Positions 1 through 64,000 of a stretch of DNA of 64,000 nucleotides are shown one piece after another; position 1 is the stretch's first letter, and the number at the start of each line of letters is the position of its first letter. Position numbers and translations under genes: made by a program. The stretch is from Terriglobales bacterium (lineage in GTDB: Bacteria; Acidobacteriota; Terriglobia; Terriglobales; Acidobacteriaceae). Below the pieces are notes generated by a model that saw only the letters and a list, made by a program, of their open reading frames with translations, did not search any database and was not told the DNA's origin. Location of the stretch: contig JAICWP010000001.1 in assembly GCA_025934735.1 (NCBI GenBank), forward strand, positions 310,001-374,000, written 5' to 3'.

Positions 1-201
1 CTCTACTTCCGACACATCCTGCCTAAAATTGGGACCGTTGTTTCAGGAGTGAAAGGACCGTACCAGTACCTGCCCGCCTCCGTGGAGCGATTTCCCACAC
101 CCCAGGAGATGCTGCAGCGCATGCGGGCCGCCGGCTTTCGCGAAGCCACGTGGACGCCTTACACCTTCGGAATCGCCGGTCTCTACCGCGGTACGAAGTA
201 G
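1..201 (+). CDS. ubiE: Demethylmenaquinone/ubiquinone methyltransferase, C-terminal end (partial)
   Basis: The open frame enters from the left edge and stops at a TAG. The 66 visible residues carry the UbiE/MenG C-terminal pattern: YFRHILPKIG, then a YQYLPASVERFP segment, then a final GxxxGLYRGTK. In this family the enzyme C-methylates demethylmenaquinone (or the ubiquinone precursor) with S-adenosylmethionine, the last step of quinone synthesis at the inner membrane face. The SAM-binding half lies outside the window, so the start and the operon partners are unseen. Menaquinone (MenG) is the more likely product if this is an acidobacterium, but that is inference. Confidence 0.85.
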   Translation, partial: LYFRHILPKIGTVVSGVKGPYQYLPASVERFPTPQEMLQRMRAAGFREATWTPYTFGIAGLYRGTK

Positions 202-300
202 AGCAGTTGCCCAGGTTTTCGCGGTTAGTGTTCACTAACGCGGCCAAGCCCGCCATCAGCAAGGCAGACACCCGCCAAGGATAGGAACACAAGAGGCATT

Positions 301-1389
301 TCACACCGCGAGGGGGCGAGGCGCCGGGGCAGGATCGGGCATGTTTCTGAAGCTGTCTTGCAGCGCCTGCTCGATGGTGAACTGTATCACTTCTTCGTAT
401 TGAGGGCCCAGGAATGACTGCAGCCGCGACGTCTCCATGATGTAGCTGCCGGTCATGTACGGAACCACCTCCGGAGGAATGCCGGAGATGTTTATATTCC
501 AGAGCACGCGCAATACCGCGCCGAACAGCAGCCGCGTGGGCACCGGCAACATGCGGTTTCCGGAGCGGCGGATGCATTCGCCTAAGGTTAGCGGATTGCC
601 CCGGCCGGCCACATTCAGGATGGTGAGCTGCGGGTCGTGTGCCGTGCGCCGCAGGATGTGCGCGATCAGTCTCGCTACATCATCCACGTGCACAAACTGG
701 AACAGCTTGTTGCGATAGCGTTCTCCCAGCGGCAGCATGCAGGGCAGGCGCTTGCCCTTGGTCCGCCAGCGCGCAGCCCGTGCGCTGCTGCCGGTGGGTG
801 TGCCCCGGAAGGCGCCGAGCAGGTAATTGTTCACGCTGGCGCCAGCATAGATATGAGGCCGCAGGATGTACGTGCGGCAATCGAACAATTCGCGCGCCCG
901 CTGCTGCACCACCAGGTCAGACTCGCGCTTGTGAATGGCGTAGGGCAGAGTGTGGCCGCCGAGGGGGAAATCTTCCGCCACCGGCCCGGGCAGGTCGGAC
1001 CCGTAGGCGGAAACGCTGCTGGGAAAAATAAACTGGCGAACCTGGCGCTCGTCGCGGTTGACCTCGCTGATGGCCTCCATGACCCGTGCCGTGCCGGCCA
1101 CATTGATCTGCCACATGCGCTCGACCTCGGTCACGCCGGTGCGCACCGGATCAATTACAAAGGCCAGGTGGACCACCGCGCTGGCCCGGGTTGCGCGCAA
1201 CAATTGGATCAGTTGAGGAGTGCTGGCCTCTTTTCCCAGATCAATAGGCTCAAAGTGGGCCAGGCCGCTCCCGGAAGGCGGTCGCATGTCCACGCCCACC
1301 ACGCAGAAATCCGGCAACTGAGGAAGCAAGCGCGTTCCCAAGTTGCCGGCAACGCCGGTGATCAAAACGGTCGGGCCCACGTCTGCCAT
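301..1389 (-). CDS. NAD-dependent epimerase/dehydratase (extended SDR)
   Basis: This 362-residue protein has an N-terminal Rossmann nucleotide-binding motif, TGVAGNLG (GxxGxxG type, residues about 11-18), and the SDR catalytic Tyr-Lys pair as YAIHK in mid-sequence, preceded by a Ser-rich FPSSVSAYG strand. These mark an extended short-chain dehydrogenase of the kind that epimerises or dehydrates nucleotide sugars. The true substrate cannot be read from the sequence. The ATG lies 9 bp after the stop of the upstream foldase gene, so the two are probably cotranscribed. Confidence 0.85.
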   Translation of the reverse strand: MADVGPTVLITGVAGNLGTRLLPQLPDFCVVGVDMRPPSGSGLAHFEPIDLGKEASTPQLIQLLRATRASAVVHLAFVIDPVRTGVTEVERMWQINVAGTARVMEAISEVNRDERQVRQFIFPSSVSAYGSDLPGPVAEDFPLGGHTLPYAIHKRESDLVVQQRARELFDCRTYILRPHIYAGASVNNYLLGAFRGTPTGSSARAARWRTKGKRLPCMLPLGERYRNKLFQFVHVDDVARLIAHILRRTAHDPQLTILNVAGRGNPLTLGECIRRSGNRMLPVPTRLLFGAVLRVLWNINISGIPPEVVPYMTGSYIMETSRLQSFLGPQYEEVIQFTIEQALQDSFRNMPDPAPAPRPLAV

Positions 1390-1398
1390 CCGCTTAGG

Positions 1399-2544
1399 CT
1401 ATTGCTGGCTGGGCGGTGCGCCCGGCTGGCCAGCAGGTGACTTAGGGCGCCGCTGCGGTGCCATGCCGGGCGGTGTAGGACCGGCGCCGCCTCCGAAGTA
1501 GGACGGGTTCAGTTCCGGCTTAACCGAGCCAATCATCCCTTCCATCTCCTGGCGGAAGGTCTGCTGCTGCAGAAGATTGTGAATTTCGCCTTTGGCCTGG
1601 TCCAGCGGCACCTTCTGTTTGGAAACCACCTTGTAGACGTAGAAGCCGCCGGGATCATCCAGCAATTCGGAAACCTGGCCGGGCTGTATGTCGAACACCT
1701 TCTGGTGATTCGCAGGCAGGCCCTCGCGCGTGATCTTGCCCAGGTTGACGCTGGGCGACTGTGACTTAATGCCGGCGGCATCAAAGGCTTCCTGCTGCAG
1801 TTTCTGGAAATCGCCTCCGGCCGCTGCTTCGGCATGGATCTTCTCGGCCACCGCTTTCATGGCGGCCTGGTCGGCCGCTGTGTCCGTTTTGGCGGGAGCG
1901 GCGGACCCGGCGGGGGGCGCAGCTTGTTTCTCCTTAGGAACAAAGACGCGAAGCAGTTCGACTTCCTGGAACTTGGCGGGATTATCGTTGTAGTACTTCT
2001 CGATCTCAGCCTGGGGAATCTCGCCCGCCTTCTTCTGCAGGTCGCGGGTAAGGTTCTGCGCCAGCAGTTGCAGGGTGGCGAACTTCAGCATTTCCTGGAA
2101 GTGCGGGTCCTTGTCCACGCCCCGGTCGCGGGCCTTCTGGGCAAACAACAGCAGACGGGGGTAGGCTTCCGCGAGTTGCCGCTTGGTTGCCGCCGGCATG
2201 TCCGGATTGAGAGCGCTCGCGAGCCGCTCAAACTGGGCTCGCGTGATCACGGTTTTGCAACCGGCCGAGGCTGTGGCGGCGGGCGTTTTGGCCGCGGTTG
2301 CCGCCTTGCGCGCGCCCGCAGCCGGCGAAGAGCACAGGCCTTGAACGGTGATGACCGGAGCGGTAGGCGGCACCTGGCTGGTGGAGACGTGCGGCGCCGG
2401 AGCTTCTTCCTCTCCGGGTTGCGGCTGCTGCTGCGCCACGCGAGCCAGTCGGGACCCTGACTTGGCCGGGGGTGTCGCCGGAGTCTGCTGGGCCAGGGCC
2501 AGCGATGTCAATAACAGCAGAATCAGCCAACCATAATGCTTCAC
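1399..2544 (-). CDS. SurA-like periplasmic peptidyl-prolyl isomerase (parvulin type)
   Basis: The 381-residue protein starts with a clear signal peptide (MKHYGWLILLLLTSLALAQ). A low-complexity Pro/Ala/Gln linker follows, then a SurA_N-like helical region (about 95-180) and a parvulin-like segment (about 185-335) ending in a Pro/Gly-rich tail. Proteins of this kind chaperone outer-membrane proteins in the periplasm. A 30-residue Ala/Lys-rich insertion breaks the parvulin region, so isomerase activity is less certain than the chaperone fold. It lies between the secretin gene and the epimerase gene on the same strand. Confidence 0.8.
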   Translation of the reverse strand: MKHYGWLILLLLTSLALAQQTPATPPAKSGSRLARVAQQQPQPGEEEAPAPHVSTSQVPPTAPVITVQGLCSSPAAGARKAATAAKTPAATASAGCKTVITRAQFERLASALNPDMPAATKRQLAEAYPRLLLFAQKARDRGVDKDPHFQEMLKFATLQLLAQNLTRDLQKKAGEIPQAEIEKYYNDNPAKFQEVELLRVFVPKEKQAAPPAGSAAPAKTDTAADQAAMKAVAEKIHAEAAAGGDFQKLQQEAFDAAGIKSQSPSVNLGKITREGLPANHQKVFDIQPGQVSELLDDPGGFYVYKVVSKQKVPLDQAKGEIHNLLQQQTFRQEMEGMIGSVKPELNPSYFGGGAGPTPPGMAPQRRPKSPAGQPGAPPSQQ

Positions 2545-2622
2545 TTGAACCTCCGATGGAGTTGCGTCTCAAAATCCTAGCACAGGGCGCAGGGGCAGTA
2601 CCGTGAGGGGCTGGAAAGGGAC

Positions 2623-4437
2623 CTAACGGCCGGGCGGAAGCCACACTTCGGCCCCCCCGGTGACCGGCGAACTGAGGACGTGCGGAGTAATGACCACCAT
2701 CAATTCATCATCTTCAATCTGCTTGTTGTTCGAGCCCATCACCTGGTTGACCACTGGCAGTTGAGCCAAGCCGGGGATGCCGCTGAGGCTCCTCTGGTCG
2801 GTGGTCGAAACCGAACCCACCACCACGCCGGCTTCGCCATTGACCAGGGTGATCATGCCCTTGTACTCCCGCTGCGCGATCACCGGCACGCCATTGATGC
2901 TCTGACCCAGCAGACTGCGCAGCTGCATTTCCATGTCCAGGGTCACGCTGGAGGTGCCATGAATCCACGGTTTTGCCTTCACCGTCAGTCCCAGGTCTTC
3001 ATAAGAAAACGAGGGAAAAGGAGTCTGGAAGGAGCCGTTGGCGATGACCTGGGACAGAGCCGCGGTGTTGAAGATGGGTGCAAAGCTGGCGTTGAGGATG
3101 GGATAGCGCTCGCCCACCCGCAGAGTGGCCGGGTCGGACTGCGAGGCGTGCAGCACGACATGTTGCAGCGTGCTCACCGATGAGCGGCTGTCGGAGAAGG
3201 CGGCGCTCAGCTGGGGAAAGGTAAGCCCCATCAGGGTAAGCCCGCCTCCGAAGGTGGCAAAAGGCTGAGAAAAAATGCCGCCGGCCTGGTTCTGTATCTG
3301 GGCCAGCAGTCCCTGCAGTGCCTGGCTGTTGACGGCGTTAATGCCGCCGCTCGAGATCAGCTGGTTGATCAGTTGCTGAATGTTCTGCCCGCCCAGCAGC
3401 GCCAGGGCTCCGGCGGGAATGTTGAACATCTTGAACTGCGCCGGAATATTCAAGCCCAGGGCGTGGGTAAGCGTACTGCTCACCTGGTACAGCTTGATAT
3501 CGAGCAGCACTTGGGGCTGTTGTTCATCCAGGCCCCGGAGCAGGCGGGTCGCGGCCTCCAGTACTTCCTGGGGAGCGCGCACCGTGATGGTTGAGGTGGC
3601 GGGCTGCTGGGAGATGAAGCGTATCTCGAAGAGCACGCGCAACAGGTTGACCACGTCGTTGAGTTGCTGGGGCGTGCTGGCGTTGGGAATGTAGAGGGTG
3701 CGCAGCGCCATGCGGTCATACTGGCGGTGGTTCTGGGGCGTGTCGGCCGCTACTACGATTTGCTTCTCCGACAGCGGCGCCCACAATGTGTGTGTGACCT
3801 GGCCCGCCGCGTGCATCGCGGTGGCGAAGTCCACGTTGTCAATATCGAAGGCCACGTGCCGGGAGACCACGGACTCCTCCACGGTGGCGGTGACGCCATA
3901 GGCCGAAGCCACTTGCTGCAGCAGGGTGCGGGAATCGCCGCGGAAGCGGAAGTCATGGTGGCCGCTCTCTGGTTCCACCTGGATGTTTCCCGCTTGCGCC
4001 AGCACCTTCATGTGCGGGATAGCTGCTTCTGGCGCCCACTCGCTAAGCAGGTCGCGCAGCCGCTGCTGGGCAAACTGGTTGCCAGGGTCGAGGCTGAGGG
4101 CACTGCGGAACTCAGCCAGCGCCTTGGTCTGCTTGCCCGCCATGATTTCCTGGTTGCCGCTCTGCAGGTGGTCGTAAACCAGCTTTTGGCGGGCCACCTC
4201 GCGGGCCGTCAGGTACTCCGGGCTGGCGGGGTCGAGGCTGGCGGCGCGCTCAAAAAAATCGAAGGCCTGCTCGTTTTTGCCTGCGGCGCGCAGCTTCAGG
4301 CCGCGGGAGAACGCGCGGCGCGCGGCCTTGCGCTCCTTGGCCGTAACCTTCCCCGGTTCGCGAGCGACAGCCGCGGGCGGCCCGCTGGCATAAGCCGCCA
4401 GGCTGCACAGCAGAACGAGGCCAACCAGGATGCGCAC
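2623..4437 (-). CDS. Secretin (type II/IV secretion GspD/PilQ family) with N-terminal TPRs
   Basis: The protein has a signal peptide, a Lys/Arg-rich linker and about two TPR units (residues about 35-130, ending LSLDPGNQFAQQRL). Secretin N-type domains follow, and a C-terminal secretin domain carries the typical GEAGVVVGSVSTTDQ and SGIPGLAQLPVVNQ stretches and a final DDELMVVITPHVL. Secretins form the outer-membrane gate for type II secretion or type IV pili. The chosen GTG (4437) has a GGAG 6 nt upstream and opens directly onto the signal peptide. A TTG at 4464 would extend it by 9 residues. No other secretion genes are adjacent, so the system served is unknown. Confidence 0.85.
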   Translation of the reverse strand: MRILVGLVLLCSLAAYASGPPAAVAREPGKVTAKERKAARRAFSRGLKLRAAGKNEQAFDFFERAASLDPASPEYLTAREVARQKLVYDHLQSGNQEIMAGKQTKALAEFRSALSLDPGNQFAQQRLRDLLSEWAPEAAIPHMKVLAQAGNIQVEPESGHHDFRFRGDSRTLLQQVASAYGVTATVEESVVSRHVAFDIDNVDFATAMHAAGQVTHTLWAPLSEKQIVVAADTPQNHRQYDRMALRTLYIPNASTPQQLNDVVNLLRVLFEIRFISQQPATSTITVRAPQEVLEAATRLLRGLDEQQPQVLLDIKLYQVSSTLTHALGLNIPAQFKMFNIPAGALALLGGQNIQQLINQLISSGGINAVNSQALQGLLAQIQNQAGGIFSQPFATFGGGLTLMGLTFPQLSAAFSDSRSSVSTLQHVVLHASQSDPATLRVGERYPILNASFAPIFNTAALSQVIANGSFQTPFPSFSYEDLGLTVKAKPWIHGTSSVTLDMEMQLRSLLGQSINGVPVIAQREYKGMITLVNGEAGVVVGSVSTTDQRSLSGIPGLAQLPVVNQVMGSNNKQIEDDELMVVITPHVLSSPVTGGAEVWLPPGR

Positions 4438-4621
4438 GTGTAGCTCCGATTTTACCCGTCCCAAGTGGGTTTGGCTGCCTTCCTGGCACCTTGAAGTTCA
4501 ATAGCGACCTTGGCCAAACGGACAGTCCCTCGACGAGCACAGGGCGCGTCGCCGGAACAAGGCTCAATAGTTTCAAGCTTGGGCGGCAGTTCAACACCCT
4601 GGAATCGTTATGCCTAAAGCT

Positions 4622-5329
4622 TCAAAGATCAATTCCCGCCAGCAGCTCGCTGCAACAGCTTACGCACGCATCCGGTCCATGCGCCAGAAGTTCGGCGGCG
4701 GGAAAAATTCCCGTGGCCACAGCCAGAATGGGGCGGGCCAGTTGGCGGGCCGCATCAATATCGGCCGGGGTATCGCCTATAAAACACGCCCGCGCTCGGT
4801 CGCCCAGCCGCCGCTGAACCTGCTCGAGGCCGTGGGCAAAGATCTCGCGCCGCAGTTCCCGCTGATTGCTGAACGAACCAAAGGCAAAGAATTGCTTGAT
4901 GCCGGCGGCCTCGAGTTTCAGCCAGCCGATGGGTTCCAGGTTGCCGGAAACCACCCCCAGCAGCTTACCGGCCCGCTGTAAGGCGACCAGCAGTTCGCGG
5001 ACAGAAGGGCAGAGTTCAGGCTCCATGCCGGCGGAGTTGCGGCTGGCCGTGGCGCACATGCATGCAATGGCCACGGGCAGTTTGCTTTCAAATTCCGCAT
5101 CGGAGAGCCCGGCCCGCCGCGCCACGGCGCGCAGAATGCCCAAGTCGGTATTGCCGTGCACGGGCACGCCGTCAATTTTCGAATCAATGCCGTAGATTTC
5201 GCGCACCGCGGCGTGAAAAGCGTTGTAATGCACCCCGTCGCGAGAGTTAAGCAGCGTACCGTCAATGTCAAACAGGTAAGCCTCCGCCGGCGGCAGCACG
5301 CTGGCGGCTTGGAAGGGGGGATTCTTCAC
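4622..5329 (-). CDS. HAD-superfamily phosphatase (phosphoglycolate phosphatase-like)
   Basis: The 235-residue protein has all the visible HAD motifs: DIDGTLL (motif I nucleophile, residues about 21-27), VVSGN (motif II) and GDTPADI (motif IV). The helical cap between motifs I and II is of the Gph/PGMB type. This family removes phosphate from small metabolites such as 2-phosphoglycolate; the substrate here is not determined. It begins with GTG, 22 bp downstream of the ymdB stop on the same strand, so it is likely cotranscribed with it. Confidence 0.85.
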   Translation of the reverse strand: MKNPPFQAASVLPPAEAYLFDIDGTLLNSRDGVHYNAFHAAVREIYGIDSKIDGVPVHGNTDLGILRAVARRAGLSDAEFESKLPVAIACMCATASRNSAGMEPELCPSVRELLVALQRAGKLLGVVSGNLEPIGWLKLEAAGIKQFFAFGSFSNQRELRREIFAHGLEQVQRRLGDRARACFIGDTPADIDAARQLARPILAVATGIFPAAELLAHGPDACVSCCSELLAGIDL

Positions 5330-5350
5330 GGCATCCGGTCTGTCCAGGCG

Positions 5351-6157
5351 CTATTTCCTGTCGCCCGCCTGGTCCACCATGAGGCGCTCGATGGCGGTGG
5401 CGCGGCCGCTCTTCTCGTCGCAGTCAATCAGCACGGCGCACAGCTTCACGTTGCCCGTGGCCGCCTCGAAACGCATGGGCAGGTTCTTCAGAAAGCGGGT
5501 GATGATCTGCTCCTTCTGCACCCCGATCACGCCGTCGTAGGGGCCGGTCATGCCCACGTCAGTCAGGTAGGCGGTGCCCTGCGGCAGGATGCGCTCGTCG
5601 GCGGTGGGAACGTGGGTGTGGGTGCCGATGACGGCCGTGACCCGCCCGTCGAGGTACCAGCCCAGGGCGACCTTTTCCGAGGTGGCCTCGGCGTGAAAAT
5701 CCACCAGGATCACCTTGGCTTTGGTCTTCTGCAGCAGCGCATCGGCGGTGCGAAAGGGGTCGTCGTTCGGCGCCATGAACACCCGGCCCTGCAGGTTGAT
5801 GACAGCATAGGCGACGCCCTCGCGGGTGCGGCCCTCGAACAGTCCACATCCAGGCAGGCCGGCGGGATAATTGGCGGGACGCAGCACGCGGCGCGCCGGG
5901 CCGCTGCCGTTGGCGGTTTCGAAGTAGTCCATGATTTCGCGCTTGTCCCAGACGTGGTTGCCGGTGGTGAGCACCTCAATGCCCAGCTCGAGAAACTCCT
6001 CCGCCAGGGCGGGGGTGATGCCGAACCCCCCGGCGGCGTTTTCGGCGTTGGCGATAACCAGGTTGGCGCGGTGCTCCTCGACCAGCGCCTCCAGTTGCTC
6101 GCGCACCACGTTGCGGCCCGGCCGCCCGAAAATGTCGCCAATAAAGAGAATACGCAC
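5351..6157 (-). CDS. ymdB: YmdB-family metallophosphoesterase
   Basis: The 268-residue protein belongs to the TIGR00282/YmdB group. It opens RILFIGDIFGRPGR (metal-binding Asp), followed by NAENAAGG, TGNHVWD (Asn-His ligand pair) and the late GTHTHVPT histidine cluster. The family forms a dinuclear metal site, and its Bacillus and Deinococcus members hydrolyse 2',3'-cyclic nucleotides. It is a cytosolic enzyme with no signal peptide. The start is GTG. It sits between an ABC binding-protein gene and a HAD phosphatase gene on the same strand. Confidence 0.9.
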   Translation of the reverse strand: MRILFIGDIFGRPGRNVVREQLEALVEEHRANLVIANAENAAGGFGITPALAEEFLELGIEVLTTGNHVWDKREIMDYFETANGSGPARRVLRPANYPAGLPGCGLFEGRTREGVAYAVINLQGRVFMAPNDDPFRTADALLQKTKAKVILVDFHAEATSEKVALGWYLDGRVTAVIGTHTHVPTADERILPQGTAYLTDVGMTGPYDGVIGVQKEQIITRFLKNLPMRFEAATGNVKLCAVLIDCDEKSGRATAIERLMVDQAGDRK

Positions 6158-6242
6158 GCTGAGTTCCGCCTTAACCGCTCAAATTTCGATGGTATCACGG
6201 GCTTTGGTCCGGCTCGGGCCACTGACAACGTTCGCCCGGCGC

Positions 6243-7736
6243 CTACTTCGCCACTTCCGCGGTGCGCAGGAAGTCATAATTGCCGGAGGGGTTCAGTTCC
6301 AGGTTTGTGATGCGGCGGGAATGCACCAGAACGTTATCCAAATACCAGAGATTGATGTAAGGCAGGTCCTCGGCCACCAGGCGCTGGATCCCGGCGTAAT
6401 CCTGGCGGCGCTTGCCTTCTTCGAGTTCCTGCCGTCCCCGGTCAATCAGCTGGTCCACCTGGGGATTCGCATAGTAGCTGCGGTTGGCGCCCCTGGGCGG
6501 CGTGTTCCTGGAGTAGAACACGTGCTCGAAGATGTCCGGGTCCTCGTTGCCCCCGATCCAGCGCAGGGAGTAGAGCTGGAAGGCGCCCTTGGTCACATCG
6601 GAAAAGAAGGTGGCGAACTCGAAGGTGCGGATGTCCAGCGCGATTCCCACCGCCCGCAGCTGCTGCTGCAGCACCGCCGCCATCAGGCGGGTGCTCTCCT
6701 CGGTCGAGGTCTTCATGGTCAAATGGAACCGCACCCCGTTCACCGCGGGGTAGCCGGCCTCATCGAGCAGCTGGCGGGCGCGGGCCGGGTCATAGCCATA
6801 CTGCGGAACCTGGGCATCGTAGGCCCAGCTCTGGACCGGGAGAATGCTGGCCGCGGGCTGCGCCATCTCGCGCCACAAGTACTGGATCATCGGCTGGCGG
6901 TCAATGGCGTAGGCCAGGGCGCGCCGCACCCGTACGTCCTTCAGAACCGGGTCCCGCAGGTTCAGCGCCATGTAAGCGTAGATGGTGCCGGGCGCGGTCT
7001 GGACCTCGAGCTGCGGATCCTTCCTGAGCGCCACCACGGTATCGGGAGTGAGCGCGTTGATGGCCAAATCGGCGCTTCCCTTGCGCAGCTCTAGGGCCCG
7101 GGTGGTGGCGTCGGGCACCACCGCGAAGCGCACCCGCTCAATGCGGGGTTCTTCGCCCCAATAGTGGTCATTGCGCGCGATGACCACCTCTTTGTCCTGC
7201 TGCGCGGAGACAAACTGAAAGGGGCCGGAGCCGATGGGATGCTGCGCCATCTCCGCTCCGCTGCCGTAGGGCACGATGCCAATGGCGCCATCCGAAAGGT
7301 TCCACAAGAGCGTGGCCTGAGGCTGCTTCAGGCGGAAGACGACGGTCCACGCATCGGGCGCGTCAATGCGCTCGATGTACTGGTAGACCGTGGTCTTGGT
7401 GGTGAGCATCTGGTGGCTGAGGATGGAGTCGAAGGTCCACTTCACGTCGCGCGCCGTGAGCTTGCGGCCATCGTGGAAGCGCACCCCGCGGCGCAGATGA
7501 AAGACGTAGGTCGTGGGATTGGGCGTCTCCCAGCTCTCGGCCAGCCAGGGACGGAGCTCAAAGTGCTCGTCACGGTGGACGAGCGAATCGAAGAGCAGGG
7601 TGTCAATCCGCTCCGACTGCGCGTCAATGCCCACCCGCGGGTCGAGATTGGTGGGGCTGCTCTCGATGATCATGACCACGGTTTTAGGGTCGGGCCGCTG
7701 CGCGCAGGAGCAGGCGAACAGCAGCAAGCCCAGCAT
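6243..7736 (-). CDS. ABC transporter substrate-binding lipoprotein, family 5 (peptide/nickel type)
   Basis: About 497 residues with the solute-binding family 5 (DppA/OppA) layout: SPTNLDPR near the mature N-terminus, the signature WLAESWE...TTYVFHLRRGVRFHDG and a late VRRALAYAID segment. The N-terminus MLGLLLFACSC contains a lipobox (LFAC), so it is probably a lipid-anchored periplasmic protein. The frame stays open for about 1.6 kb upstream, through anmK. I chose 7736 (or the adjacent GTG at 7739) because the next upstream ATG, 7859, lies inside a dispersed intergenic repeat. The weak positive charge before the hydrophobic core leaves the start uncertain. No permease or ATPase gene is nearby. 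Confidence 0.82.
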   Translation of the reverse strand: MLGLLLFACSCAQRPDPKTVVMIIESSPTNLDPRVGIDAQSERIDTLLFDSLVHRDEHFELRPWLAESWETPNPTTYVFHLRRGVRFHDGRKLTARDVKWTFDSILSHQMLTTKTTVYQYIERIDAPDAWTVVFRLKQPQATLLWNLSDGAIGIVPYGSGAEMAQHPIGSGPFQFVSAQQDKEVVIARNDHYWGEEPRIERVRFAVVPDATTRALELRKGSADLAINALTPDTVVALRKDPQLEVQTAPGTIYAYMALNLRDPVLKDVRVRRALAYAIDRQPMIQYLWREMAQPAASILPVQSWAYDAQVPQYGYDPARARQLLDEAGYPAVNGVRFHLTMKTSTEESTRLMAAVLQQQLRAVGIALDIRTFEFATFFSDVTKGAFQLYSLRWIGGNEDPDIFEHVFYSRNTPPRGANRSYYANPQVDQLIDRGRQELEEGKRRQDYAGIQRLVAEDLPYINLWYLDNVLVHSRRITNLELNPSGNYDFLRTAEVAK

Positions 7737-7769
7737 CACTGCGCTCCACGTTCCCCTGAGCGAGCGCGA

Positions 7770-7870
7770 GCCAGGCCAGGCAAGGAACCGCCCTGAGCTT
7801 GCCGAAGGGTAAGCGCGAAACAAGAGCTTGTCCTGAGCGGAGCCAGGGAAACTATGCATTTCGACTAGGC
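7770..7870. repeat. Dispersed intergenic repeat (TCCTGAGC ... CTATGCATTT type), copy 1
   Basis: This stretch contains CCCTGAGCTTGCCGAAGGGT and then TTGTCCTGAGCGGAGCC running into ACTATGCATTTCG. The same building blocks, CCTGAGCTTGCC(G/A)AAGGG and CTATGCATTTC, recur at 25155-25246. It lies between anmK and the binding-protein gene, and it contributes a spurious ATG (7859, minus strand) upstream of the latter. Confidence 0.65.
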
Positions 7871-8995
7871 ATACGAAATTTTCCCCAGAATAGCAGGCCG
7901 CGAAGCCCCGGTGGCCGAAGGCAGGTTGCCGGGCCGGCGGCGCCAGGTCTGGTAAGCCAGAACAGCGAAGGCCACGGCTTCCTTGGCGGCCCACGGCAGG
8001 CCAAATTCGTCGCTGCGCCGCAGGCGTATCCCCATGGGCTCGACCGCTTCCCCCAGCATGCGCAGCAGCGTGGGGTTCTCGGCGCCGCCGCCGGAGACAA
8101 TCAGCTCGGCGTAGCTCCCGGGCACAAAATGGCGGATGGAATCGGCGATGGAGCGCGCGGTCAGCGCCGTGGCCGTAGCCACCACGTCCTGCTTGCGGGC
8201 GCGCTCGCAGCGGCCGAGGAATTTGGTTACGAACTCCCGACCGAACTCCTCCCGGCCGGCGGTCCGGGGCGGGCGGCGGCGGAAGAAAGGCTGGCGCAGG
8301 ATCTCGCTCACCACTTCCTCGAGCACGCGCCCCCGGGCGGCGATGCGGCCGTCGCGGTCGAAAGCCTGCCCGAAGAGGCGCTCCGTCAGCGCGTCCATCA
8401 CCATGTTGCCGGGTCCGGTATCGAAGGCCACCACCTGCTCCGTTTTGGCTCCCGCGGGAATGGCGGTCAGGTTGGCGATGCCGCCGACATTCTGCACAAT
8501 GCGTCCCCGCCGCCGGTCGCGGTAGAGCAGGTAATCGAGAAAGGGCACGAGCGGGGCGCCCTTGCCCCCGGCGGCCATGTCGGCGGGGCGGAAGTCGGAG
8601 ACGACCGGAGCGCCCGCGCGCGCCGCGATCACTGCGGCCTCGCCCGTCTGCCAGGTCACGGCCAGCTTGCGCCCGAGAAAAGCCTGGGGTTCGCCCTGGT
8701 GATAAAGCGTCTGGCCATGGCAGCCCACCAGCTCCACTCGCAATTTGAATTTGCGCGCCGCGGCGATCACCGCCCCCCCGTAGAGGTGCCCCAGAAGAAA
8801 GTTGAGCCGGGCGAGGTCGGCCACCCGCGCCCGCTCCGCGTTCATGGCGGCGAGGATGGCCCGGCGCACCGCCGGGGGGAAGGGAAATTCGAGGTGGCCG
8901 AGGAGCTTGAGCTGCGGGCCCCCGCCCGTAAGCTCGACCAGGGCCACATTGATGCCGTCGGCAGAGGTGCCGCTCATCACCCCGGCGACGATCAC
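7865..8995 (-). CDS. anmK: Anhydro-N-acetylmuramic acid kinase
   Basis: A protein of 376 residues, close to the usual AnmK length of about 370. It has the N-terminal phosphate-binding MSGTSADGI motif, then VELVGCHGQT, the DFRPADMAAGG(K)GAPLVP stretch and the VAFDTGPGNMVMD motif of the ASKHA fold. AnmK hydrates and phosphorylates anhydro-MurNAc to MurNAc-6-phosphate in cell-wall recycling. The GTG start overlaps the nagZ stop as GTGA (8992-8995), which fixes the start and implies translational coupling with the enzyme that releases its substrate. Confidence 0.93.
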   Translation of the reverse strand: MIVAGVMSGTSADGINVALVELTGGGPQLKLLGHLEFPFPPAVRRAILAAMNAERARVADLARLNFLLGHLYGGAVIAAARKFKLRVELVGCHGQTLYHQGEPQAFLGRKLAVTWQTGEAAVIAARAGAPVVSDFRPADMAAGGKGAPLVPFLDYLLYRDRRRGRIVQNVGGIANLTAIPAGAKTEQVVAFDTGPGNMVMDALTERLFGQAFDRDGRIAARGRVLEEVVSEILRQPFFRRRPPRTAGREEFGREFVTKFLGRCERARKQDVVATATALTARSIADSIRHFVPGSYAELIVSGGGAENPTLLRMLGEAVEPMGIRLRRSDEFGLPWAAKEAVAFAVLAYQTWRRRPGNLPSATGASRPAILGKISYA

Positions 8996-10107
8996 GCCGG
9001 CTCCTCGGCGGCAAAGGCTTCCATGCGCACCTGCTCGCCCAGTTCCCAGAGCTCCCGCCCCAGGCGCCCGACCAGTTCGGGGCGGGGCGGCGGCGCCGGG
9101 CGCCGGAGCGGGCGGCATTTCTGCTTGAAGGCGAGCACGCGCCGCGCGGCGGCAGCGAGCCGGGCGGCAAACTTGCGGTCGCGTTCGGCTTCGCGAACCA
9201 CGGCTTCGTGGGCCCGCAACACGTTTTCCTCTTTTTGACACACCAGGTACAGGTCGGCGCCGGCGCGCAGGGTTGCGACCGCCGCCTGCTCGATGGACGC
9301 CGACGCCAGCACCCCGCCCATGTCCAGATCATCGGAGACGATGAGGCCGCGGTAGCCGATCTTTTTGCGCAGCACCTCGCTGATCCATTTGGCGGACAAT
9401 GACGCCGGCGTGGGCTCCCCCGTGACCGCCGGATAGGCCGCGTGGCAGACCATAACCATCGGCAGGCGGGAGCGCAGCTTGCGGTAGGGGACCAGGTCCT
9501 CCGCCCACAACTTTTTCCAGGATTTTTCGATTACCGGCAGGTGATGGTGGCTGTCGAGCGCGCCTTCGCCCAGGCCGGGAAAGTGCTTGCCGCAGCCCAG
9601 AACGGAGGCTTGCCCCAGACCAGCGAGAAATTCGCGAGCGTAGACGATGACCTCTTCTGGGTCGGAAGATACGGCGCGGCTCCCCAGGGCCGAGCGCGAA
9701 GCGGCCAAGGCCAAATCGAGCACCGGGGCGAAGTCCAGGTTGAAGCCGAGTCCCCGGACCGCCTCGCCGAGAATGCGCCCGTGCTTGCGGAACAGCTTGC
9801 GGTCGCCGCTGGCAAATACGTCGGCGGCCGCCGGCGCCGGGCCCAGCAGGTTGCGGAAGCGGTCCACCGTCCCGCCCTCCATATCCACGGCCAGGAACGG
9901 AGGAGTCGTCAGCCGGCGGCGGCATTCGCGCAGGAGCTCCCAGGTCTGCCGCGGCGCCCGGATGTTGCGCGCGAACAGCACCACCCCGCCCGCTTGCAGG
10001 CGGGTGAGCAGCTCGCGCAGGCGCGTCGTGGGCTCGGCCGCGGAGAAGCCCATGAGCAGCAGCTGCCCGGCCTGGGCGCGAAGATCCTTGAGGGTGCTTT
10101 GGGACAT
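8992..10107 (-). CDS. nagZ: Beta-N-acetylhexosaminidase (glycoside hydrolase family 3, NagZ type)
   Basis: The 371-residue protein shows the GH3 NagZ signature. It has AVDMEGG near residue 74, KHFPG followed by DSHHHLP (the His/Asp general acid-base loop) and the nucleophile region VSDDLDMGG. NagZ removes N-acetylglucosamine from muropeptides in the cytosol, giving anhydroMurNAc-peptides. There is no signal peptide, which fits a cytosolic recycling role. It overlaps anmK by 4 bp and follows mutS by about 100 bp on the same strand. The C-terminal 60 residues are an Arg/Pro-rich extension not typical of the compact enzyme. Confidence 0.92.
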   Translation of the reverse strand: MSQSTLKDLRAQAGQLLLMGFSAAEPTTRLRELLTRLQAGGVVLFARNIRAPRQTWELLRECRRRLTTPPFLAVDMEGGTVDRFRNLLGPAPAAADVFASGDRKLFRKHGRILGEAVRGLGFNLDFAPVLDLALAASRSALGSRAVSSDPEEVIVYAREFLAGLGQASVLGCGKHFPGLGEGALDSHHHLPVIEKSWKKLWAEDLVPYRKLRSRLPMVMVCHAAYPAVTGEPTPASLSAKWISEVLRKKIGYRGLIVSDDLDMGGVLASASIEQAAVATLRAGADLYLVCQKEENVLRAHEAVVREAERDRKFAARLAAAARRVLAFKQKCRPLRRPAPPPRPELVGRLGRELWELGEQVRMEAFAAEEPA

Positions 10108-10208
10108 GATTCCGATAATAGAACGATGTAAGCAAGCTGCCGGACGGCCCTGGCTTAGCTGTTACTGCCAGCGAATGCCGTGACCCACGACCAACACCCG
10201 TCCACCCG

Positions 10209-12872
10209 CTAGCAGCTGCTGCTTTCTCCCACCTGCCGCTTCAGCTCGGCCAGCAGGTTCAGGGCCTCAAGCGGCGTCAGCCGGTCAAAGTCGGCCGCCC
10301 GGAGCCGCTCGACGATCTTCCCGGAGAGCGGGGTGAACATGGTCAGCTGCACGGACGACGGCTGCGACTCGCCCCTCGCCAGTTGATTCGTCAGCCGGCG
10401 TTCTGCGGTTTCGTGCTCCTCGAGCACCTCCCGCGCCCGCGCGATGACCTCCCCCGGAAGCCCGGCCAGCTTCGCCACCTCGATCCCGTAGCTGCGGTCG
10501 GCCGCCCCCGGCTCTACCTGGCGCAGGAAGACGATGCCGCCCCCGGTCTCCTTCACCGATACATGATAGTTCTTCACCCCGGCGAGCTTGTCCGCCAGCT
10601 CGGTCAGCTCGTGGTAGTGGGTGGCGAACAGGGTTTTGGCGCGGGTGCGGGCGTGCAGGTACTCGATGGCCGCCCAGGCAATGGCCAGGCCGTCGTAGGT
10701 GGCGGTGCCGCGCCCGACTTCGTCGAGCAGGATGAGCGAGCGCGGGGTGGCGGTGTTGAGGATGGCCGCCGTCTCCGTCATCTCCACCATGAAGGTGGAG
10801 CGCCCGCGGGCCAAATTGTCGCTGGCTCCGATGCGGGTGAAGACTCGGTCCACCAGGCCGAGGCGTGCCCGGCGCGCGGGCACGAACGAGCCCATCTGCG
10901 CCAGGATCACGATCAGCGCCGTCTGCCGCAGATAGGTGGACTTGCCTCCCATGTTGGGCCCGGTCACCAGCAGGATGGTGTCGGTGGTGGCATTGAGGTA
11001 AAGATCGTTGGGCACGAAGCGGTCGCCGCCGCCGGTTAGCTCCTGGCGCTCGAGGACGGGGTGGCGGCCCTCGGCGATTTCCAGATCGGAGCTCTCGTCC
11101 AGCTGCGGGCGGCAGTAGTGGCCGAGCGCCGCCGTGTGGGCGAAGCAGGCGAGCACGTCCACCTCGGCCAGGGCCAGTGCGGTCTGCCGGATGCGCCGGG
11201 CCTCGCCCGCCACCGCTGCCCGGAGCTCGGCGAAGAGGCGGCGCTCGATCTCGACGATCTTCTCTTCGGCGTCGAGGATCTTGGACTCGTACTCTTTGAG
11301 CTCGGGGGTGGTGAAGCGCTCGGCGTTGACCAGCGTCTGCTTGCGCTCGTAATCGGCGGGCGCGAGGTGCAGGTTGCTTTTTGAGATCTCGAGGTAGTAG
11401 CCGAAGACGGAGTTGAACTTGACCTTGAGCGAGCCGATGCCGGTCCTCTGGCGCTCGCGCTGCTCCACCTGGGCCAGGTACTGCTTGCTCGAGCGGCTCA
11501 GGGTCCGCAGCTCATCAAGCGCCGCGTCCACCCCGGCGGCGATCACCCCGCCCTCGGCGAAGCTGAGCGGGGGCTCGGCAACCAGCGTCGCCCCAATTCT
11601 CTGCCGCAGCTCGCCCAAATCGTCGAGCGCGGTTTCCAGATTCTTCAGCCGCGCGGCGTCGAAGCGGGCCAGCGCCTGCTTCACCCCCGGAATTTTGGCC
11701 AGCGAGGCGGCCAGCGCCAGCAGGTCGCGCGGGTTGGCGGTCTCAAGCGTCACCCGGCTGAGCAGTCGTTCCAGATCCAGAATGCCGTCCATCGCCCGCC
11801 GCAGCTCCTCCCGCGCCATGGTGTCCTTCACCCCGGCTTCCACCGCGTCCAGGCGGGCGTTGATTTCCTGGGCATCGAGCGAAGGCCGAAGCAGCCAGGC
11901 GCGCAGCAGGCGCTTGCCCAGGGGGGTGAGCGTGGCATCGAGCGCCCGAAATAGCGTGCCCCCGTCGCCCGAGCCGGCGAAGAGGGGCTCGATGAGCTCC
12001 AGGTTCCTGACCGTGACCGCGTCCAGCACCAGGCAGTCATGCCGCTCATAAAACCCGATGCGGTCCACGTGCTCGAGCGTCCCCCGCTGGGTGGAGCGGG
12101 CATAGTAGAGGATGGCGCCCGCGGCCGCCGCCGCCGCCGGTTTCGCCGCCAGGCCCAGGCCCTCGAGCGAGAGCACCCCGAAATGATTTTCCAGCAGCGG
12201 GATGGCGTGGTCGGGGGCGAAGACCCAGTCCTCGAGCGGGGTTTCCGTCCAGCCGGCCTCGCCCCTGCCGTTCGCCCTGAGCGGTTGGGCGCGGCCGTCG
12301 CTGGGGCAGCCTTCGAGCAGGGGCAGGGAGGAGGCGTAGAGCAGTTCGCGGGGACGAAGCTCGCCGAGTTCTTCCGCGATCCGGCGCTCGGCCTCCTCCC
12401 CGCGAAACTCGGTGGCGCGGAACTCGCCGGTCGAGAGATCAAGCGCGGCGAAGCCCACGGCCTCGCCCGCCCGGGCGAGGGCGGCCAGAAAATTGTTGTC
12501 CTCCGAATTCAGGCTCGAGTCCCCCGCCGTCCCCGGCGTGACCACGCGGGTTACCTCGCGGCGGACCAGCTTTTTGGCCAGGCGGGCGTCCTCCATCTGG
12601 TCGCAGATGGCCACCTTGAAACCCTTGCGGATCAGCCGCGCGATGTAGTTATCGGCGCTGTGGTAGGGCACGCCGCACATGGGCACGGCCACGCCTTTTT
12701 CCTTGTTGCGCGCGGTGAGCGTGATCTCAAGCTCCTTCGCCGCCACCTTGGCGTCCTCGAAGAAGAGCTCGTAGAAATCGCCCAGGCGGAAGAACAGGAG
12801 CGCCTGCGGGTGTTCCTTTTTGATGGCGGCATACTGCCGCATCAGCGGGGTGGAGGGCTCGCTCACGCTCAT
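10209..12872 (-). CDS. mutS: DNA mismatch repair ATPase MutS
   Basis: The 887-residue protein has the mismatch-reading motif GDFYELF (residues about 31-37), the connector, lever and clamp regions, and an ABC-type ATPase end with Walker [10 protein letters not shown], then a DEVGRGT Walker B/signature and the FATHYHEL helix. It recognises mismatches and recruits MutL. Length and order match bacterial MutS1. A short Gly/Arg-rich insertion near residue 205 (about 12250-12310) contains CCTGAGCGG, like the dispersed repeats, but the reading frame is intact. The ATG start is supported by family alignment of the opening PLMRQYxxIK. Confidence 0.97.
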
Positions 12873-13207
12873 GGGGTAATTCTGGGCGGATTATAGCGTG
12901 CGCAGGAAGCCGGGAACAGCCGCCAGATACCTCAGCGCCACACCAAAGTCTGTGGAAAACCGGGCGCTGTCTTGCAAAAAGCAAATTACACCAGGTCTTA
13001 CCGCCGAGACGCCGAGCCCGGCGAGAAAAACTTATTGGTTGCCTTCTGTCATTTAGTTCGTGCTCCCGGAAACTCGTGCTGGTCGCGTGGTTCACGCCGT
13101 CCTAAGGGAATAAGGCAAATAAACCCTCCCCGCGTCCTCTGCGTCTCGGTGGTGAAGAAAGCCCTGGGCCATTGACTGTAGACGCTTCAAGGTGTTTTCT
13201 CTAAGGG
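12873..13207. other. Divergent intergenic region with a paired inverted element
   Basis: These 335 bases separate mutS (minus) and the galT-like gene (plus), and no convincing gene was seen. The two divergent promoters must lie here, but no clear -35/-10 pair was found. An imperfect inverted pair fills most of it: TTACCGCCGAGACGCCGAG at 12998-13016 and the complement-like GCGTCTCGGTGGTGAA at 13141-13156. The arms are of the widespread AACCGCAGAGGACGC repeat type, also present near 30985 and 53881. Confidence 0.6.
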
Positions 13208-14200
13208 ATGGAATTGCGCAAGGACCCGATTACGCGCTCCTGGGTGATTACCGGCGATGCCCCCGAAGCGGGCCGCCGCGAGGGGGTCGCCTGCCGCTTT
13301 TGTCCGGATAGCGCGGCGCAACCGCAGGTGGTCTCGACCGTGGCCAGTCTGGACGGCGGCCCTTGGTCGGCGCGCGCCGTCGTCCACCCCGCGCCCATGT
13401 ATCACATCGAGGGCGACCCGCAGCGCCGCGGCGACGGCATCTACGACCGCATGCGCTCGGTGGGGGCGCACGAGGTGCTGGTCGAGAATATCCGCCACGA
13501 CCGCCAGCTGTGGAACGCGAGCGACGCCGAAATCGAGAAGTTCCTGCTGCTCGCCGGGCAGCGCATCCACGACCTCAAGCGCGACCGCCGCTTCAAGTAC
13601 GTCAGCATCTTTAAGGATTACGGGTCCGTGGCCGGACAGGAATTCGAGCATCCCAGCTCGCAGCTGACCGCCACCACCTTCGTCCCCCGCCGCGTGCTCT
13701 ACGAATTGCGCGCCGGGCGCGACTACTTCGTGCAGAAGGAGCGCTGCGTCTTCTGCGACATCCTGGCGCAGGAGGAACGCCAGGGAGTGCGCGTGGTCGA
13801 GATGCGCGGCGACTACACCGCGCTTTGCCCCTACGCTCCCCGCGTCCCCTACGAGACCTGGATCCTGCCCCGCAGCCACGAGTCCTCGTTTGAGCGCCTT
13901 GCCCTCAGCCGCAGCGCCGTCTTGCTCGACCTTGCCGCCCTGCTGCGCCGCACCCTGATCCGCATTCGTTCCATCACCGAGGACTTTCACCTGGTGCTGC
14001 ACACCTCGCCCAACAGCACCCACCGCTCCGAGGTTCTGGGCTACTGGAAGACCATTGACGAGGACTACCACTGGCACATCGAGATCCTGCCGGTCGTCGC
14101 CGGGCGGGCCCGCTCCTACACCTTCAAGGAGGTGTACTTCAGCCCGCTCAGCTCCGAGACCGCCGCCAAGCGCCTGCGCGAGGCCGCGCCGGGATACTGA
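13208..14200 (+). CDS. Galactose-1-phosphate uridylyltransferase-like protein with altered active site
   Basis: The 330-residue protein has the GalT/HIT-superfamily layout: CRFC (C29, C32) and CVFC zinc pairs, a first-half active-site loop at 148-152, and a second-half HWH (288-290) followed by IEILP. GalT transfers UMP between hexose-1-phosphates using a covalent His in HPHxQ. Here the loop reads HPSSQ, so the position of the nucleophilic His is Ser150 (codon AGC). The protein may have lost transferase activity or work on another nucleotide sugar. It stands alone between divergent mutS and a minus-strand small gene, without galK or galE nearby. Confidence 0.78.
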   Translation: MELRKDPITRSWVITGDAPEAGRREGVACRFCPDSAAQPQVVSTVASLDGGPWSARAVVHPAPMYHIEGDPQRRGDGIYDRMRSVGAHEVLVENIRHDRQLWNASDAEIEKFLLLAGQRIHDLKRDRRFKYVSIFKDYGSVAGQEFEHPSSQLTATTFVPRRVLYELRAGRDYFVQKERCVFCDILAQEERQGVRVVEMRGDYTALCPYAPRVPYETWILPRSHESSFERLALSRSAVLLDLAALLRRTLIRIRSITEDFHLVLHTSPNSTHRSEVLGYWKTIDEDYHWHIEILPVVAGRARSYTFKEVYFSPLSSETAAKRLREAAPGY

Positions 14201-14388
14201 TGGACTATGGATGGTTCAACGAAAGAGCTTCCGCATCCAGCCAATTGATGGACCAACGGAAAACAATCCATGCCCAATCCCAATGCACAGAACTTCATTC
14301 CTGGAAAGCGCGGCCGGTTGAGTGCTGACGACTGCTGACGGCTGCTTGTGCAATCATCAATCGTCAATCTTCAATCGGCAAATCCTGT

Positions 14389-14730
14389 TTACTTCGCTTC
14401 CACCGGCTTGTACCCGGTGCGCGGCGGCGCCAGCCACAGCACTTTTCCGTTTGAAGCATAGAACTTCAGCACCGGCTGTCCGCCCTCCATCGTCCATTCC
14501 CCCTGCACCTTGCCCTCGCGGTCGGTGAGCAGGAAGGCGCGCGCCCGGATGCCTTCTCCCCGGGGCGGCAGAATGAAGCCGCGGTCGAACTGGTCTTGCC
14601 CGCTGAAAGCCGCGGTCAAAAGGATGCCCACGGCCACGAGCAGCATCAGGGCCGCGGCGCGCCACCTCCGGCTCCCTTTTTCCAGCCGGGCCAGGCGCTC
14701 TTCGAGGGACGAGTTTAAAGCGGTCTGCAT
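14389..14730 (-). CDS. Small membrane-anchored protein of unknown function
   Basis: This 113-residue protein was not assigned to a family. A strong ribosome site AAGGAGG lies 6 nt before the ATG and decides the start. Residues 1-22 are charged and coiled-coil-like (SLEERLARLEKGSRR), and residues about 24-42 form one transmembrane helix. The remainder (about 70 residues) is a predicted periplasmic beta-rich part with FLLTDREGKVQGEWTME and VLKFYASNGKVLWLAPP. It is divergent from the next hypothetical gene, whose start is about 80 bp away. Confidence 0.7.
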   Translation of the reverse strand: MQTALNSSLEERLARLEKGSRRWRAAALMLLVAVGILLTAAFSGQDQFDRGFILPPRGEGIRARAFLLTDREGKVQGEWTMEGGQPVLKFYASNGKVLWLAPPRTGYKPVEAK

Positions 14731-14811
14731 AGAGTCCTCCTTTTTGCGACAATGCTCCTGAGGATTCGACGGGCCGCCGGCAGCTTGGTGAGCGGCACCT
14801 CCGAGGGCGCG

Positions 14812-15174
14812 ATGACGGTTCGCCGCATGAAAACCTACACCGGGGAGGCGGGCTATGTTTACCAGTACTATTTCGTGGGCAAGCGCGAGGCCCTCTCCGA
14901 CGCCCCCGAAGCCCCGGCGACGGAGTACATTTTTGACGTCACCCCCGACCGCAAGACCCTGTTTGCGGTCAGCGTCTTTGTGCGCCGCGAGGCCCTCCAG
15001 TCCTGGGCCACCGGGCACGGCAGGCCCCTGACCGACTCCGAGCAGTACGCCGCCGCCAAAGTATGCCTCTTCCAGGCCCTGGATCGCTTTGAGAATCTGC
15101 GCCAGGAGAGCCGCCGCCTGGCGGTGGATGCGGCCAACGTCGCGGACTTTCTGGCCACGCTGGGCGTGGAGTAG
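14812..15174 (+). CDS. Conserved-looking hypothetical protein
   Basis: A cytosolic-looking protein of about 120 residues with no domain that I recognise. It opens MTVRRMKTYTGEAGYVYQYYFVG, contains EYIFDVTPDRKTLF and ends with a helical, charged segment. Codon use matches its neighbours, which supports it as a real gene. An upstream ATG at 14752 would add 20 Arg/Gly-rich residues. I prefer 14812 because the extension looks non-coding and nearly reaches the divergent neighbour. No function is proposed. Confidence 0.65.
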   Translation: MTVRRMKTYTGEAGYVYQYYFVGKREALSDAPEAPATEYIFDVTPDRKTLFAVSVFVRREALQSWATGHGRPLTDSEQYAAAKVCLFQALDRFENLRQESRRLAVDAANVADFLATLGVE

Positions 15175-15291
15175 TGGAGAAAGGGGGTGGCCGGTTGATG
15201 TTCCGAGTTGGGGCTCTCTTCCTCTGTGACCCGCGTCACATGTTCCGGTGACGAAGCTCGCTGTCCCGCCGCCGCGAATTCCGCCACCCTA

Positions 15292-15297
15292 TATAAT
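15292..15297 (+). promoter_or_regulatory. Candidate -10 box (TATAAT) upstream of the heme operon
   Basis: A perfect TATAAT stands 58 nt before the ccsA/hemX start, in the only non-coding gap ahead of the four-gene heme cluster. No good TTGACA is found 16-18 nt upstream, so the assignment rests on the -10 box and its position only. Confidence 0.35.
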
Positions 15298-15354
15298 CAG
15301 CACAACGGAAGTACCCGCCCGGCTTAGGTGTGGGCCGGCGGATGAACCGAATCC

Positions 15355-16170
15355 ATGCCCCTTTTCTGGCTGCGAGTTGCGGTGGTGCTGTACGGCATCG
15401 GCCTGGTCTATGCCCTGCTCATCCTGGTGCGGCGCTCGGACCTGCTGGGACGCATCGCCCTGCACGCCGCCGGCCTGGCCATGGTCTTTCATTTCGTTTC
15501 CCTGACCGAGGCCTTCGCCGCCGAGCGCACCCTGCTCCTCGCCTCCGTTCACAATTCGGAATCGCTGCTGGCCTTCGTGGTCATGGTGGGTTTCATGCTG
15601 GTGTACTGGCGCTACCAGACCACCACCCCCGGGGTGTTCGTCTTTCCCCTGGTCTTCCTGCTCACCTTTGTCTCCGCCATGGGCGGGCAGAAGATCGTGC
15701 TGGCCACGCCCCTGGTGCGCAACGGCTGGATCATCGCCCACATCGTGATGATCTTTACCGGCTACGCCGCGCTGGTGCTGAGCTTCGGCGCCAGCCTGCT
15801 GTACCTGGTGGGGGAGCGGGCGCTCAAATCGAAGCGCCCCAGCGGCACGCTGAGCAAGCTGCCGCCGCTCGACACCATTGACCAGATCGGCTACCGCTCC
15901 CTGCTCCTGGGCTTCCCCTTCATGACCTTGGGCCTGGTGGCGGGCTCGGTAGTGGCGCAGGCCAAGTACGGCGCGGTTTATTTCCGCGATCCCAAGGTGC
16001 TGCTCTCAGTGCTGATGTGGGCGGTCTACGTGCTCATGCTCTACACCCGCTGGAACTCGGGCTGGCGGGGGCGCCGCGCCGCTTATCTTGCCACCTTTGC
16101 CTTTCTGGCGGCGGTGGTGGCCTGGGCAGCCAATTTCTTCAGCGTGGTGCACCGCTTCGTTTCGCCATGA
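15355..16170 (+). CDS. ccsA: Cytochrome c assembly/HemX-like membrane protein (CcsA family)
   Basis: This 271-residue protein has about eight predicted transmembrane helices and belongs to the CcsA/CcmC/HemX cytochrome-assembly family. Visible elements are HFVSLTEAF in helix 2 and the HIVMIFTGYAALVLSFGASLLYL helix with a conserved His. Family members handle heme export for cytochrome c, or, as HemX next to hemA, influence glutamyl-tRNA reductase. The stop overlaps the hemA start as ATGA, so the genes are translationally coupled. That neighbourhood favours the HemX role, but the sequence alone does not separate it from CcsA. Confidence 0.82.
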   Translation: MPLFWLRVAVVLYGIGLVYALLILVRRSDLLGRIALHAAGLAMVFHFVSLTEAFAAERTLLLASVHNSESLLAFVVMVGFMLVYWRYQTTTPGVFVFPLVFLLTFVSAMGGQKIVLATPLVRNGWIIAHIVMIFTGYAALVLSFGASLLYLVGERALKSKRPSGTLSKLPPLDTIDQIGYRSLLLGFPFMTLGLVAGSVVAQAKYGAVYFRDPKVLLSVLMWAVYVLMLYTRWNSGWRGRRAAYLATFAFLAAVVAWAANFFSVVHRFVSP

Positions 16171-17483
16171 ACTTCCTGCTCATCGGCGTCAACCACACCA
16201 CTGCGCCTCTCGAGGTGCGGGAGCAGCTGGCCATTCCCGAATCCCACCTGCCCGAGGCCATGCGCCGCCTGGCCGAATATCCCGGGGTCGAGGAAGCCAT
16301 GATTCTCTCCACCTGCAACCGGGTGGAGCTTCTGGCCAACTGCGAGCCTGGAACCGACTTGCGCGGCTTCCTGCGCGATTACTTCCAGGTGGACCCGGCA
16401 CGCTACGCTAACTGCCTCTACGAATACCGGGAGCACGAGGCCATCCGCCACCTCTTCCGCGTGGCCGCCAGCCTCGACTCCATGGTGGTGGGCGAGCCGC
16501 AAATCCTCGGGCAGGTTAAGGAAGCCTACGCCATGGCGCGCGCCGTGGGCGCCCTGCGCACCCATCTTGACGCCCTGGTCTCGCGCTCCTTTGCCGTGGC
16601 CAAGAAGGTGCGCAGCGAAACCGAGGTCGGCTCCTCGGCGGTGTCGGTGGCCTCGGTGGCGGTCGAGCTGGCGAAGAAAATTTTCGGCTCGCTCGAAGGC
16701 CGGGTGGTGTACCTGGTGGGCGCGGGCAAGATGTGCGAGCTGGCGGCCCGCCACCTGATGGCCCACGGCGCCGGCACCATCTTCGTGGCCAACCGCACCT
16801 ACGAGCGCGCCCAGCAGCTGGCCCGTAAGTTCAGCGGCCAGGCCATGCTCTTTGAGCAGCTCTATGAGACCGCAGACCGCGCCGACATCGTTCTGACCTC
16901 GACCGGCGCCCCCTTCGCCATCTTCCGCCGGGAGCACGCCGAGCTCTTCATGGCCCGGCGCAAGAACCGGCCCATGTTCTTCATTGACATTGCTGTCCCG
17001 CGCGACGTGGACCCCGAGGTGAACCGGGTGGACGGCATCTTCGTCTACGACATTGACGACTTGCAGGCCGCGGTCAGCTCGCACGTGGCCGACCGGCGGA
17101 AAGAGGCGGAACACGCCGAGGCCATCGTCGAGGCCGAGGTGGAACGATTCGAAGCGCGCCTCAAGACGCTCGACGTGGTGCCCACCATCGTTTCCCTGCA
17201 CGATCATCTGGAGACCATCCGGCAGGCGGAAATTGACCGGGTGCGCGGCCGCCTGGGTCCGCTCACGCCGGAACAGGAGCTGGCGCTCGAGGCCCTTACC
17301 CGCGGCATCATCAACAAGATCATGCACACCCCCATTAGCGCGCTCAAGACCGCGGCCCGCGAGCCCGAGGCCACCACCGTCGTCGAGCTCATCCGCAAGC
17401 TGTTCAACCTGCAGGAGAAGGCCCGTCACTACGCGAGCGCGGCCCGCGGCGCTTCGGCCGACGACCCAGGAGAGCGCTCCTGA
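16167..17483 (+). CDS. hemA: Glutamyl-tRNA reductase
   Basis: A 438-residue protein. It has an N-terminal catalytic domain with ILSTCNRVEL (nucleophilic Cys near residue 50), the MVVGEPQILGQVKEAY motif, a Rossmann domain with VGAGKM followed by VANRTYERA, and a C-terminal dimerisation helix region. It reduces glutamyl-tRNA to glutamate-1-semialdehyde, the first committed step of C5-pathway tetrapyrrole synthesis. ATGA overlap with the gene before it and an immediate ATG of hemC after its stop define an operon ccsA/hemX-hemA-hemC-hemD. Confidence 0.97.
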   Translation: MNFLLIGVNHTTAPLEVREQLAIPESHLPEAMRRLAEYPGVEEAMILSTCNRVELLANCEPGTDLRGFLRDYFQVDPARYANCLYEYREHEAIRHLFRVAASLDSMVVGEPQILGQVKEAYAMARAVGALRTHLDALVSRSFAVAKKVRSETEVGSSAVSVASVAVELAKKIFGSLEGRVVYLVGAGKMCELAARHLMAHGAGTIFVANRTYERAQQLARKFSGQAMLFEQLYETADRADIVLTSTGAPFAIFRREHAELFMARRKNRPMFFIDIAVPRDVDPEVNRVDGIFVYDIDDLQAAVSSHVADRRKEAEHAEAIVEAEVERFEARLKTLDVVPTIVSLHDHLETIRQAEIDRVRGRLGPLTPEQELALEALTRGIINKIMHTPISALKTAAREPEATTVVELIRKLFNLQEKARHYASAARGASADDPGERS

Positions 17484-18419
17484 ATGGCGGCGCTACGCAT
17501 TGGCTCCCGCGGCTCCCAGCTGGCCCTCTGGCAGGCCAACCACATCGCCGCCCTGCTAAGGGAACAGGGGCACCAGGTGGAGCTGGAAATCATCCGCACC
17601 ACCGGCGACAAAATCACCGACGTCACCCTGGCCCAGGTGGGCACGAAAGGCATGTTCACCAAGGAAATCGAGGAAGCTCTGGCCGAGGGCCGGGTGGACC
17701 TGGCGGTGCACAGCCTGAAAGACTTGCCCACTGAGGTGCCGCCAGGCTTCGAACTGGCCGCCATCACCCGTCGCGAAGACCCGCGCGACGTGCTGCTCTC
17801 GCAGCAGCACGATGGCTTATCTCACCTGCCGCAAGGGGCGCGGGTAGGCACCAGCAGCCTGCGGCGGCAGGCGCAGCTTAAAGTGCTCCGGCCCGACCTC
17901 GAAATTCAACCCCTCCGCGGCAACGTGGACACGCGGCTGCGCAAGCTGGAGTCAGGCGAGTTTGATGCCATCATCCTGGCCGCCGCCGGCCTGCGCCGCC
18001 TGGGCCGCACCGAATTGGTGCGGGAATTCATTCCGGCCGAGATCATGTGTCCCGCGGCCGGGCAGGGGGCACTGGGCGTTGAAATTCGTGCCGGTGAAAG
18101 CGCCACCCGGCAGCACCTGCTGTTTCTCAATGATGCCGCTGCCCGTACCGCTACCACTTGCGAGCGCGCCCTGCTGCATCAACTGGGAGGTGGCTGCCAA
18201 GTGCCCATCGGCGCCTTTGCCGAGGCGCGCGGCCAACGGCTTCACCTGACCGCGGTGGTGGCCCATCCTGACGGGTCGCGAGTGTTGCGCGAAACCCAGG
18301 AGGGCGCCGACTACGAAAAGCTGGCCGCGTCGGTGGCGAATGCTCTGCTGGCCCGCGGGGCCCAACAAATTCTGCAGGAAGTCTATGGGAGCGCGGTGGC
18401 CGCGCCCCAGCAGCCCTGA
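17484..18419 (+). CDS. hemC: Porphobilinogen deaminase (hydroxymethylbilane synthase)
   Basis: A 311-residue protein with the family motifs [40 protein letters not shown] and RGNVDTRL, plus the cofactor loop [11 protein letters not shown]. The Cys of this loop binds the dipyrromethane primer. It polymerises four porphobilinogens to hydroxymethylbilane. The ATG directly follows the hemA stop without a gap, and the stop shares one base with the hemD ATG (TGATG). Confidence 0.97.
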
Positions 18420-19258
18420 TGAAAAAGAAAAACATGCCCGCCGCCGAGGCCGCTTCTGGGGCTCAGCCTGCGCCGCTGCGCGGCAAACGCATCGTCGTGA
18501 GCCGCGCCCGCGATCAGGCCGCGGCCCTCTCCTTTCGCTTGCGCGAACTGGGCGCCGAAGTTCTGGAGATTCCCTTGATCGAGATTCGGCCGCCCGCTTC
18601 CTTCCAGGCCCTCGACCAGGCGCTACAGCAGATTTCCGAATACGACTGGCTCATCCTCACCAGCGTGAATGGAGTGAAAGCGCTGGCCGAGCGCATTGGT
18701 AAGCTGGGGCTCGATCCCCTCAACCTGGTTCACCTCAAAATTGCCGCCATCGGACCGGCCACCGAGCAGGCCCTGGAAGAACTCCAATTGCAGGTGGACG
18801 TGGTGCCGGAAAAGTATGTGGCCGAAGCGGTGGTGAGCAGCTTGCGCGGCCAGGTGAAGGGTCAGCGCATCCTGCTGGTGCGCGCCAAGATCGCACGTGA
18901 CGTCATTCCCGATGAGTTGCGGCGCGCCGGCGCCCTGGTCAACGTGGTCGAAGCCTACGAAACCGTGGCGCCCGAGTCGTCGCGGGGCCTGCTGCGGTCG
19001 GCGCTGCAGGATGGCCCTCACCGCCCGGATGTGATTACCTTCACCAGCTCCTCCACGGTGCGCAACTTCGTTTCGTTACTGGAACTTAACACGAAGCGCG
19101 GCGGCCCTCGCCCCGCGCTCCTGGAGGGAACCAAGCTGGCTGCCATCGGCCCGGTCACCGCGGAAAACCTGCGCGACTCGGGCCTGCCGGTGGACATCGA
19201 AGCCCGCGAGTACACCATCCCCGGCCTGGTCCAGGCCATTGTCGCGGCTCTGGCTTAA
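18419..19258 (+). CDS. hemD: Uroporphyrinogen-III synthase
   Basis: A 279-residue protein of the HemD fold: GKRIVVSRARDQA opens the first domain after a short Ala/Lys-rich leader, YDWLILTSVNGVKAL marks the first substrate-cleft strand, and DVITFTSSSTVRNF with KLAAIGPVTAENLR the second. It cyclises hydroxymethylbilane to uroporphyrinogen III. It is the last gene of the heme operon here; the 3' end overlaps a convergent minus-strand gene by 4 bp. hemB, hemE and hemL are not in the window. Confidence 0.93.
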   Translation: MKKKNMPAAEAASGAQPAPLRGKRIVVSRARDQAAALSFRLRELGAEVLEIPLIEIRPPASFQALDQALQQISEYDWLILTSVNGVKALAERIGKLGLDPLNLVHLKIAAIGPATEQALEELQLQVDVVPEKYVAEAVVSSLRGQVKGQRILLVRAKIARDVIPDELRRAGALVNVVEAYETVAPESSRGLLRSALQDGPHRPDVITFTSSSTVRNFVSLLELNTKRGGPRPALLEGTKLAAIGPVTAENLRDSGLPVDIEAREYTIPGLVQAIVAALA

Positions 19259-19665
19259 GGCAGCTGCGGCGTGTCGCGGTGCCGCAGGTTCATGCCGAAG
19301 ACGGTGCCGGCGGTGTAGCCGACCTCGATCATGGGCAGAATCCGTTCCAGCTTGTGGTGGCCGGTGCGGTGCATCAGGTAGCTGGTCAGAACCGAGCCGC
19401 CCACGCTCAGCCCCCAGCTGTAGGCCGCCTGGCCGCCCCAGCCGCGGGTTACAAACTGCCGCGCCCAGGGGTTGCGCTCGATTCCATTGTGGCGATCGAG
19501 CACGTGGCGGGTGGTGAAAGCATCCGCCGTCTGCATGGCGAAGTTGGCGCTGTGGATGGCGATATTCCTCTTGTCCCAGAATTTGTGGTTGTGAAAGTCC
19601 AACGGCTGAACTTGCGCCAGGGCAGAAGAGCACCACAGCAGGGGAATCATTAGCAGAAAACGCAT
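19255..19665 (-). CDS. Exported hypothetical protein
   Basis: A protein of about 136 residues with a convincing signal peptide (MRFLLMIPLLWCSSALAQ), so probably periplasmic or outer-membrane. The mature part has NIAIHSANFAMQTADAFTTRHVLDRH, a Gly/Ser-rich hydrophobic stretch (WGLSVGGSVLTSYLMHRTGHHKLERI) and a GYTAGTVFGMNLRH end. No domain name is recognised with certainty. The ATG at 19665 has AAGGA 6 nt upstream; another ATG at 19671 is possible. It converges on hemD with a 4-bp overlap. Confidence 0.7.
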   Translation of the reverse strand: MRFLLMIPLLWCSSALAQVQPLDFHNHKFWDKRNIAIHSANFAMQTADAFTTRHVLDRHNGIERNPWARQFVTRGWGGQAAYSWGLSVGGSVLTSYLMHRTGHHKLERILPMIEVGYTAGTVFGMNLRHRDTPQLP

Positions 19666-19781
19666 AAACATCCTTGGCCGTATTCCGGCGATTTCATGCT
19701 AGGAGATTGGCCTGCGCCGGATGTGCACGAAGGGCGCACACGAAAGGCACGGCTTTCACTCGAAAGGGCAGGGCTTCGCCC

Positions 19782-19815
19782 GGTTTCAAGGTTTCAGAAG
19801 CTCAAGGTTTCGGCC
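19782..19815. repeat. GGTTTCAAG-type short tandem repeat
   Basis: Three loose copies of (A)GGTTTC(A) in a row, just before the GTG of the acetyltransferase gene. It belongs to the same degenerate 7-9 bp family seen at 26677-26734, 28758-28780 and 56391-56446. Confidence 0.5.
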
Positions 19816-19831
19816 TTCTACAATATCCCTT

Positions 19832-20317
19832 GTGACAGAAGCCGCTATTCGCCGCGCCACTCCGGAAGACATTCATGCCCTTGTCCAACTGGAACAGGCC
19901 ACAAGCACCGCCGCTCACTGGTCGCGCTCGCAATACGAGGCGATTTTTCAGGCCGACGCTCCGCCACGGCTTACATTAGTTGTGGAGAATGGCCAGCTAT
20001 CGGGCTTCCTGGTGGCCCAGGCTGCGGGCCCGGAGTGGGAGCTGGAAAACGTCGCGGTGGCGCCTGCGGCCCAGCGCCGGGGACTGGGAACCCAGTTGGT
20101 GCGGGCTCTTCTGCAGGAGGCTAACCGGCAGCATGCGGTGGCCATTCTTCTGGAAGTGCGCGCTTCTAATACCGCCGCTCGCCGCCTCTATGAGGGCTGC
20201 GGGTTTGTGCTGGCCGGAACTCGATCCCGCTACTATCAGAATCCGCAAGAAGACGCTATTTTGTACCGGTACAGCTTTAATGAATCTCCTCAAATGCATT
20301 CAGAGGAAAGGGTTTAA
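19832..20317 (+). CDS. GNAT-family N-acetyltransferase (RimI-like)
   Basis: A protein of about 161 residues with the GNAT fold. It has an N-terminal IRRATPEDIHALVQLE, then WELENVAVAPAAQRRGLGTQLV, where the RRGLG loop binds the acetyl-CoA pyrophosphate, then EVRASNTAARRLYEGCGF, typical of RimI. RimI acetylates the N-terminal alanine of ribosomal protein S18; the true substrate here is unproven. The GTG at 19832 starts the conserved fold. An upstream ATG (19721) would add 37 residues encoded by repeat-like DNA and is rejected. Confidence 0.85.
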   Translation: MTEAAIRRATPEDIHALVQLEQATSTAAHWSRSQYEAIFQADAPPRLTLVVENGQLSGFLVAQAAGPEWELENVAVAPAAQRRGLGTQLVRALLQEANRQHAVAILLEVRASNTAARRLYEGCGFVLAGTRSRYYQNPQEDAILYRYSFNESPQMHSEERV

Positions 20318-20461
20318 CTTGATTGACCTGGCCAGCAATTCCCAGATTAGGAAGAGGGCTGAACCCGCCGCGAAATTTGCGACCAGACCTGGAAAATCGG
20401 TTGAAGCGGCAAACCCAGGTGTGCTAGCGTGGGGCTAGAAGTTGACAGGAGGCCAAGCAGG

Positions 20462-20686
20462 ATGCTCTCTCCAAGAGACTTGCTGATGGCCAACCACGAC
20501 GAATTCCGCCGGTTGGCTCAAGAACACCTTCAGTACGCTCAACGCCTCGACGCACTCACCCAAAAAAGATATCTCAATGAAGATGAAAAGCTGGAGGAAG
20601 TCCGGCTTAAGAAGCTAAAACTGCGGCTCAAGGACCAGATGGAACTGATTGAGCGGCAGTATAGAACTGCCAATCAGGTCGCTTAA
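20462..20686 (+). CDS. DUF465 (YdcH-like) small protein
   Basis: A 74-residue, almost entirely helical protein of the YdcH/DUF465 type: HDEFRRLAQEHLQYAQRLDAL, a short turn (TQKRYLNEDEKLEE) and a basic helix (LKKLKLRLKDQME). Members form short antiparallel coiled coils with unknown function. The ATG at 20462 is chosen because AGGAGG lies about 10 nt upstream; an internal ATG at 20486 is the alternative. Confidence 0.8.
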   Translation: MLSPRDLLMANHDEFRRLAQEHLQYAQRLDALTQKRYLNEDEKLEEVRLKKLKLRLKDQMELIERQYRTANQVA

Positions 20687-20794
20687 TCGCCACTTCGCCT
20701 CTGGCCAGAGGCCCGAGGGCGGGTGTCTGTTCGCGCCCGAACCCCGCAACCCACCTGTTTCATAGAATCCGAGCATAGTCTGGGTCACTGCCCA

Positions 20795-20800
20795 TATAAT
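20795..20800 (+). promoter_or_regulatory. Candidate -10 box (TATAAT) just before psd
   Basis: A perfect TATAAT ends 12 nt before the psd ATG. If used, transcripts would have almost no 5' leader. There is no clear -35 box, so this is a weak candidate. Confidence 0.25.
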
Positions 20801-20812
20801 CTTTCCTATCTC

Positions 20813-21484
20813 ATGGTTCGGGACGGGTACTACTACGGGCTTGCCCTGTTTGGGGTAGCGGTGCTGGTGGGATGGCTCACAGCCCCGGCCTGGGGTCTGC
20901 CGGCGCTGGTGCTGGCCGCGTTTTTCCTCTGGTTTTTCCGTGATCCGGAGCGGGTGATCCCGACCGCCGCGGGAGCAGTGGTTTCGCCCGCCGATGGAAA
21001 AGTTACGGATGTTTCCATGGTCGAGGTGGAGGGAGCTGCCCGCCGCCGCGTCAGCATTTTCCTGAGCGTATTTGATGTGCACGTGAACCGCTCGCCGGTG
21101 GCCGGTGTGATCCGTGACGTGCGCTACCAGCGGGGCCAGTTCCGCAATGCCATGGGAGCGGCCAGCGCAGAGCACAACGAGCAGAACATTGTGACCGTTG
21201 ATGGGGGAGGCCAAAGCGTGGTCTTCAAGCAGATTGCGGGGTTGCTGGCGCGGCGCATTGTGTTCAGCAAAAAGATCGGCGATCGGGTGGAGCGCGGCCA
21301 ACGCGTGGGCATGATCAAATTCGGCTCCCGGACGGACGTTCTTCTGGACGCCACTGCCGATGTGAAGGTGAAGGTGGGAGATCGGGTGAAAGGCGGGTCC
21401 AGCGTACTGGCCTACGTCGGCAGCGAGCGCTCGGAGTTGCAGTCCACCCTGGCCTTTCACAGCCAACCCGGAGGTCTGAAATGA
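20813..21484 (+). CDS. psd: Phosphatidylserine decarboxylase proenzyme (short form)
   Basis: A 223-residue protein with a hydrophobic N-terminal anchor (two helices within residues 7-40), VVSPADGKV (proton-relay Asp region), [14 protein letters not shown] (catalytic His) and IKFGSRTDV. The FGS is the self-cleavage site, whose Ser becomes the pyruvoyl cofactor. It converts phosphatidylserine to phosphatidylethanolamine. The stop overlaps the pssA ATG (ATGA), placing the enzyme directly beside the one making its substrate. A longer frame from 20723 is rejected because the family begins at the membrane anchor. Confidence 0.95.
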
Positions 21485-22365
21485 CAGAACCGCCTTTTCC
21501 CATGCGGCGCAAGGAAGATGCTCCCTTTCGCGAAAAACGGCAGCGCAAAGGTGCATACCTGATTCCTTCGCTGTTCACCACCGCCAACATCGCGGCGGGT
21601 TATTACGCCATTTCGCAGGTCATCCAGGCCAGCGTGATGGAGCCGTGGCATTTCGACAACGCCGCCAAGGCCATCGGCCTGGCCATCATTTTCGATGCGC
21701 TGGACGGGTTTTTTGCCCGCATGACCCGTACTAGCAGCGATTTTGGCCGGGAATTGGACTCGCTGGCCGACGTGATCACCTTTGGCGTGGCCCCGGCCCT
21801 GTTGGCCTGGATGTGGGGCTTTCACCTCATGCCCCCGATGGCGCACGCCGAGTGGCACAGCGAGCTGATGCAGGCGGGCATTATTGCCAGTTTCGTGTTT
21901 CTAATGGCGGGCGCCAGCCGGCTGGCTCGCTTCAACATTCAAGTGAATCCGCAACCTTCCAATCCCGGTCGCCCAGGAAAAAAATATTTTGTGGGCATGC
22001 CCATTCCGGCGGGGGCGGGCGTGGTGGCTGCCGTTGTGCATTTTGCCGGCGGCGACCCCATCGCCCTGTGGTGGGTGGCCCTGATCTGGCTGGTGCTGAT
22101 GCTCAGCGCGGCCTTTCTCATGGTGAGCACGTGGCGTTTTTACAGCTTCAAGGATATCGACTGGCGCCGCCGCCATCCCTTCCGCCTGATCGTGGTGTTC
22201 GGGTTATTGTTCGCCGCTATCTGGTTCTTCTCCCGGCCGGTGCTGTTTCTGATTGCCATGACCTACATGCTCTCGGGCGTGTTCTGGCGGCTGATGTATG
22301 TGCTGCACCGCCGCGGCAGTCCGCCGCCCCCGCCGGCTTACACCGAAGCCACGGAGGTGCGATGA
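21481..22365 (+). CDS. pssA: CDP-diacylglycerol-serine O-phosphatidyltransferase
   Basis: A 294-residue polytopic membrane protein with the CDP-alcohol phosphotransferase signature (DGxxAR...G...D...D), seen as [27 protein letters not shown] in split form near residues 77-104. It makes phosphatidylserine from CDP-diacylglycerol and serine. The long N-terminal cytosolic leader ([17 protein letters not shown]) is basic. It overlaps psd before it and the Asd-like gene after it, each as ATGA. Confidence 0.93.
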
Positions 22366-23438
22366 AGCAAGATTCCAGATCGGCTCCGCCTTCACGGCCG
22401 CAATCGCCCGCTGCCGGCAGCTTTCGCGTGGCCATCGTGGGCGCAGCCACCCTGAAAGGCAAAGAACTGGGGGAGGTGCTGGGGGATCGCAATTTCCCCC
22501 GCCGCGACGTGAAGCTACTGGACGACGATGAGTCGCTGGGCCAGCTCGAGGCCGTGGGCGACGAGGTGAGCTTTGTGCAGGCGGTGCGCCCGGAGCACTT
22601 CGAAAAGGTGGACTTCGCCTTCTTCACGTCGGACGAAAGCTTTACCCGGCGCAACTGGGAACTGGCGCGGCGCGCGGGCAGCGCCATCGTGGACCTCTCT
22701 TTCGGGCTGGAGAACGTGCCCGGCGCCCTGCTGCGTTCACCCTGGGTGGAGCGGCAACTGGGGCGCAATTCGCCTCCGGATCTGGAGCCTGCGCCGGTGG
22801 TGGCGGCGCACCCTGCCGCCGTGGTTCTGGCGCTGCTGGTACTGCGGGCGCAGAAAGCAGGCAAACTGCGGTCGGCCACCGTGATGGTCTACGAACCGGC
22901 CTCAGAACAGGGCCGCCGCGGTGTGGACGAGTTGCATGAGCAGACGGTGAACCTGCTTTCTTTCCACGAACTGCCGCGGAAGGTTTTCGATACCCAGGTG
23001 GCCTTCAACCTGGTAGCGCGCTACGGAGAGAAGGCGCTGCCTTCGCTGGAAGCGGCGGAGCGGCGCGTACTCGATCATTACCGGCGCATCACCGCCGGCC
23101 AGGCCCTCGTGCCTGCCCTGATGCTGGTACAGGCTCCCGTCTTCCACGGACACGCCTTCTCCATTTACTTTGAGATGGAGGAGAGTTTGTCGGTGGGCGA
23201 CATGGCGCAGGCGCTGGCCGGGGAACACGTGGTAGTGAGCCGGGGGGCGGAGGAATCGCCCAGCACGATCACCGCGGCCGGACAGGCAGATATCCTGCTG
23301 ACCTGCCGCCGCGATGGCAGCCATGAGAATGGCATCTGGGTGTGGGCGGCCGCCGACAACCTGAGAATTGTGGCCAACACTGCCGTGGAAATTGCGGAGG
23401 AGATGGCCACAGCCCGTCCGCGAGGCAAGATCCAGTGA
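22362..23438 (+). CDS. Aspartate-semialdehyde dehydrogenase-like protein without catalytic Cys
   Basis: A 358-residue protein with the semialdehyde dehydrogenase fold. A Rossmann start RVAIVGAATLKGKELGEVL sits near residue 22, AFFTSDESFTRR follows, and a C-terminal dimerisation half contains APVFHGHAFSI. True Asd enzymes carry a nucleophilic Cys after the mid-domain Asn-Pro; here that region reads VVAAHPAAVVLAL, with no Cys. It resembles Usg-1-type Asd homologues of unknown function. Overlaps (ATGA, then GTGA) lock it between pssA and lptE. Confidence 0.8.
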   Translation: MKQDSRSAPPSRPQSPAAGSFRVAIVGAATLKGKELGEVLGDRNFPRRDVKLLDDDESLGQLEAVGDEVSFVQAVRPEHFEKVDFAFFTSDESFTRRNWELARRAGSAIVDLSFGLENVPGALLRSPWVERQLGRNSPPDLEPAPVVAAHPAAVVLALLVLRAQKAGKLRSATVMVYEPASEQGRRGVDELHEQTVNLLSFHELPRKVFDTQVAFNLVARYGEKALPSLEAAERRVLDHYRRITAGQALVPALMLVQAPVFHGHAFSIYFEMEESLSVGDMAQALAGEHVVVSRGAEESPSTITAAGQADILLTCRRDGSHENGIWVWAAADNLRIVANTAVEIAEEMATARPRGKIQ

Positions 23439-23959
23439 AGCGCGGCGCAGCGATGCTGCTGGCGGCCTGCCTGGCCGTAATCCTCACCAGTTGTGGCTAT
23501 CATGAGGCTGGGCACAACAACAAGCTGCCCACCGAGCTGCATACGCTGGCCATTCCAGTGTTTGTGAACACTTCCCAGACCTACCGCATCGAGCAGGACC
23601 TGACGGCGGCGGTAGTGCACGAATTCGTCGCTCGCACCCGCTACCACGTGGTCAGCCGGGAGGATCGCTCGGCCGACGCCACCCTGCGGGGAACGGTTCT
23701 GTATGCGGCGGTGGGTCCGCTCACTTTGGATTCGCGCACTGGGCGCGTGGCCACGGTATTAGTGCAGGTAGGAATCAAGGCCACTCTCACCGACAAAGGT
23801 GGCAAGGTCCTTTATGACAATCCCAGCTATGTCTTCCGCGAGCAATACCAGATAAGCAGTTCGCCTTCCAGCTTTTTTCAGGAACAGTCGCCGGCGATGG
23901 AGCGGCTGTCGCGCGATTTCGCAGGCGCCCTGGTCAGCGATGTTCTGGAGACCTACTGA
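23435..23959 (+). CDS. lptE: LPS-assembly lipoprotein LptE
   Basis: A 174-residue protein beginning at a GTG that overlaps the previous stop (GTGA). It has a lipoprotein signal peptide ending in LTSC followed by GYHEAG, the characteristic LptE start. The ALAIPVFVN-like stretch (LHTLAIPVFVNTSQTYRIE), LRGTVLY and a C-terminal helix complete the LptE fold. LptE plugs and helps assemble LptD for LPS export at the outer membrane. The stop shares a base with the holA ATG, the common lptE-holA arrangement. Confidence 0.9.
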   Translation: MKRGAAMLLAACLAVILTSCGYHEAGHNNKLPTELHTLAIPVFVNTSQTYRIEQDLTAAVVHEFVARTRYHVVSREDRSADATLRGTVLYAAVGPLTLDSRTGRVATVLVQVGIKATLTDKGGKVLYDNPSYVFREQYQISSSPSSFFQEQSPAMERLSRDFAGALVSDVLETY

Positions 23960-25083
23960 TGCGCGCGTTTGCCCCATCCGAGCGTTTTGTAGCCGAGGTG
24001 AACAGCCGCAAGCTGCGCCCTGCCTACGTTTTTGTTGGGGATGAGAGCTTTTTCCGCCGGCGCTGCCGCGAGGCTGTACTGCAGGCCCTGGTGCCCGCCG
24101 ACCTGCGCGACTTCGCGCTTTATGAGTTTGACTTGGGGGAAACCGAACTGGGCGAAATTCTGGATCGGGCGCGTACACCCTCGCTCATGGCTCCTTTCCA
24201 GGTGTTTTTCATTCGCGGGGTGAAGAACCTGTACGGGCGCGGGTCGCACGAGGCCGAATTCGAGGCCATCGAGGTGTACGTCAAGAATCCCAATCCAGAC
24301 GCGCTGCTGATTTTTGTCGCCGACCACATCAGCATTCCCGCCGATGTTCGCCGCATGGAGCTAACCGACAAGGAGCGCTACGAAAAAATTCGTGAGACCC
24401 TGGGCGATTATTGCGGCATCGTGGAACTGGCCAGGGTGGAAGAGAACGAAGCTGTGCGCTGGCTGACCGAGCAGGCCGCGCAAGACGGGGCAAAGATTGA
24501 TTCCGACGCCGCTCGTGAAATGGTGGACGCGCTGGGCGGCGATATGACCATGCTCGCCGGCGAATTGGAAAAGCTGCTGCTCTTTGTCGGCGAGAAAAAA
24601 CGAATCACATTAGGCGATGTTGAAACCATGGTGCTGGCCGCCAAGCAGCGCTCATTGTACGAGCTGACCGACGCCATTTCCGCCAAGGACAGGGTGAAAG
24701 CGCTGCAGGTGCTGGATGCCATTCTCTCCACTGGGGAAGGCGAAGATGCGGCTATCGGCCATCTCTATATGCTCGCCAAGAGTTTTCGCCAGATGCTGGT
24801 TATCCTGGAGCGCAACGTGCGCGATACTCGCATGCTGTGGGCCGCACTGTGGCAGGGTTTTCGAGTTCCGCCCTTTGCCGCCGAGGACATCATCAAGCAG
24901 GCGCGGCGCTACAAATCCAAACGGGAGCTGACACGCGCCATCCGACTGGTGGCCCGCGCTGACCTCGCCCTGCGCTCCAATCCCGCCGGCAAGCGCCTGG
25001 TCCTGGAAAAGCTGGTGCTGGACCTTACCGCCGAGGCGCAGCCCGTCGCGCCGGGCTGGCAGCAGGAACAGCTGCCGGTGTGA
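23959..25083 (+). CDS. holA: DNA polymerase III delta subunit
   Basis: A 374-residue protein with the HolA AAA+-like organisation: RPAYVFVGDESFFRRRCREA at the N-terminus, FFIRGVKNLYG, ALLIFVADH, then the helical collar region containing LGGDMTMLAGELEKLLLF and a C-terminal RSLYELTDAI...ALQVLDAIL. Delta opens the beta clamp in the clamp loader. It is the last gene of the psd-pssA-Asd-like-lptE-holA run, and the TGATG junction with lptE implies coupled translation. Confidence 0.93.
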   Translation: MRAFAPSERFVAEVNSRKLRPAYVFVGDESFFRRRCREAVLQALVPADLRDFALYEFDLGETELGEILDRARTPSLMAPFQVFFIRGVKNLYGRGSHEAEFEAIEVYVKNPNPDALLIFVADHISIPADVRRMELTDKERYEKIRETLGDYCGIVELARVEENEAVRWLTEQAAQDGAKIDSDAAREMVDALGGDMTMLAGELEKLLLFVGEKKRITLGDVETMVLAAKQRSLYELTDAISAKDRVKALQVLDAILSTGEGEDAAIGHLYMLAKSFRQMLVILERNVRDTRMLWAALWQGFRVPPFAAEDIIKQARRYKSKRELTRAIRLVARADLALRSNPAGKRLVLEKLVLDLTAEAQPVAPGWQQEQLPV

Positions 25084-25154
25084 AGAACAGCTGTTGATCG
25101 TTGGCCGTTCGGCGCCTGCGTAACCCTGGTCATTGCTCGTCAAATACAAAATGT

Positions 25155-25246
25155 CATCCTGCGGAAGCGCCGGTACAGCGAGAGCCTGTCCTGAGCTTGC
25201 CAAAGGGCGAGCTCGACCGAAGGACCTATGCATTTCTGTTTAGCGG
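25155..25246. repeat. Dispersed intergenic repeat (TCCTGAGC ... CTATGCATTT type), copy 2
   Basis: It contains GTCATCCTGCGGAAGCG, CCTGTCCTGAGCTTGCC, AAAGGGCGAGCTCG and GAAGGACCTATGCATTTCTG. It shares its main blocks with the copy at 7770-7870. It fills the convergent gap between holA and the MidA-like gene and just touches the end of the latter. Confidence 0.65.
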
Positions 25247-26355
25247 GCAAATTTCAGCCCACTCAATCGCCGGGCGCTGCCGGCATCCACTCCCTTGCTC
25301 ATCACCAACACGTGAAAGCGCTCGCCCATGCCGGCGGGTGTAACCAGGTGCTTGAGCTGTAGCGCCACTTTGGCTTGCTCCTGCGGGAGGCGGGTTTCTT
25401 CGAAGGCATCCGCAAACTGGTTAGCTTCGCCGATGCCCATCAGAAACTGCGCCTGGGTGAGGAGCGCGCGCGGCTCGAGTCCGCCCTCCCGGGCAGCCGC
25501 CTGCAAGGCAGTGAAGTTCACGTGCGCGGTTATGTCCTGTTCGCCGGGAGCTTCGTAGGGGCTGGCGCTGATGGTGTGGCGGCGGACGGCGGTTACGGTG
25601 CCGCGGTGCCGGCCGGCCAGTTGTTCGTCGCGCGTGTAGCCGTAATCGATCGCCATCACGAAACCGCAGCCCAGCCGCTGTGCGAGCTTTCGCATAGATT
25701 CCTGCGCCGCGAGCGCCGCTTCCACCCGCTCGCCCGCTTCGGGGTGGACACTATAGCGGTCCAGGTAATCTAGCGCCGCCGCTGACGTCGGCACAAAGTC
25801 TTCCACGAAGCGGCCCTGCTCGCAGCCCACGCGCAATTCGCCGCGATGTGAAACGACCTCCACCGGCAGCGCGTCGAAAAATTCATTGGCAAAAATGATG
25901 GCCGAAATCGTTGGCTCTGCCGGCAGCTTTTCAAGTATTGTGGCTCTCCCGGTCTCGATATGCCGTCGAAGCGTTTCCTCCAGCCGCCGACGTAAGGCCG
26001 GAGAGGATTCCACCAGCACATAACTCACTGCCTGAAAAAAATCCGCAAATTTCTTTTCCGACCAGTCCAGCACATCCTGGGCAAAGAGCCCGCGGCCGGG
26101 CCCGAGTTCCACTATCCGCAAGGCAGATGGCGAGCCCAGCGCTAGCCACATCTCGTTGAACTGGCGCGCCAGCAAGCGTCCGAAAACCGCATGCACGTCG
26201 CTGGAGGTGTAAAAATCGCCGGTCTTGCCGAACTGCTGCGCGTGGGCCGCGTAGTAGCCCAGTTCCGGGTCGTACAGGCACATCTCCATGTAGCGGGAGA
26301 AGGGAATGGGGCCGCGGCGCCGAATCTCCTCTTCAATTTTCTGGCGCAGCCTCAC
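25240..26355 (-). CDS. SAM-dependent methyltransferase, MidA/NDUFAF7 family (DUF185)
   Basis: A 371-residue protein with the MidA pattern: RGPIPFSRYMEMCLYDPELGYY near residue 14, GDFYTSSDVHAVFGRLLARQF, the SAM-binding IVELGPGRGLFAQDV, then FANEFFDALPV and AIDYGYTRDE. The mitochondrial relative NDUFAF7 methylates an arginine of complex I; bacterial substrates are not established. The GTG at 26355 overlaps the stop of the small upstream gene (GTGA), which decides the start against an ATG at 26457. Confidence 0.88.
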   Translation of the reverse strand: MRLRQKIEEEIRRRGPIPFSRYMEMCLYDPELGYYAAHAQQFGKTGDFYTSSDVHAVFGRLLARQFNEMWLALGSPSALRIVELGPGRGLFAQDVLDWSEKKFADFFQAVSYVLVESSPALRRRLEETLRRHIETGRATILEKLPAEPTISAIIFANEFFDALPVEVVSHRGELRVGCEQGRFVEDFVPTSAAALDYLDRYSVHPEAGERVEAALAAQESMRKLAQRLGCGFVMAIDYGYTRDEQLAGRHRGTVTAVRRHTISASPYEAPGEQDITAHVNFTALQAAAREGGLEPRALLTQAQFLMGIGEANQFADAFEETRLPQEQAKVALQLKHLVTPAGMGERFHVLVMSKGVDAGSARRLSGLKFAR

Positions 26356-26654
26356 AGGCCTTCGCGCTGCCGCTGGGCGCGATCCTGGGGCGTGCGCGAG
26401 AACATTTCGATGATGTAGTCGTGCAGACAAGCATAGAGCTGGTGCTGGAAGCTCCACTCGAACTGCGGGTGGTCGAGGTCGCGGGGGTGCAGGTCGAAAT
26501 AGTAGGTGTGTACGGGCACGGGCGGATGCTTGAAGTTGATGATGACCTCGACCGCATCGCCTTTAACGCGCGCGTCGAAGCTCACCAGCGGGTGCTCGTA
26601 AAGGCGCAATTGCTCGAGCACGCGCTCCAGGCGAGGATTGGCAGAATCGGGCAC
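26352..26654 (-). CDS. Small hypothetical protein
   Basis: A 100-residue protein with GTG start. It reads RLERVLEQLRLYEHPLVSF, a beta segment (DAVEVIINFKHPPVPVHTYYFD) and an aromatic region, FEWSFQHQLYACLHDYI. No named domain is recognised. It overlaps the MidA-like methyltransferase gene by 4 bp (GTGA), so the two products are probably made together. Codon use is like the neighbours. Confidence 0.7.
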   Translation of the reverse strand: MPDSANPRLERVLEQLRLYEHPLVSFDARVKGDAVEVIINFKHPPVPVHTYYFDLHPRDLDHPQFEWSFQHQLYACLHDYIIEMFSRTPQDRAQRQREGL

Positions 26655-26676
26655 GGGAAGATTGTAGAGGATACCG

Positions 26677-26734
26677 GTTTCAAAATTTCAAAGGTTCGGA
26701 AGTTTCAAAGTTGCGATTACCAACTAGCAACTAC
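26677..26734. repeat. GTTTCAAA / AACTAGC short repeats
   Basis: Loose head-to-tail copies of (G)TTTCAAA followed by CAACTAGCAACTA, between the small hypothetical gene and tsaB. It belongs to the degenerate heptamer-like family that recurs in several gaps of this window. Confidence 0.5.
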
Positions 26735-27405
26735 TGCTGCTTGGCAAATATTTCCGCATCGGAACGGCGAATATAGTTAGCTTCCAGGTCGGCTGGAGAA
26801 ATCGTTTCCCTTGCCAGCAGCTTTTTCAGACCGATTCGCGCAAGAGCGTCGCTGCGCGGATACTCAACCGCGAGCGCCTCCAGTCCGTGCTTTTGCGTCC
26901 AGCGCACCACCGGTTCGTCAGGCGTGACCACCGGAGCGAGTTTGCCTCTCGCCAGAGCTACCAATTCTTCTTCATTTAACAAGCTTTCGCGTTCCAGCCG
27001 CGCATGTCCGGCAAAAACCTCGTACTCCCCGGCATAAACCTCGCCCCGCCCGGCATCGAGCGCCACGACGACTTGCGCCTCGACCTGTGCAGATACGGCA
27101 AGCACCTCGAGCAGCGACACGGCGGCAATAGGCTTCTGCAGTACTTCCGCGAGGCCCTTGATTGCCGCCAGGCCAACGCGCAGTCCGGTAAACGATCCCG
27201 GGCCGGAGGCGACCACGAATCCGTCCAGATTGTGCTTGGAAAAGCCATGCCGCTGGATAAGGTCGGCAATCTGCGGCACCAGTTGCGCGGAAAACGTGCC
27301 CCCGGCCAGGGGGACAACCTCCAAGCTCTCGAAGCTTTTCTGGTCACCACGGGCCAGCGCAATGCTGCCATGCTTGCCGGATGTGTCGGCCGCCAGCAGC
27401 AGCAT
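26731..27405 (-). CDS. tsaB: tRNA t6A biosynthesis protein TsaB
   Basis: A 224-residue ASKHA-fold protein: LLLAADTSGKHGSIAL at the N-terminus, FVVASGPGSFTGLRVGLAAIKGLA in mid-sequence and VVVALDAGRGEVYAG. With TsaD and TsaE it transfers the threonylcarbamoyl group to A37 of ANN-decoding tRNAs. The ATG at 27405 lies 2 nt after the mce stop. The start at 27435 would run into mce. A RimI-like gene, often next to tsaB elsewhere, is 7 kb away here. Confidence 0.92.
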   Translation of the reverse strand: MLLLAADTSGKHGSIALARGDQKSFESLEVVPLAGGTFSAQLVPQIADLIQRHGFSKHNLDGFVVASGPGSFTGLRVGLAAIKGLAEVLQKPIAAVSLLEVLAVSAQVEAQVVVALDAGRGEVYAGEYEVFAGHARLERESLLNEEELVALARGKLAPVVTPDEPVVRWTQKHGLEALAVEYPRSDALARIGLKKLLARETISPADLEANYIRRSDAEIFAKQQ

Positions 27406-27407
27406 GG

Positions 27408-27815
27408 TCAAACGCCCTGGGGCGGGTCTTCGCAAAGTTCGAGCAGAACGCCGCCGGTGCTCGAGGGATGAACGAACACGTAGAGATGGCCGCCGGCGCC
27501 GACCTTGATGTCCTCGGAGATCAGGCGTGTGCCCTTTTGTTTCAGCCGTTCCACGGTGGCGGCCAGATCGTTCACGCGCAGCGCGATGTGGTGCAGCCCC
27601 TCGCCCCGCTTGGCGATGAAGCGGGCGATGGTCGAATCTGAGGAGGTCGCCTCCAGCAGTTCGATGCGGCTCTCGCCCACCGGCACCATCGCCAAATGCA
27701 CCTGCTCGCCTTCCACTGTCTCCTCGCCGACGACTTCGAGTCCCAGGTTCTCATAAAATTTGCGGGCGGCGGCCAGCGACTTGACGGCGACTCCCAGATG
27801 GTCAATGTCGAACAT
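27408..27815 (-). CDS. mce: Methylmalonyl-CoA epimerase
   Basis: A 135-residue single VOC-domain protein: IDHLGVAVKSL (metal His), GEQVHLAMVPVGESRIELLE, LHHIALRVND (metal His) and VLLELCE (metal Glu), the usual ligand set of the epimerase. It interconverts (S)- and (R)-methylmalonyl-CoA in propionyl-CoA metabolism. The ATG at 27815 is the start of the conserved fold and lies inside the last 14 bp of meaB. Pairing with meaB strongly supports the methylmalonyl assignment over other VOC enzymes. Confidence 0.92.
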   Translation of the reverse strand: MFDIDHLGVAVKSLAAARKFYENLGLEVVGEETVEGEQVHLAMVPVGESRIELLEATSSDSTIARFIAKRGEGLHHIALRVNDLAATVERLKQKGTRLISEDIKVGAGGHLYVFVHPSSTGGVLLELCEDPPQGV

Positions 27816-28767
27816 CGTTTTTCCCCAGGCTGGCAACAATCTCTTCTACTAGAGAATACGGGTCGCGCTTGTGCTCGGCAACTTCAGCGGCGTAGCGGCT
27901 GATTTCCTCTTCGCCCAGTTGCTCGCGCACCACGCGCCGTAACAGCGCATCGCGCAGCATCTCCAGCAGGCGGTCATGCCAGTGGCGCGCGCGTTTTTTG
28001 ACAACCAGATTGTGCTTGGCCAGATAGGCTTCGTAATCGGCGATAGCCTTGGCCAGTTCGGCGGTGCCCGCGCCCTCGGTAGCCACTGTCTTGATGATGG
28101 GCGGGCTCCAGTTATCCTGGCGCGCGGCCAGCGACTGCATGGCGCGAATTTCGCGCTCCACGCGCTCCGCGCCCTCGCGGTCGCTCTTGTTGATGACGAA
28201 AATGTCGGCAATCTCCATGATGCCGGCCTTGATGGTCTGCACGTCATCGCCCATGCCGGGCACAAGAATGACCACGGTGACATCGGCCAGGCGGACGATG
28301 TCCACCTCGTCCTGGCCCACTCCCACAGTTTCAATAAGCACCAGGTCGCGCCCGGAAGCGTCGAGCACCGTGGCCACATCGGCGGTGGTGCCGGCCAGGC
28401 CGCCCAGCGAGCCGCGCGTCGCCATGCTGCGGATGTAGATGCCGGCATCGGCATGGTCGGCCTGCATGCGGATGCGGTCGCCCAGAATGGCGCCGCCGCT
28501 GAAAGGGCTGGTCGGGTCCACCGCGATGATGCCGACCGTGTGCTGCTGCTTGCGGTATTCGCGGGCGAGTTGGTCCACGAGCGTGCTCTTGCCCGCGCCG
28601 GGGGCGCCGGTCATGCCGATAACGCGGGCGCGTCCGCTGTGGGGAAAAAGCGCGCGCAACAGCTGCGAGGATTCCGGCGAGCGGTTTTCGACGGCGGTGA
28701 TCACCCGCGCCAGGGTGCGCGGGTCGCCGCTGCGAAGGCGGTTAACAGTGTCAGGTGCAAGTTTCAA
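27802..28767 (-). CDS. meaB: Methylmalonyl-CoA mutase-associated GTPase MeaB (ArgK)
   Basis: A 321-residue G3E-family GTPase: Walker A GAPGAGKST (54-62), AVDPTSPFSGGAILGDRIRM, ETVGVGQDE (switch/Walker B region) and the NKSD base-recognition motif. It protects and reloads the B12-dependent methylmalonyl-CoA mutase. The start is TTG within a CAAGTTTCAAG repeat; no ATG or GTG is available before the conserved region, so the start is uncertain by a few residues. It is followed by overlapping mce, but the mutase genes are not in the window. Confidence 0.93.
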   Translation of the reverse strand: MKLAPDTVNRLRSGDPRTLARVITAVENRSPESSQLLRALFPHSGRARVIGMTGAPGAGKSTLVDQLAREYRKQQHTVGIIAVDPTSPFSGGAILGDRIRMQADHADAGIYIRSMATRGSLGGLAGTTADVATVLDASGRDLVLIETVGVGQDEVDIVRLADVTVVILVPGMGDDVQTIKAGIMEIADIFVINKSDREGAERVEREIRAMQSLAARQDNWSPPIIKTVATEGAGTAELAKAIADYEAYLAKHNLVVKKRARHWHDRLLEMLRDALLRRVVREQLGEEEISRYAAEVAEHKRDPYSLVEEIVASLGKNDVRH

Positions 28768-28780
28768 GTTTCAAGTTTCC
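28758..28780. repeat. AAGTTTC heptamer tandem repeat
   Basis: Three head-to-tail copies of AAGTTTC(7 bp). It overlaps the presumed TTG start and ribosome-site region of meaB. Confidence 0.6.
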
Positions 28781-28819
28781 AGTGACGCGCCCGACTGGCG
28801 CACGTGAGTTGAACACCAT

Positions 28820-29260
28820 TTACATCTTCAGAATGCGTCGCGCCAGGCCGCCGAGGACCGGATAGCTGGCCCATTCGCCGCGGCCAGCCTTGATGCCATA
28901 GACGATGGCGACCACCAATAGCAGACCCCACCAGCCAAACATGAATAGCCACATGAGCGGAAACATAACGAACATTGCCGTCGGCGGGGGTTGGTTCGGC
29001 CCCGGGTGGGCAGTCGCGACGGTTGCGAAGAAACTTGCGAAGAAAGCGGCCATGAACAATATCCACACACAAACCGCAGTCACCTGTAAGAGGAGCGCCT
29101 GCAGCGCATGAAACGACACGAATCGCGACTGTCGCTTCATGATGAAGATAATCAAAGGCGCAATCCACCAACCCACCACCTGCAACACGTGGGCGAGCGT
29201 GGCCATGGTCTTGTCTTCATCGGTGACTGCGGGCTGCGGGGTGGCGGCGAAGTCGGCCAT
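28820..29260 (-). CDS. DUF4870-family membrane protein
   Basis: A 146-residue protein with three to four predicted transmembrane helices: LAHVLQVVGWWIAPLIIFIMK, ALLLQVTAVCVWILFMAAFF, and FVMFPLMWLFMFGWWGLLLVVAIVYGI. The motif KRQSRFVSFHALQALLLQ is the usual DUF4870 pattern (R/S-x-F-V-x-x-H-A-x-Q-A). Function is unknown. It lies 6 bp downstream of the acyl-CoA dehydrogenase gene on the same strand and could be cotranscribed with it and meaB. Confidence 0.85.
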   Translation of the reverse strand: MADFAATPQPAVTDEDKTMATLAHVLQVVGWWIAPLIIFIMKRQSRFVSFHALQALLLQVTAVCVWILFMAAFFASFFATVATAHPGPNQPPPTAMFVMFPLMWLFMFGWWGLLLVVAIVYGIKAGRGEWASYPVLGGLARRILKM

Positions 29261-29266
29261 AAGCTG

Positions 29267-30409
29267 TCAGTCTTTAAGGATTTGCCGCGCGATTACCATG
29301 CGCTGAATTTCGCTGGTGCCTTCCCCGATGGTGCATAGCTTCACGTCGCGGTAGAACTTTTCCGCGGGATAGTCCTTGATGAACCCATAGCCGCCGTGAA
29401 TCTGCACTCCCTCATTGGCGCATTTGACCGCCACCTCGCTGGCATAGAGCTTGGCCATGGACGACTCCAGCGTGGTCTTCATGCCTGCATCCTTCATAGA
29501 GGCGGAGCGCATGGTGAGCAGGCGGGCGGCATCAATTTCAGTGGCCATATCGGCCAGCTTCCACTGGATTGCCTGGAAATCGCTGATGGCGCGGCCAAAC
29601 TGCTTGCGCTGCTTGGAATAATTCAGCGCCGCTTCGTAGGCGCCCTGGGCCATGCCCAGGGAGAGCGCGGCGATGGAGATGCGCCCGCCATCGAGTACAC
29701 GCATAGCGTCAATAAAGCCGTTGCCCTCGGCGCCGACCAGGTTTTCCTCGGGGATCAGGCAGTCTTCGAAGATCAGTTCGGCGGTGTCACTGGCGCGCAG
29801 GCCCAGCTTGTTTTCCTTTTTGCCCGGGCGAAATCCCTTGGTCCCTTTTTCCACGATGAAGGCGGAAAGACCATGAGTATGGGCGGCGCGATCGGTGACC
29901 GCGATCACCACCAGCACATCGGCGTAGTGGCCGTTGGTGCAAAAAGTTTTGGTGCCGTTCAGGATCCAGCCATGCTTGTTGCGCACGGCGCTCATGCGGG
30001 CGCTGCCTGCGTCAGAACCGGAGCCGGGCTCAGTCAGTCCCCAGGCGCCGATGAACTCACCCGACGCCAAGCGCGGCAGATATTTGTGCTTCTGCTGCTC
30101 GTTGCCGGCGAGAAAAATGTGGTTCGCGCATAGCGAGGTGTGCGCGGCCACGATGATGCCAACCGACCCGTCCACCCGCGAAAGTTCTTCGATGGCGGTG
30201 ACGTATTCCACATAGCCCATGCCGGCGCCGCCCAGTTCGGGCGGGAAGACCACGCCCATCAGGCCAAGCTTGCCCAGTTCCTTGATGGTGGCCAGCGGAA
30301 ACTCGCCCGCCTCATCCCACTTCATAACGTTGGGCAGGATTTCACGCTCGGCGAATTCGCGCACGCTACGCCGGAGTTGCTGCTGTTCCTCGCTTAGCTG
30401 AAAGTCCAA
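29267..30409 (-). CDS. Acyl-CoA dehydrogenase
   Basis: A 380-residue flavoenzyme with the full family layout. An N-terminal helical domain ([20 protein letters not shown]), the middle beta-domain with [15 protein letters not shown] and [11 protein letters not shown], and the C-terminal domain with [20 protein letters not shown] are followed by [15 protein letters not shown], whose Glu is in the position of the catalytic base. It probably oxidises short- or branched-chain acyl-CoA; the exact substrate is not readable. The TTG start at 30409 is preceded by GGGAGG 7 nt upstream. An ATG at 30442 would add 11 residues. Confidence 0.92.
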
Positions 30410-30628
30410 AACCGTTACCTCCCTGGAGAGGAGACATAACAAGTTACGTCTTCACCACGGCAAAAACATTTTATTAGAACACACGGCGGAAGTCAGGGGG
30501 AAGGAGCGCGAGACTGAGCGAGCGATTTTAAGCCGGTGCGTGGAAACTGGAGCTGGCAATGGAGGCAAGACTTGATCCCAGACGCGATAATTCAAGCCTT
30601 AAGCAGTCGCCGCACACCCACCGAAATA

Positions 30629-30856
30629 TCACCTTGCGCCAATCGCGCTGAGAATTTCCTGGGTTGTCGGCATGTGGCCGGCCTGCTTTCTGGAAAACAC
30701 CAGCTTGCCGTCGGCAAATATGTCCAGCACGCCGCCGCCTCCCATCCGGAGCTTTACTTTGTCCACTCCGGGCTGTTGTTCCAGTTCGCGCTTCAGGCTC
30801 CCGGCCTGATGGCGAATGTCGGCTCAAAGAAAGCAGCGCTTGATTTCAATTTTCAT
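30629..30856 (-). CDS. Candidate selenoprotein, Rdx family (SelW/SelT/SelH-like), UGA read as Sec at codon 11
   Basis: Reading from the ATG at 30856, the frame gives MKIEIKRCFL, then an in-frame TGA (30824-30826), then ADIRHQAGSLKRELEQQ and on to a second TGA at 30629. With the first TGA as selenocysteine the product has 75 residues. It matches the Rdx thioredoxin-like fold throughout: beta-strand, C8-F-L-U11 (the CxxU/CxxC redox motif of the family), a helix, then GGGGVLDIFADGKLVFSRKQAG, the family's conserved GxxxVxxxGxLxxSxKxxG end. A SECIS-like hairpin follows the TGA. A cysteine-to-stop mutation is the alternative reading. The sel genes are not in this window. It lies alone between the acyl-CoA dehydrogenase and threonine aldolase genes. 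Confidence 0.75.
30793..30809 (-). promoter_or_regulatory. SECIS-like stem-loop downstream of the in-frame UGA
   Basis: In the minus-strand transcript, 14 nt after the UGA, UCAGGC pairs perfectly with GCCUGA around a CGGGA loop. Known bacterial SECIS elements are short hairpins inside the coding region whose apical loop lies about 16-37 nt after UGA and has a G among its first two bases. Here the loop begins 20 nt after UGA, with G second. Loss of this hairpin in homologues with Cys would support the role. Confidence 0.65.
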
Positions 30857-30895
30857 GGTTACCCTATCCATACCAATTTAGATGCCACGCACACA

Positions 30896-31015
30896 AAAGT
30901 AGTCAGGAGCCAGCAGTCAGGAGTCAGCTGAAAGCCAAGCGCACGGGGCGGACATTAATGGCCCAATTGCTTGTTCACTCTATACCTCTGCGTCCTCCGC
31001 GTCCTCTGCGGTTTT
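30896..31015. repeat. GTCAGGAGCCAGCAGTCAGG and CTCTGCGTCCTCCGCGTCCT repeats
   Basis: Two repeat types follow one another between the Rdx gene and the threonine aldolase gene. The first, AGTCAGGAGCCAGCAGTCAG (about 30899-30926), resembles 53833-53850. The second, CTCTGCGTCCTCCGCG repeating into CCTCTGCGGTTTT (30985-31014), is of the AACCGCAGAGGACGC type also at 12998-13156 and 53881-53969. Confidence 0.6.
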
Positions 31016-31053
31016 AATTGTGGGATATTCAAGCGGGTGCTATACAGCTTCGG

Positions 31054-32136
31054 TCAATCGGCGGCGCCGACGCGACGGCCATGCCCGCACATGGCTTGCA
31101 CAGCTTCCAGAGCGCGGGTGCAGCCGGCGCGGTCCACATCCATGTGGGTGACCATGCGGATATGCTCGGAATCAATGCCGCTGGCCAGCACGCCGTGTTC
31201 GGCCAGCTTCTTGCAGATGTCGAACGAGGTCATGCCTGTCCCGGCAACATTGAATACCAGAATGTTGGTGATGACCTTGCTCGCATCCAGGCGGAGGCCG
31301 GGAATTTGTGCCAGGCCCGCAGCCACAAATTTGGCGTTGGCGTGGTCCTCGGCCAGGCGTGCCGGCATTTTTTCCAGCGCGATCAGCCCGGCGGCGGCCA
31401 GCACGCCGGCTTGGCGCATGCCTCCGCCCAGCGACTTGCGGTAAACCCGCGCCTGGTCTATGAAGGCGCGGCTTCCCACCAGCAGAGATCCCACCGGCGC
31501 GCCCAGTCCCTTAGAAAGGCAGAACATCACCGAATCGGCTTTCCCGCTGATTTGGGCAACTGGCTTGCCCAGCGCAGTGGCGGCATTAAAGATCCGTGCG
31601 CCATCGAGATGGACCGGCAAACCCGCCTGATGCGCCCGCTCACAGATGTCGTTGAAAACCTCCGCCGGGTAAACCGTCCCGCCGGCCATGTTGTGGGTGT
31701 TCTCCAGCGAGATCAGCCCGGTCTGGGCGCGGTAATAAATTTTCGGCGCAATCGCCCGCTCAACGCGGTCCCAGGTGAGAATGCCGTCGAGCGCGGGCAC
31801 CGGGCGAGCCAGGCAGCCGGAAAAATGCGCCAGCATGGCCATTTCATAATTGAAAATGTGGGCGCGTTCCTCGCAGATAATTTCCTGTCCGGGCCTGGTG
31901 TGGACCTTGATCGCGATCTGGTTGCCCATGGTGCCGCTGGGTACGAAGAGGGCGGCTTCGCGGCCAAAGATTTTCGCCGCCCGATGTTCCAACCGATTGA
32001 CGGTGGGGTCTTCGCCGTAAACGTCGTCGCCCACCTCGGCTTCGGCCATGGCGCGTCGCATCTCCGGGGTGGGCCGGGTGACGGTGTCGCTGCGCAAGTC
32101 AACGATCGAGGGTCGAGGCTCGCTTTGGGAGGGCAT
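31054..32136 (-). CDS. ltaE: Low-specificity L-threonine aldolase
   Basis: A 360-residue PLP enzyme: [60 protein letters not shown] and the Schiff-base Lys in [15 protein letters not shown]. It cleaves L-threonine/allo-threonine to glycine and acetaldehyde. The ATG at 32136 gives the normal N-terminus. A longer frame from 32385 passes through intergenic repeats and is rejected. Confidence 0.93.
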
Positions 32137-32362
32137 AGGCAGTTGGCAATCAGCATCAGCCAGTAGGGCACTTATGCTGCCGCTGCAAGAAAAGTCTAAT
32201 GAAAGATGCGGGCGAGGGTCAAAGTCAACAAGAATGTCTGCGGGGTGGGGCCCTCCTACGTCCTGGGGCCGCGGCAGGCTAAATGCCTGGGGCCGGAAGG
32301 CCCTCAGTATGACGCCGAAGGTTCCAACTCCTCTGCTGTGTAGCGGACAAGGGCCTGCGTTC
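32137..32362. other. Intergenic region between hemW and ltaE
   Basis: No gene is seen. It holds an imperfect hairpin (CTGGGGCC, GGAA loop, GGCCCTCAG, 32287-32307) inside a GCAGGCTAAATGCCTGGGG stretch that looks like a mobile intergenic element, and a short GGCAATCAGCATCAGCCAG run near the ltaE start. Confidence 0.4.
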
Positions 32363-33643
32363 CTACATCCGCGCGGCCGTGTCACACGCCAGGAAGCGCT
32401 GGAATACTTCGTTGGACAGGAGTCGTCCGTTGTCGGTCAAACGAATGTTGCTGCCGGCCCGCTCCAGCAAGCCGTCAGCACACAGGTGGGCGACCGTATC
32501 CTCCAGTTCGGCAGGCAAGCCAAAGCGCAACGCGATGGTGCGCAGGTCCACTCCGCGATTGAGGCGTAGTCCCAAAAAGAACGCTTCTTCGCGCGCTTCC
32601 GCCCAGGAGACCGGCATCTTTTTCAGCGCAGCGCCCGCGAGAAATTCTTCCAGCGAATCCGAGGTGGAGAAGCGCACCGCCTCCACATTGGCCTGAGATA
32701 CGTCACAGGGACGATTGCCGCCGTTATCGCCAGGCGTATCTCCGGGCCGCGAGCGCATCGGGTGAGCTCGCAACAATGTGTAGGCGTCGGCAGACGCTTC
32801 CAGCATAGAGTGGGCATCCACTCCGAAGCCGAGATACGGCTGCCGTGTCCAATATTTCAGGTTGTGCCGCGAAACCGCGCCAGGGCGGGCGAAGTTGGAA
32901 ATCTCGTACTGGGCGATGCCTGCCACGTTCAACCGCCGGCAAGCTTCCACGTAGAAGTCGGCAATGGCATCCTCATTGGGCACAAAGTGGGCGTGATAGC
33001 GGATGCCACCGGCCATCAACTCCCGTCCCAGGCGTGAATCCTCATCCACCTCCAGCATGTACACGCTGGCGTGGGGCACACCACTGGCAATAACCTCGTC
33101 GAGAGAAATTGTCCAGCTCGCCGGAGTTTGATGGGGCAGGCCGGCGATCAGATCCAGGTTGATGTTGTGAATGCCGGCGGCGCGCAAGTGGGCGATGTCT
33201 TCAAGCACAGTAGCCCTCTTATGCTGGCGGCCCACGGCAGCGGCTTCGCCATCCACCATGGATTGCACTCCCAGGCTCACCCGGTTCACGCCGCAGCGGG
33301 CCAGGGTCCCCAGCATTCGTTCATCCAGGCTTCCGGGTGCGCACTCCACGGAGATTTCGGCGTCAGGCGCGATGGAAAACTGCTGGCGAATGGCGGCAAA
33401 AAGCCGCTGCAAGTCTTCGCCGGGCAGGATCGTGGGCGTGCCGCCGCCCAGGTAGATGGAGTCAATCGCAGGCTCGAAATGCCCTCCCATCACGGCCGCC
33501 GTGCCGGGCGCCTGCCTCATCTCCTCGCATACCCGGTCTACGTAGCGTGCAAATACCTTTTGGGAAAACACCCCCGAGGCAAAGTTGCAGTAGCTGCACT
33601 TAGTGCGGCAGAAGGGAACGGAAATGTACAATCCCAGCGGCAT
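32363..33643 (-). CDS. hemW: Radical SAM heme chaperone HemW
   Basis: A 426-residue protein beginning [19 protein letters not shown], the CxxxCxYC radical-SAM cluster in the form found in HemW and Hem[10 protein letters not shown] (SAM-binding GGGTP) and the later [22 protein letters not shown] and [10 protein letters not shown] motifs follow. HemW lacks the N-terminal extension of HemN coproporphyrinogen dehydrogenase, and this protein starts directly at the cluster, so HemW (heme transfer) is preferred. A 25-residue Gly/Asp/Asn-rich insertion lies near residue 300. It diverges from the fabF-like gene. Confidence 0.9.
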
Positions 33644-33734
33644 TCTCGTGTAACGAGTTGATTATCCCATTTTGGCGGGAAGAATTGTGCGCCGGGGCGT
33701 AACCGCAGCCCAGGTGCTCACATCTGAGTAAGTC

Positions 33735-34985
33735 ATGGCACGCGTGGTGATTACCGGGATGGGTGTGGTCAGTCCCAACGGGATTGGCCGGGAAGCGTTC
33801 TGCCGCGCGGTGCTGGCGGGCAAGAGCGGGGTGGCGCGCATCGCCAGCTTCGATCCCGGCAATCAGATGGTGCAAATCGCGGGTGAGGTCCGTGATTTCA
33901 ATGAGTTGGACTGGGTGGAGCCGCACGAACGCAAGCACGTTTCACGGGTGGTGCCACTGGCGGTGGCGGCCTGCTCGGAAGCGCTGCGCGACGCCGGCTT
34001 CGAGCACGAGCACATGTCTATCGAGGAGAAGCGTGACTTTGGCGTGATCCTGGGCACCGGCGGCGGGGCGCAGGAATTCTCCGAAGAGCAGTACCGGCTC
34101 TGGCATAGCGGCCAGATCAGGCATGTCAGCATCTTCTCCATTCCCAGCGGCACCATGGGCACGCAGTCCAGCGAAATCAGCATGCGCTTCGGATTCCGCG
34201 GCATGAGCCACGTGGTCACCAGCGGGTGCACCTCCTCCACCGATGCTCTGGGCTACGCTTTCCGGCACATTCAGGCCGGCATGCACTCCGCCATCCTGGT
34301 GGGTGGCGTGGACGCGCCCATCAAGCCGGGCATCATGAAGGGCTACATGCTTCTGCGGGCCCTGACCGCCAAGTGGAACGATGCTCCCGAGCGAGCCTCC
34401 CGTCCTTTCTCCGCCGACCGCGACGGCTTTGTGCTCTCCGAGGGCGCCTGGATGTTTGTGCTGGAGGAATACGAGCACGCGCGCGCCCGCGGAGCCCGCA
34501 TCTACGCTGAGGTGGCGGGCTGGGGCTCCACCTGCGAGGCCTACCACCGGGTGCGCATAGAGGAAAACGCGGAGGAACCGGCGCGCGCCATCGAGCTGGC
34601 CATGGAGGAAGCGGGCATTACCGCCAGGGATGTGCAGTACGTCAACCTGCACGGCACCTCTACGCAGCTGAATGACCGGGTGGAGACTCGCGCCCTAAAG
34701 TTGGTGTTGGACAAGCAAGCCGAGAGGACGCCGATGTCGGCGCTGAAATCGCAGATCGGCCATCCCCAGGGCGCCTGCGGGGCGGCCGGCGTGGCTGCCA
34801 CCCTGGTCGCCATGGAACACGGGCGCATTCCTCCCACCATCAATCTGGAGCAGCCCGATCCCGAGTGCGACCTCGACTACGTCCCCGACGTGGGGCGGGT
34901 CGCACAGATCGAGCACGCTATCTGCAACTGCGTGGCCTTCGGGTCGAAGAACTCGGCGCTGGTGCTGAGGAAGCTGGCTAGCTGA
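33735..34985 (+). CDS. fabF: Beta-ketoacyl-ACP synthase II-like protein
   Basis: A 416-residue thiolase-fold condensing enzyme with the Cys-His-His triad in place: VVTSGCTSSTDALG (Cys), VNLHGTSTQLND (His) and KSQIGHPQGACGAAG (His after Lys). KAS II enzymes elongate acyl-ACP in fatty-acid synthesis. The Cys-loop context (GCTSS) differs from the usual ACASG, so a dedicated rather than housekeeping synthase is possible. No acpP, fabG or fabD flanks it. It is divergently arranged with hemW. Confidence 0.87.
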   Translation: MARVVITGMGVVSPNGIGREAFCRAVLAGKSGVARIASFDPGNQMVQIAGEVRDFNELDWVEPHERKHVSRVVPLAVAACSEALRDAGFEHEHMSIEEKRDFGVILGTGGGAQEFSEEQYRLWHSGQIRHVSIFSIPSGTMGTQSSEISMRFGFRGMSHVVTSGCTSSTDALGYAFRHIQAGMHSAILVGGVDAPIKPGIMKGYMLLRALTAKWNDAPERASRPFSADRDGFVLSEGAWMFVLEEYEHARARGARIYAEVAGWGSTCEAYHRVRIEENAEEPARAIELAMEEAGITARDVQYVNLHGTSTQLNDRVETRALKLVLDKQAERTPMSALKSQIGHPQGACGAAGVAATLVAMEHGRIPPTINLEQPDPECDLDYVPDVGRVAQIEHAICNCVAFGSKNSALVLRKLAS

Positions 34986-35028
34986 CTAGCGGTCATCGCG
35001 CATGGCGTCGCCGAGGAATCTCGTGTCC

Positions 35029-35120
35029 AGTGACTACATGACTACGTTGTATCTAACTACGTTTATTTTCTGTGAGTTTGCGCAGTCAGACCCTGACTAT
35101 ACCTAACTACGTTGACTACG
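35029..35120. repeat. TGACTACG / TAACTACG short repeats
   Basis: Six or so loose copies of (T)GACTAC(G) or (T)AACTACG within 90 bases after the fabF-like stop. The unit is about 7-8 bp, similar in size to the heptamer repeats elsewhere in the window but with another sequence. Confidence 0.55.
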
Positions 35121-35255
35121 CTTGCGCCAGGCCATCTCGCGCCGATCCCGCCTGCTTGGCTGTCTGAACCATAAAAACGCCCACCCCCGCCTGTATGGAG
35201 AGCCATTCCCAAGGCGAAAGTGGGCTATATGCAGCGTCATCATCCGCAGCACGTT

Positions 35256-35289
35256 TGCTAAGGCTATGCTGCTGCTAAGGCTATGCTGC
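35256..35289. repeat. 17-bp perfect tandem duplication
   Basis: TGCTAAGGCTATGCTGC occurs twice head to tail (35256-35272 and 35273-35289). The second copy contains the stop codon and last codons of the DUF2934 gene on the minus strand, so the duplication created an extra copy of the gene's very end downstream of the stop. Confidence 0.85.
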
Positions 35290-35472
35290 CATCGTTTTGG
35301 CTTTCGCGGAAATCTCCGATTCCGCTTTCAGCCAATCATCCAAATCGTGACCGTCTTCTCTTCCGCGTTGTTCGTACAGCTCGTAGGCAAAATAGCGAAT
35401 CTGCTCCTGAATCATCTCAGGGGATGGAGCCGCTTCCGGTTTGGGAGTAGGAGTGCGTGTGGGATTCGGCAT
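35281..35472 (-). CDS. DUF2934 small protein
   Basis: A protein of 63 residues from the ATG at 35472, with a Pro/Thr-rich N-terminus and a C-terminal DUF2934 motif: IQEQIRYFAYELYEQRG, then HDLDDWLKAESEI. The family has unknown function and is common in Acidobacteriota and Proteobacteria. AGGAGG 9 nt before 35472 favours that start. An alternative ATG at 35514 overlaps the upstream gene's stop as ATGA and would add 14 residues. The 3' end lies in a 17-bp tandem duplication. Confidence 0.8.
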   Translation of the reverse strand: MPNPTRTPTPKPEAAPSPEMIQEQIRYFAYELYEQRGREDGHDLDDWLKAESEISAKAKTMAA

Positions 35473-35510
35473 CTTGATAATCCTCCTTGGTGTGGGAATC
35501 TGCATGTCAT

Positions 35511-35813
35511 TCATGCCACTTGTTTGTAGCTCACAGCTTTGTCCACAGCGACCGGGCGCACGTGATCCGCAGCAACCGACAATGGCTCAACCCTAACGCC
35601 GCTCCTACGGTCAAATACAACTCGCATCGTGTTTGCACAGGACTCACAGAGCCAAAAATATAGAATCCGTTGGGGAATGGGAACAAACACTGGCTTGCTT
35701 TCTATTGGGGTGATCGGCTCCGAATCCGCCGTGGCTTCCACCACGAATAGCTTTCCGCGCTGAAGGGTGTGGAAACGAGCCGAACAGGCTGGGTTAGCGC
35801 ACGTGCCCACCAT
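35511..35813 (-). CDS. Zinc-ribbon-like small hypothetical protein
   Basis: A 100-residue protein with two Cys pairs, C5-x4-C10 (TCANPACSARF) near the N-terminus and C56-x2-C59 (LCESC) after FW. This suggests a structural zinc ribbon. Between them lies a beta segment RGKLFVVEAT, and after them an Arg/Val-rich tail. No function is known to me. GGGAG 8 nt upstream supports the ATG. It probably forms a two-gene unit with the DUF2934 gene. Confidence 0.75.
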   Translation of the reverse strand: MVGTCANPACSARFHTLQRGKLFVVEATADSEPITPIESKPVFVPIPQRILYFWLCESCANTMRVVFDRRSGVRVEPLSVAADHVRPVAVDKAVSYKQVA

Positions 35814-35880
35814 GTGGATGCTCCCTGGTTAGGTAGTTGATGTCTCGCCCGAAGGCATCCAACTGCTGCTGACCATCAAA

Positions 35881-35968
35881 TCGAGCAATGCTCGACGTGC
35901 CGAAAAATGGGAAGCGCCGAAGCGCAAGACGGAAAGGCAAAATGAGAAGCGCGTCACGGCGCTTCCCA
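35881..35968. repeat. Nested inverted repeats (TCGAGC hairpin and 12-bp arms)
   Basis: TCGAGC-AAT-GCTCGA (35881-35895) is followed by TGGGAAGCGCCG (35908-35919) and its exact inverse complement CGGCGCTTCCCA (35957-35968), 37 nt apart. The arms could fold into one long RNA hairpin or mark the ends of a small non-autonomous element. Confidence 0.7.
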
Positions 35969-36012
35969 CGATTGATTCTCTAATTTCCACGATACACCCT
36001 CACCCCAAACCT

Positions 36013-36032
36013 TCAGTGATGTCCATCACTGA
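36013..36032. promoter_or_regulatory. 20-bp near-perfect palindrome, operator-like
   Basis: TCAGTGATG and CATCACTGA flank a 2-bp centre (TC). A dyad of this size and tightness is typical of a dimeric regulator's operator, and no run of T follows, so a terminator is unlikely. It lies about 200 bp upstream of the zinc-ribbon gene and 430 bp upstream of the MsbA-like gene. Half-site-like AGTGATC follows at once (36036-36042). Confidence 0.45.
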
Positions 36033-36298
36033 GAGTAGTGATCTAGTCGTGTGCCGATATTTCGTCAGCAAGCGAGTGCAGTGAAAGCCGGGTAGCCGCC
36101 GCCTAATTTCTGCCACCAGGAACCGACCAGGCCAGACCCGAAACCGCATTCTTCAGTGACGCCACTGCCGACCGGCGCAACCTGCTGATCCACGAGCTAC
36201 ATATTGCTATCCAACACGAGCGTCAACCCAGGCCGCTTCGACGAAAACGGGCACGATTTCCGCTTAGCGATGATCCCGCAAACCGGCCCCCGGGCGCT

Positions 36299-36326
36299 AC
36301 TGCACAACACTGCACAGCTACTGCAC
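36299..36326 (+). repeat. Three ACTGCAC direct repeats at 10-11 bp spacing
   Basis: ACTGCAC occurs at 36299-36305, 36309-36315 and 36320-36326. The start-to-start distances are 10 and 11 bp, one helical turn, so all three face the same side of DNA. They lie about 140 bp before the MsbA-like start, a plausible activator or repressor array. Confidence 0.5.
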
Positions 36327-36463
36327 ATCTTCCCCGGTTGAGCTGCGTTTGGCCCTGTTAAACCCGGCTGAATCCGGTCGAATTTCCGCGAATCTTATTG
36401 AAAAGAATCGCCAGGACTACTCTCGCATCAGATCGTCTATTTAGGGTAGTCTTTATCTAGCCG

Positions 36464-38404
36464 ATGGCCAGCAACATCCACGAAGAAGAGATACTGGGGA
36501 AAGCCTACGACAGCCGTCTGATGCGCCGGCTGCTCACCTACTTGCGCCCCTACAAGTGGCAAGTGGCCATTGCCCTGGTCGCCATCATCTTCAAGGCCGG
36601 CGCCGACGTGCTCGGCCCCTACCTGACCAAGATTGCGGTGGATAAGTACCTGGCCCACGTGCCTGGCCCGGAAGCCAGTACCTGGCTGGGCTCGAAGCTC
36701 AGTTCCGCGCCTCTAACCGGCATCGCCCAGATCGCGGGACTATACGTGGGCACCTTGGTGATCAGCTTTTTCCTGGAGTACGTAGAGACGTACTACATGC
36801 AGTGGACCGGGCAGGCGGTGATGTTTGACCTGCGCAGCCAGATCTTCCGCCACCTGCAGCGCATGCATGTCGGCTTTTTCGATCGTAATCCGGTGGGCCG
36901 CCTGGTCACTCGCGTCACCACCGACGTGGACGCGCTCAACGAAATGTTCACCGCCGGCGTGGTGGCCATTTTCGAGGATGTGTTCGTGCTGGCCGGCATT
37001 GTGGCCATCATGATGAGGATGAACTGGAAGCTGGCGCTGATCACCTTCGCCGTGCTGCCCTTCATCTTCATCGCTACCATGATTTTCCGGCGGCGGGTGC
37101 GCGATTCCTACCGCCGCATTCGCGTGGCGATCGCCCGCATCAATGCCTACCTGCAGGAACACGTCAGCGGCATGATGGTGCTGCAGTTGTTCAACCGCGA
37201 GAAGCGCGCCTTCGACCAGTTCGCCCAGATCAATGCCTCGCACATGGACGCGTTTATGGACGCGATCATGGCCTACGCCGTGTATTACCCGGTAATTGAA
37301 ATTCTGTCGGCAATCGCCATCGCCAGCGTGATCTGGTTTGGCGGCCGCGACGTGATCCAACATGTGGCCACCTTGGGCGTGCTGGTTGCCTTTATCCAGT
37401 ATGCGCAGCGCTTCTTCCGGCCCATTCAGGACCTGAGCGAAAAGTACAACATCCTGCAGTCGGCCATGGCGTCCAGCGAGCGCATCTTCAAAATGCTGGA
37501 CACGCCGCCGCAGGTGGAATCGCCGGCCACAACCAAGATGCCGGCTGGGCCGGGGCGCATCGAGTTCGATCACGTGTGGTTTGCTTATCGTAACATTCCC
37601 ATTGGCGGCGCCGACGGACAAGAGGGAAAGGCGACCACGGGGGATGGCCACGCCGCTGTTGCTGCCCAAGAGCCGGACTGGGTGTTGCGCGACGTCAGCT
37701 TTGCCATCGAGCCGGGCGAGACTGTGGCCATCGTCGGCCATACCGGGGCGGGGAAGACAACCATCATCTCTTTGCTCATGCGCTTCTACGACGTGCAGCG
37801 CGGGGCCGTGCGCATTGACGGCGTGGACGTTCGCGACATGGATTTGAATGCACTGCGACGGCGCTACGGCGTGGTGCTGCAGGATCCGTTCCTGTTTTCC
37901 GGCACCGTGGAACAAAACATCCGCCTGGGTTCGGCCTGGATTGAGGATGAGGCGGTGGAGCGGGCCGCGGAAGAAGTCAACATCGCCGATTTTATTCGCA
38001 GCCTCCCTGATGGCTTCAAAGAGAGCGTGCGCGAGCGCGGCAGCACCCTTTCCACCGGCCAGAAGCAGCTGATTTCCTTTGCCCGTGCCCTGGCCCATGA
38101 CCCGAAAATTCTGATCCTTGACGAAGCCACCTCCAGCGTGGACACCGAAACGGAATTCCGCGTGCGCGAGGCGCTGACCCGCATGGTGGAAGGCCGCACC
38201 TCGATTGTGATTGCCCACCGCCTCTCCACTGTGCAGCGCGCCGACAAAATCCTGGTAATGCACAAGGGCAAGCTGCGCGAGATGGGCACCCACCAGCAAC
38301 TGCTGGCCAATCGCGGCATTTACTGGAAGCTGTACCAGTTGCAGTACAAAGACCAGGAGATTCCCGCCGGCTCTCCCAGCATCAGCGTGGCCGGCGACGA
38401 CTAG
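36464..38404 (+). CDS. ABC exporter, fused membrane/ATPase (MsbA-like)
   Basis: A 646-residue half-transporter. Six transmembrane helices lie within residues about 25-320 (PYKWQVAIALVAIIF, LYVGTLVISFFLEYVETYY, IATMIFRRRVR), then an ATPase domain with Walker A GHTGAGKTT, Q-loop VLQDPFLFSG, signature LSTGQKQL and Walker B ILILDEATSS, then H-loop IAHRLSTVQ. A roughly 25-residue Gly/Ala/Gln insertion splits the start of the ATPase domain. Type I exporters of this shape flip lipid A, lipids or drugs; the next gene is lpxB, which fits lipid A export. Confidence 0.9.
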   Translation: MASNIHEEEILGKAYDSRLMRRLLTYLRPYKWQVAIALVAIIFKAGADVLGPYLTKIAVDKYLAHVPGPEASTWLGSKLSSAPLTGIAQIAGLYVGTLVISFFLEYVETYYMQWTGQAVMFDLRSQIFRHLQRMHVGFFDRNPVGRLVTRVTTDVDALNEMFTAGVVAIFEDVFVLAGIVAIMMRMNWKLALITFAVLPFIFIATMIFRRRVRDSYRRIRVAIARINAYLQEHVSGMMVLQLFNREKRAFDQFAQINASHMDAFMDAIMAYAVYYPVIEILSAIAIASVIWFGGRDVIQHVATLGVLVAFIQYAQRFFRPIQDLSEKYNILQSAMASSERIFKMLDTPPQVESPATTKMPAGPGRIEFDHVWFAYRNIPIGGADGQEGKATTGDGHAAVAAQEPDWVLRDVSFAIEPGETVAIVGHTGAGKTTIISLLMRFYDVQRGAVRIDGVDVRDMDLNALRRRYGVVLQDPFLFSGTVEQNIRLGSAWIEDEAVERAAEEVNIADFIRSLPDGFKESVRERGSTLSTGQKQLISFARALAHDPKILILDEATSSVDTETEFRVREALTRMVEGRTSIVIAHRLSTVQRADKILVMHKGKLREMGTHQQLLANRGIYWKLYQLQYKDQEIPAGSPSISVAGDD

Positions 38405-38633
38405 AGTCTCTGTGTGCGGGCGCCCTCACCCGCGAACAGGCTCCGCCGGAAACGCCGACCGCTCAGATTTAAAATCCATTCCGGCGTCGCCCCGAAGCGA
38501 CTTTAGGCGCACCCACTGAGTATCAGACGCACAATCCGCGTGATGCTTCGGCGGTAAGGCGTGTGTGCATCCGTCTCGTTAAATTACCCGCGGGTTGTCA
38601 AGCTTGTTATCCTGATGCGTTCATCGGACAAAC
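38405..38633. other. Intergenic region before lpxB
   Basis: No gene or clear terminator was seen in these 229 bases. The last part runs into the AACGACC-type repeat that encodes the presumed lpxB N-terminus. Confidence 0.4.
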
Positions 38634-38660
38634 TTGCCAACGACTAACGACCAACGACCC
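38632..38660. repeat. AACGACC heptamer repeat at the lpxB start
   Basis: (C)CAACGAC, TAACGAC and CAACGAC follow head to tail with 7-bp spacing, overlapping the TTG start and first codons of lpxB. Confidence 0.6.
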
Positions 38661-39827
38661 ACGGCCATCCCGGCGAATACCGGGCCACCCGCGGCCAATC
38701 ACCCCACGCGCATCCTCATCTCCGCTGGGGAGGCCTCTGGGGACATGTACGGCGCGCAGCTGATTGAAGCTCTGCGCCGTCGCCGCCCGGACGTAGAGGT
38801 CTTCGGCCTCGGGGGAGAGCGCATGCGCTCGGCCGGCTGCGATACCGTGGTGGACGCCAAGGACATTGCGGTGGTGGGAATCACCGAGATCCTGCGCCAC
38901 CTTCCACGGATTTATGCGCGTTTTGGGCGTTTGCGGCGTGCCATCGCCGAGCGCAGGCCGGATGTGGGCGTGGTCATAGATTCACCCGCTTTCAACCTTC
39001 GTGTGGCTCGTACCCTGCATCACCGAGGTATTCCGGTGCTCTACTACGTAGCGCCCCAGTTCTGGGCCTGGCGGCAGCGGCGGGCCCGTATCGTGCGCAA
39101 GTACGTGCGCCAGGCTCTTACCATCTTCCCCTTTGAAGTGGATTTCTGGCGTCACTGGGGGGTGAAGGCGGAGTTTGTTGGCCATCCCCTGGCTGAGGTC
39201 GCCCGGCCCAGCGTCAGCCGCGACGAATTGGGCCGCCAAAACGAGCTCAACCCCGCCAAGGCCTGGGTAACGCTCATGCCTGGCAGCCGCAGCCGGGAAG
39301 TGGAAATGAACCTGCCGACATTAGTGGCCGCAGCCGCCCGCCTTGGCCAGGGCTATGAGTTTCTGCTGCCGGTGGCGCCCACTCTTGAGCCAGCGTTCCT
39401 GCGCTCGTTGTTGGGCAAGGGAAGTGGGATTCGCTTAGTGGCGGATGCCCGCGCCGCGCTGGTTCACTCGCGCGCGGCGGTGGTGGCCAGCGGCACGGCC
39501 ACGGTGGAAGCCGCCATGATGGGGACGCCCTTCATCATGGTTTACCGCGTCTCGCGCCTCAGTTTTGCAGTGGGACGTCCCCTGGTCAAGCTCCGCCACT
39601 TTGCCATGGTCAACCTGATCGCGGGCGAGGAGGTCGTTCCCGAATTGGTCCAGTCGGATTTTACGGCGGAGAAGATTGTCGCCCGTTTGCAACCACTGCT
39701 GGCCGATACAGCGGAGCGGGCCAAAATGCTGGCCGGACTCGCGCGCGTCCGGGAGCGCCTGCGGGCAGGCCCGGCCCAGCCCGCGTCAGAGCGTGCTGCG
39801 GAAGCAGTGCTGGCTGCGTTATCCTAG
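38634..39827 (+). CDS. lpxB: Lipid-A-disaccharide synthase
   Basis: A protein of 397 residues, the usual length for LpxB. It has ILISAGEASGDMYGAQLIEAL, FGLGGERMRSAGCD, the VVIDSPAFNLRVA strand, YYVAPQFWAWR (family signature), FVGHPL, MPGSRSREVEMNLP and VASGTATVEAAMMGTP. It condenses UDP-2,3-diacylglucosamine with lipid X. The only usable start is TTG at 38634, so the first 25 residues are encoded by a repeat and are not conserved. With lptE and the MsbA-like exporter it shows an LPS-bearing outer membrane. Confidence 0.93.
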   Translation: MPTTNDQRPTAIPANTGPPAANHPTRILISAGEASGDMYGAQLIEALRRRRPDVEVFGLGGERMRSAGCDTVVDAKDIAVVGITEILRHLPRIYARFGRLRRAIAERRPDVGVVIDSPAFNLRVARTLHHRGIPVLYYVAPQFWAWRQRRARIVRKYVRQALTIFPFEVDFWRHWGVKAEFVGHPLAEVARPSVSRDELGRQNELNPAKAWVTLMPGSRSREVEMNLPTLVAAAARLGQGYEFLLPVAPTLEPAFLRSLLGKGSGIRLVADARAALVHSRAAVVASGTATVEAAMMGTPFIMVYRVSRLSFAVGRPLVKLRHFAMVNLIAGEEVVPELVQSDFTAEKIVARLQPLLADTAERAKMLAGLARVRERLRAGPAQPASERAAEAVLAALS

Positions 39828-39978
39828 AACTACGGAGCGGAAGAGCTAGCCCTTGCATTTCGGCGCTGGAGTCAGAGAACAGAAGCGCGGGCTGACGGAA
39901 AATCGGCAGGAAAACAGTTGTTTCGCATCTTTTTTGCCTGAACTTACATCGAAATTGCATAGCTCTCCGGGAGACAAA

Positions 39979-42084
39979 ATGTTTTGGTTACCCGTAAGAC
40001 AGAAGTCCCGGGCCTTATTGTGCCTGGCGGCGGTGCTGGCATTGCTGGCGACCCTCCCCGCCAAAGCCGCTGAAAAACCGCGCCTGCAGGTAGATCACTA
40101 CGATATTGACGCCCAGTTGATTCCCGCCAAGCATCAATTGGTGGCCCACGTTCAGGTCAAATTCACTGCCTTAGAAGACCTGAGCGTTGCGGTTTTCGAA
40201 CTGCACAACGATTTGCGGCCCACCCGCGTGCTCGACGCCGATGGCAAACCGCTTTCGGTGGAGCGCGTCACCCAGGATTCGACCATTCGCGTCGCCCTGC
40301 CCAACGGCCTGAGCAAGGGCTCCTCGACCACGCTCACGATTGATTACGCAGGTACGCTGGAGTCTGGCGACAACAGCCCGGTACAGGGCCTGAAGCTGGC
40401 TTACGTGGGCCCGGAGGCTTCTTATCTGCTCTACCCCGGGCGCTGGTTTCCGGTCAGCGGCTATGGCATCAACCGCTTTACCGCCACCATGCATGTCACG
40501 GTGCCGGTATTTATGACGGTGATTGGCAGCGGCGCAACCACGGTGGCTAGTGGTGCTCGCAAGGTGGAAGAGCCCGCAACAAAAACGGCTTCTACCCGGC
40601 GCCGGCGCGGCGAGCGTGAACGTCTCCCGTCCCCTGTGGGCGAACCTGAAGCGGGCACAGCCAATGGCGCGGTGCATACTTTCACCCTGGTTTGGGATAA
40701 GCCCAGTTTTCCCGGCACCATCATTGCCGGTCAGTTCGGCGACAGCGTGTACAAGGCCGGCGGCCTCAACGTTCACGTCTATTTTCAGCCCGTTCACAAG
40801 AGCATTGCTCCGCAATACGGCGAGACCGCTGCCAAGGAATTCCAGTACTTTTCCTCGCTCTATGGCCAGCCGCTTTCCACGAATCTGAAAGTGGTGGAGA
40901 TTCCCGACGACGCGGGGCTGCCCACCGCTTGGGCGCCGGAGCTAGCTGCCTTGTCGTCGAGCAATATCAGCGAAAAGGTCAACTACCGGCTGCTTGCGGA
41001 TACCATCGCTCATCAGTGGTGGGGCTGTTCGGTGAGCCCGGCCAGCATGAACGACTGGTGGCTGAACGACGGCTTTTCCCGTTATTCCGAGGTGCGTTAC
41101 GTGGAAGAGGCGGCGGGAGAAACGGCGTTTCAGGACATGATGAAGGACGTCAGCGTGGGCGCCCTCGCTTACGACACCGTGCCCCTGGCCAGCGTAGGCA
41201 AAATGGACCCTTTCTCGCCGGAGTTCCAGTCGCTGACCACCGACAAGGGCGCGGAAATCCTAAACATGCTGCGCTGGATCATGGGCGACGACAAGTTCGA
41301 TAACACCATGCGCGGCTTCGCCATTCAATTTGCCGGCAAATCGGCCAGGGTAGAGGATTTCGAGAACATCGCCCAGCAGCATTACGGCGAGCAGCTCACC
41401 TGGTTTTTCACCCAGTGGCTGAACTCGACCGGCGCTCCCGATTTCAAGAACAAGTACACCGTGTACCGCCTGGGAAGCGGTAAGGGTTTCCGCATTGTGG
41501 GCGAGATCACCCAGGATCTGGACTTGTTCCGCATGCCGGTGGAACTGAAGGTGGAAACCGACGGCAAAACCGAAGATAAGCGCATCGAGGTGGTGGGCAC
41601 CGATTCGCCGTACACAGTGGATACCTATGGCCGTCCGCGGCGCATCGTTATTGATCCTAACGACTGGGTGCTGAAGAACGATCCGGATGTGAAAGTACGC
41701 ACCGCCATCCTTCGGGGGCAGGGACTGGTCAAACAAGGCGATTTGGCGCAGGCGCTCACCGAGTTCCAGAAGGCGCTGGAAATCAACAAGAACAGCTCGC
41801 TGGCTCACTACCGCATCGCCGAGGTGTTCTTTCTGCAGCACAACTACCAGGCTGCCGCCAACGAGTACCGCTCGGCGGAAGCGGGTGATCTGGAACCTAA
41901 GTGGACGGAGGTCTGGAGCCATATCCAATTGGGCAAGATTTTCGACCTGACCGGCCAGCGCGAGCGCGCGACCAACGAATACCGGCAGGCCCTGCAGACC
42001 AACGACAACACCCAGGGTGCCCTGGAAGAAGCTCGCAAGTACCTGCAAGCGGCCTATCAGCAGAAGCCCAGTTCGGGGCAGTGA
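39979..42084 (+). CDS. Peptidase M1-like protein with degenerate zinc site and C-terminal TPRs
   Basis: A 701-residue exported protein: signal peptide (SRALLCLAAVLALLATLPAKAA), an N-terminal beta-saddle domain as in aminopeptidase N, the M1 catalytic-fold region and three TPR-like units (about 575-695). In M1 enzymes HExxH plus Glu 19 residues on binds zinc. Here the site reads D341-T-I-A-H345 with D364 in NDGF, and no GAMEN is seen. Two ligands and the catalytic Glu are thus altered, so a non-peptidase role is likely. GGGAG before 39979 and the signal peptide fix the start. Confidence 0.8.
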   Translation: MFWLPVRQKSRALLCLAAVLALLATLPAKAAEKPRLQVDHYDIDAQLIPAKHQLVAHVQVKFTALEDLSVAVFELHNDLRPTRVLDADGKPLSVERVTQDSTIRVALPNGLSKGSSTTLTIDYAGTLESGDNSPVQGLKLAYVGPEASYLLYPGRWFPVSGYGINRFTATMHVTVPVFMTVIGSGATTVASGARKVEEPATKTASTRRRRGERERLPSPVGEPEAGTANGAVHTFTLVWDKPSFPGTIIAGQFGDSVYKAGGLNVHVYFQPVHKSIAPQYGETAAKEFQYFSSLYGQPLSTNLKVVEIPDDAGLPTAWAPELAALSSSNISEKVNYRLLADTIAHQWWGCSVSPASMNDWWLNDGFSRYSEVRYVEEAAGETAFQDMMKDVSVGALAYDTVPLASVGKMDPFSPEFQSLTTDKGAEILNMLRWIMGDDKFDNTMRGFAIQFAGKSARVEDFENIAQQHYGEQLTWFFTQWLNSTGAPDFKNKYTVYRLGSGKGFRIVGEITQDLDLFRMPVELKVETDGKTEDKRIEVVGTDSPYTVDTYGRPRRIVIDPNDWVLKNDPDVKVRTAILRGQGLVKQGDLAQALTEFQKALEINKNSSLAHYRIAEVFFLQHNYQAAANEYRSAEAGDLEPKWTEVWSHIQLGKIFDLTGQRERATNEYRQALQTNDNTQGALEEARKYLQAAYQQKPSSGQ

Positions 42085-42133
42085 TGCTAGTTGGCACCCC
42101 TCATCTCAGGCTTCCGAGTACTTCCTCCAACTA

Positions 42134-42163
42134 CCCACTCAAGCAAAGAGCAGCTTGAGTGGG
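42134..42163. repeat. 11-bp perfect hairpin (CCCACTCAAGC / GCTTGAGTGGG)
   Basis: CCCACTCAAGC (42134-42144) and GCTTGAGTGGG (42153-42163) flank an 8-nt loop. There is no T run, so it is more likely a repeat element than a terminator. It lies between the M1-like gene and the terminator of rpsT. Confidence 0.65.
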
Positions 42164-42191
42164 CCACCGCCGCGTATGGAGAAAGAACACA

Positions 42192-42217
42192 AAAGGCGAG
42201 CCGAATGGCTCGCCTTT
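42192..42217. terminator. Bidirectional intrinsic terminator between the M1-like gene and rpsT
   Basis: AAAGGCGAGCC and GGCTCGCCTTT form an 11-bp perfect stem with a GAAT loop. A T-rich tail follows on both strands (GAGTTTTT on plus; TTGTGTTCTTT on minus). It sits between two convergent genes, as expected for a shared terminator. Confidence 0.88.
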
Positions 42218-42240
42218 GAGTTTTTGCCGATGGAGCCGGG

Positions 42241-42513
42241 CTACTTGGCTGCGGCCATGGCGCGAACACGGGCGCTCAGCCGTGACTTGTAGCGAGAAGC
42301 GGTGTTCTCGTGCAGCACACCCTTCTGGATGGCTTTGTCGAGCACGGAAACGGTCTCACGAAAGGATTGCTCCGCCTGCTCGCGATTGCCGGCGGCGATG
42401 CTTTCCCGCATCTTGCGCAGGACGGAACGCAGGTGCGTGCGGTGGGTACGGTTACGGGTGGTGCGCGTTTCAGTCTGCCGGGCGCGCTTGAGCGCCGAAA
42501 AATGATTGGCCAT
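42241..42513 (-). CDS. rpsT: 30S ribosomal protein S20
   Basis: A 90-residue, very basic helical protein with the S20 pattern: MANHFSALKRARQTETRTTRNR, HLRSVLRKM and a C-terminal KGVLHENTASRYKSRLSARV. It binds 16S rRNA early in 30S assembly. It is monocistronic here, with an intrinsic terminator at once downstream and a divergent 440-bp gap upstream. Confidence 0.97.
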   Translation of the reverse strand: MANHFSALKRARQTETRTTRNRTHRTHLRSVLRKMRESIAAGNREQAEQSFRETVSVLDKAIQKGVLHENTASRYKSRLSARVRAMAAAK

Positions 42514-42953
42514 GTCTGCTGGTCTACCTTCAGAGGATCTTAGCTGGTTCGTTGCAACCCTCTGATTTTACGGGAGGGGTGCAGGAATGGTCAAACCAGG
42601 GTAGGACAGTGCGGCTTCCGCTTTGATACCAGGGCGCTTGGCGGGGAGTACGGCGACGTATCTTTCTAGCTTTCGCGCTCATCAAATAACTGCGTAGAGG
42701 ATACCTGTGGCCGGTAAGTCAGTAGCCGTTGACTCCGGCCCGGTAGGGGGGTACCCTACGGCCAATGGTAGTTGCTTGCACTGGGTGGCGAGCATTCCCG
42801 TCAATCTCTTCTTCAGGCAGAAATTCCTGTGCGCCAGTCGCTTACGACGCGTGTACGCTGAGGTCGGCGGCGCGTCCCGCAGCTCATCCAATCGCCAATC
42901 TCATGGGAACTCCTGGGCTGATAGTGCATTCGGAGGCTAAAACCCGACAGTAA
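42514..42953. other. Divergent intergenic region between rpsT and phoH
   Basis: These 440 bases contain no convincing gene; short frames have unlike codon use. A -35/-10-like pair for phoH is listed separately. Near 42738-42757 a GTAGGG ... CCCTAC dyad overlaps it. An unassigned 5' leader of about 190 nt would precede phoH. Confidence 0.5.
42729..42757 (+). promoter_or_regulatory. Candidate promoter for the phoH-ybeY-corC-era group
   Basis: TTGACT (42729-42734), a 17-bp spacer and TACCCT (42752-42757). The -35 box fits well and the -10 box poorly. A GTAGGG/CCCTAC dyad covers the -10 side and could be an operator. Confidence 0.35.
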
Positions 42954-44009
42954 ATGAAGAAAAATATCGAAATCACGCCCAACATCGGCACCCTGTTTGG
43001 CACCCGGGACGAAAACCTGCACCTGCTGGAAGGCGGTCTGAACGTTACCATTAACCTGAAGGCCGAGTCGGTGGAAATCGAGGGCGCGGCCCGCGATGTA
43101 GACCGCGCCGAGCAGGTGTTTTCCGACTACGACCAGCTGCAGCGCTCCGGGTTCGTCTTCAACAACGGCGACCTGGGCAGCATGCTGCGCATTGTGATCA
43201 ACGATCCCAGCGCCAGCCTGCGCGGGCTGGCGGAGGCCGGCAAACAGCGCTCTTTTGGCCGGCGCACGGTGCAGCCCAAGAGCATCAACCAGCGGCGCTA
43301 TCTGGAAGCTATTGAAAAGTATGACATGGTGTTCGGCATCGGCCCGGCGGGTACGGGCAAGACCTACCTTGCCGTAGCCATGGCCATTTCCGCCCTGCTG
43401 GCGAAGCGGGTGAACCGCATCATTCTGGCGCGCCCGGCGGTGGAAGCCGGCGAGCGCTTGGGCTTTTTGCCCGGCACTCTGCAGGAGAAGGTTGATCCTT
43501 ACCTGCGGCCCCTGTACGACGCCCTTTACGACATGCTGGACCCCGAAAAAGTAGACCGCTACCTGGAAAAGAACGTAATCGAGATCGCGCCCATTGCCTT
43601 CATGCGCGGGCGCACGCTCAATGATTCCTTCGTCATTCTGGACGAGGCGCAAAATACCACCTCCGAGCAGATGAAGATGTTCGTTACCCGGCTGGGCTTC
43701 AACTCCAAGGCGGTGATCACCGGAGACGTTACGCAGATTGACCTGCCCAATTACCGGCGCAGCGGCCTGTTGGAAGCGCTCGACATATTGAACAATGTGG
43801 ACGGGCTCTCGTTTATCTGGTTCGACGAGAGCGATGTGGTGCGCCACCAGTTGGTGCAGCGCATCATCCGCGCCTACGACGAGCACAAGGCCAAGGTCGC
43901 CGAAGACCAGATGTCGCTTTCGCTGGAAGGAAAGGGCGGCAACGGCAATGGCAGGAGCTCCGTGCCGGCGGGAGAAAGGGAACCCGCCGCCGCGCCGGCT
44001 GAAGAATAA
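42954..44009 (+). CDS. phoH: PhoH-family ATPase
   Basis: A 351-residue protein with an N-terminal nucleic-acid-binding-like segment ([23 protein letters not shown]), then the PhoH ATPase domain. It has Walker [32 protein letters not shown] (Walker B) and [12 protein letters not shown]. PhoH-like proteins are linked to RNA handling and phosphate stress, and commonly precede ybeY, as here. The ATG is preceded directly by an in-frame TAA, and GGAGG is unusually far (17 nt) upstream. Confidence 0.93.
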
Positions 44010-44025
44010 CCAGTGAAGCTTGGAC

Positions 44026-44062
44026 GGGAGAGCCCTTTTGGCGGCTCTCCCCTTTGTTTTTT
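44026..44062 (+). terminator. Intrinsic terminator or attenuator between phoH and ybeY
   Basis: GGGAGAGCC (44026-44034), an 8-nt loop and GGCTCTCCC (44043-44051) are followed by TTTGTTTTTT. It sits 9 nt before the ybeY start, so it would cut or reduce transcription into ybeY-corC-era unless read through, implying lower expression of these genes than of phoH. Confidence 0.85.
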
Positions 44063-44071
44063 GCAAGGTCT

Positions 44072-44566
44072 GTGATTATCCTCAGGAAAAAATTGGCGGG
44101 CGTGAGCCGGACCGCTCTAGCGCGTTTTCTGGGGCGGGCGCAGCGGGCTGCGGGCTTGCGCGGAGAAGTTAATGTCCTGGTAACCAGCAGCCAGGAAATC
44201 CGCGACCTGAACCGCCGCTATCGCGGCAAAAACCAGGCGACGGATGTCTTATCGTTTCCCACTGATGGCGGGACGGGCAAAGGCTTTGCCGGAGACATTG
44301 CTATTTCCGCCGATGTGGCGGCCCGCGCGGGAAAGCAATTTGGCCATGGTCCGGCGGAAGAAGTGAAAGTATTGCTGTTGCATGGGGTTCTGCACTTGGC
44401 GGGATATGACCACGAGCGCGACAATGGGCGCATGGCGCGAAAGGAAGAACGCCTGCGTGCTCAGTTTCGCCTGCCGCTCTCGCTGACCGAGCGTAACCTC
44501 GATGATGATGCCCGCCCCGAGCAGGTGCGGCGCGGATACGCCCCGCGGCGGAAAGGCCGAAGTTGA
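44072..44566 (+). CDS. ybeY: Endoribonuclease YbeY (16S rRNA maturation)
   Basis: A 164-residue protein with the zinc-binding motif HGVLHLAGYDHE (HxxxHxxxxxH), the substrate-groove stretch LNRRYRGKNQATDVLSFP and FAGDIAIS. YbeY acts in 16S rRNA 3'-end processing and ribosome quality control. The GTG at 44072 with AAGG just upstream is chosen. A TTG at 44054 lies within the T run of the terminator and is rejected. The stop and the corC ATG share a base (TGATG). Confidence 0.93.
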   Translation: MIILRKKLAGVSRTALARFLGRAQRAAGLRGEVNVLVTSSQEIRDLNRRYRGKNQATDVLSFPTDGGTGKGFAGDIAISADVAARAGKQFGHGPAEEVKVLLLHGVLHLAGYDHERDNGRMARKEERLRAQFRLPLSLTERNLDDDARPEQVRRGYAPRRKGRS

Positions 44567-45840
44567 TGAGTGCCATTGCCCTGCCTATCGTATTGATGCT
44601 GGGTGTGCTCACACTGGTCTCTTACGTGGAGCGGCTATACACGGAAATCGGCAAGTTTCTTTCCCGCGAGTTTCAGGACAACATTGACGTTTTCGAGCAA
44701 CGGGTGGAGCCGCGGCTGAAGGTGAGCCGCGCCCGGGCGGCGCTGTCCATGGCGGTGCTCACCCAGTTGAGCATGGCGGCCATCGCTCTGATGGTCGGCT
44801 ACGCCGTTTTTCACGAAAAGGGCTGGAACACGCCGGAGATCATCCAGGCCACCATCAGCCTGGTGCTGATTGTGATTGTCTGCAACCGGCTGCTGCCCTT
44901 CGTGTTCTTCTCCCGCACCCAGGGCACCTGGCTGGTGTCGCTGGTACCGGTGCTGCGCGTGCTCATCTACCTTGTCATGCCGGTCACGCTGGTGATTGGG
45001 TTCTGCCAATCCGTGGCCTCGCTCACTCGCGAGCACGCCGAAGAGCTCCCCGATCATCCTGCCGAGGCGGTAGATGCGTTGATCGAAGCCGGGCAAGAGG
45101 AAGGAATTCTGGAAGAGGCGGACCGGGACCTGATTCAATCGGTGGTGCAGTTCGGGGACAAGACGGCCCGTGAGGCCATGACTCCGCGCCCGCAAATGGT
45201 GGCCGTGCCGGCGGACACCACAGTGGAGAGCTTTCTGGAGATGCTGCGCTCGCAGCGCTTTTCGCGCGTGCCGGTGTACGAAGGTTCCCTGGATGATATT
45301 AAGGGAATTGTTTTCGTTCACGACCTGTTGCAAATAGCCGACACCGAAGCACCCACACGCACCGTGGGCAGCCTGATGCACACCGACGTTTACTTCGTGC
45401 CGGAGAGCAAGCGCACCAGCGAACTGTTGCGCGAGATGCAGAAGAACAACGTCCGCATGGCCATCGTTGTGGACGAGTACGGCGGAGTGGCCGGCTTGGT
45501 GACCATCGAAGACCTGGTGGAAGAAATTGTGGGCGAAATCCGCGATGAGCACGAGAGCAAGGCCGACATTGTCCGCGATGCCGATAATTCCTACATAGTC
45601 CCCGGGAGTATGGACGTGGACCGCCTGGATGGGTTGTTTGGAGTTCGCTTGGACGGGCGTGAAGCGACTACCGTGGCTGGCCTGGTCAGCGAAATTCTTG
45701 GTCACATTCCGCAGAAGGGCGAAGTTGTGGAAGGCGAAGGCCTGCGCTTTGAAATTCTGGAGTCCACCGACCGACGGGTGGAGCGGTTGCGCATCAAAGC
45801 CGTGCAACCCACCGAGCCGCAGCAGATTAAGTTGCTGTAA
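44566..45840 (+). CDS. CNNM/CorC-type transporter-associated protein (hemolysin family)
   Basis: A 424-residue protein: four membrane helices (DUF21/CNNM-like, residues about 1-165), a linker, a CBS pair ([24 protein letters not shown] and [13 protein letters not shown]...[21 protein letters not shown]) and a C-terminal CorC_HlyC domain ([16 protein letters not shown]). CNNM/CorC proteins export or sense Mg2+/Co2+. The ybeY-corC-era order is conserved in many bacteria. The start is the ATG overlapping the ybeY stop. Confidence 0.9.
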
Positions 45841-45889
45841 ACGGGACGGTTGCTCTTACGCATCACCTGCATAGCTGCTAAATTGCCAC

Positions 45890-46873
45890 ATGCCCCTTCA
45901 CTCTGGCTTCGTTACCATCCTGGGCCGGCCGAATGCCGGCAAATCCACCCTGCTCAACGCGTTGGTGGGAGCGAAGCTGGCCATTGTCACGCGCAAGCCG
46001 CAAACCACGCGCAACCGCATCCAGGGCATCCTCAACCTGCCCAAGAAAGGCAGGCGTCCCGCGGCGCAGGTCATTCTGATTGACACGCCCGGCATTCACC
46101 AGCCGGACAGCGCCCTGGGCCGCAAGATGATGGTGGAAGTTCGCGAAGCGTTGGAAGGCTGCCACCTGGTGCTGCTCATTGTGGATGCCAGCAAGCGTGG
46201 GGCTGACAATCGCTCAGGAGATAAGAACCGTGGCGCCGGCCTGGATGAGCACGTTTTGCGCCTGGTAAAACAGGCGGGCACGCCCGTGTTTCTGCTGCTT
46301 AACAAGATAGATCTGGTTCAGAAAGACGAGCTGTTGCCCCTGATCGAGCGCTACAGCAAGCTTTACGATTTTAAAGAGATTATCCCTATTTCGGCGCGGA
46401 AGCGGGATGGTTTGGATGTGCTTCTGGACAAAATTGTCGAGGCACTTCCGGCGGGGCCGCGTTATTTCGCCGAGGACGAGCTCACGGACCAGCCTGCCCG
46501 CTTCATGGCGGCGGAGATCATTCGCGAGCAGGTGCTGCTGGGCACCGGCGAAGAGGTGCCTTACTCGACCACGGTCATCATCGAGCAGTTCGAGGAAAAA
46601 CCCAAGCTGACCCGCATTGCGGCCACCATCTACTGCGAACGGGAGGGGCAAAAAGCCATTTTGATCGGCCGCCAGGGGCAGATGCTGAAGAGGATCGGCA
46701 CCCAGGCTCGGCTGGAGACCGAAGCCATGCTGGGCACGAAGGTATTCCTGGAGCTGTTCGTGAAGGTGCGGGCGGGTTGGCGCAACTCCCGCGAGTTCGT
46801 CGAAGGCCTGGACTGGCGGCGGCAGTTGGAGAAACTTGTGCGGCGGGGCCCGGAGTTCAAGGCGAAGGGCTGA
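45890..46873 (+). CDS. era: GTPase Era
   Basis: A 327-residue protein with GTPase motifs GRPNAGKST (12-20), DTPG and NKID, and a C-terminal KH domain (REGQKAILIGRQGQMLKRIG). Era binds the 16S rRNA 3' end and couples 30S assembly to growth. A short basic insertion (ASKRGADNRSGDKNRGAG) stands between G3 and G4 and is not typical of E. coli Era. It follows corC by 49 bp. Confidence 0.95.
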   Translation: MPLHSGFVTILGRPNAGKSTLLNALVGAKLAIVTRKPQTTRNRIQGILNLPKKGRRPAAQVILIDTPGIHQPDSALGRKMMVEVREALEGCHLVLLIVDASKRGADNRSGDKNRGAGLDEHVLRLVKQAGTPVFLLLNKIDLVQKDELLPLIERYSKLYDFKEIIPISARKRDGLDVLLDKIVEALPAGPRYFAEDELTDQPARFMAAEIIREQVLLGTGEEVPYSTTVIIEQFEEKPKLTRIAATIYCEREGQKAILIGRQGQMLKRIGTQARLETEAMLGTKVFLELFVKVRAGWRNSREFVEGLDWRRQLEKLVRRGPEFKAKG

Positions 46874-46939
46874 GTGCGCATTCTGTCAAGAACTGCCACG
46901 CCGCTGACGGAACTCTAACCATCTGGCCGACGTTCCCGG

Positions 46940-47121
46940 CCCTCTGCGGCTAAAGCCGCCTGAATAGTTGTGGGCTGGCCGCGGCGCGGCTAAAGCCGCG
47001 CCCTTCCGAAATACAATCGGCAAAATCCATTGCTTGAGTCCGGCGCCTAGGCCGGCCCTGCCAGCGCTGATAGCAACTAGCAACGACAGATCACCAACTG
47101 CTAGCTGCCAACTACCACCTA
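46940..47121. repeat. Two GCGGCTAAAGCCGC palindromes and AACTAGC-type repeats
   Basis: GCGGC-TAAA-GCCGC occurs at 46946-46959 and, extended to GCGCGGC-TAAA-GCCGCGC, at 46984-47001. From 47071 to 47121 follow loose copies of TAGCAAC, CCAACTG and CCAACTACC. The convergent gap between era and the DUF2911 gene contains nothing else. Confidence 0.7.
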
Positions 47122-47126
47122 CCTTC

Positions 47127-48185
47127 TCAGTTAATATCCTGCTTCGACTGTAGCCGCTTGACCAGGCTTTCGACATAGCTTTTCTGCCCGTCGGGAGCGG
47201 AGGCCAGCGCCAAATTCATCTCCTTCGCCGCATCGTCAAACTTGCCCTGGCTGGAATAGATTCGCGCCATTCCGCTATGCACAAACCACTCGTCATGATG
47301 TTTCCTCGCGTTCTCGCGGAAGATGGCGAAGGCCTCATCTTGATGCTTTTCGGCCTGTAGGTGGCGAGCGTAAAGGTGCAGTTGCAGCGGATTGGCCATG
47401 GCCAGCGCCTGCTTACGGTTAGCCTCAGCATCATCCTTGCGGCCCAGCGCCTCCAGAATGCTGGCCTTGGTCAGCAGGTTGTCGAAGCGCTTCTCCACCT
47501 CGATGGACTGGTCTTCGTATTTGAGCGCCTCGTCCAGGTCGGTCTTTTGCGCCAGAAGGTAATTGGCGGCGTCGTCCCAGCCTTCCCATGTATATTGGGC
47601 CAGACCGCGCAGCTGCTGGTGCAGGCTGTCTTCCACGATCTTGTTGACATTCACATCCACTTTGAAGGGCACCGCAACTTTCTCCCACTGGAGTTCCACC
47701 ACGGCGGAAGTCGGAGTCAGCTGGTCGAAGTCATAAGTCAGCGCATTGTGCATGTCGGCGGGCTGGGGCTTGACCGTGATCCGCAGGGCGTCCTCCGCCT
47801 GCTTGTAAGTAAAGCTGCCCCAGGAGGTTGCGTTGCGGGAGAAGATGACCGTCCACTCGTTTTCTCCAGGAATCATGTGCAGGCCATAAACTCCCTTGTC
47901 GAGTGGCTGGCCTTCGATGGTGACGGGGTCGCTGAAGGCAATGGTAGTGTTCTCGTTAGCGCCCGCGCGCCACACCTGCCCGTAGGGCACGAGGTCGCCC
48001 CAGATCTTGCGCCCGTTCACCAGCGGACGGTGGTAGTTGATGGTGATGTCGGTAATGCCGATACGCTGGGTGAGCACGGCGTGCTGGCTCGGCCGGGGAA
48101 TATTCAGCACCGCCGACTGCGCCTGGCATAGGCTGGCCAGAAACAACAGGGCCAGAGACGTTGTCGAAACTCGCACTATTTTCAT
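47127..48185 (-). CDS. Exported DUF2911 protein with TPR tail
   Basis: A protein of about 352 residues with a signal peptide (ALLFLASLCQAQ) and the DUF2911 domain: RPSQHAVLTQRIGITDITINYHRP, GRKIWGDLVPYGQVWRAGANENT, LDKGVYGLHMIPGENEWTVIF. The end (about 215-350) is helical with TPR-like repeats. The domain's function is unknown; it is frequent in Acidobacteriota and Bacteroidota. The second of two ATGs (48185), 6 nt after GGAG, is preferred to the first (48188). Confidence 0.85.
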   Translation of the reverse strand: MKIVRVSTTSLALLFLASLCQAQSAVLNIPRPSQHAVLTQRIGITDITINYHRPLVNGRKIWGDLVPYGQVWRAGANENTTIAFSDPVTIEGQPLDKGVYGLHMIPGENEWTVIFSRNATSWGSFTYKQAEDALRITVKPQPADMHNALTYDFDQLTPTSAVVELQWEKVAVPFKVDVNVNKIVEDSLHQQLRGLAQYTWEGWDDAANYLLAQKTDLDEALKYEDQSIEVEKRFDNLLTKASILEALGRKDDAEANRKQALAMANPLQLHLYARHLQAEKHQDEAFAIFRENARKHHDEWFVHSGMARIYSSQGKFDDAAKEMNLALASAPDGQKSYVESLVKRLQSKQDIN

Positions 48186-48408
48186 CATCAGCTCCGTCCA
48201 GACGAATTTTTGAAATGTCCAATCCTGAGGAGATAGTTCGGTGCATCCGCGACTGTCAGGCGGACAGATAGACGAGATCTCCCCGCCCTGGTTAGCACCG
48301 TGGAAAGGAAAAAAGCTCCGGGGGCGAAGCATCACATGTAACGAACGCCGCTGGTCTCATCAGGCACGAGTGCCGACGACCGACCGATTCCCCACTCCCG
48401 GTTTCCAG

Positions 48409-49753
<1,345 letters not shown>

Positions 49754-49761
<8 letters not shown>

Positions 49762-52045
49762 GTTCGACCGCGGTGGAAGCCATGGTTTCGGCCGCCACCG
49801 GCAATTCCAGAATAAAGCGGGCGCCCACCGGTTGGTTTTCCTCCACGCGGATGGAGCCGCGGTGGTCTTCGATGATGCGGCTCACAATGGCGAGTCCCAG
49901 GCCGGTACCGCGCTTTTTCGTCGAGAAATAAGGGAGGAACAGCTTCTCTTTCAATTCCGGAGTGACGCCGGGGCCAGTGTCGGCAATAACGATCTCGACC
50001 GCATCTCGCCCGGGGACCACGGCCGTGGAGATATCAATCTCGCGCATCAGGGACTCCTGGGTGGCCTCCGCGGCATTGTCAATCAGGTTGGCCAAGGCGC
50101 GCTTGATGGCCTCGGGGTCAGCCAGCACGCGCGGCAGGTCGGGCGCCAGAAGCGTGCGCACGTCAATTCCATCCAGCCGACCGTTGAACATTGAGAGCGT
50201 GCTCTCCACGATGGCATTGAGGTTGGCGGGCTGCGGGTTCGCGGCAGGGAAGCGGGCCAGGGCGGAGAATTCGTCCACCAGAGAGCGCACCGTCTCCACC
50301 GCGCCGGCAATCGTTTCGGCGCAGCCATTGATCACCGAAAGCGAAACCGCGTCGGGCGGGCTGCCGCGCTCCAGGTGTCGTCGGATGCGCTCGGCCGATA
50401 AAGCGATGGGGGTAAGCGGATTCTTGATCTCGTGGGCCACGCGCCGCGCCACTTCGCGCCAGGCCGCCTGCTTCTGCGCCTTGAGCAGGTCGGACAAATC
50501 TTCAAAGATGACCACGTAGCCCAGCCGCTGGTGTTCGTGCTGCAGGGCGGCAACGGTAACGGCGACGTTGAGCGTGGCTCCATACCAGCTCAGTTCCATC
50601 TGGCTGGTGGCCACTCCCATGCGGTCAGCACGGCGCAGCAGCGGCTCCAGGTCTTGCACAATTTCGGGCGGAAAGAGATCGGCCAGCGTGGCGCCAGCCA
50701 GAAAATCGAAAGCGCCTGCGGTCTGCGCGCGGGAGCTGAAGATGCGCTGCAAAGCGACGTTGGCATGCGTGACTCGCCTCCCGGCGTCCAGCGAGAGCAC
50801 GCCCGTGGGGATGCTCTCCAGGATGGTTTCCATGTGGCGGCGGCGCTGCTCCAGGGCGGTATTGGCGTCTTCCAGGTCGCGGCTGGAGGCCATAATCTGC
50901 TGGCGGCTGTTCTCCAAGTCTTCCGCCATTCGGTTAAATGAGGCCACCAGTTCGCCCAGTTCGTCGGCGGCCGCTACTTGCACCCGGTAATCGAGGCGGC
51001 CGCGAGAGATCTGCTGGGTTGCTTCCGCCAGGGCCGCCACTGGCCGCGTGACCAGCTTGGAAGTGAACAGCGCCAGCCAGGTAGCCGCGAACAGCGCCAG
51101 CATGGTGAGCAGGGCCAGCAGTTCCATGTAGGTGCGGCGCACCAGCTTGCGTTGCTGGGCAAGTTGGAAATAGCGCTGCTGGCTTTCATCAATCTGGCGA
51201 ACCGTGTCAGAGAAAGCCGGGGGCAGGGGCATAGCTACGAGAATGGCGCCTTGCTGTCCCACGCGCTCGCTCCCCAAAATGTAATCGGTTCCATTCCAGG
51301 AAAAGCGTGCCGGTCGATTGGCGGCAGCCTGCTTCAGGGGCAATTTGGGTGCCAACACCGACCAGGCTTCGGGGGCGCGGAAGCTGGCCTCGGCACGGCC
51401 CTGCCGCAGGGCGATAGCAAAGCCACCCTGCAGCGTGGGCTTATGGCGCTCGAACAGATCGGCGACTCCGGAAAAGTTGCCGCTCAGGAATGCCTGCTGC
51501 GTTTCCGGCGCGCTGGCCAGCAGCACCGCCTCCTGGTGCGCATTCTCTTCGGCGTAGGCAGAGAGCAGGCGGGTCATCGCCTCGGTGTCTTCGCGCACTT
51601 CCTCCACCGGGCGGGAGAACCACTTATCAATGGAGTGGTTCATCAGGCCGTACGCGAACAGAAACAGAAACAGCACCGGGGTGAAAGAGAGCAGCAGCGC
51701 TCCTCCCACCATCTTGGTGCGGAACTTCGACCCCAGCACGCCGACGCGCCGCTCTGCCAGCAGCTTGAGCAAAGTGCGGGCCAGCACGAAGGTCAGGATG
51801 ACGAATAACAGGAATATCAGGGCCGAGAGCGCGGCGAACACAAAGGGCTGCTCAGTGGCATTGGGCTGGAATACGGGCCAGTTGAATGAAGCTTGAGAAA
51901 GCAGGATGGTGAACAGCACAAACGAGCCCGCAGCGAGCAGGATGATGGCCGTCCTGCGGCGCGAGGGCTCGTCGCGTTTGGGCAATCGGGAGGGCACGTG
52001 GCAACCGTTCGGAGACGGCCGGAGCCGCCCCGCCGTGTTCCTCAT
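49754..52045 (-). CDS. ntrY: Sensor histidine kinase, NtrY type
   Basis: A protein of about 763 residues. It has N-terminal membrane helices (AIILLAAGSFVLFTILL, FVFAALSALIFLLFVILTFVLA, GALLLSFTPVLFLFLFAYGLM), a periplasmic sensor part (about 135-270), a further helix, HAMP (about 330-385), PAS (about 415-520), HisKA with phospho-His in VAHEIKNPLTPIALSAERIRR and HATPase with NLIDNAAEA, DTGPGV and GTGLGLAIV. This is the NtrY organisation. The signal is unknown; NtrY/NtrX often reads nitrogen or redox state. The ATG at 52045 is preferred; 52108 or a GTG at 51998 are possible. Confidence 0.9.
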
Positions 52046-52055
52046 TATAGCTGCG

Positions 52056-52913
52056 CTATGTCTCTCTTCCGCCAGTGAAACGAGGCCGGCGGGTGCCCGC
52101 CCGAACACGTTTATGGGGAAACTTTCCCAATGGGCATTGCTCGCACAGCGCCTTGGAAGCCAGGCAGTAGTTTTTGGCGACGCCGACGATCAGGCCATGC
52201 ATTTCATTGAAGACTTGGGCCAGTTCGCTGCGGTGAGCGGTACTCATGCGGGAAGGGGAGTGGCTGGCTCCTTGACCAGCCTGGCGCGAGCCCACGGGCC
52301 GCGGATCACTGGTCACCGACCATTCTTGTGCCCTTAAAGCCTGTTCAAACAAGAGCCGTATCTCCTCATAGGGTGCATCCTGCGGCAGGATGCGATGGCG
52401 CTCCAGCAGGCGGCGAGTATAGGCGTCCACCACGAAGACGGGATGTCCGCCGGCATAAAGCAGGATGGAATCGGCGGTTTCCGGGCCGACTCCATTCAGG
52501 GCCAGCAGTTCCGTCCGCAATTCGGCGGTGGAGCGGGCGAACATGCGGTCGAGCGAGCCGGCGTAGCGCGTGTCCAGAAAGTTGATAAACGTTTTAAGGC
52601 GTGCCGCCTTCTGGCGAAAATAGCCGGCGGGGCGTATCAGTTGTTCAAGTTCCGCCAGGGGCACCCCACGAATGCCGTTTAAATGCAGCAGGCGGGCGCG
52701 GCGCAGGTTGGCCAGAGCGCGCTCCACATTGGTCCAGGCGGTGTTCTGGGTGAGGTAAGCGCCGACAATGACCTCGAAGCGGCTCTGCGCCGGCCACCAA
52801 TGCTGGCGGCCCCATAGGCGGAACAGTTCGCGGTAGAAATCGCGGATTTGGGATTCGCGGGAGGTGCGCAAGTTCACAGCGTAGCGCCCCGGCGGCTCTC
52901 CGGCGGGCTTCAC
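52056..52913 (-). CDS. Endonuclease III-related DNA glycosylase (HhH-GPD, COG2231/MpgII-like)
   Basis: A 285-residue protein: FEVIVGAYLTQNTAWTNVERAL, the helix-hairpin-helix LNGVGPETADSILLYA, catalytic Asp in FVVDAYTRRLLER and Cys residues in NYCLASKALCEQCPL (C-x6-C-x2-C) for an iron-sulphur cluster. The position of the lyase Lys of Nth is Glu (GPETAD), so a monofunctional glycosylase, as in MpgII for alkylated bases, is expected. Some 30 Ser/Arg/Gly-rich residues (about 197-228) are inserted between the helical core and the cluster, in DNA that resembles an intergenic repeat. Confidence 0.82.
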   Translation of the reverse strand: MKPAGEPPGRYAVNLRTSRESQIRDFYRELFRLWGRQHWWPAQSRFEVIVGAYLTQNTAWTNVERALANLRRARLLHLNGIRGVPLAELEQLIRPAGYFRQKAARLKTFINFLDTRYAGSLDRMFARSTAELRTELLALNGVGPETADSILLYAGGHPVFVVDAYTRRLLERHRILPQDAPYEEIRLLFEQALRAQEWSVTSDPRPVGSRQAGQGASHSPSRMSTAHRSELAQVFNEMHGLIVGVAKNYCLASKALCEQCPLGKFPHKRVRAGTRRPRFTGGRET

Positions 52914-52941
52914 GGGCGCAGCTCCGCCTGGTGTTGCACGC

Positions 52942-53814
52942 TCAGTGTTGTTGCGGATTCGTATTGCCTTTGGGTAGTTCGCCTTCCAGCAGCCTGCCCA
53001 GTTGTGCGGCCGGGAAGCGCACGCCTACGTAGAAGTGCCCGAAGAGGGCATACACGGCACTGACCTCGTCGAAGCGCATTTCATAAATCAGCTTCTTGAA
53101 GACCAAGGGATCGTCGGCGAACAGGTCCACACCCCATTCCCAGTCGTCGAAGCCGATGGAACCTGTAATGATCTGCTTTACCTCGCCGGCGTAGCGGCGT
53201 CCCACCATTCCGTGCTCGCGCATCTGCCGTTGCCGTTCCTCGATGGGCAGGGTGTACCAATTCTTGTCCTCACCCCGGCGCCGGTCCATGGGATAAAAGC
53301 AGATGTAGCGGTTGGGCGGCACCTCCGGGTAGAGGCGCGGACGCATGGCGGCCCGCTGCCGCTCCATCTCCTGTTCGACCTCGGCATTCCACTCCGGCGA
53401 ATGCGGCTGCAGTCCGCGCTCGACCAGCTGTTGGTATAACTTCACCGAGGAATCATAAAGCCCCAGCTCAACCACCGATAGGTAGGAGGTAGTAGCTTCC
53501 AGGTAGTCGCTCAGGCCGGTGCGCGCCAGCTGCAATTCCGCCTGTTTGAGGTGATCGAAAGAAGCCCGGAAGTGCACCAGCATCAACTCGCCTTTATGGC
53601 CCAGCAGAGAATAGAGTCCGCTCTGCCGGTTCTCCATTTCCTGAAGCACAGGTTGAGCTTCATTCAGGAGGCGATTGCGCTCGCCGGGGTTGAGCCGCCG
53701 CCATTCCGCCCAGCGGAAGCGCATCATCTGGTGCAGCACGCTGGAGCCTTCCAGGGTTAAGGGGACGGGCGGCATCTCGGCTGTTTGCGGACGGACTTTG
53801 CTTGGGGCAGACAT
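52942..53814 (-). CDS. hemQ: Coproheme decarboxylase HemQ (chlorite-dismutase family)
   Basis: A 290-residue protein of the Cld-like fold. VLHQMMRFRWAEWRRL starts it, ELMLVHFRASFDHLKQAEL follows, and the active-site RYICFYPMDRRRGEDKNWYTLP contains the Tyr of HemQ. REHGMVGRRYAGEVKQIITGSIGFDDWEWGVDL carries the proximal His. HemQ makes heme b from coproheme, the last step of the coproporphyrin-dependent route. The Tyr and the FYPMD motif distinguish it from true chlorite dismutases. Confidence 0.9.
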   Translation of the reverse strand: MSAPSKVRPQTAEMPPVPLTLEGSSVLHQMMRFRWAEWRRLNPGERNRLLNEAQPVLQEMENRQSGLYSLLGHKGELMLVHFRASFDHLKQAELQLARTGLSDYLEATTSYLSVVELGLYDSSVKLYQQLVERGLQPHSPEWNAEVEQEMERQRAAMRPRLYPEVPPNRYICFYPMDRRRGEDKNWYTLPIEERQRQMREHGMVGRRYAGEVKQIITGSIGFDDWEWGVDLFADDPLVFKKLIYEMRFDEVSAVYALFGHFYVGVRFPAAQLGRLLEGELPKGNTNPQQH

Positions 53815-53828
53815 GATTGCCTCTATTG

Positions 53829-53969
53829 TAAGGGTAGTCAGGAGCCAGTGGTCACGTCAGCAACCGCAAAACCCAATGACAACCGCAGAGGACGCCGAGT
53901 ACGCTGAGAAGTCAATCTCGGGTGTTTAGTGAAAAGGAATCACTGATGTTCTTGTCATCCTCCGCGGTT
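53829..53969. repeat. GTCAGGAGCCAG and AACCGCAGAGGACGC elements
   Basis: GTAGTCAGGAGCCAGTGGTC (about 53834-53853) resembles 30896-30926. AACCGCAGAGGA at 53881-53892 and TCCTCCGCGGTT at 53958-53969 are inverse complements with one mismatch, so the pair brackets about 65 bp, like the longer pair at 12998-13156. No gene is seen in this gap. Confidence 0.65.
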
Positions 53970-53999
53970 TTGGTTCCGCTGACCCCAGGGCACTTGTAA

Positions 54000-54893
54000 T
54001 CAGTGCGGATGTTCCCCGGTGTAGGGCGCGCAGCACGGCGTCTCGACCGGCCGAAACTCCATGACTTCTACACGGGTCAGGTCGGGATCGTAGAGGTTCA
54101 GCTGCCACTTGCCGTCGCGCCCCACCTCGGCTTTTTCCGGCATGGGCCAGCCGCGCTGCTGCACCAGCTTCACCGCAGGCTTGATATCGGCGACTCCCAG
54201 GGCCAGGTGGCGCATGACCCCGGCTTCGCGCGGGGAAGGGTTGTGCTCCACGTTCAGCATGTACTCCAGCCAGTCAGTGCCGTTGGGGACCTGCATGTCC
54301 ACCCAGTCGGTCTCGTGATTTTTCATGCCGCCATGCCAGTAAACGTGGAAGCCCAGCAGATGCTGGTAAAAGTGATCTTCAGCGGCACGGTTGCGCACGA
54401 TAAAGCCGGCGTGAATCATGTGCTCGGAGATCGCCTGGTCGGCCGAGGAGCCGTGTTCCGGCGCGACGTACTGCACAAAGCAGATCTGGTGGCCTTCCGG
54501 ATCATGCACATCAAAGCTGCGCGTGCCGTCAGCCGCTACCGTGACTTGCCGCGGCGTTTGAACTCCGTTGGCTGCTAGATAGCGCCGCAGCGCTTCCGCA
54601 TCCGTGGTTTCGAATCCTACCTCGACCAGGCGATCGCTGGGCGCACGGGTGCCGGCTGCAATGAATTCGATGAACTGATGCCGGTTTACGCGGAAGCGCG
54701 CGTGCTGCAAGCTGCCTGAGGGCTCTTCGGCGAGCCCCAGTACCGTACTATAAAACTGCCGCGATTTTGCAAGGTCGGCGGCCCGCAAGGTCACGTGCGA
54801 GAGGCCTACAATCGCGGGCCGGCGTGGTGCTTGCGCCATGGCTGACACCGCCATGCCCAGCATTAGTATGACCGCCATTTTCATCTTGTTCAC
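54000..54893 (-). CDS. Exported two-domain VOC (glyoxalase-fold) protein
   Basis: A 297-residue protein with a signal peptide (MAVILMLGMAVSAMAQ) and two VOC domains. The first reads GLSHVTLRAADLAKSRQFYSTVLGL...DPEGHQICFVQY and the second HMIHAGFIVRNRAAEDHFYQHLLGFHVYW...HLALGVADIK...DPDLTRVEVMEF. The His and Glu positions resemble ring-cleavage dioxygenases and glyoxalases, but a secreted form is unusual and the substrate is unknown. The GTG at 54893 overlaps the DUF3052 stop (GTGA); ATGs at 54884 and 54878 are alternatives. Confidence 0.83.
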   Translation of the reverse strand: MNKMKMAVILMLGMAVSAMAQAPRRPAIVGLSHVTLRAADLAKSRQFYSTVLGLAEEPSGSLQHARFRVNRHQFIEFIAAGTRAPSDRLVEVGFETTDAEALRRYLAANGVQTPRQVTVAADGTRSFDVHDPEGHQICFVQYVAPEHGSSADQAISEHMIHAGFIVRNRAAEDHFYQHLLGFHVYWHGGMKNHETDWVDMQVPNGTDWLEYMLNVEHNPSPREAGVMRHLALGVADIKPAVKLVQQRGWPMPEKAEVGRDGKWQLNLYDPDLTRVEVMEFRPVETPCCAPYTGEHPH

Positions 54894-55297
54894 AACCTAT
54901 CCTTTAACCGATACACGAACTTCAGCCCCGACCAGGTCTCGTCCAGGGCGCAGACTTTCACATCGACCAACCCCAAAGCCAAGCCCATTTCCCGCAGGAT
55001 ATTCTCGTTGAGGTCGGTTGCCACACCGGACGCTTTCTTTGGCCAGGACACCCAGAGCGAGCCATTCACCGCCAGGCACCTTTTTGACTCGGCAAAGCGG
55101 CGCTTCAACTCCGCTTGGCTGGTCACAAACAGCTGGATGAAATCAAGCTTGTCGCTAAGCTGTTCCGCACAGTTCACCTGGTCCGGCAAAGATCCCAATG
55201 TCTTCCGATATTGCGGCGGTCCGCCCAGCAGGGCTATTCGCTGCCCCGGCTTGATGCCGAGCTTTTTCACCAGCGGCGTGCCCGAGTACCCGGCCAT
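54890..55297 (-). CDS. DUF3052 protein
   Basis: A 135-residue protein: MAGYSGTPLVKKLGIKPGQRIALLGGP opens it, the mid-part is DFIQLFVTSQAELKRRFAE, and the end LWVSWPKKASGVATDLNENILREMGLALGLVDVKVCALDETWSGLKFVYR is the DUF3052 signature. Function is unknown; the fold looks like a cofactor-less Rossmann-like domain. It overlaps the VOC gene by 4 bp and diverges from the ThuA-like gene. Confidence 0.88.
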   Translation of the reverse strand: MAGYSGTPLVKKLGIKPGQRIALLGGPPQYRKTLGSLPDQVNCAEQLSDKLDFIQLFVTSQAELKRRFAESKRCLAVNGSLWVSWPKKASGVATDLNENILREMGLALGLVDVKVCALDETWSGLKFVYRLKDRL

Positions 55298-55397
55298 GAC
55301 GCGCTATTGTACCCAACCTGGGTCACGAATATCGGAGTTCGGAGGAACGGCGCGGATGTCTTGAGCGCCGGCGCAAAACCCGTTACTCTGACGATTG

Positions 55398-56306
55398 ATG
55401 AATCGTCGGGAACTGCTGCGCTTTTTCGGATCAGGGGCCATGGGGTTGGGTTTGAACAGCCTGGCCGCGGCTAAGCCAACCTCTGCCCGCAAGCGAGTGC
55501 TCATGTTCACCAAGTCCTCCGGTTTTGAGCATGACATGGTGAAGCGCAATGGCGCCAAGTTGAGCGTGGCCGAGCAGATTGTGACCGACCTGGGCCAGAA
55601 ACGTGGTATAGAGGTGACCGCTACCAAAGACGGCACCATCTTCTCCCAGCCCAGCTTGTCGCAATACGACGCTTTTCTCTTCTATACGACCGGAGACCTC
55701 ACCACCGCGGGCGAGGACAAGAACCCGCCCATGACCCAGGAAGGCAAGCAGGCCTTCCTCAGCGCCATTCACCAGGGGAAGGGCTTCATCGGAACCCATT
55801 CCGCCACCGACACTTTCGAGCCCGCTTCAGCGCACAGTGACCAGAAGCCCTCCCCCCAACTCGATTCCTACATCGCCATGATCGGCGCGGAATTTGTGGG
55901 TCACGGCCAGCAGCAGAAAGCGCGCGTGCGCGTAGCGGACAGCCATTTTCCAGGCATGCAGGGATTGGGGCAGGGAATCGAAGTCACCGAGGAGTGGTAC
56001 GCCCTGCGTGCCTTCCCGCCCGACCTGCACGTCCTGCTGGTGCTGGAAACGGAGGGCATGCAGGGAAATTTCTACCAGCGCCCGCCCTACCCCAACACCT
56101 GGGCGCGCATTTACGGCCGTGGGCGCGTCTTCTACACCGCACTCGGCCATCGCCAAGACGTGTGGTCCAACCCCGCCTACCAGGCACTCCTCACCGGTGC
56201 GATGGCATGGGCGGTGCGCGATGTTAATGCCCACGTCCCGCCGGATCTGCAACGGGTTACTCCGCAAGCCAATGACATTCCTGCGGCAGCTTTTGCCCGC
56301 CAGTGA
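55398..56306 (+). CDS. ThuA-like domain protein with Tat-type signal
   Basis: A protein of about 302 residues. The N-terminus MNRRELLRFFGSGAMGLGL has an RR pair before a hydrophobic core, suggesting Tat export. The rest is a ThuA-like (class I glutamine-amidotransferase-like) fold: RVLMFTKSSGFEHD, GTIFSQPSLSQYDAFLFYTTGD, GKGFIGTHSATDTF, the APRR-like ARIYGRGRVFYTALGH and a final AMAWAVRD. ThuA proteins are linked to trehalose and other sugar use, but their chemistry is uncertain. The ATG at 55398 is preferred over a TTG one codon upstream. Confidence 0.85.
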   Translation: MNRRELLRFFGSGAMGLGLNSLAAAKPTSARKRVLMFTKSSGFEHDMVKRNGAKLSVAEQIVTDLGQKRGIEVTATKDGTIFSQPSLSQYDAFLFYTTGDLTTAGEDKNPPMTQEGKQAFLSAIHQGKGFIGTHSATDTFEPASAHSDQKPSPQLDSYIAMIGAEFVGHGQQQKARVRVADSHFPGMQGLGQGIEVTEEWYALRAFPPDLHVLLVLETEGMQGNFYQRPPYPNTWARIYGRGRVFYTALGHRQDVWSNPAYQALLTGAMAWAVRDVNAHVPPDLQRVTPQANDIPAAAFARQ

Positions 56307-56678
56307 AACAACGGAGTCGGGAGTCCGGAGTCGGTTCTCGGCCGCGGACCTCGGACCTAGCCCCCACTTCAGACCGTGACGGAGCCGCTCTCAAAGCTTG
56401 AAACTCAACACTTGAAACCTTGAAACCTTAGAAACCTTGAAACCTATCCCTCGTTCCTTCCCGGGTCCCGCCCACCGCTTCGCTGGTGAGTTCCTGCCGA
56501 TTGCGTTTAGAATGGAAACAAATCAACACAGGGGCGTGTCGAGAAGGGGAGGACGGGCAGCCAGTTGCGTCTGGCAAGTCCCGAATGCAAGCACAGTGCG
56601 CGATCTCAATCCGCCCGCACAGTTTCGGTTTGGACCGCCAGATAAGGGTGGGGTGGCTTCCACGCACAGCTTTCTCCT
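56307..56678. other. Intergenic region before the metal-efflux operon
   Basis: No gene is seen in 372 bases. GGAGTCGGGAGTCCGGAGTC and a run of (TT)GAAACCTT copies (56391-56446) occupy the first part. A TAGAAT (56508-56513) could be a -10 box of the efflux operon, giving a leader of about 160 nt, but no -35 box is evident. Confidence 0.45.
56391..56446. repeat. CTTGAAAC / TTGAAACC tandem repeat
   Basis: About six copies of CTTGAAAC(C), with one CTTAGAAAC variant, in 55 bases. This is the longest of the short tandem arrays in the window. It is the complement of the GGTTTCAAG unit found at 19782-19815 and 28758-28780. Confidence 0.75.
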
Positions 56679-58034
56679 ATGGTGATAAAACGCAGGCTTC
56701 TCGACCGTTCCGCCCTTATTGTGTTCTCCTGGGTTGTTGTGGTCTCGTTGAGCGGGATTTGTGGCGCTCAAGTCGGCGGCAGCCAGCCTGCGGCACCTCC
56801 GGGTCAGAACACGGCGCCTGCTCCTTTGCCGGCTCCGGCGGTGCGAGTCACGCTCGACCAGGCGATCAACCTGGCTTTCACTCACAGTCATGTTCTGAAA
56901 GCCGCCGAAACGACCATTCAGCAGGCGCAGGCGGAAGAAATTACCGCCAATCTTCGTCCGAACCCGGTGCTAAGCGGGGACTCGCAGTTTCTGCCGATTT
57001 TCGGCAACCCTTCGGGCTCAACCACCTCCGACACGCTGCAGCAATTGTCGCAATTCGATGTGGGCATCGGTTACCTGATTGAGCGCGGCGGGAAGCGCCA
57101 GCATCGCCTGCAATCGGCGCGCGATGTGACTACGCAAACCCGCTCCCAAGTGCTGGACAACCAGCGCACTCTGGCCTTCAATGTGGCCCAGCAATTCATT
57201 GCCGCCCTGCTGGCGGATTCCAACCTGCAGTTTGCCCAGCAGGATCTGAGCGGCTTTCAGCAGACGGTCACCATCAGCGAGGAACGCTACAAAGCCGGCG
57301 ACATTAGCCAAGCGGATTATCTGAAGATCAAGTTGCAGTTGCTGCAGTTCCAGACCGACGTCTCGGCCGCGCAAGTGGCCCGCGTGCAGGCTCTCGCCAC
57401 CCTGCGCCAGCTAATGGGCTATACCGCCGTTCCGGAAAATTACGACGTCGCGGGCGACTTGGCTTACCAGCCGGTCACGGCGAACGAGGATGACCTCAAA
57501 GCTCTGGCCCTGCGCCAGCGCCCTGACCTGATTGCGGCACAACAGGGCGTAACCGCATCCAAAAGCGCATACTCACTCGAACGAGCTAACGGCAAGCGCG
57601 ACGTAAACCTGGCCATTAATTTTTCCCACGTATCCGGTTTCACTTCCGCAGCCTGGTTCGCGAACATGGAACTGCCCATCTTCAACCGCAACCAGGGTGA
57701 AATTGCGCGCACCCGCTATGCCATCACCCAGGCACAGGAAAATGCCTATGCCGCCAGCGATATCGTGTTGACGGATGTGGAGAGCGCTTACGCAGCCGTC
57801 AGCACCAACCAGCAGGTGGTCCAGCTTTACATTGGCGGTTACCTGAAGAACGCGCAGGATTCCCGCGATATCAGCGAGTATGCTTATAAGAAGGGTGGCG
57901 CCAGCCTGCTCGATTTCCTGGATTCCGAGCGCAGTTATCGCGCCACCGAACTGGCCTATCGCCAGTCTCTAGCCTCGTACATGACCGCGGTTGAACAGTT
58001 AAAGGAAGCGGTAGGAACCAGGAATTTACCATGA
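56679..58034 (+). CDS. Outer-membrane efflux protein (TolC/CzcC family)
   Basis: A 451-residue protein with a signal peptide (SALIVFSWVVVVSLSGICGAQ), a Pro/Ala linker and two OEP repeats: VRVTLDQAINLAFTHSH...ANLRPNPVLSGDSQF and a second half with LALRQRPDLIAAQQGV and MELPIFNRNQGEI. It forms the outer-membrane channel of a tripartite pump. Its stop overlaps the membrane-fusion gene's ATG (ATGA). The LERGGKR-like IERGGKRQHRLQSA segment is typical of CzcC-type channels. Confidence 0.9.
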   Translation: MVIKRRLLDRSALIVFSWVVVVSLSGICGAQVGGSQPAAPPGQNTAPAPLPAPAVRVTLDQAINLAFTHSHVLKAAETTIQQAQAEEITANLRPNPVLSGDSQFLPIFGNPSGSTTSDTLQQLSQFDVGIGYLIERGGKRQHRLQSARDVTTQTRSQVLDNQRTLAFNVAQQFIAALLADSNLQFAQQDLSGFQQTVTISEERYKAGDISQADYLKIKLQLLQFQTDVSAAQVARVQALATLRQLMGYTAVPENYDVAGDLAYQPVTANEDDLKALALRQRPDLIAAQQGVTASKSAYSLERANGKRDVNLAINFSHVSGFTSAAWFANMELPIFNRNQGEIARTRYAITQAQENAYAASDIVLTDVESAYAAVSTNQQVVQLYIGGYLKNAQDSRDISEYAYKKGGASLLDFLDSERSYRATELAYRQSLASYMTAVEQLKEAVGTRNLP

Positions 58035-59215
58035 GCCAAGCCAATCGCAATCCGCGGTATCCGCTCGGCTGGTATGGGCTGGCCGGCTTAGGGCTGACCG
58101 CTGTTTTGACGCTTGCTGCCTGCAACAGCGGCGCCCCCAAAACGGCGGAGGCGGCCAATCCCAATAGCGGCGGCTCCCTGCTGTTTAGCGTGCCCGCGGA
58201 GCAGATGTCGCACGTGCAAGTGGTCACGGTTCAGCCCACCTCGCTGCGCCGCATTTTGCGCCTCAGCGGCGCCGTGGCCTTCAATGCCTTTCGCACCACG
58301 CCTGTGATCACCCAGGTGAGCGGCCCGGTTACCCGCATTGTGGCGCAGCCGGGCGAAGCTGTGGGCAAGGGCCAGCCCATGCTCTACCTGGCCAGTCCCG
58401 ATTATTCCCAATTGCGAGCCAATTACTTGAAAGCGCGCGACGCTTTCGACCTGGCGGACAAGAACTACGCTCGCTCCAAGGATTTGTACGCGCATAACGC
58501 CATCGCTGAGCGCGACTTGCAGGCGGCCGAATCAGCCCGCACCCAGGCGCAGGCCGACATGGTGGCAGCGGAGCAGGCCCTGACCATCATCGGCATCTCC
58601 AATCCCGAGACCGTCCTTTCTAAGCCGGCATCTCCGGAAGTGCCCCTGCGGGCTCCTATCGCTGGCGAAGTGGTGGAGCGCCTGATCTCGCCGGGGCAGG
58701 TGGTGCAGGCGGGCAACACGCAATGCTTCACCATCTCCGACATGAGCACCGTCTGGGTGCTGGCCAATGTTTTCCAGGACGATTTGGCCTACGTCCATGC
58801 GGGTGATCCGGTCATCATCACTACCAGCACCTATCCTGGTCAGCAGTTCCGGGGCAAGATCTCGTACGTGGCCGAGGGTCTGGACCCAACTTCGCGCACC
58901 GTGCAGGCCCGCGTGGTGACGCAGAATCCCGGACGGCGCCTGAAGAAAGACATGTATGTGACGGTCACCGTCGCCGCCGGCGCCATCAACAACGCACTTA
59001 CCGTGCCCGATTCGGCGGTGCTGCGCGACGCCGAGAACGAGCCTTTCGTTTACGTCTCCGTCAAGCAGACCAACAACCAGTTTGCCCGCCGCGTGGTCAA
59101 GTTGGGCGAGAGCAATCACGGGGTCACCCAGATCCTCGCCGGCCTCAAGCCGGGAGAACAGGTCGTGGGCAATGGCAGCTTGTTCCTGCAATTCGCCAAT
59201 TCACTGCAGCAATAG
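58031..59215 (+). CDS. RND efflux membrane-fusion lipoprotein (CzcB/CusB type)
   Basis: A 394-residue protein with a lipobox (LTLAAC), a barrel-sandwich hybrid split around an alpha-hairpin (VTRIVAQPGEAVGKGQPMLYLASPDYSQL...LRAPIAGEVVERLISPGQVV), a beta-barrel (VWVLANVFQDDLAYVHAGDPVII) and a membrane-proximal end (LTVPDSAVLRDAENEPFVYV). It links the inner-membrane pump to the channel. No His/Met-rich metal-binding tail is visible, so the metal is not indicated. Confidence 0.92.
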   Translation: MSQANRNPRYPLGWYGLAGLGLTAVLTLAACNSGAPKTAEAANPNSGGSLLFSVPAEQMSHVQVVTVQPTSLRRILRLSGAVAFNAFRTTPVITQVSGPVTRIVAQPGEAVGKGQPMLYLASPDYSQLRANYLKARDAFDLADKNYARSKDLYAHNAIAERDLQAAESARTQAQADMVAAEQALTIIGISNPETVLSKPASPEVPLRAPIAGEVVERLISPGQVVQAGNTQCFTISDMSTVWVLANVFQDDLAYVHAGDPVIITTSTYPGQQFRGKISYVAEGLDPTSRTVQARVVTQNPGRRLKKDMYVTVTVAAGAINNALTVPDSAVLRDAENEPFVYVSVKQTNNQFARRVVKLGESNHGVTQILAGLKPGEQVVGNGSLFLQFANSLQQ

Positions 59216-59245
59216 GGAGACAGCACCGGTCCGCGCTAACTCGGG

Positions 59246-62200
59246 ATGATTCACCGCATTGTTCAAGCCGCCTTGCGCCAGCGTTTCCTGGTGCTGATGT
59301 TCACCGCCTTCCTGGCGGTGGCTGGGGTCATTTCCTTCCAGCGCATGCCGGTAGACGCGTACCCCGATCTCTCCCCGCCCATGGTGGAACTCATCACCCA
59401 ATGGCCAGGCCACGCCGCCGAGGAAGTGGAGCGCCTGGTCACCCTGCCCATTGAAGTGGAAATGAACGGAGTGCCGCGCATGGAGGTGATGCGCTCCATC
59501 TCGCTTTATGGGCTTTCTGATATCCGGCTCACGTTCGAGGAAGGTACCGACGATTACTTTGCCCGCCAGGTGGTGTTCGAGCGTCTGGGGCAGCCCCAAC
59601 TGCCCCCCGGCGTGACGCCGACCATGGCCCCCCTGTTCAGCCCCAGCGGCTTGGTCTATCGCTACGTTCTGGAGAGTCCCGATCGCAGTCCGCAAGAGCT
59701 GAAGACGATCGAGGATTGGGTGGTCGAGCGCGCTTACAAATCAGTTCCCGGGGTGGCCGACGATTCCGGGTTGGGCGGCACCACCATGCAGTACCAGGTG
59801 CTGCTCGATCCGGCCCGGATTTATGCCTACCACCTTACCGTTCCCCAGGTGATGAATGCCCTTGCTGCCAATAACGGCAACGCCGGCGGCGGATTCTATT
59901 CCCAGGGCGGCCAGTTCTATTACGTGCGCGGCCTGGGTCTTGTGCGCGACACGGACGATATCGGCAACATCGTCGTCGCCAGCAACAAAGGCGCCCCAGT
60001 CCGGGTCAGGGATATCGGCCAGGTCGTTATTGGCAACGCTCCACGGCTGGGCCAGTTCGGATTTGAGAACAATAATGACGCAGTGGAAGGCGTCATCCTC
60101 ATGCGCCGCGGCGAGCAGACCCAGACCGTGCTCAAAGGCGTAGAGGAAAAGACCAAGCAGCTCAACCAGCAGATTCTTCCCAAGGACGTGAAGGTTCGTC
60201 CTTTCTACGATCGCAGCGAGCTGGTGAATCTGACCACCGATACCGTGGAGAGCAACTTGCTCCGCGGCATGCTCCTGGTCCTGGTGGTTCTCATCTTTTT
60301 CCTGGTCAGCATTCGCGCCGCGGTGATTGTTGCCCTTACTATTCCGCTAGCTCTGCTGTTTTCCTTTATCGTCCTGCATGCCCACGACGTCTCCGCCAAC
60401 CTGCTCTCCATTGGCGCCATAGATTTCGGCATCATCATTGATGGCACTGTGGTGATGATGGAGAACATTTACCGCGAACTCGCCTTGCGCGAGGGCCAGC
60501 CCATCAAGGTGAATGAAGTCATCTTGCTGGCGGCGCGCGACGTGGATCGCCCCATTTTCTATTCCGTCGCCGTTATCATCGCGGGTTATCTGCCCATCTA
60601 TGCCCTGAGCGGCCCTTCCGGCAAGCTCTTCCACCCCATGGCGGAGACCATGTCTTTCGCCTTGATCGGAGCTCTGATACTCACCCTGACCCTCGTGCCG
60701 GTTTTGGCTTCGCTGTGGTTCAAGAACGGGGTCAAGGATCGAGTCAACAAGCCATTCGAGTGGATTAAGGAAAAGTACGCTCATCAGCTAGATTGGTCGC
60801 TTGCCCACCCCAAGCTGACGCTGCTGATTTCGGCGGCCATTTTCGGCGCCACGCTTCTGCTCGTTCCCTTTATCGGTGGCGAATTCATGCCGCACCTCGA
60901 CGAAGGCGCGCTCTGGGTGCGAGCCACCATGCCCTATACGATCTCTTTCGAGGAAGCCAGCAAGATCGCGCCCCAGATCCGCCAGATCCTCATGTCGTAC
61001 CCGCAAGTGACGGTGGTGGCCTCGGAACTGGGCCGCCCGGACGATGGCACCGATCCCACCGGCTTTTTCAACTGTGAGTTCTACGTCGGCCTGAAGCCCT
61101 ACAAAGACCAGGCCTGGCAGAGCGGCAGCATCCGCGATAAGCAGGAACTGATCGGCTCAATTGACTCCAAGCTGCGCGCCTTTCCCGGCATTATCTTCAA
61201 TTACACCCAGCCCGCCGAAGATGCGGTTGACGAAGCGCTGACCGGTCTGAAGAGTTCCCTGGCCGTCAAGGTTTATGGTCCTGATCTGCAGGTGCTGCAG
61301 AAGTCTGCGCTCGAGATCAAGAAGCTTCTAGCCCAGGTGCCCGGCTTCACCGAACTGACCGTGGTGCGCGAGCTGGGCCAGCCGAGCCTGCTGGTGGATG
61401 TGGACCGGGAGAAAATCGCCCGCTACGGCATCAATGTGGGTGATGTGGAAAACGTGGTGCAAGCTGCCGTGGGCGGCCAGGCCGCCACCCAGGTCATTCA
61501 GGGCGAGAAGCTCTTTGACCTGGTGGTCCGCATGCAGCCGCAGTTCCGCAGCAGTGCCCAGCAGATCGGCGATCTTCAGGTGGGTACGCCGGATGGGACG
61601 CTCATTCCCCTGGCGCAGCTAGCCACCATTTCCCAGGGCAATGGCGCTTCCTTTATCTATCGCGAGAACAACTCGCGCTACATTGGCATCCAGTACAGCA
61701 TTGAAGGCCGCGATCTGGCCCGCGCTGTCGAGGACGGCCAGGCAGCGGTGAAGAAGGCCATCATTCTGCCCCAAGGCTATTGGATGACCTGGGGCGGCGA
61801 ATACAGCCAGTATGTGGCGGCCAAGGAGCAGCTCAATGTTATCGGTCCTTTGGCGGTGGTTCTGATTTTTCTGATCCTGTTTGCGCTTTATGGCAACTTT
61901 AAATTTCCCGTAACGATCGCTTTGGGCGTGGTTATGACGGAACCGGTGGGCGCGCTCATCGCGCTCAAACTGAGCCATACTCCGTTCAGCGTCTCCTCCG
62001 TCCTCGGACTGCTGGCTCTGCTGGGCGTCTCCGTGGAAACCGCGGTCATTCTGGTGTCGTACATCAACAAGCTGCGACTGGAGGGCATGGACATTCACTC
62101 CGCCACCCGCGAGGCGTCCCTGCTGCGGCTGCGGCCTATCATGATGACCGCGCTGGTTGCTTGCCTGGGTCTGTTGCCGGCCGCGCTTTCCACCGGCATC

Positions 62201-62332
62201 GGCTCCGATACGCAAAAACCCTTCGCGATTGTCATCGTCGCCGGCCTGGTTTCGCGTCTCTTCCTCGGCTTCTTCGTTAATCCTGCCTGGTACCTGCTGG
62301 TCGCCCGCGACGGAGATGTGCTGCAGGTCTAA
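59246..62332 (+). CDS. Heavy-metal RND efflux pump (CzcA/CusA family)
   Basis: A 1028-residue, 12-helix RND pump: an N-terminal helix, RMPVDAYPDLSPPMVELITQWPG, the HME-RND signature in helix 4, AIDFGIIIDGTVVMMEN (Asp, Asp and Glu as in CzcA), and the C-terminal half with VYGPDLQVLQKS and GVSVETAVILVSYIN. HME pumps expel Zn/Co/Cd or Cu/Ag using proton flow. The ion is not readable. It begins 31 bp after the fusion-protein stop, and three genes make a full CBA system. Confidence 0.94.
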   Translation: MIHRIVQAALRQRFLVLMFTAFLAVAGVISFQRMPVDAYPDLSPPMVELITQWPGHAAEEVERLVTLPIEVEMNGVPRMEVMRSISLYGLSDIRLTFEEGTDDYFARQVVFERLGQPQLPPGVTPTMAPLFSPSGLVYRYVLESPDRSPQELKTIEDWVVERAYKSVPGVADDSGLGGTTMQYQVLLDPARIYAYHLTVPQVMNALAANNGNAGGGFYSQGGQFYYVRGLGLVRDTDDIGNIVVASNKGAPVRVRDIGQVVIGNAPRLGQFGFENNNDAVEGVILMRRGEQTQTVLKGVEEKTKQLNQQILPKDVKVRPFYDRSELVNLTTDTVESNLLRGMLLVLVVLIFFLVSIRAAVIVALTIPLALLFSFIVLHAHDVSANLLSIGAIDFGIIIDGTVVMMENIYRELALREGQPIKVNEVILLAARDVDRPIFYSVAVIIAGYLPIYALSGPSGKLFHPMAETMSFALIGALILTLTLVPVLASLWFKNGVKDRVNKPFEWIKEKYAHQLDWSLAHPKLTLLISAAIFGATLLLVPFIGGEFMPHLDEGALWVRATMPYTISFEEASKIAPQIRQILMSYPQVTVVASELGRPDDGTDPTGFFNCEFYVGLKPYKDQAWQSGSIRDKQELIGSIDSKLRAFPGIIFNYTQPAEDAVDEALTGLKSSLAVKVYGPDLQVLQKSALEIKKLLAQVPGFTELTVVRELGQPSLLVDVDREKIARYGINVGDVENVVQAAVGGQAATQVIQGEKLFDLVVRMQPQFRSSAQQIGDLQVGTPDGTLIPLAQLATISQGNGASFIYRENNSRYIGIQYSIEGRDLARAVEDGQAAVKKAIILPQGYWMTWGGEYSQYVAAKEQLNVIGPLAVVLIFLILFALYGNFKFPVTIALGVVMTEPVGALIALKLSHTPFSVSSVLGLLALLGVSVETAVILVSYINKLRLEGMDIHSATREASLLRLRPIMMTALVACLGLLPAALSTGIGSDTQKPFAIVIVAGLVSRLFLGFFVNPAWYLLVARDGDVLQV

Positions 62333-62478
62333 GTGCCGCTTAAAATGTTCTGGTGTATCCGATCACGGTTCATGCCGTTGTGGTGTTTCGCTACAGCGGG
62401 CTGCTAGAGTAAAATGCTGTAACGAGTCTGAAGGTGTCGCCGCAGGTACAGATCGCAAGTTTCGGCCGGGGCAAACGG

Positions 62479-62742
62479 ATGCTGTCCCTGGTTTGCCTAT
62501 TGCTGACCGTAACTGCGGCTATCGGCGAAGCCAGTCACATCCATTTCAGGGCGGAAGCGACGAACTCTCCTATTCGCTGCTCGCTCTGTGTTGCGGCACA
62601 TTCTGCTAAGCCAGCACCGACCTGTCAGCTTATTCACACGGCCAGGGCCCTTGCCCCAGCACGTATCCAGCAAATCCCAATTGCTGGTTCACGCTTCGTC
62701 ATCTTCGACCTGTTCGTCCGCCCCCCTCCCTTGGCCAGCTAG
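62479..62742 (+). CDS. Small exported Cys/His-rich protein
   Basis: A protein of about 87 residues with a signal-like start (MLSLVCLLLTVTAAIGEA), then H20-x-H22, C34-x2-C37 and H41, then C49 and H53, and a hydrophobic Pro-rich end. This resembles the small DUF2946-type proteins found beside metal pumps and TonB receptors, but I cannot confirm the family. A role as a periplasmic metal binder is inference. A GTG at 62434 would add 15 residues. Confidence 0.5.
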   Translation: MLSLVCLLLTVTAAIGEASHIHFRAEATNSPIRCSLCVAAHSAKPAPTCQLIHTARALAPARIQQIPIAGSRFVIFDLFVRPPPLAS

Positions 62743-62798
62743 CCCGGACCTGAAAACCGGTTCCATTTCATAACTAGCTGACACCCTGGGAGGAAGGT

Positions 62799-64000
62799 AT
62801 GTACCTGCGGGCGCGGTTCGCTGTTTTCGCTCTGTTGTTAATGCTTCTCTCAAATCTTGCTAAGGCGCAGTCGCTTACGTCCGGCACTATCGTCGGCAAA
62901 GTCACGGATTCGACTGGAGCGGTAATTCCCGGAGCTAAGGTAGAAATTCAGAATCCGGTCAGTGGATTCAAGCAGTCGGCCACCACTGACTCGTCCGGGA
63001 ATTTCTCCTTCAGCAACATTCCGTTTAATCCTTATCATCTGACCGCAATCGCAACGGGGTTCCAAACGGCGGCGGAGGACGTCAATTTGCGTTCCTCGGT
63101 TCCTTTTAGCCTGCCAATCACGCTGCAAATCGCCGGAACAAGCGAAACCGTGAACGTGGAGGCCACTGGCCAGGATTTAGTGGAAAATGACTCCACCGCA
63201 CATACAGATATCAACGGCAGCATAGCCCAGAGACTCCCAAAGGAGAGCGTCAGCACCGGCCTGAGCTCCGTAATCACGAAAGCCTCGCCGGGCATCGCTG
63301 CCGATTCCAACGGCATGTTCCATCCTTTGGGCGAGCACTCCGATACGACCTTCAGCGTGGATAATCAGCCCATTTCTGACCAGCAAAGCCGCGTGTTCTC
63401 CAACCAGCTTTCCACCAACAATATCCAGTCGCTGGAGATCATCAATGGCGTTCCGCCGGCCGAATTCGGCGACAAAGCAAGCCTGGTGGTGCGCACCACC
63501 ACGCGATCGGCACTGGGCCAGCCCAAGCCTTTCGGCAGCGTAAGCGCTGGTTACGGCTCCTTCGGCACCTCCAACGGCAGCGTGACCTTTGGCATCGGCA
63601 CCGGAAAATGGGGGAACTTCTTGTCCCTCGATGGAGTGAACAGCGGGCGTTTCCTGGATTCCCCTGAGTTTTTCCCGATTCACGATAAAGGCAATGTGGA
63701 GAACTTTTTTGACCGCCTGGATTATCAGCCGAATGCATCCGACAGCTTTCATCTCGACTGGTGGCTCTCCCGCTCGTGGTTTCAGATTCCCAACGACTTT
63801 GACCAGCTGAATGCCGGGCAAAACCAGCGGCAGGAGCTGAAGACGTTCAACTTTGCCCCTGGCTACACGCACCTCTTCAACGCTTCGACTCTGCTCACCG
63901 CGAACGCCTACGCGCGTCAGGACCGAGTCGGATTTTTCCCCAGCGCCGACCGATTTGCCGATCAGCCGGCAACCCTGTCGCAGGGCCGGCGGCTGACGAA
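62799..64000 (+). CDS. TonB-dependent receptor with carboxypeptidase-regulatory-like N-terminal domain (partial)
   Basis: GGGAGGAAGG 4 nt before the ATG fixes the start, and 400 codons run open to the right edge. A signal peptide (FAVFALLLMLLSNLAKAQ) is followed by a CarboxypepD_reg-like domain (residues about 25-110: GTIVGKVTDSTGAVIPGAKVEIQN, then FSFSNIPFNPYHLTA). A plug-like part (VITKASPGIAADSNGMFHPLG, FSVDNQPISDQ, IQSLEIINGVPPAEFGDKASLVV) and the first barrel strands follow. These large receptors are typical of Acidobacteriota and import siderophores, sugars or metals. The metal pump upstream suggests a metal link. Confidence 0.9.
   Translation, partial: MYLRARFAVFALLLMLLSNLAKAQSLTSGTIVGKVTDSTGAVIPGAKVEIQNPVSGFKQSATTDSSGNFSFSNIPFNPYHLTAIATGFQTAAEDVNLRSSVPFSLPITLQIAGTSETVNVEATGQDLVENDSTAHTDINGSIAQRLPKESVSTGLSSVITKASPGIAADSNGMFHPLGEHSDTTFSVDNQPISDQQSRVFSNQLSTNNIQSLEIINGVPPAEFGDKASLVVRTTTRSALGQPKPFGSVSAGYGSFGTSNGSVTFGIGTGKWGNFLSLDGVNSGRFLDSPEFFPIHDKGNVENFFDRLDYQPNASDSFHLDWWLSRSWFQIPNDFDQLNAGQNQRQELKTFNFAPGYTHLFNASTLLTANAYARQDRVGFFPSADRFADQPATLSQGRRLT

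Follow-up and report, generated by a model that had tools for sequence, protein, structure and literature searches.

The window, by which we mean the whole stretch of 64,000 nucleotides that was analysed, carries on its minus strand a short gene whose reading frame appears to end after ten codons. Its neighbours are a PLP enzyme and an acyl-CoA dehydrogenase, both encoded on the same strand and separated from it by 197 and 186 bases respectively. The features of the locus are:

31054..32385, minus strand: upstream neighbour, PLP enzyme of the beta-eliminating lyase family (Pfam PF01212), often nearby in relatives
30861..30869, minus strand: purine-rich GGATAGGGT, 4 bases 5' of the ATG, picked out by eye; candidate for a possible weak ribosome-binding site
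30629..30856, minus strand: predicted Rdx/SelW-like selenoprotein gene, 75 aa, TGA stop codon included (translation, Pfam Rdx, relatives)
30824..30835, minus strand: CxxU motif, codons 8-11 (C-F-L-U), from the translation; C8 and codon 11 invariant in the 14-row A1 alignment
30824..30826, minus strand: predicted selenocysteine codon 11, an in-frame TGA (TGA in 14/14 A1 rows and in 55/58 fetched loci)
30785..30816, minus strand: extended stem around the core hairpin, from the minimum-energy fold of the window sequence
30794..30808, minus strand: predicted bacterial SECIS core hairpin, 5 pairs, loop CGGGA (fold and synonymous-codon control)
29267..30442, minus strand: downstream neighbour, acyl-CoA dehydrogenase (Pfam), often nearby in relatives

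The frame begins with an ATG at 30856 and nine further codons, meets a TGA at codon 11, and continues through 64 sense codons, with zero stops in between, to a terminal TGA at 30629-30631. An earlier note on this DNA had described an ATG, ten codons, a TGA, 64 codons and a second TGA, and translation bears the frame out; its ten codons are right if the ATG is counted among them and wrong if they are meant to follow it. With selenocysteine at codon 11, the product would read MKIEIKRCFLUADIRHQAGSLKRELEQQPGVDKVKLRMGGGGVLDIFADGKLVFSRKQAGHMPTTQEILSAIGAR. Upstream of the gene, a CGCAGAGGACGCGGAG-like repeat is present twice, with overlap, at 30986-31010; the window holds five matches to this repeat with up to 2 mismatches, against 0.76 expected. 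A consensus scan of 30440-31060 returned one promoter-like site (0.4 in shuffles, sd 0.6) and three terminator-like sites (0.9, sd 1.1), which play no part in the selenoprotein argument.

The family assignment follows from the read-through protein as a whole. Pfam Rdx (PF10262) covers residues 2-72 and scores 42.2 bits where 22.6 are required, which upholds the earlier claim of one continuous Rdx protein on both sides of the TGA; the portion 3' of the TGA passes the same model alone, at 38.6 bits. A search of the window's whole genome for Rdx matches returned this one gene. The TGA falls at the family's second Cys or Sec site, as had been proposed: the motif is C8-F-L-U11, and its C8 and codon 11 are invariant in 14/14 aligned rows. 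Because the TGA stands at codon 11 in all 14 of these first-aligned rows (the window's own included), its position there is more than chance. The two NCBIfam models of the family fit less closely. The window protein misses the cut-off of TIGR02174 (CXXU_selWTH) narrowly, at 34.0-34.1 bits versus 34.2, and is far from that of NF041051 (SelTWH_Campy), with 42.3 of 88 bits; all 14 A1 members match both models at E 0.01 or better.

A two-sequence AlphaFold2 model of the protein has a mean pLDDT of 76, with residues 1-7, the poor first strand, below 50. The first 23 PDB matches of this model in Foldseek are chains of the SelW/Rdx kind, with probabilities up to 1.00 and a best E of 0.048, none reaching 0.001; they include 2fa8 (TM about 0.67), 2oka, 2p0g, 2obk, 2ojl, 3dex, 2ljk and mouse SelW, 2npb. 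PDB titles name 2fa8, 2p0g, 2obk and 2npb as selenoprotein-W-related or selenium-binding, and 2oka, 2ojl, 3dex and 2ljk we take to be Rdx proteins as well. Sequence-profile matches to solved structures were best for 2ljk (5.2e-7), followed by 2fa8 (1e-4), and also included 2oka. By profile, Foldseek or both, the solved Rdx proteins that the window protein resembles are 2fa8, 2oka, 2p0g, 2obk and human C17orf37/MIEN1 (2ljk); in the profile alignment 2fa8 carries CxxC where the window protein carries CxxU.

The relatives show how the motif codon is kept. The Pfam Rdx model matched 19 of the 397 genomes of the order: 13 have TGA at codon 11, five have CxxC (L023-L027), and one copy has no recognisable start (L039). 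A further TGA form, L018, comes from a Rokubacteria MAG. The A1 profile was built from 14 TGA-form rows, namely the 13 from the order, the window's own among them, and L018, and the draw of relatives made with it favours TGA forms because of this. Applied to the order, it matched 46 places distributed over 45 of 397 genomes, and 38 of these places, from 37 genomes, have a TGA inside (counted by eye); the eight places without one are three in CxxC genomes (G010, G204 and G376), the loci L065, L061 and L068, and weak matches in G172 and G169. The phylum search yielded 126 places, spread over 113 of 396 genomes; 107 of them, from 95 genomes, contain a TGA. A TGA inside means one anywhere in the matched frame; its site was read at the 58 best-scoring places, whose loci were fetched. 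At 55 of these 58 loci the motif codon is TGA, and at none is it TAA or TAG, which answers the check for Cys or TGA at codon 11 that the earlier note had advised. The other three are L061 (TPLFP, Pro), L068 (CFWE, Glu) and L065, which lacks the gene start.

Several observations on these searches stand apart. L065 is the same place as L039 in genome G025 (L039:1-349); its match begins at profile position 16, its C-terminal three quarters are intact, its start and motif are missing, and no Rdx start occurs in any frame of the preceding 158 bases of the contig, so that the copy is decayed, misassembled or different. L069 and L070 represent a third Rdx-like type, its TGA lying in ISCPTU or RSCPTU and its tail reading GGNWFTRxFGAGYPDLD. 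In both the order and the phylum searches, further places match only about profile positions 1-52, with a TGA inside.

A decaying Rdx pseudogene that had acquired a stop codon would look much the same in a single genome, and decay does occur here, with L061 and L068 lacking the Sec residue and L065 its 5' part. Decay would, however, give stops that vary in codon and place, and the same TGA is present in 27/29 members of the window's branch. The earlier note had regarded relatives broken at other places as the sign of decay; 55 of the 58 are interrupted by TGA at the same codon and nowhere else before the final stop, as is the window's own frame. Moreover, dN is below dS 3' of the TGA in 9/9 pairs of relatives (six within the window's branch, three between classical-type proteins); the window and L041, which are 64% identical, give a dN of 0.33 and a dS of 3.07, the latter saturated. 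The codons 3' of the TGA are under purifying selection, and a pseudogene is accordingly a very improbable account of the locus.

The RNA just after the TGA carries a second conserved signal. In the window, 15 bases separate the TGA from the stem and 20 bases separate it from the loop. The minimum-energy fold of the window sequence has z values of -1.71 and -2.30 against dinucleotide shuffles, and the outer part of its extended stem is absent from the 14-row consensus. Synonymous recodings with local codon usage keep the protein and put the RNA to the test. Against these, the window's single-sequence folding energy is mildly better only (p 0.076), and p 0.05 is reached by 6 of 26 window-type sequences and by 15 of 55 overall; mean energy z, as plain means, is -1.16 for the 26 window-type sequences, -1.17 for 29 others and -0.54 for a control stretch downstream (55). 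Since single-sequence folding was indecisive, we made a position-specific synonymous-codon test. Across the 26 window-type sequences, 107 of 130 stem cells are paired versus 72.7 (sd 5.0) in recodings, and all five pairs are formed in 16 sequences versus 1.9 expected, neither value being reached by any of 2000 recodings; ten sequences fall short of the full five. When the register was slid, the same test gave no excess of pairing at any of five positions, and a G lies within the first two loop positions in 26/26.

The hairpin register was drawn from 14 rows, 13 of which are among the 26 sequences tested, and the test was therefore repeated on the 13 others. In these held-out sequences 49 of 65 cells are paired versus 32.8 (sd 3.6), and all five pairs occur in 6/13 versus 0.67, again with 0/2000 recodings reaching either value. 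The hairpin is thus conserved beyond the needs of the protein, in held-out sequences too. The covariation term of RNAalifold is nil (0.03 over 14 rows), with changes on both sides in two of the five pairs. Classical relatives have a longer stem, in which 197 of 216 cells are paired versus 142.3 (sd 4.9), reached by 0/1000 recodings, in a register taken from their own folds. The locus has the bacterial-selenoprotein arrangement: soon after the UGA comes a stem-loop whose small apical loop contains the guanosine described in PMC1088965. An Rfam scan of 30000-31500 gave sub-threshold matches to tRNA-Sec (17.9 of 47 bits) and mir-760 (16.2 of 98), which we took as chance.

The host has the apparatus to use such a signal. 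Its genome assembly comprises 4.94 Mb in 50 contigs and is 99.83% complete, and selA, selB, selC and selD, the genes by which the earlier note wished to see selenocysteine use confirmed, are all present. The absence of selB and selC that the note would have read as a refutation is thus not what the genome shows. One tRNA-Sec match lies above the Rfam cut-off (70.6 bits versus 47; 14 weaker ones fall below it), ARAGORN also calls a tRNA-Sec with anticodon tca (UCA), and profile matches score 351.5 bits for selB, 554.4 for selA and 365.9 for selD. The genome's selD itself has one in-frame TGA (MPDVKTVRLTESVKAAGUASK; L020:1480-2541, contig C5), and the position of this TGA, in VKAAGUASK, is presumably the catalytic position of SelD. 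SelD is often a selenoprotein itself, accounting for 38 of the 285 counted in PMC1794560.

TGA forms and selA also tend to occur together. Of the 37 TGA genomes in the order, 35 match selA, none more weakly than 1.9e-116, and 173/397 genomes lie above the selA cut-off overall. Set against about 138 of 360 other genomes (by eye), this gives a Fisher p of 7e-12, a rough guide because the genomes are related and not independent. The two TGA genomes without a selA match, G144 (100% complete) and G322 (83%), encode full-length selB (380.2 and 376.8 bits), so that the missing selA is likely a gap in the draft. The CxxC genomes G010, G065, G104, G204 and G376 match selA only weakly, at E 5e-8 or worse. 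In the phylum, a strong selA match is found in 89/95 TGA genomes; no match is listed for G439, G746, G571, G512 and G520, and G470 has one of 1.6e-15 only. The selA draw covered 392 genomes versus 396, and some of these six exceptions may therefore lie outside the selA search.

These data bear on whether the TGA is read as Cys or Trp, through near-cognate suppression or a changed code, in place of Sec. The five Rdx proteins of the order that have Cys at this codon lend the idea some appeal. Against it stand the full Sec pathway in the genome, the co-occurrence of TGA forms with selA, the frame's own termination at a TGA, and the conserved hairpin directly 3' of the first TGA and we give such a reading very little credence.

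A ten-residue leader peptide followed by a separately started protein would need a downstream start, and the first in-frame GTG and ATG 3' of the TGA are at codons 31 and 38, in keeping with the earlier remark that no start shortly after the TGA would rescue a normal protein. A protein begun at either would be a fragment, lacking the motif together with the strand before it and the helix after it. Codons 1-10 encode strand one of the family, where I5, R7 and C8 are unchanged in 14/14 rows, and A18 and L21 are likewise invariant in that alignment; this reading is the least probable alternative and can practically be set aside.

Overall, the sequence evidence makes it highly probable that the locus is a functional Rdx (SELENOW-like) selenoprotein gene with a CxxU motif, and what looks like a gene with an early stop very probably encodes an intact small redox protein with selenocysteine. 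The general pathway would run as follows. SelD would make selenophosphate, which SelA would use to load tRNA-Sec (anticodon UCA) with selenocysteine. SelB would bind the hairpin just 3' of the UGA and deliver the Sec-tRNA, and we propose that the ribosome therefore reads the first UGA as Sec; at the second UGA it would stop, presumably because such a hairpin would be lacking there. The predicted 75-aa product would adopt a thioredoxin-like fold in which the C-x-x-U pair ends the first strand, and is most likely a small thiol/selenol oxidoreductase or thiol-binding adaptor. From the frame, the homology, the machinery genes, the conserved TGA, the selection and the hairpin, we infer Sec insertion at codon 11 and, with it, a redox activity and a partner.

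Within the family, the window protein belongs to a branch of its own. A tree of 61 rows (the 58 fetched loci minus L065, L069 and L070, plus L018 and five CxxC proteins) places the window and 28 others on one side of a branch with support of 100/100, apart from YCxxUNY and CxxC proteins, with the caveats that the bootstrap is unsettled and that L068 sits on a long branch; the small number of columns leaves many inner forks open. The window protein therefore falls, in this tree, outside the YCxxUNY branch, the commoner type of the phylum. The other TGA members of the phylum mostly read I-x-Y-C-x-x-U-N-Y, whereas the window's branch reads I-E-I-K-R-C-F-x-U, without those tyrosines, and has a shorter hairpin than the YCxxUNY-type members. 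The motif codon in the branch is TGA in 27/29, Cys in 0/29, Pro in one (L061) and Glu in one (L068). L061 and L068 keep the frame and both neighbours despite the loss of Sec, L061 also lacks the partner Cys, and their genomes, G089 and G236, retain selA and selB.

The two neighbours are often close to the gene in relatives. Relatives of both lie within 1.5-kb flanks in 16 of the 31 loci L041-L071 (the window's included), and one of the two does so in three more (L049, L053 and L059). Adjacency is not universal: in L043 and L051, over 1 kb separates the gene from the start of the dehydrogenase. The upstream PLP enzyme we take to be of the threonine-aldolase type. Eleven genomes without an Rdx match were asked for the dehydrogenase, and ten have it; the PLP enzyme lies in the 1.5-kb flank in two, and the A1 profile gave nothing better than E 0.24 at the ten dehydrogenase loci. 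All 2104 of 2104 plasmid records matching the acyl-CoA dehydrogenase are below 60% identity, and a search of the plasmid collection with the window protein gave zero matches at E 0.01. Conserved closeness is evidence of neither co-transcription nor a common pathway, and we did not assign a function from the neighbours. As a tentative and rather doubtful idea, KRCFxU might be a distinct, Sec-obligate Rdx subfamily with a selenium-specific job, perhaps tied to the PLP lyase and acyl-CoA dehydrogenase neighbours. If that were true, loss of Sec would lead to Pro or Glu and never to Cys, as if the activity were given up and not downgraded.

SELENOW-like CxxU proteins of PF10262 are a high-confidence predicted family of prokaryotic selenoproteins in PMC13188914, and SelW-like proteins are the most abundant selenoprotein family in marine surveys, according to PMC2398784 and PMC1088965. 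The window gene shares with them the Pfam family, the CxxU motif and a bacterial-type hairpin after the TGA. Judging from these sequence features, it belongs to the SELENOW-like proteins already known, within a branch that has its own support. PMC1794560 reports very few or no Cys homologues of SelW-like proteins in Sec users, and the window's branch, without a Cys form, matches that statement. In the titles and abstract openings returned by literature searches we found no description of the KRCFxU branch, which some table or supplement may nevertheless mention.

The locus adds to the cases where a standard gene caller would omit or shorten a real protein because its catalytic codon is TGA. 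Its branch is also borderline for the NCBIfam model, whose cut-off the window protein misses by 0.1-0.2 bits, and may deserve a model of its own. With Sec in 27/29 members and Cys in 0/29, the KRCFxU branch is therefore a natural test of why some selenoproteins escape replacement by cysteine.
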